A stretch of DNA of 64,000 nt from Apostichopus japonicus (taxonomy: Eukaryota > Echinodermata > Holothuroidea > Aspidochirotida > Stichopodidae), in the NCBI RefSeq assembly GCF_037975245.1, contig NC_092573.1:15148001-15212000 (forward strand). The letters run 5' to 3'. Under the pieces are notes generated by a model, which was not told the origin of the DNA, ran no database searches, and worked only from the letters and a program-made list of their open reading frames with translations. How positions within the stretch are numbered: the stretch's first letter is position 1; each line of letters starts with the position of its first letter. Both the position numbers and the translations under genes were made by a program. Shown here piece after piece: positions 1 to 64,000 of the stretch.

Positions 1-467
1 AAGGCGTGAAGACTATCAGCAATTATAGCAAGCTTTAGATCTGGGCTCAATACTGGTGACCTTAACATGAGCCTAGCTTTAGAAGCAATAATGTGCCTCC
101 TTATCGCAAGATTTAGAAAGACTGATTGCTGCAGAAACCTGTCCAAAATTGATAAACACTGTCACTATTAAGCTCTTAAAATTCCCAGAGGAGTTTGAAA
201 CCATGCACTGCAGCTGCACTCAGAGGAAAACATTGCACTCAAGCAGGTATTAATGGAATTATATTATTCAAATGTGCAATATAAATATAGGGCATTCATG
301 CTGAATTTAACACAGTTTGTAACATATTCCCAAATGATCTGGGTTTTTCTCTTCTTTTTTTCTCTTTTCTTTATTTATTACAAAAAATATTAAAAGGAAC
401 TCAGGACAACACGTGTTGCATATACACAATGAAGAATTTGTTGTTCAAAGTAGAAATATACAAACAT
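1..467. other. Non-coding, no gene seen
   Basis: AT-rich sequence with many stops in all frames and no recognisable protein or RNA. A pyrimidine-rich tract lies at about 343-375. Confidence 0.6.
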
Positions 468-2399
468 TCAAGGGTGTGAAGACTGGTGCAAAAAGAAACG
501 TCTGATGCTGGTAATCTGACCTAGTTTCGAATGAGGTGTAACAGAAGTGTTAGACACCACCATCGATCCCAGAAAATACACACAAACAGCTTGCTACCAT
601 CGGGTAATTAGACACTAGTGTACAGTCAGTACATACAGTACCGCTCACGTATAACTGGACATGTGTACGCGCACAGAATCGTATAAACACGTATAAACAC
701 GTACACTCGCGTATAAACTCGTTGACAAAGAAATTGCCGCGTAGAGGCCGCGTAGACACCGCGTATAATCCCTCTACGAGTTTATACGCAGGAAATGCTA
801 TTGTGCTCAATGAATAGGGATTAAAGTCGCCGAAAGAGTTAGTGAGATGTTTAAAACAGCCGTTTCTTACATCGTAGTTTAAGAGGTGATATTCACTTTG
901 CAGCGAAGGGGACGAAGGTAAAGTGTTTGATGGCATAGAATTTTTTTTGTTAATTGGGTTTCTATTCAGTGTTTCTTTCCCCGACTTTATTTTTCAGTTG
1001 TAGAGGTTCTGTTCCACGGAGGATTAGTTTACTTTGAATAGTTGTCAACATTTGGAAGAAATAATAAAGTATTACTAAGCGTTTCTTTGTCAATTTTTAT
1101 TTAATTTACCGTTGGTTCGTTGGAATGAAAAGAAAAAATTCCACCGAACAACTTTGAAGCAGGGCCGGTTAAAAACAAAACATGTTTTTCGCCCGCACAA
1201 GGGGCCTCCTTTTTCCTGAATCCCCGGGTGTCTATTCGGATTACAAGCAATCTAAACTATCATTAAATAATATTTTGTAAAGGAAGCAACGTATTCCGAA
1301 CTAGTATTAAAGCAATGAAAAGAAAAAATAATGGCCGCCCGTTTTTTTTCAGATTTCGTACGAGAAACATTATTTTATTTGAAAAAAAAGAACAACTCAA
1401 ACGTATGGTAATTTTTTGTCGCAAGAAGTGTGTTATTGGAAAATATGTATTGAAAGAGGCAGAGAATTTGCCGCAAAACGGCGGACCTTTCATATGAAAA
1501 TATGTAAACCTTCATTGAACATCCTGTTCTCCCTCAGTTGATTTGAGTAGGCCTAGGCCTATGCTAAAACAAAACTTTGAACAAAAAAAGAGGTGTTACG
1601 TAAAAAAACTTATACTTCTTAGAATGTAGGAAAACAGTTTCCAATTGCATGACTTTTTCCCTTGAATGTCCGTTTGCCAAATAAAAAACATTTAGGATCC
1701 ACAGACTGATTGGCCATGACAAAAGTGTTCGAGCACAATTTAAAATGGCGCTAAGATGCTTACCAGCTCCATTCAACTTGACATTATAAGAACCAGTTGT
1801 AACCGAACATCAGAAGAGTAAAATCCACGTATTCCAACAGTAAGTTTCATTTGAGGTTTTTGTTTTCCCATGTCATGCGTACTAAAACGTGATCACCAAA
1901 TATCCCAACTGCAGGTGCGCGCGCGGAATATTGACTACCCTGGAAATCTAGGTCATGTCCTGGTTTCTGCTCACAAGCCTGACACCTGTTAATTTGCATT
2001 CCATTCTGACCTAACAAGGAGTTGTTACAACCCTGGCAAACTGCCAAAAACGTGCGACACTATATTAACCCGTCTCGTAAGAGAGGAGGGGTGGCCCAAG
2101 CAGTCTCCCAGGTACCTTGCTTAGCGCGTGTGAGCTCAACCTTTGCAGCAACGAGCTTTACCCTGGATTCCTGGAAGTACAATTATGTACTGTACTGTAC
2201 AGCTGCGGTCAATACCCACAGCAGAGTGTACAAACGATACAGTAATAGACATCTCAGGTCCAGCTAAAGATAACAAGGTATCACGTTTCATTACTGTCTG
2301 CATTTTGTAGCGACAAGAGAAACACTTAACTTGCAAGCGACGGAAAGTTAACTTTTTTAGAGCACGGCACACGGTTTGGGGCGAGTCGTCAATGCCTTT
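468..2399 (+). mobile_element. TTAA-type (Kolobok/T2-like) MITE, copy 1, split by an insertion
   Basis: The left part (468-638) and right part (2198-2399) together match the uninterrupted copies at 15351-15706 and 57296-57662. The ends are imperfect inverted repeats: AGGGTGTGAAGACT at the left, and at the right a segment whose reverse complement reads AAAGGCATTGACGACTC. No transposase is present, so it is non-autonomous. Other copies are flanked by TTAA; here the flanks have decayed to TCAA and TTGC. Assignment to Kolobok/T2 rests on the TTAAAGG start and the TTAA target; piggyBac also uses TTAA. Confidence 0.7.
639..2197. mobile_element. 1.56-kb insertion inside MITE copy 1
   Basis: Comparison with the two intact copies shows foreign sequence exactly between 638 and 2198. 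It is bounded by TACAG at 634-638 and 2198-2202, a possible 5-bp target duplication. No inverted termini or coding potential are evident. A 14-bp inverted repeat (709-722 and 776-789, GCGTATAAACTCGT) brackets short CCGCGTA tandem motifs. The type of element is unknown; it could also be composite. Confidence 0.5.
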
Positions 2400-4239
2400 G
2401 CGTCACTTTTTAGAAGGAGTACTATAAAAGGAAATGCTTCCTGTTGCTATAACAGTTCATTAATAGTCAGCTCAATATTAACTTACTTCAACACAGCTGC
2501 ATAGCAATAATAATGAAATGATGTACCTTCATGTCAGGGTCGTTTTTACACTAGACCCAGATCTGATCGGATCTTCACATTACCAGTGAACCATAACATG
2601 CCTTGATCCAGGTCCATTTACACCTATCACCTACTCTGATCCTTCCTGTGCAGGGAGCGCTTGAGCGGAAGTGGCTTCCAGACTACTTCAATTTACACAC
2701 TGGTTGTATATATGCAGCACTGAATGCACTACTGCAGAGTGAAGTTTTGGTTATCAATATATACCGGTATATCACAACTCAAATTCACTGGTAGAGAGCC
2801 TACATGAATCAAATAGGTATAATATGTACATATTCTACAAATAAGCTATACTGTAACACACTACAAAGCCCCGTATTTGTCGTTGTTAGCAGGTACTTCC
2901 CCCAATGAACTGTCATACTTGGGTCGGTTCTCCAAAATATTAGACGCTTTACGGGAATTATCTAGATTAATTCTGATAGGGGGGTTGTCACTTCCTTGAT
3001 TTATGAACAACATAGACCAGGTTTTAGAGGTCAGTAAATCTATAGTTAGACATGTTAAATCTGGGTGAATTATAGCCGGCATGCAATTATGTATTAAATA
3101 GTATTTGATTGGTTGGTTGTAGGTAGAATGGGCATGGCATGTTTCTCATAGGGTTAAGTGTTGGTTCATACGTTGTAGGTATAGGGAGTAGTTACCGTTT
3201 AAAGGAAATACAGACTCGGAGTTATGGCGATTGAATCTCTGACCACTTTAGGGAGCCAGATCTATGGGTTCAAACGGCGGTGGACCAGCCATGGAAGTTG
3301 GGAAGAAAACGAAGTAAGCTAAGAGACTGGGTCCATCACACAGCCAACTGCGCCGCCGTTCACCATTGAGACAACCGGGCCAAGGGTCAACATTCCAGCA
3401 ACCGCGCCACGGTTTAACATTCTGCCATTCACACTAAGATTCAACCTCCCATCTTCAGCAATAAGGTGAAAATCAACAATCTGAGTAAGAAACAGCTGAG
3501 CATTTACCATACACTGCTGAATTTTATCAAGTTTACGATCGAGCATTTGTCCAATTCAGCCTTGTTAATTTTGTTAGAGCAAACAATTTCCAAAGGCTGC
3601 AACCTCGAATGCACTATGATGATTACGGTAAGACACACTACTAGATGTCAGAATCTCTAATGCAGAGAGAAGACGTGTCTGGATTGAAGTAATTAACAAG
3701 TAATTAACATCATAAGTCTTCAATGTCTTACACTGCGGCAAAAAAATTACCCATCAGACAAATCTATCCAAAAAGGCAAATTGCCTCGGTTTGAAAAATA
3801 AGAGGAGATCAAACTTTGTAAGTTAAAGAACATTTTGCCTGGCATTTTTCTTCTAATGTTATTATTTTTACTAATTACCTACTTCTGCGTTAGTTATAAA
3901 TATTTATTGAACAAAAAAACATTGACAAGTTGGCTGGCCTGTTGTATTTGGCATTGAAATTGCAACAACAGGATAGCATATATAGTGGAAAATTACGGGC
4001 ATGATTTATTAAAGGTCAAATGATGATAAACCTGCCTCATTAAGTCCACCAAGATCCCAACAGGAACAACAACATTCCAACATCATATTATGGTTCGTTT
4101 TGTTTTAAAATGAGAAAATAAAAGACTACACTGCATGTGTGGGACACAAATTTTAATATGTTGTAGACCATTGAAAACCTAAGACTGCTACTATTCCAGG
4201 TTTTTTTTTCTACAGCACATTTAATTGTGGAGAAAATGA
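2400..4239. other. Non-coding, no supported gene
   Basis: No gene, RNA or clear repeat is recognised. A stop-free stretch of 76 codons on the minus strand (3319-3546) is slightly GC-richer than its surroundings but resembles no family I know. Confidence 0.5.
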
Positions 4240-4592
4240 CCCTTCAAACAGCTGAGGTTCATCAATTAAAGTGACTGAATCATAAAGTCTAACACTGACT
4301 ATTAGGTCAGTTCCTCAGATGCAACACAAAACTCAATAGGAAACAATCATAATTTTATGGCCTCAAATAACATGTTTACTATGCAGTACAATTTTGTCTA
4401 AGACAAATGGTATTGAATGTCATCGAAGGGGTGCTCTGTTGTGTATATGAAGTTTAAAGAATATGTTTTGGCATAGTTATTAGGACTTATAAAACAAAGG
4501 ATTAACAATTAACATTCCGGCTTGCACTGAGGAGCTGACAATGGTCCGACTAATTTAGCCTTAAAAGAGCATTCCAAAGATTTAGCATATTT
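4240..4592. repeat. Dispersed ~350-bp repeat, copy A
   Basis: Aligns with 12985-13350 over its length. Shared blocks include TCCTCAGATGCA, AATAGGAAA, CACTGAGGAGCTGA and GAGCATTCCA followed by AGATTTAGCA. No coding potential. Inferred to be an old, diverged interspersed repeat. Confidence 0.65.
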
Positions 4593-4973
4593 TGCATGTG
4601 AATGTTATGAACTCTAGACTAGCTGTTAAAACATACCTGCATCAGGTCATCCTTTAATAGGGAGCTCTACCTTGATATCTTAGATTAAAGAATATATCCA
4701 TCACAAAATAAGAGATGGCTTGGTCAGATTTAAAAAAAATAACAGAACAGTGAAATGCTTCTTGAACTTTGGAGGTGGAGAATGAATGACCACTATTTGA
4801 CTTTTAGCATATTGGGTTCAATTGATGACCTTTAAATAGCCTATGACCTATACTCTAAACAATAACTTATTTTGATTTAGGTTGGGCCTACATAGCAAGT
4901 GTGCAGTCACCCAACATTTACTTCTGAGTTTACAGTACATAGTTGTCACTAAGTGCAAGAAGTTTAAACTGTT

Positions 4974-5900
4974 CTCATAGCCACAGGCTGTCAGACACAC
5001 TTATACCTAGGCATACCCATAACCCAACCTGGCAGACACTGTTGTACCCATGCATAGTCATAGCCAACCTGTCAGACACACTTGTACCTAGGCGTACTCA
5101 TAGCCAACCTGTCAGACACACTTATACCTATGCATACCCATAGCCAACCTATCAGAAACACTTGTACTTATGCATACTCATAGCCAACCTATCAGACACA
5201 TTTATACATATGTGTACTCATAGCCAACCTGTCAGACACACTCATACATATGCATACCCATTGCCAACCTATCAGACACACTTGTACTTATATGCATACT
5301 CATAGCCAACCTATCAGACACACTTGTACTTATGCATACTCATAGCCAACCTATCAGACACACTTGTACCTATGCATACCCATAGCCAACCTATCAGACA
5401 CACTTATACATATGTGTACTCATAGCCAACCTATCAGACACACTTGAACTTATGCATACCCATAGCCAACCTATCAGACACACTTATACATATGTGTACT
5501 CATAGCCAACCTATCAGACACACTTGTACCTATGCATACCCATAGCCAACCTGTCAGACACTTATACCTATATGCATACCCATAGCTAACCTGTCAGACA
5601 CGCTTGTACCTATGCGTACTCATAGCCAACCTATCAGACACACTTGTACCTAGGTGCACTCATAGCCAACCTGTCAGACACTTTTACCTAGTCATACTCA
5701 TGGCCAACCTGTTAGACACACTAATACCTAGGCATACCCATAGCCAACCTGTTAGACACACTAATACCTAGGCATACTCATGGCCAACCTGTTAGACACA
5801 CTAATACCTAGGCATACTCATGGCCAACCTGTTAGACACACTAATACCTAGGCATATTCATGAATAGCCAATCTGTCACACACACTTACACCTATGCATG
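4974..5900. repeat. Minisatellite, ~40-bp unit, about 22 copies
   Basis: Head-to-tail units contain the core ATAGCCAACCTATCAGACAC followed by ACTTGTACCTATGCATAC variants. Units are mostly 40 bp, with a few indels. Variants change along the array: CTATCAG predominates in the middle, and CTGTTAG with CTAATACCTAGG in the last four or five units, which suggests local homogenisation. Confidence 0.95.
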
Positions 5901-8900
5901 CAAATTCCATCTCATATGTTTCTTTCTCCTATAATATATGCAATGAACGAGAAACAGCTAGGCAAATATAATGGCTGTCGCCCACAAAATAATTGAAAAT
6001 ACAAACTCTAAAGACAAGTGAAAGCTGGTCAACATGATGAAAGCCTGCCAACTGTGAGAGCCAAGATTTACCACTTTCAGTAGGCTTCCCTTCATCATAC
6101 TACACTTTGAAAGTTATGTTCCAAACAGATCAGTATGTATATGTTTGAATATTATTACAGCCAGATAATATGAAGAGAGTAAATACAGAGAGAAGCCATC
6201 AAGACTAGGCATGCAGCAAAGATTACAGACTTATCCTCATTAAATGTGACATAATCCATACACTGAAGATATAAAATCCAGTCTTGCGGCAAAACGGCGG
6301 CATGAACTCTCCTGTCAACAACCTTCTGGAACTACCATTAAATTGAGTTAGTATGAAAAAACATGCAAGAGCCCTATGGATATATTGGAGTGAGAAATCT
6401 ATATAATAGGGCTCTCTAAGAATAAAGAAATTTATACAAGTAAAGGAAAATTTAAATTATGTAATTACAAAACTAAATTAACATGCGCAAAAAGGAAATG
6501 AAAAAAAGAAAAGAAAAAAGTAGTCCCCTGTAGCATCTAATAACTGCCATAACCAAAAAAAGTTGTAGAAGCCTTCACTGCCAAATAAATTCAATTTATT
6601 GTTGATCATTACAGAGGCACACAAGTGCTACCAAACTTGCACATTGGAAATTTTGGAAATTCAAAGAATTTCTGAATACTCTGATGTGGAACTAAGGTAT
6701 TTGATGAGTTGGAGATTGACATTAAAAAATGTTCATATTTCTTTGCGCTCGCTTCAATCTCAAATTATCATGTTTTTAATTTTCAATGTCAGAATGTTAT
6801 ACATAGCATGCTTAAATACTTACTTCATACACTATTTAAGCCTTGTTCTGTTTGCATTGTCAATTTATTATGCCTTCTTCTCTCATCCCCCGTCCCCCTC
6901 CCCCCCAAAAATAATAATAAATTGGCATCCATCCCCCATCAAGGTTTATGGCACCATAAATAATGTGAATGGCACTCTAAGTAGATGATGTTTCAAATTA
7001 AAACATTTGTGACTGGTATAGTAAATCTGAAATAATCAAAGTCAATGGCTATATGGTACAAACATTCATTTTGATGTGAAATTAAATCATGAGGAAGTTT
7101 TGCCTCTGTCATTTGGTAAAATCTTCACAAAAAGACATTAAAGCATTGGATTTCTTGTTTGCAAATGACATCAATTCAAATTTTAATGATCATGTGTCCT
7201 ACTTATTCTCCTGAGGTAACATAATTCTCTTTAGCCACAAACAAATCTAAACTGGGATATCATCTTGTGAAAACCGATTCTAGAATCCGTTTCCAGGAAC
7301 CGATTTTCCATCGTGCGAGAAACGACATGTGTTTCATGAAAGACAAATTTTTGTTTAACAAGAAACAAAATCAATGCCAGCTGTACAAGCTGAGCTTGAA
7401 TTTTATTAATCTTCGGTTACATGAAATTAGCGTGGGTAAACATATTTCTGTGCACTAGTGGCCTTTTTTCTTTATGGTCAACATACATGGTACGCACGTC
7501 AACAGCTGACACGTTTATGTACACGTGCTATGTTTCCTGATGTCACATGCATGCATGTGTGATGAGAGCCGACTGTTGAGTTCAATTCCTTCTATTTAAA
7601 CTGTACTTAAGCTCTGATTCATTTACATTTTGTAACAAACAAAAAAACCTTCAAGCGAAAACTTTTTAATTTTATGCAATTCACTAAGTCATGAAAATAA
7701 ATAGTCAAAGCATTGGCAGGCAAAATTTAAAGACATATTGTCACGTTAAGTCCTTTGTGTCACAGCGTCGACGAGTGCCAAAAATATATATACACGGCGA
7801 GGACCAGAATTATGCTGACATTTGAACTATATACGAAACGTACACACAAAACAGAAATGGAATTCTCTAGGCAGAAGTCAAGTCTATTATTTGGCCAGTG
7901 TTATAAAAAGAAAAAAATGGCATGGATTACATATTTTTATTCCACTAAACTCTTTTCTGTATGTCACATTTAATTGCCAGCGATATACTCTAACTTCTTC
8001 TCTCTTGGTATGTTGGTTACATTAATCCTGAACAATTTGCAGCCATGATATAACAAAGAATAACTATCAACCTGCGGTAAACTACATGTACGCCTTTCGC
8101 CTAATACCTTAGCCTCATCTACATTTCTATGCAATTAACGATACTCATGGACACACCCATGTTGGTCATATTTCATATAACAACTTATCATGACTTTTAA
8201 AACTTAATTAGGTTGGAAAATTGATGTTAAAATTAAAATTATTTAAAGTTAATATATTGATTACCACAACTAGTAAATTAACTGGATTAACTTATAAATT
8301 ATTACAAAATATGACATATTGCATATTTCAGTCGGGATAATTCAAGGATGATTCCATGAACACACAATTCTCAACCAAACATCAAACAATGAAGCAAAAA
8401 ACCTTGTGCTGATTTGACTCTAGCTTGATTGTGACAAAGTTACAACATACCTTCACCACAGACTTAATTATATCACATCTGACTAGCTTCTTAAATCCTA
8501 GAAGTGATTGATAGACACTTACCTGCGAAAACGATCCCACAAACTTGATCAAACCACTTTGTATGGCTCCTTATATAACAGTTGCCACATAGAAATCACA
8601 TGATATACACGTGCATTATAAAAACACCAAACTTTAGAAGACATGCTACATCTGCAAATATACCATCAAGTTTAAATTGCATTTGATGCTATTTTCACTT
8701 TCAATTCCAATTCCAAAGATATATATCCTCATTACGAATGTGGTTTCTGCATGCTGAGTGTAAGTCCAGTGTATATACGTACATTAATTAATAGCCATAT
8801 TAGTAGTTTGTGGAAGAGTTTTACCTTTGAAGTGTTTTACTTTGAAAGGTCAATGAAATCCATGGTTGCCAGGCTCTTACTGTACACACACTATTTATTA

Positions 8901-9189
8901 CTTTGGCACTAACCCCTTTAGCGAAAGGAAATTACAGCCTTCCTTGTTTTACAAAATGGACTGAGTTTGATATTAATCACTTCACAAGGCCAGATTATGT
9001 TTTGCGAGATGCTGTAAGCGTTTTGAGCTTCAAGAGGTCAATTTGATATTATGGTCGCAATGCCACATCTGGTTAGACATTCCTAGAAATGATGTGAAAA
9101 CTTTAATGCACCTGACAGGAGAATTGAAATGTATATATGTAAACAAGAGATAAAATTGATGTTTTCTACCTTCTTTTGAAATGGGCACA
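5901..9189. other. Non-coding, no gene seen
   Basis: AT-rich DNA with frequent stops. Noted only: a C-rich tract at about 6889-6907 (G-rich on the minus strand) and a 16-bp perfect palindrome of alternating TGCA type at 7544-7559. Nothing here supports a gene. Confidence 0.55.
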
Positions 9190-9601
9190 TTGCTGTGCAG
9201 TGGCGGAGCTAGGGGTATCCGTCAGGGGGGCGGGAATGGTCTGTAGGGGCGCTTTCAACACTATCTAAGCGGAGCACCACCACAGGTTGGCGCGGAGAGT
9301 ACAGAAATTTTTTGAGTTTAGATACTCCCTAGATCGCCGGAAATGACCCTTTCTGGGCCTTGCTAATTTGCAGATAAACGAAGAATAAATAGCCGTTAGA
9401 GCATTTTGTCAGAAAATTACACCAACAAAATGTGACAAATGTCAATAGGTAGATGAGAGCGCAATAAAAAAGTAAATAATCGCAAATAAGTAAAAAGTGG
9501 TAAAAAGCTGAAAAGGGTGCCAGCAGTCCATTTGAGTCTGTCAGGGGGGTGGCCCCCCCCCCCCCCGACTGCAGTATTGACGCTCCGCCACTGTTGCTGT
9601 G
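9190..9601 (+). mobile_element. Non-autonomous hAT element (MITE), family 1
   Basis: The element (9198-9593) has perfect 12-bp terminal inverted repeats, CAGTGGCGGAGC and GCTCCGCCACTG. It is flanked by a perfect 8-bp duplication, TTGCTGTG, at 9190-9197 and 9594-9601. An 8-bp target duplication with CAGTGGCG-type ends is diagnostic of the hAT superfamily. The 396-bp interior has no transposase. A diverged relative lies at 38160-38810, sharing ACTATCTAAGCGGAGC. Confidence 0.92.
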
Positions 9602-9642
9602 CAGGAACTCGCGAAGAAGCCTCATTGGCTTATCAAAGCCGC

Positions 9643-9802
9643 AAGCTGACCGAAGTCAGTCTCTTACATTCATATTTAACGCCCATGATTATGAATTGTC
9701 AACAACTCTGTAACTGGACGACATACATTAATCTGGGAGTGACTCGAACTGGGGACCTTATGATTGAAAGGCACCGGCGTTAACCACTGAGCTAACACTC
9801 CT
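9643..9802 (-). repeat. tRNA-derived SINE, copy 1
   Basis: Read on the minus strand, the element starts with a tRNA-like head: an A box within TTAGCTCAGTGGTTA (9782-9796 on +), a B box GTTCGAGTC (9741-9749), and acceptor-like ends AGGAGTG and CACTCCC that can pair. A ~90-bp non-tRNA body follows. A second copy lies at 46861-47023, about 90% alike by eye. The anticodon loop is irregular, so I call a SINE rather than a working tRNA gene. Confidence 0.85.
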
Positions 9803-10199
9803 ATGCATACAGCACGTCTTGACAGATAAGAACGCTATATATATAGATATAAAAAAAACCATTGAAGTGGTAATTTCTTCGATTGAATGAACCCCTGATT
9901 GGCCAGGACTTGCTGTAATAAATCACCTCTCGACCTGTACAGGCATACTTCAGGAAATGATGGCACTTTGCAAAACCACTAACTGTTACACACTCTTCTG
10001 ATACTTTGTGAGCACTGGTGTTCTAACATAAACCGTACATGGGCAAACAGGAAACCAGTTATTTAAAGATGGAAACTGATCCCAACCAATATTACATTCA
10101 CAAAATGGTTGTAGCAATATTTCTACAAGCATGTCAAAGAAAGGGAAAGACTGAAAAGAAAAAGCACTGTCCTTGTAATCGACATCATCAAAGGAACGA

Positions 10200-10485
10200 A
10201 ATAAAGTCTTTCGTTGGAAGGGAAAGCAAAATACACTTTAACTTTCAAATTTGCCGACAATTTCCTTTTTCTAAATTGGTTATTAAGTTTTACATGCCTA
10301 TAAACTACTTTCACTTAAGCAAACGAATTGCACCATCAAAGAAACTGAATAACCGTTCATTTGAAAGGGGAAGGAAAATACAGTACAAGGACAGTTTCAA
10401 ATTTGCCAACAATTTTCTTTTTCTGAATTGATTATGAAGTTGCAAATGCCTATAAACTAATTTTAGTTTAGCAAACAAATTGCAA
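10200..10485. repeat. Imperfect direct duplication, ~145 bp
   Basis: Roughly 10212-10332 and 10357-10484 align. Shared blocks include TTTCAAATTTGCC, ACAATTT followed by TTTTTCT, and ATGCCTATAAACTA. A simple tandem duplication that has since diverged; no coding function is apparent. Confidence 0.75.
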
Positions 10486-11085
10486 TAAACATCTCAGTGA
10501 AATGACAAGAAAATTAATAGGAATAGCCACCCCTCTCCCCCCCCCCCCCCAAAAAAAAAGAGTCGAAACACAGGCTGTATGCAGTTAATTACTTCAAACC
10601 AAATATAGTAAGTTTAGCAACAATTCTGGATTAGTGTTACTGAACCAATTGATATAAAAGTCAAGTTGATGAACCAACAAGTGAGCCCTTGGTCAAATGG
10701 CCAAGGCATGAATGGACTTGCAGAATGAGGATTTAAAAGTTCCAGTTCTGGCCATATCATGACATTGTGTCCTTTGCAAGGAACTGTCCGATGACTCTTT
10801 ACCTAAGTGTTTAAATAGGGACCTGCGATGTAGCTTGTAAATATAAAAGTTGTGTTTTCAATGGCTGAACCCTATGGGAAATCCTCAAGAGGATAGGTTG
10901 ATGTGGCACACTGTAGTGTCCCAGGAGCGAGTGTTTGAATCATGTATACTTGGGTGAGACAAGTTACCAATGACCATTGCTTACTGGTTGTAAAAGCTGT
11001 GTGAGAAGGCCCTCCCTTGAGACAAGACTGTAAACCTTGAAACTTAACTGTTTGTAACATTATGGAAAGCTGTTCAAATTAATAT
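10486..11085. other. Non-coding, no gene seen
   Basis: Contains a C14/A9 homopolymer junction at about 10538-10560. Nothing else is recognised. Confidence 0.5.
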
Positions 11086-11402
11086 TTGAAATTCAATTTC
11101 AGATGTCTCCAAATAATTGAAGATTTCTTAAAGATCAATTTCTGATATACAACAGAATTTCAAATATCTGAAATTCTAATTCATTCAGGTATCTCAAATT
11201 TCCAAACAGACATCTAAAATTATATCTGGAATTAATTTCTGATGTCTTCATTAGAAATTAAGGTATCTCAAATGCAATTTTATATCTCAATTAGAATTAC
11301 AGATATATATGTCAAATTCAGTTGTAGATTTTTGACTTTTCAGTGGTCTCAATTTGAATTTCAGGACTATCTTGAATTCAGTTGTAGATATCTGAATATC
11401 CG
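11086..11402. repeat. Degenerate AT-rich satellite-like tract
   Basis: Repeated variants of GATATCTGAAATT and ATCTCAAATT recur irregularly every 20-30 bases, consistent with an old short-unit tandem repeat. Confidence 0.6.
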
Positions 11403-12984
11403 AATTAGTTTTTAAAATGGCTTCCATATATATGCTCTTTCATCAGAGATAAATAGAGCCATCTTATGACATGTGATAACTACTTCATTGAGGCTAAGAG
11501 ATGAGACAGTACTGTAGGTATAGGGAGAGGAGAGTGTGTATGTTAAAAAAATCAACAAAACTGAAGTTGCCCAAAAACTTGTAAATGACAGGCAAATTTG
11601 TTTATCGTTTTGCAGGACAAGATTTATAAAGAGAGATGAACACATCTATTATTGTTTTGTAAATAAAAACGATCATGAATGATTAACTAGTGTATTGTAC
11701 ATTGTATTGCTGAATGTGTACCTTCCATACAGTAGTGATTATAACCCCAGGTATATGTGCTGCTAAGTATATGAAGCCATTAAAGGTTATCAGCACAGCC
11801 CACACATATGCTAGAGAGTTTCATAATGGGTCATCTGTGCTACAACTTTAATGATCATTTTCAGTATATTACCTTCTATATAGACATATAATAGTCTATT
11901 TCGACAACTGTCAATATCCAAAATAATCTGAATACCCTCCAGGTAGCAGTTTTTAAAACTTCTACTAATATGCACTCACATATGGGCTGAATAACAAGAC
12001 TTTTCACTTGTCGATTAGTCGTGTTCAACAACATCGTATGTATATAACGTGTAGTTAAATGAAAACTTGCCTCGAGGTTTGTCAAAAAAAAAACTCCATC
12101 TCCATCTGATATTATCATGACTGATGATTCTCTAATCAGCACTGACGCTCACTACCATAAGATGAACGATCTCCACTGAATAATTACAATCAGGATGGGA
12201 ATAAAGACTGACTTTAATTTGCATTTGAATTTGGATCATCTTGGATGCAATTAAAGGATGGTAGTGTATGCAATTAAATTAAGACAAGTCTCTTGATACG
12301 TGAATATGCGTAGTGCTATAATTAGTTTTGTCAGGGTTACTCTACCTGGTGTTGCCACGAATTAATGTTGTTACCAGACAACAATCACAGGCTCACAGCA
12401 GCCATTACCCTGACACAATACTTAATTGTATTAGATTAACCTTAGGGTCAATATTTAGTCTTAGAATTCCAAATGCAAGCATCTTTGAAACTAAAGAGGT
12501 GGTGGAGAAGGTAATTAAGTCTTTAGACATTGATGACAAATTTGCTGCCTTGGTAGAGAGTAAGCAAACATTGATTCTTTACTAGCACGATTGATGTCAT
12601 AAACTTTAAGACCGGTCATCACCATAAGGTTATGCTGCTGCTGTGTATTTCGTGGTGGATGCATGCCAAGTATCTGTAAATGCAGGGGTATAATCAGTTA
12701 TGGACTGGCAAAGATGTTATTAGAGATTAGTAACCTTCACACCCCTCACACTCCATATAGACACGCACACACACATGCCTACGGTCTACATGTATGAGCA
12801 CTCAACAGTTTTAACATGTATATTTGAATACTATATGTCACTCAAACGAAAATGGCATTTATTCATATAAGACCTCAGGTAAATGTTAGATACGGTTGTA
12901 CAGGTAGACATTTAAAAACCTCTACTACACTGTATCAGTTAAGGTAAATTTTACCACTTTTAATTTTGAGAAATTTATGTCTAG
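11403..12984. other. Non-coding, with one weak exon candidate
   Basis: Mostly AT-rich DNA with stops. One stretch, 12465-12559 on +, stays open, codes for a plausible charged helix (it contains VVEKVIKSLDIDD) and ends at a strong splice-donor-like GTAAGC at 12560. I do not recognise the protein and see no partner exon. Confidence 0.35.
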
Positions 12985-13350
12985 AGTGAGCTACAAACAT
13001 CAGGAACTTAATAAAGTGGTCGAACTCTAGAAGTCTAACAAACAGACCATAAGCTTGTTTCCTCAGATGCACCAGAAATACAATAGGAAAATGCAATATG
13101 TTTTGGGCCTCAGATACAATGTTTTAGGAAGCATACACATTTGTCAAGGAGAACTGGTGTTGATTGCTGGTCACACAACTTTAAGAGAACTCTAATGTTC
13201 ATACAAAGTTAAACAAACATATGGTTGAGTTGTTAGAATTTGTGAAACAATGGATTAACATCAATAATGAGGCTTTCTACACTGAGGAGCTGAAGTCATC
13301 AGCAATTTTGCCTTACTTAAAGGAGCATTCCAGAGATTTAGCATTTAAAG
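12985..13350. repeat. Dispersed ~350-bp repeat, copy B
   Basis: Diverged partner of 4240-4592, in the same orientation. It ends in AAAGGAGCATTCC then AGAGATTTAGCA. A TTAAAGG motif near this end hints at a TTAA-type element, but the opposite end was not found. Confidence 0.65.
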
Positions 13351-13784
13351 GTGAATATCTTGAAAACAAGAATAGATTATTTTACCCCCTCTGACTATGA
13401 TATCAAAGATAATATCTGGACTAAATTCATTTTTCTAAATAAAGATGTAAAACATGTATTCTTGGCAAAATAATGGAATCGCCGTCCCAGCAGTTTCCAA
13501 CATTGTCTTCGATGGTTGAAGAAAAGTAACTTTGTCCAGATTTGGACCTTACAGATCAATTATTAACTAAAGGTGAAATGTGTTGGTGGCTATATGCAAA
13601 GCCCAGGATAATAGAAAGTCATCCATGTCTCCAAGTTTGTACTAAAAAAAAAGCAAGAGATGATGGCTTTACCAGAAAATTTCTCTTTCCACTGAGGCAA
13701 GTTGTGTGTCTCCAAATTCTTAATTTATTAGAGTGCCATGATGAAAAGATGCACACAATTCCCTCATCCATCTATAATGTTATA

Positions 13785-13860
13785 ATAAATAATATTAATG
13801 AATATTTGTATTGTACTGGTATCTGTCAGAAAGGCAATCATGGCACAGTGATATAACTAC
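13785..13860 (-). mobile_element. LINE (L2/CR1-like) 3' tail fragment
   Basis: On the minus strand a degraded version of the tail seen at 18062-18165 reads TGACAGATACCAGTACAATA and runs into AT-rich repeats. Assigned by resemblance to L2/CR1-type 3' ends; no ORF remains. Confidence 0.45.
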
Positions 13861-15346
13861 TGTGAAAAAGCAATCGTATTAAGGGCAGCCAAACATTAAA
13901 AGAAAATCAAAACAAAAGTCCATTAGAAATTTTTCAGTTCTTACAGCAGATCTTTTAACAGTGAATACTTGAAAGGACAACTGTAAAGGACTTGATGGAT
14001 TCAGGTAAGTTATTTTGTAAGATGCAGGCCAGCAGAGGAGCAGAAGTTAAACAATAGTTTCCCCAGTATCTGTAAGAAAGCTTTATGGGTAAGAAGACTT
14101 TTTATTCTGAGAGCATTTTTCATAAGGTGCACTATATATTATCTAAAATGCCACACCAGTTTAAGTCTATTTCCATGCTTAAATTTTTGAGAGAAAAACC
14201 AGTATGAAGATAACATATAACAGGGAGACTGCAAAACTGAAGCAGAAAATTGTAACCAAATTTACACTCTTCTCACATTGCATTGCAGAATTTCTATCAC
14301 TCCTGTCTCAACATTATCTTTCTGCTTCTAAAAGCCTTGAAAAAAGTTGAAAAAAATACTATAAAAAGCAACCTTACTAACTGAAAAATGTGTGCAATTG
14401 CCAGATAGGTCTGTTGTTCTCAGACCAACAGCTAAATCAATCCCTGTAAATTCATTTTTTTTTCCCTGACAGATTTGCAATAAAAAGCTTCCCTATTGGG
14501 TTTTCAAGGAATCCAGAACCCTGGGATGTGCTGCATTGATTGTGAATTGACTGTACCGAGCACATTCGTTATGGAAAGAGTGCGAGGTTTGGCTAATTGC
14601 ACTGAGGAAACCAGGAAAAACTAATATAAACACGGCTTCACTTCAGTTCTCTATCTATCTTCCCAACGGATTTACTATGTATAAAGGCAAACTGTTTGAG
14701 CAATATAGTCGGTGTGTATGTAGTTTACATAAACATCAAGCAATAATCATTCCCTACAGAAATTCTAGAGTAATTATCATTCAACACTTAAAAGGATTTC
14801 TGTCATCCATTTCAATACTTTGAAGACCTGTACTAAGACATTGCATTAACAACCATTAAAATTAATCATTGCTGCATCACAAAATGATGCCCTAACCATT
14901 GACACTACGAGTTTGGCAATTAGTGATGGGGTGCTTTCAAATTTAAATCTTTGTAGACCAGTCTTCTGTATTATGTTCGTAATTGCAAGTGTCCATAGTT
15001 CTACCTTCTCATTACTCTGTTTTTGATCTGACAACCGTGCAAAGTACATTCTGTTCTCTTCACCACAAAGTGTCTAAGTACTATTAAATATTGTCAACTT
15101 TTCAAGAAATGTTTTAGGCTTAACAAAATGTCAAATCCTGAAGTTTTTCATAGCTTCCCTATGAAAAGCACAAAAAATGGCATGCCATAAGGATGATGTC
15201 TTTATAAGGCTACCATGTTTATATCATTTCAGAGTTTCAACAAATAGACCAAATGGTACAAGTGACTTTCTGTCTCCTATCTAGTAATGTAGAGGATACA
15301 AACGTTAGACATGTCTGGGATGAAACTCTACTGACGTGATATGCCA
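13861..15346. other. Non-coding, no gene seen
   Basis: AT-rich. A 67-codon stop-free stretch on the minus strand (14846-15049) matches no family I know and lacks convincing splice sites. Confidence 0.5.
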
Positions 15347-15710
15347 TTAAAGGGTGTGAAGACTCGCACAAAAGGATGTATCTAATAGAGGTAATCTGAC
15401 CTAGTTTTGAATGAGGTGTAGCAGAAGTGTTAGACACCACCATCGATACCAGAAAATACACACACAGCTTGCTACCGTCGGTAATTAGACACTAGTGTAC
15501 AGTCAATACATGCAGCTACGGTCAATACCCACAGCACAGTGTACATAGCAGCGATGGTTATCTCAGGTCCAGCTAAAGATAACAAGGTATCACGTTATAC
15601 TGTCTGCATTTTGTAGCGACACAAACAAAACGTCACTTGCAAGCAACAGAAAGTTAACTTTTTAAAAAGATAGCGGCACGCTGTTTGGGGAGAGTCTTCA
15701 ATGCCTTTAA
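15347..15710 (+). mobile_element. TTAA-type (Kolobok/T2-like) MITE, copy 2
   Basis: Uninterrupted 356-bp element (15351-15706) flanked by perfect TTAA at 15347-15350 and 15707-15710. Left end AGGGTGTGAAGACTCGC; the right end inverted reads AGGCATTGAAGACTC. TTAA duplications with TTAAAGG-type ends fit the T2/Kolobok group. No coding sequence. This copy serves as the reference for the split copy 1. Confidence 0.8.
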
Positions 15711-15954
15711 CAACTGTCAACAGTAATGCACCGACAGTGTTAAAAGATCTAATTAATCTGTCAAAACATGATTTTTATATTGACCATAAGTGGGTGTCTA
15801 ACACTATATTATATCTATTCAAAACAGTTAGAGTTTACCAGTCATGAATGATGTGGGGTTGCCCAGAAAATGGTGTCAATTATGCGGTGTCAATTATGCA
15901 AAGTGTCAGAAATTTAATGTTGTTACATGTGAATCAAGAAAAGATGAAAAAGCA

Positions 15955-16600
15955 AGTATTATTATTATTATTACTAGGTATTTGATAGAGCGCTCTACAA
16001 AAGAGATCACAGTGCTTTACAGAAACAAAAATAAACTACACAATAAAAACAATCACCAAGCCTAAACACAAGCAAAAATACAAACATTACTGCACAGTAA
16101 ATAAATATGTTTTCATCAGACCTTTGAAGACCGGGACGGAAACCGCCACTCGGATACCCACAGGCAGCTGGTCCAGAGACAGGGACCAATCACTAGAAAT
16201 GATTTATCACCAGTTTTACACTTTGAGCATGGAATCATGAGTCTGGTGGTATCAGATGAGGAGCGGAGTCTTCGTCTCAAACCATCAACATTACTTAGAA
16301 GAGTATTATACAAAGAAAGAAAATCAATCAGATATCTGGGAGCCTCACCATGCAGAGATTTAAAAACAAACAAAAGGATTTTGTACATAAACCTGTCCTG
16401 AACCTGTCCTGTCCTGATCACGTCCGCAAGAAAACACCACACGTGCAGCTTTATTTTGAAGTCGCTGAAATCGCCTGAGATCACTTTCCTTAGCACCATA
16501 TATAATAACGAATTGGCATAATCAATGCGCGACAGGACCAAGGCCCTCACTGCATGGTGACAAGCATCCTGCGAAATGAGCCTACAAATTCTCCACAAAT
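15955..16600 (-). pseudogene. LINE (L2/CR1 clade) ORF2 C-terminus and 3' end
   Basis: The minus strand encodes the end of a non-LTR retrotransposon reverse transcriptase: an LVLSRIDYANSLL block (typically SRIDYCNSLL), then IKLHVWCFLADV and a LLFVFKSLHGEAPRYLIDFL block, followed by a diverged LRRRLRSS segment. The frame is broken (the LPxxxR end is scrambled) and the 5' portion is absent, as is usual for 5'-truncated LINEs. The 3' tail pairs AAAGCACTG and AGAGCGCTCT motifs with an AAT/TAA microsatellite (15958-15975 on +). Inactive. Confidence 0.8.
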
Positions 16601-18061
16601 TCCAAATATGAAAATAACACTCTTACAAACTATATGTACATAGTTTAGATATCTATTCAGATTTTCAAGATATTAACCTCAAATATATTGTGCGGCACAT
16701 GAAAAAAATGCTTCAAACTGACGATGGACATCAGCCCTTCTGTTCAGGCCTGATTAAACTTTAACCCATTGTTCAGACTGTAGCAGAAGAGGTCATGTTA
16801 ACTTCAAACTACCAATTATGCATAGAGGGACGAATCAAAGACCATCTGTCCTGGATAAACTTGTAATACACTGCCAAAAGGAAAGATCATGCAAGGTAAT
16901 AAAAATATCTATTTCAATTCTCATTTGCAATTATTATGACAAGCTAACCTAATGGGCTAGCTAGGTAGTCCAGCCTTTTTGAGAAATGAGCCACAGATCT
17001 TCAAAAGGTAATTTCTCAGAAGCTAATTCCTTATATAGGGACTTATTAAAATGTTAACTGGATTGTGAATAATTGCTTTTAATGGACAATAACATATTGA
17101 CATTAATTTTGTACTTGGTAGTCATTATTATAGGGTTACTGCTTTACCTGTTGAATATTTAACAATAGACATCATTAACTGATTCATCTACTACAGTTCG
17201 CCATCACTGTGAATTCCACAATCATCATAACTTTTGGCAGAGTGAGGTTTGGGGCAGCCTCCATTGCCTCTCACCCAGAACTTACATACCTTTCCTTTAT
17301 TCTTACCCATTATATTCAATTTGAAGTCCATTTCCCTTAATAATTGTCTCATGCATCACAATCATGAGGAATCCTGTTATTAATGTTTGGAGATCTATGT
17401 TGAATTTATTTCAAACAAGAAAACTCAACAACGTCAAGGTTCATCGGTTTGCCACCAACTGCACCTTAAAGTCACTTATACCTTTAATGTACCGTTTATC
17501 CTTTAATTAACTGGATCAATTTATATTCATTATTGCACATGTTTGTTGTGTTGAGTTTTAGAATATTCATTTATATGGATGCAAACCTTGTCCATCTGTT
17601 CTTTCTTATGCGTCAACACTCTCAAAAACTCTGCCGGAATAGGAATTCCATGTCTATTCTATACAGCTATATTCTATTTGAAGCCATGCAGGTCACACAA
17701 GATATCCTGCACCCTTTCCTTCCACAGTTCCAAAAGTCTAGCAGGTATTATAGCATTGCCAAAGTCTGCATAATTCAATGTAATGTTTGTCCTATAGCCA
17801 TGGAAATACTGTAGCACTGTGTACCAGTACATGTGTAAGGACACTGTGACCAAAATAACACTACTTCTGACATTACTGTCCCTTCATCCTCATCTTTGAT
17901 GTACATAGGAAGGTTGTTGTATCAACAGTGGGTGCACTATGTTAAAAGCGATAAGTGCGTACCAAAAAGAGAACATATATACAAGACAATGTTGAATGTT
18001 ATGTTTTTCTTTATGTTTGAATGTACCACAATGTTCATGTTCATGGATGAAATATGTCATC
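16601..18061. other. Non-coding, no gene seen
   Basis: No protein family, RNA or repeat recognised. A 93-codon stop-free stretch on + (17533-17814) looks fortuitous. Confidence 0.5.
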
Positions 18062-18165
18062 AAATAAAAATAATAATACTAATATTAATAATATTGGACA
18101 ATTATAATGCGCCGGTATCCGTCAAAAGAGACGCTCATGGTGCAGTGACACAAACAGTGCGACAA
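18062..18165 (-). mobile_element. LINE (L2/CR1-like) 3' tail fragment
   Basis: On the minus strand: CACCATGAGCGTCTC, TTTTGACGGATACCGGCGC, then an ATA/ATT-rich repeat. This stem-loop-plus-microsatellite layout is typical of L2/CR1-type 3' ends. Only the tail remains. Confidence 0.6.
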
Positions 18166-18209
18166 CAAAACAAAAAACAGTAAACATAAATGACAGTGAT
18201 AGAACTGTC

Positions 18210-18519
18210 TGTGCACCTAATATCAGATCTCTACCAATAAAGTAAATTTCAGTATGATGTCATGCCCAATGATGTCATAGTGTGGTTATTTCTTGGTTTA
18301 TAGCTTAACCTCTGTTTAAATAGAAAGTCAAATATGTGAACAGAGTAAATTCCTGTCTCATCCTCCGTGTTCCTTTGTCAAAGTGTATATAAGATGTAAC
18401 TTTCACCAAAATTTTGCTTTCAGTAGTAGATATCTAGCCAGATGAAGCTCTAATACACCCGGGCTGTTTCATTCAACTATTTGTTTGTGTCCTTATTTCT
18501 TGTTCACATACAGCTGTGA
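18210..18519 (+). repeat. LTR-like dispersed repeat, copy 1
   Basis: Shares its whole length, with indels, with 32821-33091. Both begin TGTGCACCTAATAT, contain a TATA-like GTGTATATAAGATG (18385-18398 here) and end TTCTTGTTCACATACA followed by GCTGTGA. A TG start, an ACA near the end and an internal TATA motif resemble a solo LTR, but no target duplication or internal region was found. Confidence 0.5.
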
Positions 18520-20207
18520 TGTTACTAATACTTCCACAGCATAATTTAGTGATCAAATTTGTGAAGCATTTACAAAGGCTCTGAAGTTTAGCTTCATTGA
18601 ACCAGAGTTCCTGTGTAGAGAACTGCTATATACATCTTTACACTGACATTATAGCAACTTGACCATTTTGTATAGCATTTTGAAATACTGGATTAATTAT
18701 GCCCTGACTTTCTACAGAAATTCCTCCAATTTCATTCAGGTTTTATGTAAGTTATAGGTAACACATATTGCAGCAGTTAGATATGCAATGATATGAGGAT
18801 TCATTGGACAATAAGTAAATTTGGAGGTCCAAATTAGTCTCAGGTATGCCATAATTGAACCTAACAACATTGTGTCTAAATATTATCATACAAAATCACA
18901 GTTAATCCAATATGTCTCTGAGAAAGAACTCAATTAATGATATTTATTAAGAATTACCATACCTGCAAACATTGATCAATGTTATAGAATCAAAGTAGAA
19001 AGGAACATGTTTCAGCTGAGTTGACAACCGTACCATCTGCCAGTCTAGCCAACTTGAATAAGGCCCATCTGTTGCATTTAGGTACAGCCTATGTGTCATT
19101 CCATCCTTGACTGTTGTATGAACACTGTTGCTACATAAATTCAGAAAGAGTACAATAGATGATCAAATGAAAGAAACAGCATGTACTGCACAGGCAATAA
19201 TGAAGAGCCTGAATTTGTTTGAAAATTAAACCATCTATAGTTTAATCAAATATGTAATGACAAACATCTGTTTCTGCTCTCTGTTAAATTCAGTATTAGC
19301 TCTAATTCTTATTGATTTGTCTCAGTCATTCACTAACTGACAAGTTATTGACATTGATAGGTTAGAAGTAAATGAATACATAACTGAATAATATAAGCAT
19401 AGCCTATAGATCCATATCACTAAGTGTTAATCTGTGGTTGAACTGTTGCTAAATCTGATGTGCAGACAAAAAGCAAAAGACAGGGGTACCATCTTTAAAA
19501 GTATATCATTATAGACAAGGCCTTTCCCTAGAGAATGCCTTCAAGACTGACACAGAACTGATGTAGAATGTGAAGCACTAGTGACATAGGGCTAAACAGG
19601 TCTACATTGGTATGAACTAACAGGCTATAGCGTGGTTTTACTCTCCTATTCCCCCTCCTCTATAAAGCATGCCACTCCCTACCTCTAATAATAATAAACT
19701 CTTGTTACAGTCATTTACTTAAATCAGCTGGATCTTATTTTGGTAATGTTTTTTCTAAATTATCCACTTTTTTCTTTGTGTAACTTCTCTAGCAGCAATC
19801 AAATAGTCCATACTTTAAAGATGTATTTTCAACATCACAATACCCTCATCCAGCCATTGTGCACTAGGCCTATAAGTATATATCTTATTATTAAACTTAA
19901 ACATATTATTAAAATATACATATTATTAAAATATACATGGATATTAACACAGATAACTACAGAGTTGCATAGAGCAGGAATATGTAAATTGGATTCGGTG
20001 AATAATTGCATGTTTTCTGCTTTATTAAAATATCATGCAGCCTACAAATCTCAAACTTAATGTGTCTAAGGCCTTACATTTATGGGCTTCTGATTCTAAA
20101 TGTAAATGCTTGGCCTAAGTACTAGTAGTATAAAGTTTTATTATTTTATTAAGTAATCTGGTCAAACATTCTATAATTGATTTGGCAACCATGTTTTATC
20201 CACCAGG
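18520..20207. other. Non-coding, no gene seen
   Basis: AT-rich. A short local duplication of ATTATTAAAATATACAT lies at about 19904-19938. Nothing supports a gene. Confidence 0.55.
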
Positions 20208-20677
20208 CCGTGGAACAAGGGTTGAAATAAGGATTTGTGGACCGGGCGCCACTTTCTAAAAAAGTGGCTCCTGGTTCGCGGCAATTTCAGTAGGACCAGG
20301 AGCTATTTTCTCACTACCGGGAGGTAAAAAGAAGAAACAAAATTCAAGTATATACGGCATGTACGTACGTATCAGTGCAGGTGTTGTGCGATATATAAAC
20401 CATGTGCACCAGTGCTATTGTGCATGCACTCGAATGACTCGATCGATCAGTGATTTATAAAATCGCTAGCAGTTACTATATAGCACTAGCATGTAATGTA
20501 GTTTCAGGCTTCTGTGCACTCATGATAAGGCTGATATTTACAGGAGTATGCGGGCGCTTATTTGCCAACAAAGTAGCACCCGTGCGTATTGTATTTTCAT
20601 GTTCAGGGGCGCTAGTTTAGTGCTTGCGGGCGCGAATAGCGCCTGGGCACCCGCTTATTTCAACCCTTGCCGTGGAA
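20208..20677 (+). mobile_element. Non-autonomous hAT element (MITE), family 2
   Basis: The element (20216-20669) has perfect 16-bp inverted ends, CAAGGGTTGAAATAAG and CTTATTTCAACCCTTG. It is flanked by a perfect 8-bp duplication, CCGTGGAA, at 20208-20215 and 20670-20677, diagnostic for hAT. No transposase inside. A degraded 3' relative lies at about 37790-37880. Confidence 0.93.
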
Positions 20678-21087
20678 GGTACTTTTTATTGTACTGGTCC
20701 TTCGAGCCTGGTAGCAAAGAGGAATGGTGGGCCCACAAGTTTACATTCTCTGAGAAAATCTAGAGGCTGAGCTATATATCTGTCCAAGGGCCCCAGGTAA
20801 TGGCACCAACAGGTAATTAACAGGTCAAACTACAGTAGCCTAATGTTACCACTCAGCAAGTTAACCGCTATGTTATTCTATCTCCTAACTTTATGCTACT
20901 AGTACTAGCAATTAAGATAAGAAGATGAAGCAGCTTAAAATAACTTATAATTTTGTTCGTCAATAAAAAGAAATGAGTCAGTAAATATATATTTAATGTG
21001 TTAAAAAGGTACCTTTGAACTTCAAAAGCTTCGATTAGTTTTGAAGGAGACGATCGCGAGGCCATCTAATTTCTTTACACGAAAAAT
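20678..21087. other. Non-coding, no gene seen
   Basis: No recognisable gene or repeat. Confidence 0.5.
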
Positions 21088-21110
21088 GTGTTAAAGGTCA
21101 AGCGACACGT
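21086..21110 (+). repeat. TTAA-type element end
   Basis: TTAAAGGTCAAGCGACACGT resembles, in inverse orientation, the end at about 35945-35964 (GTGTCACTTGACCTTTAA). Both look like termini of one TTAA-type DNA transposon family, though the mate of each end is not visible. Confidence 0.45.
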
Positions 21111-21517
21111 AAACTTGACTTTGCATAATATTAAACTTAACAATTCTTACATTAACAAAAACCCAACACCGCGATTTTTTTCCGTCTCCAAAGGGGTAGA
21201 AATCGGTAAAAAGTACTATTACGTAATAGATTCAGTGACGTCACGGGGGAGCGCAGAAGAGTGCAAACTGTATATGTTCTGCGCAGTGCATTGGGTATGG
21301 AGAAATCTCAAACTTCTCGAAAATATTACCTTTTTCAGCAGTCTGTTACAAGAAAGTTAAGATTTGGATTAAGATGAAAAATCACAAATTGATACATAAG
21401 ACATCGAACAAAACATCCATTGACTTCTTTTTTCATAAATTCCTTGCATTTTCTTCCTATCAAGCAACAAAAAACTCCGCAAAAATCGGCTAGATTGACT
21501 CGTTCAGGGAAAGCCGA

Positions 21518-21539
21518 AAACAAATGACGTCATTTGTTT
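21518..21539. promoter_or_regulatory. 22-bp perfect palindrome centred on a CRE site
   Basis: Perfect dyad centred between 21528 and 21529, with TGACGTCA (CRE/ATF consensus) at 21525-21532. Function is inferred only from the core motif. Confidence 0.5.
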
Positions 21540-21658
21540 ACCAAGTCGAAAGTGAATGATATCGTCGCATACGATATTGCTACCACATACAGTTTCTATA
21601 CACGCACTGTAGTACGCATATATACACAGCACAGCATAGCTTATTACATAGGTCGTGT

Positions 21659-21684
21659 CTATTGGCACGTGCACGTGCCAATAG
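21659..21684. promoter_or_regulatory. 26-bp perfect palindrome with CACGTG core
   Basis: Perfect dyad whose left half is CTATTGGCACGTG. It holds two overlapping CACGTG E-boxes and an ATTGG/CCAAT box on each arm. It lies upstream of three CCAATAA/ATTCGCACGAA units and of the integrase pseudogene, as a transposon promoter might. Function not shown. Confidence 0.5.
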
Positions 21685-21708
21685 CAACCGCTATTGTTAC
21701 GTTGACGT

Positions 21709-21885
21709 ACCAATAAGCATCGATATTCGCACGAACATGCTCGTGCTTACATAGACAGTGACTACGCACACGAAGGCGTACCAATAAGGATTGTTATTCG
21801 CACGAACGTGTATGTGGGTATAAGTAGCCATGTAGTGATTAGAAAAGCACTGCCAATAAACATTTATATTCGCACGAAAGTGTTC
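21709..21885 (+). repeat. Three diverged CCAATAA...ATTCGCACGAA repeats
   Basis: Units at 21709-21738, 21780-21810 and 21851-21882 each combine CCAATAA with a downstream ATTCGCACGAA and GTG. The same ATTCGCACGA motif forms a palindrome at 29640-29665, 27 bp before the P2X7-like ORF. Probable promoter elements of a repeat family. Confidence 0.55.
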
Positions 21886-22354
21886 GTATTGAGTAGGCGG
21901 GGAAGGTAAACCATGGCCCCAACACCAGTGTTGGGTGTGCACGGTCGATTTGCCCCCCTCGCCCCCTCCCCTCAAGATTTTGGTCGATGAAAATTTGCTG
22001 ATTCTCAAAAAATGGTTATCTTTTTCAAAATCAATAGCCAAATCTGTAAAATATGAGAGAAATCAGAGATGTGATCAATTCTGGGAAAATTCGGAGTAAT
22101 AATTAAAGATTTTGTTGGAATATTTCAGAAAAGATTTGTTGCAAACTTTCTTAAAATGCGTAAGGAATATGATGAATTTAATTCATCTAGTCGCTTGTTT
22201 GCTGCTTCAACGGTTTTGGAATCCTTCATTACAAAAATAGATAAAGTATCCGCAGATATCCTTTTGAACATAACCCTGGAAATCCCCATAGTTATCAAAT
22301 TCCTGTTCCATTGTCATGCACTGCTGTGTTATTGTCCATCGATGTCCTGTTCAC

Positions 22355-22690
22355 CCCTCCCGGCCGCGAAATTATTTTTCCCACTTCGACGCGGCCACAT
22401 GGGCGTGGCTTATGAATACGTCAGAGGCCGGTGTAGCAGTACAAACTGTCGCAAATATTCCATATTCAGTATAAACTGTCCCAGTCCCACTGGGACAGTT
22501 TATACTGAATTTACCAGTACATTTAGTCTCCCGGACCTTTTGTACAAGGCCAGTTGGTACAGACTGTCTCTCAGGACAGTTTATGCTATGATGAAACGAG
22601 GGGGGACATTATTTGTTGGTCGTATATTTGGTTGTAAATTGTGTCCCCCTGAACACTACGTCCGCATTAGCATGTACGTTCGAGTAGCAA
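22355..22690 (+). repeat. Left inverted flank of the integrase locus, with 22-bp hairpin
   Basis: 22355-22430 matches the reverse complement of 29458-29560, sharing GAAATTATTTTTCCCACTTC and GGGCGTGG, with a ~20-bp gap. 22428-22690 partly matches the reverse complement of 28500-28715 (GCCGGTGT, CAGTACA, GGACATTAT, AAATTGTGTCCC). Inside is a perfect hairpin: 22-bp arms 22464-22485 and 22489-22510, loop CCC. Probably a terminal segment of a large element; outer limits and target duplication unresolved. Confidence 0.55.
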
Positions 22691-22704
22691 AAATTTAATT
22701 AGTA

Positions 22705-25700
22705 ATGGACTCTGGCAGTATCCGTATTATTAGCAAACTGTCGTATTTCGGCTTCCGTATATTTAGCAGTAAAGTCGTGCGACAACTAAAAATGGAAAAG
22801 CCAACAGAAAACGTGAGACAAATTGCAGATATTCTAAGAGATGAGAGCTATCCAAGTGGGTTTACAAGAATAAAACAGAGAAGGATCTTACGGAGACAAA
22901 GTCAGTCTTTCAGACTGGCTGAAAATGGAACTCTTGCATACCGAAAATAAAGGAAAGTTTTGCTATCTAGGGCTTCTCAACTCGCCCAAATCGAGGCAGC
23001 TCATACTGACTAGTGACATCTATAAGGTAATGTCTGTAACTTACAGTATAGGATACACAATATGGTATTGGTTGTTAAATGGCGAACGGCCATTCCACAG
23101 TTAAACTATAACCAGGCCTCTAGGACTGATTGGTGCACAAATCATGATATTCTTTTACCACGTTTGGTTAGTTGTAAAAACTCATTCGCAAAAGTCAAGC
23201 AATTGCTTATGCAACATTATAATCAGTTGTATGCTTGAGCAAAGTTGTAAGTGCATGAACAAAGTTGTTAGGGCCTATTTCTTTTCGTTTTGTTTACCCA
23301 ATTGTCTTAACAAATTTTTGTGAAAATTATTATAAATTTCTACCCTTTATCGCCCTGCCTATCATAAAAGATAACAACAGATCACTAACGCTTACAGAGC
23401 TAGTCTGGTTTGCATGCATGGGACACTATAAAATGCTATTATTGGACTATAGCATATAGCCTAGCCTACTTCTAGAGGAAAGTGGCACTAATACTGTACA
23501 TAACAAATTCACGTTCATTAATTTTGGTTGGTAAGAACAGATATTGAAGGCCTGATAGTACTTTTTTAGGTGTGGCATATTCTCTACATGCCAAACCTCA
23601 CTGCAGAAGAAAACTCCTTAAATATCTATAGACCCAAATAGTGGCCATGCAATATGTACAATAATGGGAATATTCCATTTCAAACACCGATATAGAGTTG
23701 TAATTCAATTTTAAGGCACTTCAGCTAGAACTACCAATCCTGCAGCCCATATATTTGTGTGTGTTTGTTTGTTGTTTTTTTTGGGGGGGGGGTGGGCAAA
23801 AAAACATGATATCTCCTTGATCATGAATTTTCTTATCTCTTTGAAGGTGTTCATCTTTGCATAGATAAACCAGACAACAGACTATGTCTAGATTTTGTTG
23901 GAAAACTATCAACGTTGATGTAACAATTAAGTTATGTTCAACAGGATGTCAAAGCGTCATTGTCCTGTAGACCTACGAACAAGTCTCCATAGCATTCCTG
24001 TATCTGGATTATGGAAACAGGTAAATTCTCAATCTGTTTTAATTGCACAAGATGTCCGCAGTATGCAGTGAAGGTTTAGTATAGTTAATGTCACTCTTTC
24101 TGGACAAATTCAACATTTACAAGTTTAAAGGTAGTCTGTATTGGCCCTAAATTTTGGCCACTTTAATTGCTAAAAGTTTTCAAAAAGTACTTTCCAAGGG
24201 GTAATAACCCTTTAAATTGTGCTCAGACATTCTAAATGATGACACGAGATATTGAATGTCCCAGTGAGGTAAATTTCCTCCAGGGAAATAAACATACTTA
24301 CAGAATTTTGTCCATAGTGAAAATTTGGCATATTTAAGGCCTATACAGCATACCTTTAAGCCACACTCTGGCCTAACTGCAGAGCAACCATCAATATAGG
24401 AATATAATTGTAAGTTGCAAAAAGTGGCGTATCATTTTTCTGGTTTAGTGGTTGAAGAGATTGTAAATATATGGTACAGTATGGTGTAAGTTACATTTTC
24501 ATGTTTGCAAGGTAAAAATAATTGGCCTAAATCCACCAACACCCTGTTTCGATCAGATATCCCACTGTTTTTATCTAGATCTGTGTACAGCATGAAGCAA
24601 TGGAATAGAACAACAGTCAAGGCAAAGCATGCAACTTGTAATTGTTTTTGAAATTAGCACCTAAATGCTGTCTTCTTTCTTAACAGGTTGGTGTAGATCT
24701 TATTGGTCGTCTACCAGTGACAGCTGCCAAGCGACTGTACATCATAACACTGTCTGACTTCTATTCAAAGTGGCCTGAGACTAAGGCAGTGCCTGAAAAG
24801 ACTGCAGCATCAACTTCTTATTGCATTACTGATGTGATGATGAGGTAAGCATGTCTTAAAAAGTGAATAATTTTCTGTAGTTAGTTCCAATATGAATGGC
24901 ATCATATCTGTTATTTGTACCATGCAAATAACTTGTAGTGCATGGCAGAATGCTGTGTTTGAGTATAAATTATTTCCAAATAGGTATTAAGCATACAGAA
25001 AGATCACGAAGGTAGGTGAGAACAGAGAAAGTGTACTGTAAATCTTTGCAGGTTAAGTCCCCATTAACAAGTTTATATGTACATAGTTTTTGTTCCTATA
25101 TTTACTTGCAAAGTTTCCACCTCTGGTTCTTAAGTAGCATATAGCCTGACAATTGTCGTCATTTGATTTACATCCCCAAAAAGTGATTTTGGCTGGACAT
25201 GTTTCACTGCAGCAGACACAGTTTATTTGTTCAAACAAATGATGAGTAAATAATTAAGACCACATTCCACAGCTAGACATCACCTATTGTGTGTTGTTTT
25301 TCAAAAAGGTGTTGGACAGTTTGATATTGTAACCACAGGGAACTTTTCTGTTTAGAAAGTGTGAACTTATTACCACTTGGCTGTTTTGACAGGAATTTCG
25401 ACAAGATAAGAGAGATAATGTATCAACTGAGTTTTGGTACCATTTCTCTGTTAGGTCCGTAGTGGAAAATTGCTAAATGTGTTTGTGTGTGGTGGGGGAT
25501 ATTTCCTGAAACCTGGGAGAGGGACCCCTTTTTCTTTGGCAAAATAAGGCAATGTTTAGGTCTCTTGATGCAAAAATGTATAATAGTACATTTTACTATA
25601 ATAATGGCAAGCTAGCATTATTTGTTTTTGCATTTGGGTCATACAGAGGGTGTTTTGAACCCCCCATGGATCCTGATTCAGGACAATTAATGTTTGATCG

Positions 25701-26239
25701 GCATTAAACAGTCATACCATGCACACATACATCAATAGAGCACCAAAAGGCATCAAATTTCTGTTGTATCCTAGCTTACTCTAATTTGATAAATTTCTGA
25801 TATTAAATTTAATTAATATGCCCCAAAGTTGTATTGGCTCATGTGGTTAAAACTTTTCAGGTTTGGTAGTGAACTGTACAATATAGCGCCAAAATTATGA
25901 CATGCAATCTCCAATTAATAAAATGGAGCCAGTAATCCCATAAACATGTAGGTGTCACAATAAAAGATCATCCAATTAACTCAATGCCTAAGCATAGTTC
26001 AGTTGTACACTATACAGTCTACACTTAACCAACATGGTGAATGTTAATTATCTTTGTAGTGGAGCTTACACATAACTTTTCAAGATGATAATTTATTTTA
26101 TATATGACTTACAGTGTGGTATTCACTACTCATAATATTGCTTTCAACTTTTATTTTGCACAGATTTGGTTGTACTGATATCTCATCCCTGACCACCAAT
26201 GGAGGGAGTATGTATGAGGTTAACAGGAGACATGTCTAG
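22705..26239 (+). pseudogene. Degenerate spliced integrase (GIN/Ginger-like, Ty3-type core)
   Basis: Four exon-like blocks can be read: 22705-22990, 23945-24020, 24687-24844 and 26164-26239, with standard AG/GT borders and compatible phases for the last three. Block 1 encodes an ILRDESYPSGFTRIKQRR region, typical upstream of the zinc-binding part. Blocks 2-3 run from LHSIPVSGLWKQ into VGVDLIGRLPVT (first catalytic Asp) and LSDFYSKWPET. Block 4 has RFGCTDISSLTTNGG, where the second catalytic Asp (usually xxDNG) is replaced, and stops at 26237. The catalytic Glu region is missing, the zinc-binding HHCC part is lost, and TAA and TAG stops interrupt block 1. Hence a dead copy of a transposon integrase or domesticated relative. 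Related to host GIN1/KRBA2-type integrases; the exact family is uncertain. Confidence 0.75.
24125..24359 (+). mobile_element. TTAA-type MITE with ~35-bp inverted ends
   Basis: The 227-bp element (24129-24355) lies between TTAA copies at 24125-24128 and 24356-24359. The left end AGGTAGTCTGTATTGGCC matches the inverted right end AGGTATGCTGTATAGGCC, and similarity extends about 15 bp inward. It sits in an intron of the integrase pseudogene, 104 bp after block 2. Probably Kolobok/T2-like; no coding capacity. Confidence 0.75.
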
Positions 26240-28499
26240 ACGATTTTCTTAGCAGTTAACTTGTTACCGACAATAATCTTGTCTTTCACTCTAACATATC
26301 ATGAGAGAAAATTGCGTCGGCTGCTATACGTTTAAGCAAAGACAGGCCATTGACTTTTCACTGCCAGTCGTAGTCGAAGGGATGTGACGCTCGAAATTCT
26401 TTATCACCTCATTACTTCATTAAATAACAAATAAGAAGGCGTGTTTCTTGGTTCTGGAAGTTGTGTTCAAGATAAGTTCTCATAGTAAAACATATAACCG
26501 ACCATATTCTTCTTCCTGTTGTAACTTTTGCTGTTATGGATTTCTGTGTAAGTCTTAACGAAAAACCCATTGGATATATGAGATTCAGCTATTTTATTTG
26601 TAATTAACAATCAAGATTAAATTTTTGACGGTATCAAGTTGCACATTAAAGCATTATATAGGTAATCCTACTGTTTGTGGAAAGCAGTTAAAGGGGGGAA
26701 TTCTAATAGGGAAACTTCTGCATGGTTTTATTGAGGTCTTTACCAAACTCTAAAGAGGATGTTCTTCATGTGGATTATGAGAGTTTCAAGTACATATTGT
26801 TTGAAGAAGAGTGACAGTAGTATATCATTCTAATCAAGCAATACCTCCCTGCTTGAAGGATGCTCTAGAAAGCATGGATTATCTTTAGTTGCATCAGAGC
26901 TACAAAGGGAGAGTCATCATTCCAGTTAAATTTCCCCATGCAGGGGGTAGGAAATGAGGGTGGGCACACAACATCAGAGGGACATTTTCTCATTCCACAA
27001 CCACCACTCGATATGCTATAAACCGATACACACCGGCCATATCACTTAAATATGATGTATGATGTGTTAGTATGTTATCAATACTATTTATTGAGATTGT
27101 TAATTGTAAAAACGTGCTATAAAAAGATATGGGATGCCATTTAAAAATAGCATGTACAGACAGTGCCCCCCCCCAGGCTCCTACCTCCCAGATCCCATGT
27201 ATAATCATTTTTCACTCTTTGCCCAGTCTGATATAGATTCAGAATATTGTGTTTGTGCATGACTATCATCCAATTTCATGTTTTGATTTTTACTATATTA
27301 ACTTTCTTTTAACAAACTTTTCTCTACAAGAATGACATATTAAAAGTGTGAGAAACATGATGAGACAAAAAATCTAGCATATTGCATCCTGCTCTGTCCT
27401 ATTTGCTTTATTCTTTCCCTTGTTTGGCTTTGTTTTGTTTCCTGTATGTTTGCAGCTCTTTTGAAGAGGGTATCGTTCTAATATATCTTTTCTAATTTGA
27501 ACCACTTTTGTCCAATAAGAAACATTCATAATAAGAAACAACGAACCTTTATCACTGGAATTGCCTGGAATGCCATTTGTCTATACAAATGAAAATTTGC
27601 TTCACGCATGGCCATCACAACGGGGCTTAGGGGGCAGGGGGTGGGGGAATGGCCCTCCACCTTGTTGAGAGGGAGAAAACCTTGACGATTGAGTGACAAA
27701 AATAAGGAAGGGTAAAAAAGTAAACAATACAGTAGTAATGAAAGTCAATAAATAGGTGTCAAGCCCAACGGAGAGGGTTGGGGCAGTGTTGACATGTTCA
27801 AGGTCAGAGAAGTATCTAGTCCAGCTACTTCATGGTTGTTATTAGCAAACAAAAATATTTTGGAACTCATCACAGATAGGTCACAGACTTAAGAAGACCC
27901 CTCCCCAGGACACAAATTCGATAACTTACCATCCCAACTCCCCCCCCCCCCTTATCCGTAACTTGAAAACACCCTCGGTTCCCGTCCTATAATGAGCTTT
28001 ACGCACGGATGAAATTTCATATTGCCATGGCAACTCTCGTAGACCCATGAAGTACAGTTACCATACTTGCCAAAACTTACCCACTGTGTGTTAGGGAAAT
28101 ACGGCAACAATGAAGTTTGGACTCCTAAAGTTCGTAATATTTTACCTCTGCAATTATCATTTTTTGTTGTAGCTGTTGCATTCCCTATCCCGTACCCGCC
28201 CTCCGTTGGGAGGGGGGGGGAGTTAGGTTTATACTATCCCTCCCTCTGTAAAGATGACTATGAACGCAATGTAGTTGCCGAATATACGGAGGATGAAATA
28301 GCAGCAATTACAACAAAAACATGATTAACATCTTCTACAGATGGAAGACTTGTTTCTTTTTCTTCTTCTTTTTTTCCCCTTCTATTTTTTGTTTTGCAGC
28401 AACGCACAACGTCTCATTTATTTCCTGTAACATTTAACTCTGATGTATGCATCTGCTCTAATTATTGATATAATGAACTCAATTGCCTTTTGAATGTCG
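26240..28499. other. Non-coding, with a strong G-quadruplex motif
   Basis: No gene recognised. 27622-27647 on + has four runs of four or five G separated by 1-4 bases, a classical G-quadruplex motif. Poly-C tracts occur at about 27164-27175 and 27937-27951. Confidence 0.55.
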
Positions 28500-28715
28500 A
28501 AATGCTTAAATTTTATGCGGGACAAAAGATGCTATGAAGTATTTGCGGACATTCTGTACCAGGACATTTCGTCCGGTGGGACTATATTTGCTGTGAGGGT
28601 GGGACACAATTTTCAGCAGATAATGTCCGACCGGACTAAATATGCTGGTACAAAGTGTCCGCGGAGACACTTTGTACAGGGGGACACTCTGTACTGTCAC
28701 ACCGGCAAGTTTGTG
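28500..28715 (-). repeat. Right inverted flank of the integrase locus, inner part, with hairpin
   Basis: The reverse complement shares blocks with 22428-22690. Contains a perfect 12-bp hairpin, 28648-28659 and 28666-28677 (GTACAAAGTGTC arms), with loop CGCGGA. Supports the idea that the integrase pseudogene lies in one large element. Confidence 0.5.
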
Positions 28716-29457
28716 ACTTCGACTTCGAGCTCTTACGTATATAGCTCTTTAATTATATACTCAGCTAATATACTCAGGCCCAATATACTCAGGCCTAAGA
28801 CATGACTTCATGAGATCCATGATGATGTGCGACTGCTTCTCCCAGTCAATCGGGTCTTATTGGAGCTCTTGAGGTAAATTCCATCACAAAATCAAACTGT
28901 GTTTGTTTATTAGATGTGTTATGAACCTCCCGTGTCAGGAAAAGTTTGGAAAAGAACCTCCCGTGACAGCAGGGTCTGGAAAAGTTATAAATGAACCTCC
29001 CGTGGTATTGATTATTACACTTCATATTACACCAGGTAGGCCCACTGACCTTTCAATGCTAAAAACCTACAAAGATACATGTATTGTATTGTGCCCCATA
29101 TTGTTTTATCCATCATTCTAAATTATTTGTTCATTTATAAATGAACCCCCTTTTAAACTGCAGTAAGGAGCCTACGTGCTTTCATCATTAGTTTACGTAC
29201 GCTACTGGGTATTGTTACGGACTTGAAATATTCTACCCATTTTATTAAACAGTTGTCACTTGCGTCTGTATTAACTATAACCAGGGAGCTGTTACTGTTA
29301 GAGTAGCAGCTCCCTGCTATAACTATGACTAAATAGCAATGTCCCTCTGTACTATACTATTTATTACACTGGTACGTGTACTAGAATCCCTGACATGTAA
29401 CTTAATTGAGAACTTTCAGCACCCAAACAAACACCCGAGAGATGTCACTGCATAGTC
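28716..29457. other. Non-coding segment within the right flank
   Basis: Absent from the left flank, so it is inserted here or deleted there. Contains three GAACCTCCCGTG repeats (about 28922-29004) and two AATATACTCAGGCC repeats (about 28768-28797). Confidence 0.5.
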
Positions 29458-29560
29458 TGTGACGTAGACCAATAAGCCGTAACAACGACCGATAGTCCAC
29501 GCCCATTATGCTAATATGGCCGCGTCGAAGTGGGAAAAATAATTTCGCCTCCCGGCCAGC
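29458..29560 (-). repeat. Right inverted flank of the integrase locus, outer part
   Basis: The reverse complement matches 22355-22430, including GAAATTATTTTTCCCACTTC, GACGCGGCCA and GGGCGTGG. Confidence 0.6.
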
Positions 29561-29639
29561 ACATATCAGGACAGTTCATTGGTTACATCAACCACAAGCG
29601 CTGATTGATCAAGTTACATGTGTGCAAATAGTCAATTGT

Positions 29640-29665
29640 ATTCGCACGATTACGTTCGTGCGAAT
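29640..29665. promoter_or_regulatory. Palindrome just upstream of the P2X7-like ORF
   Basis: Perfect 10-bp arms ATTCGCACGA (29640-29649) and TCGTGCGAAT (29656-29665) around TTACGT. It ends 26 bp before the ATG at 29692. The motif recurs three times at 21709-21885. Confidence 0.5.
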
Positions 29666-29691
29666 AGCCACAACGTATTACATATCGCGAA

Positions 29692-31507
29692 ATGGCTGCC
29701 GGTGGCATTGACACACAGTATTTAGATAGCAACGGCGAAGAAGTAAGGGAAATGGAGGACATGGTGGACGATCGTGGGGAAGTTTTTCCCTATTTGTTCG
29801 AACCGGAGACCAGCGAAGAGGAAGCGGGATCGGACAGCGATGTCGAAATTGATCGTCTTGACGGAATGTAACGGTAACGTTACGCCAAGCGTACTATACT
29901 TTATATAGGATAGTTGTGTCACTAGTTAGGCCTAGAACCGATAAATGTTTCCTAACTTTGCTCATACACTTAGCTAGCCAATTTGTTGATGGGGCAGCAA
30001 AATTAACATGAATGTGCGGTCGAGTAAAGTTAAGGAAGTTACTATTTTCCTTAAAAGTTGTGGCAGCACATGCCCCAGGAACATGTCACACAGACATGTT
30101 TCATTTGGTTAGTAGATTGAAGGAGCCAATTGGAAGAGTGCACAACAAATTCAGAGGTGGCCTATTATTAATTTCCTAGCAGTTGTAGGCCTAGTGGCAA
30201 ATTAGTGAAGTTACCACAAATCAGGGAAAAGGTGGGGGGGGGGGGAGGGAGAAGGTGGCACCTCACACCAGCTTTTTGTCATTTCTGCTTAAGCTAATTT
30301 CATAACCAGATTTTCTCAATCTAGGGAATGGATTCAGAAGTGGGAAAGAGTTGGAAACGAGGCAATATCGGCCTGCTTTATTTTTCTTTGCAGCATTGTC
30401 CCAACAGAGGCAAGACTTCTAAGAAGAGGCTACCCCTTCCTTACTAGTGATGTTACTTGTAAGGAGCTTCAACAGTAGATTGCCCTTCAGAGGTGCCCCT
30501 TTTCTATTTTGACATGTTAGTACAGTATGCCCCAATAATTGAGGTTGGTATGAAGTCATTGAATTGGCTCTTTATTATTTGAACTGGTTTGTATTGTTTA
30601 CAGGTGTCATTGTGGCCAATGTGCTGTGATGCCTACAGCAAGGGAGTGTAGATGCTGCAGCGAAATAGATTAGGACTGTGATGGATGAAGAAGGTGCTGT
30701 ATGCATCACCTTACACCCAGGTTTTGAAGCTATGTGCCTGAACCCATTGTTTCTTCAGACAGCCTACTACATGTACCGTCAACAGTATGGTGGACGTGCA
30801 CAGGAAAACAGGATCCAAGAGTAAGTATAGAATACATTATTTTTGTTGTATACCTTTATTCATTGCTCTGACCTGCTGTTGAAAGATGTAACAATACAGA
30901 GGGTGTATTCATAGTTAAGTTTTGTTTCGTTGTGAAAGGAATAACATTAAGATATAGATTTGATCAAGAAAATTTGTGCACCATGTTCAAAACCTGCTTC
31001 TGATTAGGTCATTTTGACCAAAAACTGGTGTAATGCCCTTGACGTTAACCCCTTATCATGCTGACTGACATAGTAATCATTAACACTGAGCCATGGAACC
31101 AAATGCCACAAAAAAAATGTCCACCATGCTTGTGCACGATCCATTTACAAATTTTAGTCCCCGAGATGATGACAATGATCAGTTTGTATAAATGGCATAG
31201 CTAGGCTTACTTTAGGGGAGGCAGATTTAGGGGCCAAGCAAATTCTGGAAATCATATAGAAATTTATTTTAAAATTGACGTCCCCAGATGGCTACCAAGC
31301 TTTTGTGTGTCTTCATCTTTTATAGCTGGTTTTCATATGATTATTTTACAGGAAATACAGACACAGAGCATACAGACAACTTGCACGGATGAGCTAGCAA
31401 TTTTTAGGGAAGGATATTGTGTTGTTCTCCCATCCTATGCAGTAAGGAGGATTAGAGAAGCTTTACCATCTGAACAGCATGAAGGATTTAAATTATCAAG
31501 ACTGTGA
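29692..31507 (+). pseudogene. P2X7-type C-terminal (ballast) domain gene, degenerate
   Basis: Exon 1 (29692-29868) starts MAAGGIDTQYLDSNGEE and is acidic (FEPETSEEE, SDSDVEID). Exon 2 (30604-30820) encodes the Cys cluster CHCGQC then ECRCCSEID, then CITLHPGFEAMCLNPLFLQ and TAYYMYRQQYGG. Exon 3 (31352-31507) encodes YRHRAYRQLARM, FLGKDI and VVLPSYAVRRIREALPSE. This order matches the Zn-binding cytoplasmic ballast domain of P2X7, which in invertebrates also occurs in many non-channel genes. No channel segment is present. A TAG plus frame shift after SEID, a TAG after ARMS and a 1-base frame shift before VVLPS show it is inactive. Borders (GTAAGT at 30821, AG at 31350-31351) are clear; the exon 1 donor is less certain. 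Confidence 0.75.
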
Positions 31508-32820
31508 GAATATGGACTGTTTATGCCAAGTCATAGTATCATTTCTGCAAAGTTTTATAGAAACAGGGTTCAGTCCTGTCTGTTTTGTGGCTGAATGGTG
31601 AACATTTTGGAATTCCAGCTTACATTTTTCTGGTTCATGGTATTAACTACAATCTTGGATGAAATTTTACATTTTCAAGTTTGGGAAGTACATAACAGTA
31701 ATAAATAATAAAAACTCAAGTTAATTTTTTGTATGTAGTCTCTCTTGTAAGCAAAGCTGTCACTTCTAGTAGCCTGCCAACAAAATCTGGATGATTGAAA
31801 CCTCAAATATACTAGGTTAAAATAGAAGAATAGTTTGAATAAAGTACCCTAAACCACTATGTCAATGGGATCTGGAGAGCTTAGGCTTTCATTTTAATAA
31901 AAGTGTAATGAGAATCAATCCGAAATTGTTCATTAATCCATGGAATATCAAGGTTACTTGATCATAAATGCGATAAAAAAAATCACATTTTATCCCATGC
32001 GGGGAACAAACAGCAAATTTCTATCAATTCTTTTTGAGAAAAACAAAAAATTGGCAATATGTTTGAAACACCAAAGTTGCATACAAATAGTAAGTCAGCA
32101 TGAAATTTATATTTATGAAGTCTAAGCTCTCTAGAGAGGAATACTTGTCATTGGAACTTTTTTTTTAAATATAATGTTATCATTTAGTTAGTTAGAATGG
32201 AAACCAGATGTAAGTAAAACTTTAATGTAAACTTTTAGCAAATTCCCTAAAGGCTGGTAGCGACCTGTTAATTAACACTGCTCTGCAGCTGTGCCAAAAC
32301 ATCATGTGAACAGACGATTCACAGAGTGGATTGCTCCCCACTACAATGAAACAAAATTAGAAATTGGGAGGCCATCAACTACAGTACTTCAGCAAAGCTT
32401 TTGAAATCTGCTTCTGTGTTTTTTTATGGCATCCTGTTCGGATGAATATAAGAGCTTGCAAGTGGTGGGGGCTCTTTTCTGACAGGAACAGGACACTCCT
32501 CTCCCAGAGTTCCACTTCTGCAGAAGTTGTTGCATGCAGTCAAGAAGTTCCCATACATAATCTGTAGAATAGTAAAGATGTGAAGAATAATATAATAATA
32601 GTTCAAAAAACATACCATTTAGATAGAGGCATTCCAATCACTTCATTTCGGTCAATAGGCATGGCACAGTTGTCAGTCAAGTCTTTGGATGCCCAACTAA
32701 GGCGACAGCTGAGTACACCTCAATTGGTGTGGATACATGGGTCAGGTTTAACCTGACAACTTGTGCCTGAACAATTCCAATATATTTTTTACTGATTACA
32801 ACAAAAACCCTTCACCTGTT
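31508..32820. other. Non-coding, one weak exon candidate
   Basis: Mostly stops in all frames. At 32288-32404 on +, following a CTGCAG that could be an acceptor, an open segment reads VNRRFTEWIAPHYNETKLE. Its composition looks protein-like but I cannot assign it. Confidence 0.4.
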
Positions 32821-33091
32821 TGTGCACCTAATATTATGGATTATGTAATCTTCAGCAGGATGTGTGGTCATTGTCTCAGTAGCTTAACCACTGATTATGT
32901 AGTAAAGTAAACATGTGGACAGAGTAACATCCTGTCCCATCCCCTTGTAATCCATGGTAAAAGAGTGTATAAGATGCTACTTTCACCATTTGTATTCAGT
33001 AGCAGATATCCAGCCAAGTGAAGATATAATATACTCTGTTAAATCCAACTACTTGTTTGTGCCTTTATTTCTTGTTCACATACAGCTGTGA
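32821..33091 (+). repeat. LTR-like dispersed repeat, copy 2
   Basis: Diverged, slightly shorter partner of 18210-18519, with the same TGTGCACCTAATAT start, GTGTATAAGATG TATA-like box and CTTGTTCACATACA end followed by GCTGTGA. Confidence 0.5.
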
Positions 33092-33265
33092 CAACTCTAC
33101 CAGATACAGTATGTATATGCTAATTGAAGTAAAGACTGATGGCCTCACCACACATTCCAGACTACCCCACAGTGTTGGTGTCAAAATTAATAATGATCCT
33201 CTTTCCAGAAAGTTATGGCACCAATTAATTTTCCAGACTAGTCTACTATCAATCTTGAAAATTAC

Positions 33266-33477
33266 CTTGAAGCGTCATCTTTGTCATGTTCAGATGAGTT
33301 AACTGATGGAGTGAAGTCCGGACTACCTGGCGGTTTTTCGGTGTATCCCGATGTGGATGCCACTGCAGCAGACGGACCATCATCGCCACTGTGAGATGGC
33401 CCTGGTTGCTTTGATGGTGTTCTTGTCTCTGTTGGTCCAGTCAGCAACTTCAATGGTGGTAGGGGGACCAGTGAAAA
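33266..33477 (-). CDS. Candidate Pro/Ser-rich exon, unassigned
   Basis: On the minus strand, an AG acceptor (33478-33479 on +) opens a stop-free segment that ends at a GTAAT donor (33261-33265). The peptide is low-complexity and rich in Pro, Ser, Thr and Gly (LVPLPPLKLLTGPTETRTP, HSGDDGPSAAVASTSGY, SSEHDKDDAS). It is GC-richer than its surroundings, suggesting coding. No partner exon or family recognised; it could belong to a transposon gene. Confidence 0.35.
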
Positions 33478-33499
33478 CTGGACTTCTACATACATGTGT

Positions 33500-35041
33500 T
33501 ACATTCACTGAAAATTAGAATAAACGCTTATTATACCACACACATACAGTAGGCTGCTCTTGGACAGGGGTCAGCTGCCTAGATGGTTCACTTATCTTTT
33601 CTGAAGGAGAGCATATCCTCCTGCTTTATGTGGCTGCAAAAATATGGGCCACTCACACCATGAGCATTGCAGATGACTTCAGCTTGGTTTCATATAGTAT
33701 AACTACAATGTAATCTCCCTTCTCTCAGTAACTATAGATGTAGCCTTTATATTTTCCTGTGAAGCCATCAGGTATAGCCTCCTCAACCACTCTCGTCAGG
33801 CAGGCGGATATGATGGATAAAATACAATGTATATTATCCCCTAGTCAGCCTGCCCAATGTGCAGTTTTAATTGCTATTTTGCTTTCAACGAGTTTTGTTT
33901 CTAAAATTTTGGCCCCTGTACTCACTTCTGCTATAGAATACTCTATAGATGTATGAAAGTTTTCCATTCTTCCTTGTATTACCCTAGCTTACACTTCTGT
34001 ACCATTTTCTCCCCCCCCCCCCCTCCCCATTCATCACTCTATTAAAACCTATTTATGGGGACCTTTCGGCCGTAATACTGCTGCCTCCTTTTTGTCTGGT
34101 AGCTTGCCCCCCATATACATGCCTCAATGTTTTACTGGTGGAGATTCCTTTTATCCCGTTCAAATCTGACTATTTAAATCTTTAATGCCTGTCACCACCC
34201 TCCCCTCCCCCATTTCCCAACTGTTTTTCGGTAATATCAAGCACATGTCTATAAGATCATGCTACCTTTAGATGGAGATGTACATTCTGCAGAATCCTGC
34301 CTTTATTTTCACTGCAGTTGGTTGGGGAACAGCTTCTAGATTAATCTAAGTATTGAAAATTGGGAAAGAGAACAAGAAGGAAGTTATGAAAGTTCATTTA
34401 AGAAAGCAGTTTGATATGTTTGAATGTACCTGTCACAAGCGTTTTCTCTTGTAACAAAAATTGCAGCCCTACCAACAAAAATGGCAAAATATAAGGATGT
34501 CATTTACTGTGAAACATATGAGCTATGACTCTGAGTATATAGATAGGTGGGAGCACATTATAATATTGGGCAAAATGACATGTAAATATCTTATGCTTGT
34601 TATCCTGGATTTTTCATGATGTACCACAGATAAAAGTTAATATAGCCCTAGCCTACACCTTCCTTTATCGTCGCCGTACCTAATTTAGGGCCTAACTAAC
34701 TGAACGAAATTATAAGAATTAGCCTACTGTAAGTTAGTAATAATACCAAGTTAGTCCTTGTTGTAGTAGGCCTAGGCCAGAAAATACACTTACTCTTTCC
34801 GATCCAGCTTCGCAACTACTGGTCTACTTGTTTCTATATCTCCTGGAGATTTGAAGATACTTTCTCCAAATAGAGAAGGAACGGCATTGTCTTGTAGACG
34901 GCGATTCGCTCAAAGGTCCAAGCCAATCTGTACTTAGGCAGCTACAGTAGGCTGGCTGAGTGCACTGGTACTAAGCTATCGCTGTATACAGTGTTTGACG
35001 AACACGAAACTTTCTTGTACTGTTGTGCACCCATTCTCATC
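33500..35041. other. Non-coding, no gene seen
   Basis: Contains a poly-C tract near 34012-34032. Nothing else recognised. Confidence 0.5.
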
Positions 35042-35722
35042 TGATATCAACGAGGTAAATGAATCTGGAGAAACTATCACACAGTAAATAAGCGCGTACG
35101 CGCGTACCATGTATGGAGGGTCATGTGATGTGTTCCAGGGTGGTACTAATCTACTACTCTCCCTATTACGCATGATGATTTCACCCAACTAGTACGTAAA
35201 TGAGTTTGCGCGCTTAGAGCAGCAGACGACACCCGTTACCTAGCAATAACCGTGCCTGTAGCCTAACGTGATAGCTATATTCCCGTCGAACAGCATTAGG
35301 CTCTGTTCCATGGAGAATTCCGTGGTTGCACTGAACTAAACATTTCCCCACATTTCCCATTTCTACTCTCACTTAGAGCGTGTAGTAATAACGTTAGGCC
35401 ATATGAGACAAAGCTTGCCCCTAGAGCTGTATTAATAAGTAAGATTATGTAGAAAGCCTGCCTTCATTCAAGAGAATAAGGTTGGACGTTAGCATATTAG
35501 CACTATTTCGTAGGCCTGAAGTACCAGTACCTTCTTATGCCGTTAGTTCCCATGTCCGAACCGACCAATCTTTCACGAAGTCACCAACACTGTTCTCGAA
35601 CTGCTACAGAGAAATATCAGTATAGTACCACCCTGGAACACATCACATGACCCTCCATACATGGTACGCGCGCACCCAATTGACATGAATCCTCCAGATT
35701 CATTTACCTCGTTGTCTGATAT
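35042..35722. repeat. ~100-bp inverted repeat pair
   Basis: 35042-35150 and the reverse complement of 35624-35722 share AACGAGGTAAATGAATCTGG, CGCGCGTACCATGTATGGAG and GTGATGTGTTCCAGGGTGGT. Similarity is interrupted by a short diverged patch. The 470-bp spacer has no gene. Could be the ends of a MITE or two opposed copies of a repeat. Confidence 0.75.
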
Positions 35723-35944
35723 TTTGTTTACTGTCCGTGACGTATTGTTTACGGCTTTGATCTCGGTTAGCATATTAGGCATATCTAGCTTTGGTAACAT
35801 TGGCGGTTCCCCCGTATCTTACGGAATTAGCTTGGTTATTAACTTAATTAAAACAGCAAAGAAACAATTGTGGAACTCCAAATTTGGAATATAGGGTTTT
35901 GATATGTAGCTTTTCAATTTGTGTAAGTTTGAAGGAAATCTGTT

Positions 35945-35964
35945 ACGTGTCACTTGACCTTTAA
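35945..35964 (-). repeat. TTAA-type element end
   Basis: GTGTCACTTGACCTTTAA is the inverse of the terminus at 21088. Confidence 0.4.
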
Positions 35965-37236
35965 GCATAACTGTACATGCAGTTAACACATGAGATGCAC
36001 ACATGTCTTGATTTGATGTGCGTAACGCGCAGGGTTGTATGTAACTTATAACCAACTCTTTGTAACTTACGAAATAAGCGCTAACGTTTATTCAAGAAAA
36101 TATGCTGTAATTATGTTTTGTTCCTTGTACATCAAAGGAAGAAATGGACGAGTTAAACGAGGAACATGAAGTAGTCGGGTCAATATAGGATTTGACCTCA
36201 AAAAAATTGCAACAAAAGGTTTTTTTGCTTTAAGTCGCTCTATAGGTTACTGACATCTCCAGAAAAAAAGTCTCCCAAAATCGGACCCCGGGAAAGGGGT
36301 TAATTTGCATAATTCCAAAATGGCGGACCCCAAAGGCTTCAATGTACCGAAAACCTCCTTATACTTCAATTTTGGCATATGAAATGTATTACCAACCTAT
36401 AGGAACATGATGCTAGAATACCAAATAAGCACATTTTCAATGTTATATGACGTCACCATAGGGTAGGGATGACGTATGTGACCCAAAATTAACATATATC
36501 AGCCGATTAGGTTGAAATTAACACATAATTTTCAAACGAAACCAGGCAGATGTAATACATAGAAGGGAACCTACTCGAATTGACTTGTTCATGAAGTAGA
36601 AACGACATCGAATTACGTCAGCAACCAATTGATGCTCATTTTCAAGTAGCTATACCAAGGGCGCAACCACGTATAAAAGGTACGGGGGTCCCAGTCAGAT
36701 TGTGTTGGAGGCGCTCAATCCCCGATAAGTTTTCGTTTCTCTGCCAGAAGTTGAGGTTCCACATGAGGTTTGGGCGTGAGCCTCCAAGTGGTTGTGCCCT
36801 TGGGCTATACACGTAACATTTCAGATGACATTAGGATGTTGTGGAGGAATGATATAAACATTAGGACCAGCATTCTGAGGATATGACAATTAACCTAGTG
36901 CAACAGGGTCACATATACCTATGTATTCTACACGTCAACGTCATCATCGGATTCAATGTCTGGTCCCAGTGTCTGGTTAAAGGGGTTCTCACAGAAATCC
37001 ACTTGGCATGGTCCACATGCTGCTGTGCAGGGTAATCCATACCCTCGTCAAGTACACCGCCTCGTTGTACACGCCGTTTGACAGTTACAATGTACAACCT
37101 TGAGTAAGCAGTCAGGGGCAGGCGACTTGTCACACATTACAGGCTTGAATAGATTGTTCTCAAGCTTCCAGCCCCAGTCCGTTGCATGGAGGTCTTTCTC
37201 CTGGCCGTATGGCAAGCCGTTTTACTTTTTATTCGA

Positions 37237-37745
37237 TATTTGATGATATCATCAAATATTTGGTGATATCAGCAAATAATTGTTGATATCATCAAATCAT
37301 TTGATGATATCATCAAATCATTGCTGATATCAACAATTATTTGCTGATATCAGCAAATAATTGTTGATATCAGCAATTCATTTGCTGATATCACCAATTC
37401 ATTTGCTGATATCACCAATTCATTTGGTGATATCACCAAATAATTGCTGATATCAATAAATAATAGCTGACATCAACAAATATTTGCTGATATCAGCAAA
37501 TGAATTGGTGATATCAGCAATTGAATTGATGATATCAGCAAATCATTTGCTGATATCAACAATTCCGACATATCACTAATTAATTAGTGATATGAGGAAC
37601 CGAATTGCTGATATCATGAAATGATTTGGTGATATCATTAAAAGATTTGCTGATATCAGCAATTGAATTGGCGATATGTTGGAATTGCTGATATCAACAA
37701 TTCATTTGCTGATATCACCAATTCATTTGCTGATATCAGTAATTC
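37237..37745. repeat. Left array of ~20-bp TGATATCA palindromes
   Basis: About 24 units, each centred on TGATATCA and joined by AAAT/ATTTG-type linkers. The base next to the core varies, giving flanks such as TTGC...GCAA, TTGG...CCAA, TTGA...TCAA and TTGT...ACAA. Two units near 37570-37600 are diverged. Confidence 0.95.
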
Positions 37746-37789
37746 AAGCGTATCGAACCAACGTCTACAAAAAGGAATTAGAAACGAGC

Positions 37790-37880
37790 GCCATCAACAG
37801 GCATTCTTTTTGGGTCTTAAGGGCGCTGTTTGACTGGTAGCGGGCACAGAAAGGCGCCTGGTGCACGGTTAATTTCAGCC
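37790..37880 (+). mobile_element. hAT MITE family 2 remnant
   Basis: Resembles the 3' end of the element at 20216-20669: GGGCGCT, GCGGGC, GCGCCTGG, then TTAATTTCAGCCTTGG against TTATTTCAACCCTTGC. Only this end is recognisable. Confidence 0.6.
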
Positions 37881-38159
37881 TTGGTTATAGCGATCAACGG
37901 GAGGGGAAAGGGGACTAAGTTACACAGTACTACTACTGCCACTGGGAGAGGTACCGTGGCTACTCATGCACTTGTGACAGGGAGGACAAACATTGAGCAA
38001 GCACCTATAAAGCCTATAAACCTATGAAAAATAATATCGGGGTGGTTAAGTAGCTCAATATGAAATACCAAAATGTAAAAAGTATACCCTGGTCGGCGGG
38101 CGACAGAAACAGGCTGGGAACTGTGTCCATTAGACTGGCTCCCCGATGGTGGCTGCAAC

Positions 38160-38810
38160 CAGTGGCGGGAGATTTGTTTCAAATATTGGGGCGTGTATCC
38201 AGGATTTTCTAAACCGGGGGCGCGATCGAATTACTATCTAAGCGGAGCGCCACAGAAAATTTCTGGTTTTGATAGCCCCCCAGATCACAGGAAATGGCAC
38301 TTCTCGGGCTTGAAAATGATCAACAAGTTGTATACTTTGGCCTGAGAATCAAGTTTTCCCAATAGTTTTTTTTTTCTATCCATAACCTTTTTCAAGATTG
38401 TCACTAGTCACACATCATGTTCGACCTCATCGCTTCTCCTGTGGATCATTGCTTTGGAAGGTAACACTACGTAACGGCCTATACAATACCCGTCAGCCCC
38501 ACTTTTCAAGGTTTGAAGCCCATTATTTGTTCAGAATTTGAATTATAAATTCACTTCAAAACATATCCATAAATGTTGCACAAAATTTCATCTATGGTCA
38601 ACCAATATAGAAAAAAAACCTTCAACCCCTTACAGACCGGTCAGTAGAGGGAAGTATGATGAAGAATGTTGGTCAGGGAATTTTCGAAAATTCAGACACA
38701 GTTAATTTATTGTGTACAAATATTATAAATATAAAACTTCGATATCGTTAAAAAAGACAAAAAATATCTTCGCCCCACCCCCCCCCCCCCTACTTGGCTA
38801 CGTGCCTGTG
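38160..38810 (+). mobile_element. hAT MITE family 1, diverged copy
   Basis: Starts CAGTGGCGGGAG and contains ACTATCTAAGCGGAGCGCCA and CAGATCACAGGAAATG, matching the element at 9198-9593. Probably ends near a C-tract and GGCTACGTGCCTGTG. No target duplication survives. It lies inside the foldback element. Confidence 0.65.
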
Positions 38811-39566
38811 GTTAGAAATCTTGTAGGAAACAGGCCAAATGGAAACCCAGTGACCCAGTGAACCCATATCGATGTGGATCATATATATGATTGTACGTAC
38901 TTACACTCGTACACAAGAGATGTACAGACATTATGATAATAATCATGAGTGACAACATGCTATACGGTCACAGGTCACAGAAACGACGACGAAGAGTCAT
39001 TTACCTCATAGCGCATGTGTTGGATGAAGTTTTAGCCACCGCCAAATAGGATTTGGATAAATAATCTCATGCATTATTTTCTATTTATAGCCACACAAAA
39101 ACACTATGCCACCAAATATTGGGGAGGGGATATTAGATACTATATCCCCCACCTAAAATATGTCCCCCCCCCCATGATCGCTGCTCATGGCTGCAACGTT
39201 CCGTATGGCTGTGCCTGTGCATCTGCGATGGAAAGGAGCTGATCGAGCACAGCTGCTATTGAATTGAACCTGTGCTCATCGATGCTCGCGTTAATCCGTT
39301 CTAAATTTCTCTTTGCTTTGGAGAAGACGTTCTTTCGCTTCATAAGCATTCTCATTGCCAGTTAAGAGCCTCTCTACTTCGCCCAAAATCCGAGAACTTC
39401 TGTCAATAACGATCTGTGCTTCATCAAGTTTACCGCAATCGCCAAGGTGAAAGTAACGCTACCCGTACCCTGTTGTCTCGTCGCTATCATTTGCATGTAC
39501 TGCTTAGTACACTGACATCGTGTGCGCATGCTTGTAAGACGGGCTGTCACGGTTGAATTACTGATA
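38811..39566. other. Interior of the foldback element, no gene seen
   Basis: No recognisable coding sequence; short C-tract near 39165-39173. Confidence 0.5.
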
Positions 39567-40185
39567 TCATCGTCACGGTTGAATTACTGATATCAGCAAA
39601 TGAATTGGTGATATCATCAAATGAATTGGTGATATCAACAAATGAATTGGTGATATCAACAAAAGCATGCATTAGTGATATGTACGGTTCATTTGCTGAT
39701 ATCATTAAATCAATTACTGATATCACCAATTGATTTGTTGATATCAGCAAATGAATAAGTGATATGTTGGAATTGTTGATATCATCAAATGATTTGCTGA
39801 TATCACCAATTATTTGATGATATCAGCAAATAATTGTTGATATCATCAAATGATTTGCTGATATCATCAAATGATTTGCTGATATCACCAATTCATTTGC
39901 TGATATCACCAAATAATTGCTGATATCTGCAAATATTTGTTGATATCAGCAATTATTTGTTGATATCAGCAATTATTTGATGATATCAACAAATGAATTG
40001 GTGATATCAGCAAATGAATTGGTGATATCAGCAAATGAATTGCTGATATCAACAATTATTTGGTGATATCAGCAAATAATTGTTGATATCAGCAATTATT
40101 TGATGATATCATCAAATGATTTGATGATATCAACAATTATTTGCTGATATCACCAAATATTTGATGATATCATCAAATATCGAAT
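39567..40185. repeat. Right array of ~20-bp TGATATCA palindromes
   Basis: About 29 units like those at 37237-37745. The outermost ~190 bp is the inverse of the left outer end with few differences; the inner units differ in order. Confidence 0.95.
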
Positions 40186-41287
40186 AAAAAGTAAAACGGC
40201 TTGCCATATGGCCGCACCAAGCTCTGATTTGATAGTAACACCTCAATGAGTGGAATTTCGTCGCTGACGCAGTCGGGGGTAGCCGTTCTGGAGTAACAAA
40301 ACTTGTCACCAGAAGCAACCTTCTTCCTCAATACCTTATGTCTCAGCTTGGCTAGATCCTCTGTTGCTTTTCCACCAAAGAGTAACGCCATTGCTTTGTT
40401 TCCACATTGTTCAATAGTGTCAGATGTTTCTCCGACACTCTCAAAACGAACTGCACACGAAACTAGGTCTATGTCCCCCTCGATAATCTTCTGGAACAAC
40501 GACTTTTCCCCCACACCAAATAGCATGGATGAACAGCAAGTGAGAGCACATGGTTTGACCCAGCAGAAGTTTGAGCTCATTAATGTTATAAACTCGAACT
40601 TGGTGCCTGGATTTGTCGTTAGACCGGAAGAACAAAGTTTTGTTTTCTGGGTTCATATAGAACAAGAGAAGAACCAACAAGTCGGTGTCTTCTCCAACTA
40701 GAGTAGTTGTTCCAGTTTCGGAAGCTGCAATGGCGGCATGAACAATGTCACAGTCCGCATCTGCCTGACAGTTGACTACATGACATCCTTTCTCTCGAAG
40801 CCTATTGCTTATCATGTTGATTAGTGCCTGTTTGTTACTTCCCCTTGAGAGAAACTCATCCTTTGTCCCACGGAACACTGCTCCAGGGGTTACGCTCACC
40901 AGTGGGTGCTGCCTGTGTTGCCGTCTCTCGTGAGTGCTGTCATTGGTAGATGGTGTCTCTTGGTACCCATCAAAGACAACAGTTGCAGTGCCATAGTTTC
41001 TAAGGGTGAAATCTGCATAACAGTTGGCGATGGTGTCATATGTAGTGCCTTTATCCCAGGGAACTCGATGCATCAGTGAACCGCCATCTAATACATAACT
41101 CTCAGTCTTTGGGATATCACTGGTTATCGCTGTCTCTGACTGCCCATTAGCTAACTCCTCAATAGCTCTCGCCAACTGTGCTTTATCTGGCTTCCGGAAT
41201 ACACCATTTGCTTCAAAAAGCGAAGGGGGGGGGGGGAGGAAGGAGTCACTTCGAACTCCAGAACATCTCCCAAGGATAGGTCTCCAG

Positions 41288-41668
41288 CTTCTGGTGACAG
41301 GTTTTGTTACTCCAGAACGGCTACCCCCGACTGTGTCAGCGACGAAATTCCACTCAATGAGGTGTTACTATCAAATCAGAGCTTGGTGCGGCCAGGAGAA
41401 AGACCTCCATGCAACGGACTGGGGCTGGAAGCTTGAGAACAATCTATTCAAGCCTGTAATGTGTGACAAGTCGCCTGCCCCTGACTGCTTACTCAAGGTT
41501 GTACATTGTAACTGTCAAACGGCGTGTACAACGAGGCGGTGTACTTGACGAGGGTATGGATTACCCTGCACAGCAGCATGTGGACCATGCCAAGTGGATT
41601 TCTGTGAGAACCCCTTTAACCAGACACTGGGACCAGACATTGAATCCGATGATGACGTTGACGTGTAG
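41288..41668 (+). pseudogene. Inverted second copy of the PIN-like gene's C-terminus
   Basis: Right-arm copy on the + strand encodes FVTPERLPPTVSATKFHS, YYQIRAWCGQEKD, DWGWKLENNLFK and the Cys cluster, without the foldback insertion. It carries the same TGA in the Cys cluster as the left arm, so that nonsense change predates arm duplication or has been spread by gene conversion. It lacks the N-terminal half. Confidence 0.7.
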
Positions 41669-42436
41669 AATACATAGGTATATGTGACCCTGTTGCACTA
41701 GGTTAATTGTCATATCCTCAGAATGCTGGTCCTAATGTTTATATCATTCCTCCACAACATCCTAATGTCATCTGAAATGTTACGTGTATAGCCCAAGGGC
41801 ACAACCACTTGGAGGCTCACGCCCAAACCTCATGTGGAACCTCAACTTCTGGCAGAGAAACGAAAACTTATCGGGGGATTGAGCGCCTCCAACACAATCT
41901 GACTGGGACCCCCGTACCTTTTATACGTGGTTGCGCCCTTGGTATAGCTACTTGAAAATGAGCATCAATTGGTTGCTGACGTAATTCGATGTCGTTTCTA
42001 CTTCATGAACATGTCAATTCGAGTAGGTTCCCTTCTATGTATTACATCTGCCTGGTTTCGTTTGAAAATTATGTGTTAATTTCAACCTAATCGGCTGATA
42101 TATGTTAATTTTGGGTCACATACGTCATCCCTACCCTATGGTGACGTCATATAACATTGAAAATGTGCTTATTTGGTATTCTGGCATCATGTTCCTATAG
42201 GTTGGTAATACATTTCATATGCCAAAATTGAAGTATAAGGAGGTTTTCGGTACATTGAAGCCTTTGGGGTCCGCCATTTTGGAATTATGCAAATTAACCC
42301 CTTTCCCGGGGTCCGATTTTGGGAGACTTTTTTTCTGGAGATGTCAGTAACCTATAGAGCGACTTAAAGCAAAAAAAACTTTTTGTTGCAATTTTTTTGA
42401 GGTTGAGGCCATTTTCCCCTTATATTGACCCGACTA

Positions 42437-42960
42437 AAGAGTAATAAAAGAAACAAAAGCTTTCTCTCCGTTCTATAGTTTACGTCTACGTTTCCTAGAG
42501 TTATACAAAAAAATACGATAAGAAAATGTTACAGGGTCGGGGATCGAGCAACAGTTGTAATACATTCCGCTGAAACTGGATTCTTCTCAGAAATATATTT
42601 CTGTACTTACAATAAAATCGCTTCAAGAGTACAAGAACTATCAGTAAACGATGCAGATAGGCCTGAAATAAGTGTTTCGTAGCCGGCATTACAAAGCGGT
42701 CGGCCTGCGAAGGCTTGAAAGTAATTATCTTCTGACTAGATTTGGCTAAATACCTCCTTGATTTCCGGAAATAATTACTTCGCATGCCTTGCAAGGTTGC
42801 AGAAAACATCGATATGGATCAATAAAATTTTATGGCACTTTATAACAGCTCATGGAACCACCCAATAAATAGTTATGCAGTCATGAGGATAGGAGTGATA
42901 TACGGCCCACTTCTTATAGTTAAAAAGAAGCAAGGAAATAGGTATATATAGGCCTATATA
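42437..42960. other. Non-coding, no gene seen
   Basis: No recognisable features; AGGCCTA-type motifs near 42660 and 42949. Confidence 0.5.
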
Positions 42961-43175
42961 TAGCCTATGTATATACTCCAGTTTACATACTTGTGTATAT
43001 TCGTATGACTCCATTTTCTTCCGTAGGCACCCATTTTCTTCGTAGACCATATAGGCCCTATTCACAGTATCCATACTTGCCTTACTTTATATATACTCCA
43101 GTTATCACACCCTGTGGTATTTTCGTATGCCCCCATTGTCTTCATAAGCCCCAGTTTCATTCGTATAGGCCCTAG
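42961..43175. repeat. Two-unit direct repeat, ~120-bp period
   Basis: About 42967-43050 and 43087-43170 share TATATACTCCAGTT, TTCGTATG, CCATT, TCTTC and TTCGTA. Confidence 0.65.
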
Positions 43176-43239
43176 GGGTCCTTGGAGCCGGCCTACGGAT
43201 GCCGACCGTGAACTAGCCTGAGCACGATCAGTGAATTCC

Positions 43240-43870
43240 TCTTTCTGGCATGACTTTTTTACTCTTAAGTCGTTACAATTAAGGGAACAACTTGAAATAT
43301 CCCCAGTGCCAAAGCTTCGCCCAATGGGCCCCTACCAGGATTTGAATACATTCTACAGAAATTTAATACGAATCCGCGCTCTCTCATGTGTGCGCGAGTC
43401 CAAAGCATATATCCTCTGACTGTTACTTTGAACCGCTACTCGATTAGCGCGACTTCTGACATCTTCCCAATTATTTATCTTGCCTTTTAGCTGCAGATAT
43501 CGCTACCACTACATTACACTGAATAAGTCAAAGCGATCTTTTACGTAATGAAAATCTAAGGTTGAAAGAGCCTCTATATCTTCAACTTGCAACTGGTGTT
43601 TAGTGAAAATCTTTGCAAAAAAACCTAGCAGCAACAACAGCAAACTTGTCTCCAAACTTCTTAAATTGTTGTATAATTTGCGAATTATGACTGATGGCAT
43701 GTAGGAAATGCCTTAAGTAATAATTTAGGGGATTTTTGGCCACCTAGGCCTATAGTGTATACATATTCTGACACGAAACATTTTTCCTTCACGTTTTTGT
43801 GTTTTTGCCAATTTGGCCCTACTCAAATGGGGATGAACAATGCTTTTAGTTAGTAGTCTATGCTATCGTT
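43240..43870. other. Non-coding, no gene seen
   Basis: A 62-codon open stretch at 43231-43419 on + shows no recognisable family. Confidence 0.5.
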
Positions 43871-44260
43871 ATATAACGCACATGTTATCTAATAAGCTGG
43901 TCAGTTGGAGATACGGTAAATTATTATACAAGGTTTCCACAATTTGACCTCTGGTGACTCCAAATGACCTTTGACTCCCCTGAAGCCAATAGGCTTCTTC
44001 TACACAATGTGGTACTCCTTCAAACGAAATATGAAATTGGTCCAAGCTTCCCTTCTTGAGATATAGTGTTAACAAAGTTTCACAATGTGACCCCTGATGA
44101 CCTTTAACCTACTGTATTCTCAAAACAATAGGCTTCTTCTACAAGCACTGTCACACACACACTCATGCGCCTGCATGACTACAATGGTTACGATTTCATC
44201 GAAACCAAAAGGACGTGAACACTTCGGAATTGCCAATACAAACAACGTTGAGCAAAAATA
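43871..44260. repeat. Widespread dispersed repeat with internal tandem structure
   Basis: Two related ~125-bp units carry AAGGTTTCCACAATTTGACC or AAAGTTTCACAATGTGACCC, ATGACCTTTGAC/ATGACCTTTAAC, and CAATAGGCTTCTTCTAC; between them lie TATGAAATTGGTCCAAGC and TTCTTGAGATATAGTGTTAA. A CA-repeat and a 3' segment with TTTCATCGAAACCAAAAGGA follow. I recognise this family from other marine invertebrate genomes; its class is unclear to me. Confidence 0.65.
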
Positions 44261-44776
<516 letters not shown>

Positions 44777-45180
44777 GATAACATGTTATAAAAGTGGATA
44801 AACATCATGAACAGAATGATACTGATTCGGAATCTGTATAGCCTATACTATAAAGGTCATGAATGATTTATATACCACTAATTTGTTCTAAATGGATAGG
44901 CCTATTTAAAAAAAAAGGACATTATTCTCTCATATTATGAATGGACGGATGATATTTCCGAGACATGTTCTTAACTAAGGGAGACGTAAACTGGTTGACT
45001 CAATTCTAACTCCTTCCTATAGAATCCTTCCCAAACCTGTCCTTCTCTCCTCGGCGAGCCTGCGTGCACTATACATCCCGTACTTCGAGAGCGCTGCGGT
45101 ATAAGTCGGTTGCATCATTGCATTAGCAAATTAGTGCCAGTTTACATGTCAATCAATTAACAAGTTTTCTTTTCATACGA
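44777..45180. other. Non-coding, no gene seen
   Basis: No recognisable features. Confidence 0.5.
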
Positions 45181-46140
45181 TATACCCCATATCCGTCTCT
45201 CGAAATTTCGACGAAATGTTGAAATTTGAACAATTTACACAGTTTTCGTTATAATATTAAGTTTTTATTCTCGATTTCTGGCAAAATACAGTGGAATTTT
45301 CGAGGAACAGGTAGGAATTCTAACTTTTTACTCTGAAACATGCAAATGCATGTATAAAAGTCGAAATTTTGCCTAATTACTCGAAAGTTTGGGAGGAAAG
45401 AGTTCATATTTGACATAAATAGTCACAAATTAAAAAGGTCGAATATTAAAGTCGAAAATTTCAATGAGCCTATAGGCTAAGCAGTAAAAATCACGATTTA
45501 TAGATTTCAGGCCCGGAAAAGTCAACATAGAACTACTTTGAAAAAGAATGGAATTTCGAATTCTTCCTCGAAATTGCGACTTTTAATGTGGGAAATTTTT
45601 TTAGAAACAATTGACTAAACTCCGAGAAAATCAAACGTTACAGATGAAATATCGACTTTCTGTATTTTATATGGAACAAATTCGAAAAACTTATTAAACA
45701 TATATTTCGCATAAATAGTCGAAATTTTGAAATGAAGTTGTCGCACTTTCGGGATAAAATGTCAAAGTTTTCGTATGAAAAGTCAGCATTTCGAGAAAAA
45801 AAATAGTTTTAGGGCCTAGTTTCAGGAAAAAGATGAAAAACATTAAATAAAATTCGAAAATTCGATTTAATAATTGAAAGTGGTGATTAAACCCACAACT
45901 AGGTAGGCCAGAAAAGAAATGGGACTTTATGTAAATAAATATGAAAATTGGGGAACAGCTCAAATGTCGATAAGAAGGTAAAAGAATTTGGCACTGTAGG
46001 TTAATTGTTGCAAGAAAGTACGAATTGTGTGTTGTTTTTAGAATCGAAATATCGAGTCGTGCCTCAAAATATATATTTTTCATAAAGAAACAATTAAATG
46101 TAGAAATTAAAAATGTAGAAATTTCAAGAAGATTGTCAAA
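45181..46140. repeat. TCGAAA-rich degenerate repeat field
   Basis: AGTCGAAATTT, TTTCGA and CTCGAAA variants recur dozens of times at irregular 20-60-bp spacing, with little other structure. Likely an old satellite or self-expanding simple repeat; the many TCGA sites in an AT-rich setting are unusual. Confidence 0.75.
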
Positions 46141-46860
46141 ATTACATACCTTATACGCAACCGTACACCTCGTGGCACAAGATTCTTAGAATGATTTTGT
46201 GAGCAATAAAATCATGACGACATAAGCAAGCGCTACTGTGACGAAATACAGGGTTTTCCCCTGTATACGGTAGCTTTTAAGATAAAGTACGGTGTTAGTA
46301 TTCTTCAGTACTAATGGATATATTGGGGGAAAAAACGACAAAAATGGTAATGTTTCCTATATTTTATCATATATAATAATTATTGATTCCAATTTTACCG
46401 TTTTATCCTAGTGAACCGGCGATTTTATATATGTACAAATCGACAACTGTTGTACCTACGCGCATCCGCACAAAAGTGAGGGCGAAGATTGTCTAATTTG
46501 AGAGTACTCTTGTTTTAGGTACAGTCTGCCATGTAGTATTTGCATTATACAAGAACTGTATATAGGTATACAGTACTACAGACTGAATGTGGTATTATGT
46601 GTGGTAACCGAACGTTGGTACATGGTAGTCAACGAACAAGACAAACCTGTCAATTTCAATTGTGCAACTTACGTGGACCACTCACGTGGAATACTTCAAC
46701 GATTCTTCGGTAATTGGCATGATATTACCTTCGGTAATTAATTTCGTCTTCATTTTTGTGCTATCTTTACTTTGTTGTCACTGACAGTGTCAGTAAACTC
46801 GACCTAGCCATATTTGTATGGGTGTACGTGTGGATGTATGTGGATGTATGTATGTACAGT
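46141..46860. other. Non-coding, no gene seen
   Basis: No gene recognised; a short GTGGATGTAT tandem lies at about 46829-46850 next to the SINE. Confidence 0.5.
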
Positions 46861-47023
46861 AAGCTGACCGAAGGCAGTCTCCTCCTAGATTCATATTTAA
46901 CGTCCATGATTATGAATTGTCAACAACTCTGTAACTGGACGACATACATTAATCTTGGAGTGACTCGAGCTTGGGACCTTATGATTGAAAGGCATCGGTG
47001 TTAACCACTGAGCTAACACTCCT
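46861..47023 (-). repeat. tRNA-derived SINE, copy 2
   Basis: Close match to 9643-9802 with the same A and B boxes; the B box reads GCTCGAGTC here instead of GTTCGAGTC, so promoter strength may be reduced. Confidence 0.85.
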
Positions 47024-48606
47024 ATTTACTTAGGTGCAAGTGCTACTGAGCATTTTGATAAGTACAGTTATATTAAGTCAGTCACAGTTTAGCCTTCAGT
47101 ACAGCCTGGTGTAGTATAAGAAACTTTCACGCCAAAATTTGTACCAACAAAGATCTAACTTAAACGCCTAATTGAGCAAATGCAATGCGGTATTCTGTTA
47201 GTTGATCACTTCCTGTATACTTTGCATGATATTGACGTACTGTAAAATCCTTACCAGTAAATGACATGGTTGACGCCCACAAGGGAGTGCTACAAATAAA
47301 AGCTGGAAATCTCTGATCTTCTCTGGTTCTCACTTAATTCTTGGACAAATTTTACTCACTTGCTGTACATAAGTCAGATAGTTATTTGGAATTTTGAGCA
47401 CGTTATACAGTATGGCATCACAGAGCCTACAGGCTTTCTAGTTATTGATTCAGGCAGTAGGTCGCATGGGATCAAAGGGGTGATATTAAAGACTTTAAGG
47501 TAACAATAAAATAACACAGTTCTGATATAACTGTCCAATATCGCAAAGCTGAAATGTCAATAATCCAGTTCATGGTCTCCACCCTGACCCAATGCAGCTT
47601 TTTATAGCAAAGCACCAGTGTTGATGCTCTGTCATATATCCAAGTATGTTCCTCACTGTTGTATGGATACTACCAAAGCTGGATAAAATGGGTTCTGTCC
47701 ATGAAGAAGATGCTGGGGTAGAGAGAAGTTGCACAGCACATCCAACAAACTTTGATGGTACAACACACTTCTAAACAGCCTTATACCAGCAGCCTAGAGG
47801 CAGCCTTGCTGTTGTTTAGAGTCAACCGATGCACGCAGTGTTTATAAACTTTGACTTGTGAACTGAGTCGGCAATAAATGAAAAGTGGGAGGTAGATAAA
47901 ACATGAAATCAAGGCTTGTCGCAAAAGGAGCTCTACTTATGATGAAGATGTGCACTGTGCACCCAGAATTAGTTACACACAAAGAAGTCTAGACAGGCTT
48001 TTTGAAGGCCTAAAATTGATTATTATTTAAGATTTATTTTCTTTAGAAATAGCAAATATTTTACATTAAAACAAATTGGACGGCAGTGAATGTTTTGTTT
48101 TGACATACTGTGAAGAGGTTTTTAACATGTTGAAATGGTGTTTTTGACAGCCATATAAAAGTGCGGATAAAACCATCGATAACACCGTACAAATCAAAAA
48201 CCTGCCAAACCTATGCAGTGGTGATGGTATATGTATGTATGTCTCTTTGTACTTTGGCTTTCAAAGATGTATGGAAAACTCAAAAGTTTGAGACAGTTGA
48301 GCTTACAAATTAAAATATGTGGATCCACCTTCATGCTTACTGAGTACCAGAACCCACTTGAGCTTTATAGAGGTCGAAGGTCATTTGTTCAAGTAACCTA
48401 GAAAATTTTAAAAGTAAAACTCAGATGAACTTGACACAGTACATGTTGTGCAGTTCCACTTTAATGCTTCCAAGAACTGTTTTTGTGTGTATGTGTCTGT
48501 GTTGTTTGTTTTGAAAGGACTTAATTTATCACACTTAAGTTGAAATAGAATGCTTCATTATTTGCTTATTAATGCATCATATTTTCTTGTACTCAAATCT
48601 TTTCAG
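47024..48606. other. Non-coding upstream of the IAP-like gene
   Basis: No coding match. A pyrimidine-rich acceptor (TCTTTTCAG, ending 48606) suggests the IAP coding exon begins with spliced 5' UTR, so a non-coding exon and promoter may lie here. Confidence 0.45.
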
Positions 48607-48755
48607 GTATTTTGTAGGTAGTCAGTCCATCTGCGAAAGTGAAATCTTTCAAGAAGAAGAATTCCTGTCCTGTGCAGTTGTGAAGTTCAAGTTGAATACA
48701 AACTTGGCATATCCTGATCTCTTTTGCATACATTTGCCCCTAAACTGAAATCCAA

Positions 48756-50604
48756 ATGTTAATAATGAACTCTGAGTTAGAAAGGTATAGGACATATGAA
48801 AAGCTTGAGTGGCCTAACTCAATACCAGTCGAGCCTAGAGATTTAGCTGCAGCTGGGTTGTACTTTACTGGTCAAGGAGATAGAGTTGCTTGTTTTGCAT
48901 GTCGTGGATGTCTCAGTAACTGGGAAGCAGGCGATAGTCCACAGGAAGAGCACAGAAGACTTTTTCCAAAATGTCCTTTCATCCTTGGTAAATTTTGCGA
49001 TAATGTTCCATTGGACAAAGAGACCAATTCCACCGATAGCATGCCATCAGGGTTACCTGACTATGCCATCAAGACTCCCCCTCTGGATCGGTTGGTACCC
49101 TCAAAGCTTGGTATTCCTGCATCAGGTAGATTGATTCACCCGATGGATATCGTAATGTCCAGTAGGCCTACCCCTGATGTCTTGCAGACATGCCAGCATC
49201 CTCAGTATGCCATGGAAAACCAGAGACTCGATTCTTATAGAGGATGGCCTGCCAGAAATCCTATGAAACCAACTGTCTTATCTAGGGCCGGATTCTTCTA
49301 CTCAGGTTAGATTCATTTATCCTTCACAACTGACAACTGTGTTATGAACCGCTACTGTATCTCTTCTTTTCCTTAATCCAGGCAGCAAAACTCTTGAGAG
49401 TAAAATCTTATGTAGAGACAAGTCTCCTAGTTTGTTCCTACTGTACCTGTAGTTTTTCAGTTGCTTCTAATTTTTAAAAGGTGCCAGTTTTGGGTGAACC
49501 CTGGTTTCAGATCCTTTGAGTGGAAGTTTTTCAGTTCCAATCATTTACCATTAATCTTCATGACGTTAGTCAAGGCACTCTATTCACTGTATTCAGTTTG
49601 GGGGAGAACTTGACAAAGTTGTTTTCAAGTCATTCTACTTGGAAACTCAAGTCATGACCCTTTAGAACATTGGTTAGTCTCCTGTGATTAAAAGAAAATA
49701 TTATTTCTGCAAACTTTGTTTTGCTGATTCATGTTACTAGTACTCACTAATGCTGTGACTGCCTTCCTGACACAACAAGTTTGAGTGTTTCATTTCAAAT
49801 TTGAAATGCCATAACAGAGTGAATAGAATGCATCAGCAATAACCTAAATTATACATGCAGTTAAGTCATAAGTTCATACAGTTACTATTGTACTCATGAA
49901 AAATTTGTGTGAAGTTAACACTGACTTGATTGATTCCGGTTGAAAATTCATTCAAGTCACATTTCCTGTAATAAAATTTGGAAAATGACAAAAGGTCTGG
50001 GGAATAATTGAATGTAACTAACATATGCATAGCGCTATGGAGGTTCATACTAGATTGAATCCAAAAAAATACAACACTGTTTCACCATTACTGCAGGTAC
50101 CAAAAAAAAAAGCCTTCCATCTTTGTGCTTCTATAACAATTTGACCCATTTTATAGATTTATGATCCCTGAGAAATTATTCCCTGTTCAAAGGTCTTCTA
50201 AAGTGGAATTAGTTACTTCAGCATTGATAATCATCTGTATCAAACACAGATGTACAGAACTTCTTGATGAGAATTTGTTAAGAAGAACATGATACAGTAA
50301 TTAAGTTCTGCCCAAATTAAACTCACCAAAAGATGTTATTGTACAAACTTTTGTTTTATCTAAAGCTGCTGTATTTGGTAATTGTCTGCATTGTTCCTCT
50401 TTCAATACTTAATATTTAATTCATATTTCTCTTCCAACAGGTGCAAGTGACAAAGTGATCTGTTTTTACTGTGGTGGATCTTTGCAAAGTTGGCAACAGG
50501 AGGATGACCCTTGGGTGGAACATGCAAGGTCATTTCAGAGATGTGAATGGCTCATGCAGCAAAAAGGGCCATATTTTATGGAACATGTGTTAAGAACATC
50601 ATGA
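48756..50604 (+). CDS. Inhibitor-of-apoptosis-like protein, two BIR domains, no RING
   Basis: Two coding exons, 48756-49305 and 50441-50604, join in phase at a Gly codon to give 237 residues. BIR1 (about residues 8-76) has the zinc ligands C46, C49, H66 and C73 (CFAC, 16 residues, H, 6 residues, C). BIR2 (about 157-225) has RGWP, then C191, C194, H211 and C218 with the same spacing; the intron lies within BIR2. BIR domains bind caspases or IAP-antagonist peptides in the cytosol. Most XIAP-type proteins add a UBA and RING; here the frame stops 19 residues after BIR2, so ligase activity is not expected from this model. An in-frame TAA at 48741 supports the start; a second ATG at 48765 is possible. 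An alternative 3' exon with a RING cannot be excluded. Confidence 0.9.
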
Positions 50605-50666
50605 TGTCAGTCAGCCTACATAATGTAACATGAATGAGTTTACATTGGTAGTTCTATCAGTTTTGT

Positions 50667-50672
50667 AATAAA
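50667..50672 (+). terminator. Poly(A) signal AATAAA after the IAP-like gene
   Basis: First canonical AATAAA downstream of the stop (63 bp). Others occur near 50898 and 51031, so the true 3' end is uncertain. Confidence 0.5.
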
Positions 50673-50679
50673 TGAGGTG

Positions 50680-53600
50680 AAACAACAAAGTTCTACCAGT
50701 CACAAACTGCTAAAAGACATTGAGAGCTGTCTTGGAATTGTTCAATCATGTTTTTATTGATGGGCTTCAACATTGAAGAAGACAGTTTTCATCGATATGG
50801 CATCAAAGATGAAGATTTCCACGCTACTTCCTGAAAACCCCTTCAGTGGAAATCCCTGAAAAATGTCACTCTTTAAATGGATGTTGGAAGCTAACCAATA
50901 AATAACTACAGTAAAGCGTAATGTTTTCATGAAAATGTTTGATAAATCTCTTCATTAGAACCTGGTTTGTTGGTAAATTAGATACCTTTGCAATCTGATT
51001 TCGAAAATTTGAGTTTTATAAAGAAAAAAAAAAATAAAGAGCAGATGTTGAGAGTAAACTGTGATGTTTTTATCTCAACTGCGAGTAAACCAATGTCTAC
51101 TATCCAAAAGGGAAACTCTTGACTTTTGATATCTCCTGAAAATCTTTATATACCAAACATTAAAAATGTATACATACATGTTAATTGTTTCACTCTCAGT
51201 GTGTTTCAGCAACTAACAGTAAACTGTCTTGGTTACAACATGTAGATGTTCTCTCCTGTCAAAGCTTTGATTACAAAACTTGGAACCCATATAGATGCTA
51301 TAATAGTGTTTCTTTACATGAATCTTGTGTTTTGGTCGTTCAACATTAAATGGGACACTTACTAGAACAAATCTGCTAGAAATTTTATGTGCAATTTTTC
51401 AATTTTAGTGATTCATATATTAGTGGCATTACTTCTGTTTCTATATTTTCTCCTCATTTAAATTCAATGTTGTATAAAGCAGACAATCATTTTCTTAATA
51501 GACTTTTCTCTATACTCTTTCTTTTTTGTAAAGACACATTTCCAAATGCTTAGTCTACTTTGTGTTAGCTCAATGGCCCAATATAAAGAGACAGCCTGTC
51601 TAGGACAGACACTTGACGGACCAACCTGAAATAAGAATTAAATATTGATAATTAATGCTTCAAATATTTATTTGGCTTAATAACAACTAAATTTAAAATA
51701 CCACAAAGACTGAGCAGGTAACTTTATGCTATGAAATTGTAACTTGATCTTGATTACGTCAATAGATTTCAGAAGTGTTTTTACAATAATACACAAATTG
51801 ATCAGATGTAAAAGAAAGAGCTTTATTCTGACAGTGGAAACACAGTGGTTGATTCTCAAAGGGCATGGCAGTTACTGCATTTTCCATAGAAACTCACTAC
51901 AGTATACAGAGAGTGAAAACTGTTTGCATTAAATTTCTTTTTCTGAAAATTGAGGAAAGAATCTACTTATGCTGTGCCTGCTCTTCATTAAAAATCATTG
52001 TAGGTGCATCAAAGACTACTAATTTTTAACCAACAGTTTCTGTGATTATTCCCAAAGTTTGTCAGATAAACAATTGATATATGAAAATTATATTCATGTT
52101 TGATATGGATGGTGCTCTGTTTGTACCCTTAATTCCTGTTTAAGGTTCTCGGTATTGTCCTCAAATGTGCTAGTCAATACTAGTGTTGGGTTTAAAAACA
52201 TCACAGTATGAATATAAATCAATTGGATGCTAGGCTCAAAGCATTATCCATACTTATTAAATTGTCTTAAATTTATAACACTCAATGTCTATGTCTCTAT
52301 TATATAGACAGTCAGAACCTGCAAGGAAATATTTCTGCCATTTTTAGTGTCTTAAAATTTTGAGGCAATACTGAGGAACTGCCAAATGATGTAGGATGTT
52401 TCATAAGTAATCTTCTATGACACGATTCACGAAAGGTCAAAGATGCTGTAAGGAAGTCTGATAACTTAGAACAAACTTGGAAATGACTGCAAAGCTTAAC
52501 TTCCGATTGAAATGTGTATATTAGTGACTTTGATCATTGCATAGCCTCTAGTTATTTATTTTAGCAGATATGTGTATATAAAAAAATATTTGTAAATAAA
52601 AGATACTGTATTTTATAAATCTGTAGATGGATATTAACAGCAATGATGGTAATAAATGTGCATTGGGGTCAAATTGTCTTTTTCTTCTTATCTTTGCTTA
52701 TTGGCCGTGAAACTTCAGAGTTTTATCAACATTCAATTTTCTTAATTAATAAATATTTTTTGTGTTGCAGAAATTTAAATAGGGAAATAGAGACATAATG
52801 ACATAAAGCATATCAGTAGGCTACTACATTATTATATATTATGCATACTGTATTGGATATAATATCTCACTGAATTACTTGACTGTATACACAATAAGGA
52901 ATGATAACAAATATATTGTCATGAGTAATATTCCCAAACTGTTTTCCATTTCTGCAGATATATGAAGGAAAGGCTGCCTTTCATTTTCTAGTTGCGTAAT
53001 TGAGTTCATTAATCTAAAATGAGAAAATCAGTCTCTCAAGCTGGATTCCAACTGATTCCTAATCCATTTTCCTTTGTTATGTTAATTTGTTTTCAAATAT
53101 TCAATGAGCAATTAAAATGTAATAAGGATCTATTTACTTCTATTTGCTTTCATTTTAGGTTCCAACAAAGTCATTCTTAACTGATCTTAACTGTTTTCAT
53201 TACAATGATAATAATAATAATAAGAAGAAGAAGAAACACACTTGAAATGATTGTTTGCTAACAAGCAGAGGTTTCAGCGAATGCAATAGTGCAGTTTGAT
53301 CCCAGGTTAATATATAACACTTGATCTCTTTCAAATGAAAATTATTATATTTGTAAAAGTAAGTTAGCCTGACGTAAGTTTCGATCCTAGCGTCAGGCCA
53401 ACCAACTTTTACACATTCTCTTATACAGGCTCTTTAGTGGATTAAGCAGTTTGCTAACAGTTTTGTTTTATACGAAGATTATTATAGAATGAATTTGTGT
53501 TCATATCCCAATCCTCTTGAAGGATCCACAGCTTTACCTGATTTGCTTTCCACTCTAAAGGGTTAACATATGGCTCAGGATTAGGCTGCGGGTCTCTCCC

Positions 53601-54150
53601 AATTGCCCTCTGACGTTTTTTTGTTGTTGCAAGATTGTTTTAACAAAATACAACTTATCTATTCTTATTGCATCGTAGCATTTTCTATTCGATCCAGTTC
53701 AAAGCTGGGCTCTACAAAGACTCATTCCACACATTCATTTCTTTTCCCCATGTTCACTTCCGACATATCTAAACTTGTGAAAATTGTGTGACTGTGAAAT
53801 TCAACTTTCAAAGGGAAACGACCAAAATGAACGATAGCGTTGTAGAACTGCACCGAATTATATACTTCCGTGGTGTAGTTGAATGACAAATGGCATCCCA
53901 AGTGATTCTTTCTGAAGCTGTAGACTGAACCTGGGAAATTCCTGTTTGAATGCTACCCGTACGTACCCGGCCCATGCATACAGAAGTTTATTTTCTTCGA
54001 TGCTACCACTGTTCTAGACTACGGTATATTCACACTCGCACATTGTTTCCCTTTTGTTTAAATTCATAGTACTGAAGATTGTGATTCAGCGCTTCCCCAA
54101 CGTCGGAATTAACCCCTTCTTCCCATATTTATTTCACCCAGAAGCGTAAA
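50680..54150. other. Intergenic between IAP-like gene and NCBP1
   Basis: No further gene recognised. Contains a short ATA/AAG microsatellite at about 53205-53235 and a 22-bp-arm hairpin (53353-53412). The last ~150 bp before 54151 should hold the NCBP1 promoter and 5' UTR; no TATA box is visible there. Confidence 0.55.
53353..53412 (-). repeat. Hairpin with 22-bp arms
   Basis: Arms 53353-53374 and 53391-53412 pair at 19 of 22 positions, around a 16-base loop. Two of the three mismatches become G-U pairs in a minus-strand transcript, so the minus strand folds better. A mini-palindromic MITE or a small-RNA precursor are both possible. Confidence 0.6.
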
Positions 54151-57100
54151 ATGTCTAGCCGAAAAAGATATGCTGAAGAAGAAGGTAAGTATTACGCTAG
54201 TAAGAAAGCTTGCTAAAATTTTAGGCTACATGCAGCCTAACGCGTCAATGTTGTTACCGAGTATCACGCCTAGCCTACACCTAGGCTATACTAACTATGT
54301 TGCCATAGGCTCTATATTCACATTCAGTTACTTAATACTTGTTCATTTTCTGCAAGGCTAAGTTAGGAACGGGATCATGTCCAATCTTCCCCTGTTGAAT
54401 TCCTCTATTTTATCTTCCGGGTCAGTCCGTGTCAAATCAAAGACAACTTTTGCTAAATTAATATAGCCTAGGCTATGCTATAATTGTAAATTTACCATTT
54501 CTATGGGATAGAGTCTTTAGGCTTTTGTAAAAGAAAGGCAGGCCTAACTTAAGAATCCGTACCATATGAATGGGAAAGCTTACTTCGAATCGGCAGAATA
54601 ACAACTGTATAATCCGGCTGAACGTGTGTGCTCCCAAATCAATAGAATAACAGTCAGTGATTAGGTGCGTCATGTGAATGATTCGCTGGAATGAATTTTA
54701 GCCTGTCGAGTAGTCGAATGGTACGGATTCTAAATTAGTACCGAAAGGCAATATTTAGGATGTTTAAATGCTGAGAAATCAGACCTAAAAATTCAAGAAT
54801 TTGCCACAATATGAAAAGTTTCTCATGGTTACAGTTTACGCAGTATTATTGTGTAAAAGCCACAGAAACCTATTAATAGATTTTAGGCAGTGGATATATA
54901 GCCGTCAGAAGGTTCCCGATTCCAGTTTACTATTTACTTCCGTCTGACATGCGCAGTTATCAATCTTGCCATTAGCCGCCATGTTGAATGTTGTCTTTGA
55001 ATGAGTGAAGTTGTGATGCGATTGTGATCCATTTTTAAGCATGCCTCTAGCTGTAGGTGATAGTTTTGACTCGTTTTCTGAAATATTTGAGACAAATCAG
55101 ATGACTGATAAAGACGAATAAAGACGACTGATGCAGGAAAATGTGTGGATTATAGTGTCCATCTAAACTATTAAATGGGCAATGAAAATAACGGAATAAA
55201 CCGCACATTTATAATTGAAAAATAAACATGCTTCATCAAACATCACAGATGAAATATTTCAAAAATCCCGCCGTTTGCCAATGCAAAGACGGTCAAATAG
55301 TAGTAACGCGCAGAAAACTGCCAGTCAATTTGCGGGATGGCAAAAAAACTTGGGGACTGGATCCTCTGCTGGCACCACAGGAAAATCACAAGTCCGCAAG
55401 ATTGATAACTGCGCATGTCAGACGGAGGTGACGGCTAAATAGTAAACTGGAATCGAGAACCGTCTGATGGCTATATATCCACTGCGTAGATTTTATTGGG
55501 TTGCCAAGTGGTAATTTGGTCTCGAAAGTTTCAGAAATTAATTATTTTGTGATTTACAATTTTTAACGAAAAATGCTATATTCCGCCAAATTTGATAAAC
55601 GTACGCTACAACCCTAGAAAATGGAAAAAAGGCTAGATCTAGTGTAAAATGCTAACAAACTTGTAACCTTGATGTGAAGTGTCATTCTCCAATATGAAAA
55701 CTGAAACAATTAACTACTGTAAGTGTAACTAAAAGTTCCTTTCTAACATTAAAATAGTAAGGCTTGAAAGGATGTGAAGTGTTGTTCTCAAACCCATTTG
55801 AGTAAGATACAGCTATAAATGCATGCAAAGCTAACACAGACCTGTCAACCCCAAATGTGTAGATCTGAACATTAACTTCTATTTCTAAGTTTTAACCTAC
55901 AGTAAGTCTACAGTAAGTTCTATTGTTATGCTAGGCCTAAGGATTAGCTTAACTCAAATAAAACTGGGATAGGGGCACAGGCTCCTACCAGGATTGCAAA
56001 CTTTTCTGTAACACAACTGGCCAAATCAGGTGAAAAATTTCTACCAATACAAATTTTCTGTTATTTTATTGACCTTGTATATTGGTAGGAACTAGGTTGA
56101 CTGCTGCATCATTTATTTAAGCCTACAAACATAGCCTACACAATTATGATTGACCCCGAAAAGAACATATCTAAGCATCCTGATGAAATTTACATTCAAT
56201 TCCTATGTACCGTTTTCAAGATACAGTATAAGCGTTCAAGTTGGTACGTTTGGAATCAAGTGAACTTGAGTCAAACAGGTATAATGTCATAGAAGTACAC
56301 TGCCATTTTGTTTTTATTGTTTTCTTTAAAATTTATATCTAATGGATTATGAATCCCTTATAGCATTTATTTGACAAAAAAACTTTTCCAAAAGCAAAAC
56401 AAAACACTACAAGGCCATAGCTATTGAAGTTCAGACTTGATTTTGTCTGGGGACTGAAAATACTAACATTAATCTATATGAGGTGTTGTCTTTAGACCTA
56501 CTCTTATAATATTCATATGTACACTGTCACCCTAAGTGAAATGTCAAATAACCTTTGAAAAACTTATTTTGTCCTGGGAGTCACCAAAATACAGGAATGA
56601 GTTAAAAGGTTACACTGGTGAAAGTACTCCCTAAGTTTTAGGCACAACCTTTGCAGTTTTGACCAAATATGGACAGTTTTATATCAATTTAAAGATGACA
56701 AAGTTGTGATTTTGATGGTGGTATTCATTCAAGGTATAATACCATGCTAGCAGTTGTCATTTTTATACTTAAGGAGGAATAGTTAAGTCACTTAATCAGA
56801 ATACCATCTGAGTGTCATACTGTACAAAATATTAATGAGCCATGGTAAGTAATAGTGCTCAGTCTACTGATTTAAAATAATCAAAATATTCAGAACTTAG
56901 CTCTCATCAATATAATTTATCAATTCAGATGTTTTTTTTTACATTAATTATCAATTACATTTTCTTGGCACATTACATAACTGGAAAGCTCAGACTCAAA
57001 ATGAGGAAGTGACATATTGCTCATAGGTAGCTTATGTGAACACTTTAGATTTAACTGAAATGGACACAACAAAGACATTTGTTGATCTGTTAAATCCTGT

Positions 57101-60100
57101 TTCATTGACAACTTTGTAGAAGATAACTATTTACAATGATTATTTTTCAAGTTTATTGTGATTAGGCAAGTATTAAGGTGATGAGGACAGGAATTTTCAA
57201 AATCATGTTGGTAACACATGCTGATACATTTGACTAAATCCTGTACATATGTGATATAATGAAGAAAAAAGTAGAAGAATATGGAAGGTAAGCACTCAAG
57301 GGTGTGAAGACTCGCGCACAAAGAAACGTCTCATGCTAGTAATCTGACCTAGTTTCGAATGAGGTGTAACAGAAGTGTTAGACACCACCTTCAATCCCAG
57401 AAAATACACACACAGCTTGCTACCGTAGGTAATTAGACACTAGTGTACAGTCAATACATACAGCTACGGTCAATACCCACAACACAGAGTACATAGCAGT
57501 GTGGACATCTCAGGTCTAGATAAAAGATTTAAAACAAGGTATCACGTTTCAATACTGTCTGCATTTTGTAGCGACAAGAAGAAAAAGTAATTTGCAAGCA
57601 ACGGAAAGTTAACTTTTTCAGAGTGTGGCAGGCGGTTTGGGTCGAGTCTTCTATGCCTTTAATTCTTATAAAATTGTACTTTGTACATTTTCCTTCCTGT
57701 CTGTAGTACTTTTCTCTATTTTTACTTCATTCTCTCTCAATAGCGGAACGGTCCTCAAAGAGAAGGAAAGCCACATCTGATCAGGCTGAAATTGAGGCAA
57801 GACTGGAATCTCTTATAACAAGAGTCGGCGAGAAGGTACGTTGCTTGTTCATTTTGAACGATATTACCTGAGCATGTCCTTGCTTATGAGTCCTAATGGT
57901 GTACCCAATAGAACACTTACAAATAGACAAAACCCTGATGTGGACAATTACTGTGGAGCAACCAGTATCGCTCATTCAACTTGTGTTACTGATAGTTGAA
58001 TTAAAACCTTCCATGGTACTTTGTGCAATCTTTCTAAAGTCACTGATGTGCAGCTGTGATGAAGTCTCAATGTATGACTTTCATGCCATTTGGTTAATTG
58101 AAACCTCAGAAAGTTGATCGCTAACTATTGTCAAACTGGAGATGAGTATAATTTCAGTTATTAATGTAATGTACATGCCAGGAAATATCTTGATTTTTCA
58201 TGAAGATGATTAACCTGTGCCATAATGGTTAGTCCTTTTGAAATCTATTGAACAGTCAAACTGTCGTACCCGATTTTTTGCCCTTGTCAAAAGAACGTCA
58301 GATCTTCTGTCAAAGAGGGATGATTGCCATTCATACTATTTTTTCGTCAACTATTTGTTATTTGTGAGAATTTTTTCGACAGTTTTTTCCAAAAAATAAT
58401 TGCACATGAAATGTTGACCATTATACAATGCTTTCTGTGCATTAATCAGCTGCAGGTATTGGATTACTAGACATGGTGGTACTTTCCTGTACATGCTTAT
58501 TCCTTCCCTGTACATGTACTTTAGGCAAAGCAGAAGTTTGGTTAAGAAAAGGGTTTTTACCATGGACATGTGAATGTATTGCATGACCCTGAGCTCCTTT
58601 TGTAACATCTTGTAACATTTCAGTGAAGGAGACTATGGGGATAATAAAGCATATGAGTCTAATATATGGCCATTCTGTTCTGTTTCAGAGTACTTCATCC
58701 CTGGAGAGTAACCTGGAGGGTCTGGCTGGTGTATTGGAGGCTGACTTGAGCAACTACAAGCATAAAATCTTAGAAATACTTTGTATATGGTAACGTCTCT
58801 TACAGTGATATATAACACCAGTTTATGTACATACATGTATTCTGGAAATAGCAACTAAATTAGTTGGCATTCATAAAGTAAACTATCCCTTTAGCACTAG
58901 TTCATTTCACTATCAACCTACCCTAGAAGCTAATGTTATGCCATTACTGCTACAATTATATATTGACTTTTGATTCTCTTGATTCAAGGATTAGGTTAAT
59001 GTGTTGATGTTTTTTAACATTGTTTATTACTGTGCCAACGTGGGATCCAGCAGTACATTTTAAATGCAATTGGCTGCATTTGAACAGGATTCTACACCAA
59101 TATTTCAAAGTCTGTTTAAAGAAAGAAGGAATGACTGAAGATGTGATTCTGTTTGTATATATTTTATTGGCCAAGTTCAGACCACCCTAATTGACCACTG
59201 CAGCTTGTCATATTGCTCTTCATGTAGTCCTTGAAGCTGTAGTTAGTGTTGAATATGACATAGTTTTGTTTAAGGAGAGATGAGGTACATGTAAATATAA
59301 TACATATCAATAGTTATAAGGAAATAGGAATGAAGATATTAATTATGGGAAAAATGAAGAGACTTTCAAGTGCAAACAAAACCATTATTTAAACTTTTTG
59401 TGATAAAAAAAGAGAAAAAACAGTTCTTTTAGGATTGAATGAAAATGGTTCATAACTCACCAATTTATGAGCTCAGCCAACAGTTGCAACAATATATCTC
59501 TTGTGGTTTGATGTAGGGATATCCAATAATTACGTTTGAATATTATATGGTTTGTTCAGAATGATGCAATGTAAGAACTCCATGCAAAAGTCAGCTTTCA
59601 AGAAATATAAATAAAACCAAGTATGATCAGTGAAAGAGAATGTCATGCTGGTGGGATAAAATAAATTCCATGTGACATTTTATTCATGACAAGTTATTTC
59701 CTGTAGGTGAGGTGGATTATTGTACAGAGTGGTACGGTATTCATTCGATAATATATAAGTTTACTTCTTTACAGTGCTATAGAGTTACCAGAGAAGGTTA
59801 CAGTTTACACTACTCTGGTTGGTCTCTTGAACACAAAGAATTACAGTGCAGGCGAAGAGGTATGCATATGATTACAAATAAGATAAGTTAAAAAGTTATA
59901 TCTTAGTATGGGATTTATTTATCCCATAAGAGGGTGTATATCTCTTTAATAAATAGCCTGTTGTGTTGGCAACAAGTGGTCAGGCCATAATTATGCATGC
60001 AATGAACAAACCCTTCATTTGTTATGGAAGCAATTCAAAAAGCCAAGGAAATTGAGCTTAGAAGAAGTTCCATTATGTGATTAGTAAAAACCAAAGAGAC

Positions 60101-62887
60101 TAGTGCAAAAAATAGAATCAAAGTTATAACCTTGCAAGTAAGTGTCATGTTCAGAGGATATTATTTTATTTCAAAGGCTCGAAACAACTTCTCCCAGAGA
60201 AGATGCATGGGTTCTGACCAAAATAGTTCATAGCTAATTTTGAGCACTGAGTCATTTGAGGTCTTCCGGACATTTTAAGGCCATGGTTTCAAAATACAGA
60301 TCAACCTCACCTTTCAGAGGAGTTTATGGATATTTATCATATTAACTTTTCCTTATGTATGGCTGCGATGTATTTCACTTGGTGTAGCCATTATTGAAGT
60401 CCATAGATCATGGGACTGTATTGGTTCTTTGTGTACATTGTTTGAAAAAGCTCAATGTATTTCTATTTCAACATTTTGGGGTGCTCAGGATTTTCAAGTC
60501 AAATGTCATTGTGTGGTCATTTTAATTCATTGCTTAAAAATCTATGAATTTTTTCTCTTAGAAAAATGCTAGATTGGTGGTCAAGGTTTATCATAACCCA
60601 TGTTTAGTAGTGGGGAAATTTTGGGTTGTTGAGAAATTAAAGTTCAGAGGTCATCTAGCTAGGGTTCATCTTAGATGATTGACTGTAGTAAACAAAGTGG
60701 ATCAGATTAGATTACTGTTTCGCCGTAAGTTCAAAGTCATTCTTTGGTCCTTGGAGGTTAATATCACAGGGTGTACCAAAGTAATTTAAGGTTAATCGCA
60801 TCAAAGTTACTTACAGGGATTCTTGATTAGTAGTTTATATTTGGTTGCTTAATAGTTAAATTGAGCAAGAGCTTTTTGATTAGTAGTTTATGTTGGAGTG
60901 CTCCATAGTTAGATGTCGAAGACTAGCATTGAGTAAGTTGATGTTTTTATGAGTAGTTGTCATGGATGGGATTCATGGGAAGCGCTAGACTAGCATTGAG
61001 TAAGTTGATGTCGTCTATTGAGTAGTTGTCATGGATTGGGACGCACCATTGGTGGCCTCTACCTTGATAAATCCCATGATAAAGCACTCACTGTCTCTGT
61101 CATTGACCCCTTTGTGTAAATTCAACCATTGACCTTGTACATTATCATTCATAGTTGGTGGATATGCTCATCAAGCAGATGCGTGATTACATGAAACACA
61201 ACGAATGGGAGAAGTCCCAACGCATCGTACGATTTTTGTCTGACCTGATTAACTGCCATGTGGTGGAGCTGTCGTCACTACTTGTCCTCTACCAGTCATT
61301 CCTCGATGCCTCCAATGAGGAGGGCGTCCCACAAGTTCGTGCCGATTTCTTTGTCTATGCTGTGTTGTCATCATTGCCGTGGGTAAGAGCCAATCATCTG
61401 TTCTCTTCCGAACTTTGTAGAACAATTTTTTTGTGTTGTTCCCCCCCACCCCAGGAAGCAATATTACAATGAACAACATGTAAACTGTAGGATAGATGTG
61501 TGGCTTTGTTGCAAAGAACACCGATATGTACACTATTATCATTGTCAGAAGCTGCATGTTTTGTAGACATGTCACCATAAGATGATGCAAATGTAAGCAG
61601 GTTAATAACTTTTCAATTTTCATTTACTTGTCAGAAGAATACTGTGCTTCAACATAGCTCTGCTTTGCTTGAACCGTGTTAGTTCTATAACCACAGTGTG
61701 TAAAATTACAACTTGTTATACAGTATTTCAAACGTTCAATGTCAATATAATTGCATGAAAATACCACGCAAGTCTGTAGAAGAATTCTTCAGGCCAGGAG
61801 GTGGGTGGGAGGGGAAAGAGTGGTAAAGTTGAACAGTTAACTGAAACTTACTCGACCAAAAAACAGGTTCCAACATTTAAAATTTATTCAGGAGTTATTT
61901 GTCAATAGCTTAAAGTTATTACAAAATATGAACCAGATTAGTTGTAATTATATTTTATGGCCTGTAGCTTGTCAAAAGAAACTCTGCACTTTCAATGTAC
62001 CCTCAAATTTTGAAGTATCTAGCATGTATCTCAACTTTATACCTTTCAGCTAGCACACCGTGTTATATAGATCAGTAAAGCAGACATACTTTTTAACACC
62101 AGTAAACCCTTTCTTCTATCATAGTTTATCTTTTCTTTCTTTCAAATGCCTCATTCTTCCTTCAGTCAGGGGAAGAACTGAGCGAGTCCAAAGGCCCAGA
62201 TTTAGATAAACTATTGGACAGGATTGATAAATATATCAGGTAAAGTCTGATTGGTCGGTTGTCTCTTTACAAAGTTTCATGGTAACAGGGAATAATTTAA
62301 TATTCAAAGTTTGTGTAGCATTTTTGGGGGCTCCTAATTTCATCTCTGATATAATACCAGGATTCCTGCCTGAAAAATGATGTACAGTCAACTTATCTAA
62401 GTTATGTAAAATGTGTCCTTGTAGACATTCGTTGTATCTCCTGGTACTATATGGTTGAAACTGGACCTCTGTTTATCCATCTATGTAGTGTGGAAATTGT
62501 TCCAAAAATGGGGCCAAATAACACAACATTTGTTATTTATGTAGTTAAGGTAGCATATCATCCCACCCTCACTTGAACAATCACTGTTTCTGTACAAAAC
62601 ATACATAACACTTTAATGAAGTATGTGGATCGCCCCCTTTTCAATGAAACAGCAAAATTTTACGTGCATGCTTCTTTTAGCGATCGTGCCTTTTTGGTCG
62701 CTGCGCCTTCTCTTTGGAACAGACTCCCATTTCACGTTCGTGACTCTTCCTCCCTTTGTAATTTCAAGAGACAACTCAAAACATTTCTGTTTGTTTCCTA
62801 GTTTCTTTTTTTCCTTGGTTTTCTTTGTCTCTTTCCTACTTTGTAAAGCGCTCTGAAATGCTGTATTAAGCGCTATATAAATGTAAT

Positions 62888-62918
<31 letters not shown>

Positions 62919-63304
62919 AGAAGAGTAAGTTGCCTAGTACCATTGACACTGTAAGGTTTCCATCAGTTGATGGTCATGGTATATCAGACATAAAGATCTT
63001 GTTGATATTATTAGCCTCTACTTTGTCTGTCCATTCTGACTACAGGAGGAGAAAGAAAGACCATGTGCCTACCTTGCGTGTCTGGCATTCTGAGAAGCCT
63101 CATGACCAAAAAGATGTAAGTATGCTGTAAAATTCCAAACAAAACGCTTTAATAAGGCTTTTTGTTTTGAGTATTGTTACATCGAAGCCTCAAAAAGAAC
63201 TTTTTCATTCATCACTGAAGGTTACATTTGGTTGAGAAGTTTCCAGCCTCTTGTGTTCATAAATATGTATTTGTTTATATATATGTAGTAAATGTACATA
63301 TATG

Positions 63305-63340
<36 letters not shown>

Positions 63341-64000
63341 TGTGTAGCAAGTGGTATGACAGATATATAGTAAATCAATAAAGAATAGCACACCAGAAAA
63401 ATTCCACTTCACGACCGGTTTCGTCCTTTTGGGACTCATCAGGCAAAGGTAGGAATCGAACCCTGGATCTTTGTGTCACGAACCCAAGTCCGCACCACTC
63501 GACCACCATGATTCTACTGGTGTGTTAAAGCGTATAAATTGGCCTTGAATAACTGTCATTAAGGGCGTATTACCCAAGTGTTATGATTGTACAGAATGCA
63601 CCCCTGGCGCTTTGAATCTGACAATTTTACACAGAATAACCCACTCTTTTATAGGCAAGCCAAGCCGTAAATAAGAATTGAATGTGTAGCAAGTGGTATG
63701 ACAGATATATAGTAAATCAATAAAGAATAACACACCAGAAAAAAAAATATATATTTATGTATATATATAGTATATATACATATATGAACATACATATATA
63801 TGTATATATCTCCAGAGTTCCACATTGACAATAGAGTTGCTGCTACTTTTCCTTTCCAGTATATCGATTCTCTTTGGGGTCAAGTCCAACACATGAAATC
63901 TGAGGGGTGGACAGAGAAGGTGATTTTGCGACCATACCGTGCTTTTCACAGTCTATTATCCAATGCCCTTCAGCATGCGCTTCCTCCATTCACACCACCC
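54151..64000 (+). CDS. NCBP1: Nuclear cap-binding protein subunit 1 (CBP80), 5' part
   Basis: Eight coding exons: 54151-54184, 57744-57835, 58689-58789, 59775-59859, 61155-61382, 62166-62239, 63046-63115 and 63860 to beyond 64000. All have GT/AG borders and compatible phases, giving 275 codons of a protein usually near 790 residues. It starts [11 protein letters not shown], and KR plus SSKRRK form a bipartite nuclear signal. The MIF4G fold follows: [103 protein letters not shown] and LPPFTPP, each with a clear human NCBP1 counterpart. With NCBP2 it binds the m7G cap in the nucleus and acts in splicing, export and decay. The remaining MIF4G-like domains lie outside the window. Confidence 0.97.
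54877..55495 (+). mobile_element. Mutator-like (MULE) MITE in NCBP1 intron 1
   Basis: The element (54886-55486, 601 bp) has ~90-bp inverted ends starting GCAGTGGATATATAGCC and is flanked by a perfect 9-bp duplication TAGATTTTA at 54877-54885 and 55487-55495. A 9-bp duplication with long inverted ends fits Mutator-like elements. A short open segment at 55041 ([17 protein letters not shown]) resembles the start of a MULE-type protein, suggesting an internally deleted derivative. Confidence 0.82.
57296..57662 (+). mobile_element. TTAA-type (Kolobok/T2-like) MITE, copy 3, in NCBP1 intron 1
   Basis: Full-length match to 15351-15706; flanked by TCAA (left, one change) and TTAA (right). It ends 81 bp before exon 2. 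Confidence 0.78.
60826..61040 (+). repeat. Local tandem duplications in NCBP1 intron 4
   Basis: TTGATTAGTAGTTTAT occurs twice, about 51 bp apart. GACTAGCATTGAGTAAGTTG occurs twice, about 71 bp apart, each followed by GAGTAGTTGTCATGGAT. Recent slippage-type duplication. Confidence 0.75.
61383..62165 (+). other. NCBP1 intron 5, no repeat identified
   Basis: C-tract with CCCCCCCACCCC at 61441-61452; nothing else recognised. Confidence 0.5.
62600..62915 (+). pseudogene. LINE (L2/CR1 clade) 3' end in NCBP1 intron 6
   Basis: 62616-62801 encodes the last ~60 residues of a non-LTR ORF2: the block [20 protein letters not shown], then [20 protein letters not shown] and a stop, followed by AAAGCGCTCTG, GCGCTATATAAATG and a (TTA)n tail. 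5'-truncated and in the same orientation as NCBP1. The intact C-terminus suggests a fairly young insertion. Confidence 0.9.
63303..63337. repeat. (AT)n microsatellite
   Basis: Nearly pure TA/AT run at the 3' edge (minus-strand sense) of the retrozyme-like repeat; AT-rich DNA also flanks the other side (63743-63800). Confidence 0.9.
63338..63742 (-). mobile_element. Retrozyme/SINE-like repeat: 1.2 units of 342 bp with a hammerhead ribozyme
   Basis: 63338-63400 and 63680-63742 are near-identical direct repeats, 342 bp apart. On the minus strand the unit carries a TATA-like TATAAAAG (63647-63654), a tRNA-like head with A box TGGTCGAGTGGT (63494-63505) and B box GGTTCGATTCC (63452-63462), then a hammerhead ribozyme (63400-63457). 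The insertion begins, in minus-strand sense, about 12 bases past where the previous unit's cleavage site would be, as expected if a self-cleaved RNA had been copied into DNA. Known metazoan retrozymes are short tandem repeats with type I hammerheads; the tRNA head is the unusual part. It lies in NCBP1 intron 7, antisense to the gene. Confidence 0.8.
63400..63457 (-). ncRNA. Type I hammerhead ribozyme
   Basis: Minus-strand order: stem I strand GATTCC-TAC-CTTTGC; core CTGATGA (63436-63442); stem II GTCC, loop CAAAA, GGAC (63423-63435); core GAAA (63419-63422); a very short stem III within ACCGGT; cleavage triplet GTC (63413-63415); then stem I return strand GTGAAG-T-GGAATT. Cleavage is expected between 63413 and 63412. 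Stem I has two 6-bp helices (with G-U pairs) around a TAC/T internal loop, which in natural hammerheads contacts loop II. All invariant core bases are present. ACCGGT is self-complementary, so activity may need a dimer, as in other minimal stem-III hammerheads. Confidence 0.9.

Follow-up and report, generated by a model that had tools for sequence, protein, structure and literature searches.

The hammerhead ribozyme motif found on the minus strand of this sea cucumber sequence is most likely one module of a 342-nt repeat unit belonging to a mobile-element copy, and not a ribozyme of NCBP1, the gene in whose intron it lies. The presence of a unit of this length in 1.2 copies, together with A-box and B-box sequences, makes a mobile-element origin the most likely one, and the element is best read as being of the animal retrozyme or schistosome Sm-alpha kind. 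We assign a probability of about 0.8 to the explanation that the insertion is a 1.2-unit copy of a non-autonomous hammerhead retroelement, the RNA of which would cut itself at the hammerhead, whereupon a borrowed and probably Penelope-type reverse transcriptase would copy it into AT-rich DNA. All positions refer to the window, which is the whole 64-kb stretch of DNA that was analysed, and are collected in Table 1.

All 4227 Rfam families were searched against the whole window, and the only match above cut-off was the type I hammerhead family RF00163 at positions 63407-63448 of the minus strand (37.0 bits, gathering cut-off 34; E = 1.1e-05 across window and families). Besides a score above gathering, the match has the conserved core, stems I and II and the open end at stem I that characterize members of this family. 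A covariance-model search of the minus strand had been proposed as a check in an earlier sequence-only reading of this DNA, and its outcome agrees with that reading. The pieces named there, i.e. both core strands, a closed 4-bp stem II, a GTC triplet and a two-helix stem I with an internal loop, were all located on the minus strand as described, and in the predicted fold the internal loop UAC/U separates the two stem I helices. The accompanying claim that a chance match is very unlikely was also borne out. A rule-based search of both strands, which demanded the core, a 4-bp stem II, an NTC triplet and six stem I pairs, returned one hammerhead in the window and none in 200 dinucleotide shuffles of the window. 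The exact core 25-mer occurs once in the window and was absent from 100 shuffles even at up to three mismatches. In the prokaryote and virus collections, which serve as background only, the core joined to a CAAA-type loop matched neither viral contigs nor genome contigs. The type I hammerhead motif on the minus strand is real and beyond chance.

Table 1. Positions of the ribozyme, the repeat element and the surrounding NCBP1 features in the window
Feature	Positions	Strand	Remarks
Whole element, 407 bp (1.2 copies of the 342-nt unit)	63337..63743	minus	65-nt terminal direct repeats at 342-nt spacing
One 342-nt repeat unit	63402..63743	minus	G+C 41.5%
5' copy of 65-nt terminal repeat	63679..63743	minus	64/65 identical to 63337-63401
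3' copy of 65-nt terminal repeat	63337..63401	minus	Insertion ends (3') at 63337, 76 nt beyond the cut
A box TGGTCGAGTGG	63495..63505	minus	Fits TRGYNNARNNG, which is loose: 61 hits in the window, counting both strands
B box GGTTCGATTCC	63452..63462	minus	Matches GGTTCRANNCC; sole match in 64 kb on either strand
TTTTT	63397..63401	minus	11 nt past the cut; no other run of at least 4 T in the unit; Pol III might terminate here
Hammerhead motif, type I, with both stem I helices	63400..63457	minus	RF00163 match, fold and coordinates
Core strand CTGATGA	63442-63436	minus	
Stem II GTCC/GGAC	63435-63432 / 63426-63423	minus	Loop CAAAA
Core strand GAAA	63422-63419	minus	
Predicted cleavage site	between 63413 and 63412	minus	After GTC ending at 63413
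Stem I inner helix CUUUGC/GUGAAG	63448-63443 / 63412-63407	minus	Two G-U pairs; from fold
Stem I outer helix GAUUCC/GGAAUU	63457-63452 / 63405-63400	minus	From fold
Helix III hexamer ACCGGU, palindromic	63414..63419	minus	Predicted by co-folding to join two copies in a double hammerhead
AT-rich left flank	63261..63336		Resembles right flank
AT-rich right flank	63744..63809		Resembles left flank
NCBP1 intron holding the element, 744 nt	63116..63859	plus	Donor GTAAGT at 63116, acceptor CAG at 63857-63859
NCBP1 exon after the intron	63860-64000	plus	Matches human CBP80/NCBP1, 56 bits; last exon in the window
Earlier NCBP1 exons	57761, 58686, 59755, 61158, and one ending 63115	plus	

The sequence-only reading had called the hammerhead complete, which is an overstatement. 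Helix III of the monomer would consist of only two pairs (AC/GU, i.e. A-U and C-G) around a 2-nt loop, a closure that a single strand cannot fold. A stable helix III was thus not found in the monomer; minimal type I hammerheads that act as dimers can do without one. When the single motif is folded alone, the structure of lowest energy differs from the active hammerhead (z = -1.2, with 24 of 200 shuffles as good or better). Being palindromic, the helix III hexamer can pair with a second copy of itself: the co-fold of two motifs is a double hammerhead in which helix III has six pairs (-34.5 versus 2 x -15.2 kcal/mol), and four altered hexamers all failed to give this fold. The energy gained by pairing is nevertheless similar, at -4.1 kcal/mol for the native hexamer and -2.8 to -3.6 kcal/mol for the altered ones, of which one reaches a lower total energy of -39.2 kcal/mol via another fold. 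The calculated co-fold energies by themselves would therefore be a weak argument for a dimer, and 'minimal, probably dimeric' appears to be the apter label for this hammerhead. Dimeric action is known for type I hammerheads of newts and viroids (PMC6155905) and has been proposed for the minimal hammerheads of Penelope-like elements (PMC7761336).

The antisense position of the motif within an NCBP1 intron, which had also been read from the sequence, was verified by the CBP80 match of the next exon and by the splice sites at both intron ends (Table 1). Five exons were placed before this intron with an NCBP1 query, of which residues 1-16 and 181-197 were left unplaced, so that the intron, numbered 7 in the sequence-only reading, is at least the fifth. 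The NCBP1 pre-mRNA contains the strand complementary to the ribozyme and would therefore escape cleavage. An alternative is a hammerhead domesticated in NCBP1 that would act on an antisense transcript, for example by trimming antisense RNA or by releasing a small RNA. Such a role would agree with the intronic position and the intact core, and human intronic hammerheads are mentioned in a figure legend of PMC6155905. The terminal repeats of the element, however, differ at one of 65 positions, which points to a recent insertion, and the unit, its repeats and the boxes are features of a mobile element; domestication is thus a most improbable explanation. An isolated gene-linked ribozyme was rejected as well, given the unit, terminal repeats and boxes of a mobile element.

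Elsewhere in the window, a BIR-domain exon (48744-49307; Pfam BIR) is 100% identical over 98% to an Apostichopus japonicus protein and 64% identical to one from Holothuria leucospilota, which assigns the window to A. japonicus or to a species very close to it. Several other repeats were detected. Two 1-kb inverted repeats (36172-37207 and 42436-41389) are 98.3% identical and contain further repeats. Between them lies a 307-aa ORF (40444-41364, minus strand) for which no Pfam match was found and whose relatives include sequences from a sea spider, crabs and a limpet among the best 120 of 147 matches; inverted repeats and ORF may together represent a DNA transposon that arrived recently. Copies of a dispersed repeat some 370 bp long, which is the size of a SINE or MITE, occur at 462-638, 15345-15710, 57290-57662 and 2198-2399 with 82-92% identity, and a tandem array at 4970-5902 has a period near 80 bp, its shifted copies being 79-87% identical.

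Read along the minus strand, the hammerhead-bearing element consists of a 65-nt repeat, approximately 170 nt without a recognised motif, the A box, the B box, the hammerhead and a TTTTT that forms the start of the next 65-nt repeat, so that the 1.2 units hold one hammerhead. No further copy was found in the 64-kb window by blastn, no complete ORF of at least 110 aa overlaps the 407-bp element, which is also without an ORF for a reverse transcriptase or GIY-YIG endonuclease, and a 21-mer from the terminal repeat had no match in the viral contigs of the background collection. The partial tandem arrangement might also be the remnant of a local satellite array that reached its 1.2 copies without any retroelement insertion, and hammerheads have been reported in the satellite DNA of newts and schistosomes (PMC6155905; PMC2770079). 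A lone 1.2-unit copy in 64 kb, sharply bounded by AT-rich DNA within an intron of 744 nt, speaks against this origin and renders it highly improbable.

The terminal repeats could instead be host DNA, in which case the insert would be a 277-bp tRNA-related SINE with a hammerhead, flanked by an unusually long target-site duplication of 65 bp. The two repeats do flank the insert with one difference, and target-site duplications, where present, are described in PMC7229834 as longer than 4 bp. In the predicted circle, though, the 65-nt repeat pairs with the interior of the unit by 11 consecutive pairs (CUGGUGUGUUA; a helix without a chance control of its own) and by a 7-bp helix, which would be unexpected of target DNA; the repeat is therefore favoured as a sequence of the element RNA. 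The fold of the whole-unit circle only mildly beats that of shuffled sequences (z = -1.5, 14 of 200 as good). The length of 342 nt, with the repeat included, fits a known kind of element. Moreover, a second pair of AT-rich direct repeats is already present outside the 65-nt pair: the best 67-mer of the two flanks is identical at 55 of 67 positions, with at most 44 in 200 shuffles. Compared with the 64 of 65 positions shared by the terminal repeats, these flanks are not as well kept as a target duplication from the insertion would be. A SINE with a 65-bp duplication is accordingly regarded as unlikely, and the 65-nt repeats are treated below as part of a retroelement of 1.2 units.

Both boxes lie upstream of the ribozyme and are exact matches to the consensus patterns listed in Table 1. 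Measured from start to start they are separated by 43 nt, which corresponds to tRNA spacing, and a pair 25-70 nt apart was obtained in 2 of 5000 shuffled units. The B box and the outer stem I strand have GATTCC in common. Neither the Rfam tRNA model (E up to 10) nor ARAGORN detected a tRNA at the boxes, so the putative promoter is recognised by two short boxes and the distance between them. What the unit contains is a tRNA-like promoter sequence, and descent from a tRNA is possible. If the boxes act as a promoter, the T run 11 nt past the cut must be read through, as Pol III is expected to stop there before the tail that the copy at 63337-63743 carries. In the prokaryote and virus background, the combined pattern of B box and hammerhead was found in none of the genome contigs and once in the viral contigs, in an unrelated phage contig. 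At 4738-4870 of its minus strand, the phage-like contig IMGVR_UViG_3300033182_000420 (IMG/VR), which also encodes polymerase-like and baseplate-like ORFs, carries GGTTCGATTCC within what resembles the 3' half of a tRNA; 15 nt beyond this lies a hammerhead-like core around which stems I, II and III may form, all judged by eye. For this region, the hammerhead is absent from the lowest-energy fold, no Rfam match was above cut-off, ARAGORN found no tRNA and 50,697 phage records contained no match.

The 3' end of the insertion abuts (AT)n, and the 19-nt stretch at this end is rich in A and C (13 of 19), a content that is reached by 19 of the 324 19-mers of the unit. The 5' end falls at 63743-63747, where it is blurred by a T run; counted from where the absent upstream ribozyme would be cut, this is 11-16 nt further on. 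The element is therefore as long as one cut-to-cut unit minus 11 plus 76 (342 - 11 + 76 = 407 bp). For a Penelope-like element of Anolis it is reported that reverse transcription begins within an AC-rich stem-loop (111-118 nt into the ORF), that the hammerhead cut is at +26 and that the targets are AT-rich (PMC11167929); subtraction (111-118 minus 26) puts the start site of that element 85-92 nt past the cut. The end geometry of the sea cucumber element (76 nt versus 85-92 nt, AT-rich DNA) is suggestively similar, in a likeness that concerns one copy and was noted after the fact. From the 3' end and the AT-rich target we infer a likeness to the internal initiation of Penelope-like reverse transcriptases, and a Penelope-like enzyme would have been the helper. 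In the Anolis study, ribozyme mutants left insertion in vitro unchanged, no cutting by the ribozyme was seen in the absence of protein, and sequencing reads with either end at the cut site were lacking (PMC11167929). These results weaken any claim that cleavage is needed. An unpaired start site was dropped as further support. In the folded circle the start-site stretch is unpaired and ranks first of 324 among the 19-mers, where the signal looked strong, but the effect depends on stretch length (rank 4 to 30 at five other lengths) and vanishes in a linear template: when an RNA of 542 nt is folded in linear form, most of the stretch is base-paired (rank 472 of 524, 37 C).

Several known systems share part of this architecture. 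A tRNA-like part and a hammerhead in an approximately 340-nt SINE-like repeat are already known from the schistosome Sm-alpha elements, which like Sj-alpha contain a type I hammerhead within a short SINE-like repeat. The 335-bp W36.2_W001 is Sm-alpha-like (PMC8490949), and of the tRNA-Gln-TTG-like genes of S. mansoni, 2,342 of 2,368 were assigned to SINEs that resemble the Sm-alpha family (PMC2770079). In contrast to Sm-alpha, the sea cucumber element comes from another phylum, comprises 1.2 units with 65-nt terminal repeats and owes its tRNA relation to two boxes and their spacing only; the likeness is drawn from descriptions of these elements. With tRNA-derived SINEs the element shares an internal A box and B box spaced as in a tRNA, whereas recognisable tRNA homology is absent. 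Animal (non-LTR) retrozymes are described as noncoding, tandem or partly tandem units of approximately 170-400 nt with low G+C content and a type I hammerhead (PMC7229834; PMC7761336). With 342 nt, a G+C content of 41.5% (below 50%), a type I hammerhead and no complete ORF of at least 110 aa, the sea cucumber unit conforms to this description in size, composition, ribozyme type and lack of coding region; as for tandem copies that each carry a hammerhead, it is present as 1.2 units with one hammerhead. It differs in having A and B boxes, as retrozymes seem promoterless according to a 2020 review (PMC7761336), while a promoter has been reported in the LTR of a plant retrozyme. Penelope-like elements with minimal hammerheads in their pseudo-LTRs are similar in their very short helix III, which is thought to act in a dimer, in their partial tandem arrangement, in a 3' end at a set distance past the hammerhead and in their AT-rich target (PMC11167929; PMC7761336). 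Unlike these elements, the 407-bp element has neither reverse transcriptase nor GIY-YIG endonuclease and would be non-autonomous. By title or abstract opening, no hammerhead element of an echinoderm was found in the literature covered, a search that lies outside most subscription journals.

For the favoured retroelement of 1.2 units, the following course of events is conceivable. A parent locus would be transcribed either from its own internal tRNA-type promoter or by read-through from outside, and paired hammerheads would cut the transcripts of the parent array. A host RNA ligase may close some of the monomers into 342-nt circles; monomers of other retrozymes have been circularised by RtcB in vitro (PMC7229834). 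Reverse transcription would start 76 nt past the cut, pass one uncut ribozyme, traverse the unit once and stop 11-16 nt short of the next cut site, and integration into AT-rich DNA would be the final step. With its lone ribozyme, the present copy could cut an RNA once; it could not release a monomer unaided, and the element at 63337-63743 is likely a dead-end daughter copy.

A more far-reaching and rather doubtful proposal is that of an echinoderm retrozyme with a tRNA-type promoter, in which one sequence would serve both as Pol III B box and as stem I strand, the 5' end would be set by hammerhead cleavage and the 3' end by a Penelope-like internal start 76 nt past the cut. Both the enzyme that moves animal hammerhead retrozymes and the way in which these are transcribed are left open in the reviewed parts of the literature (PMC7761336; PMC7229834). 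The present copy combines what may be a Pol III promoter with a ribozyme of the dimer type and a Penelope-like insertion end, so that both questions become testable. The A and B boxes, should they be a promoter, would fill the promoter gap of retrozymes in an animal and, if the proposal is true, this element would be a missing link that joins SINEs, retrozymes and Penelope-like elements.
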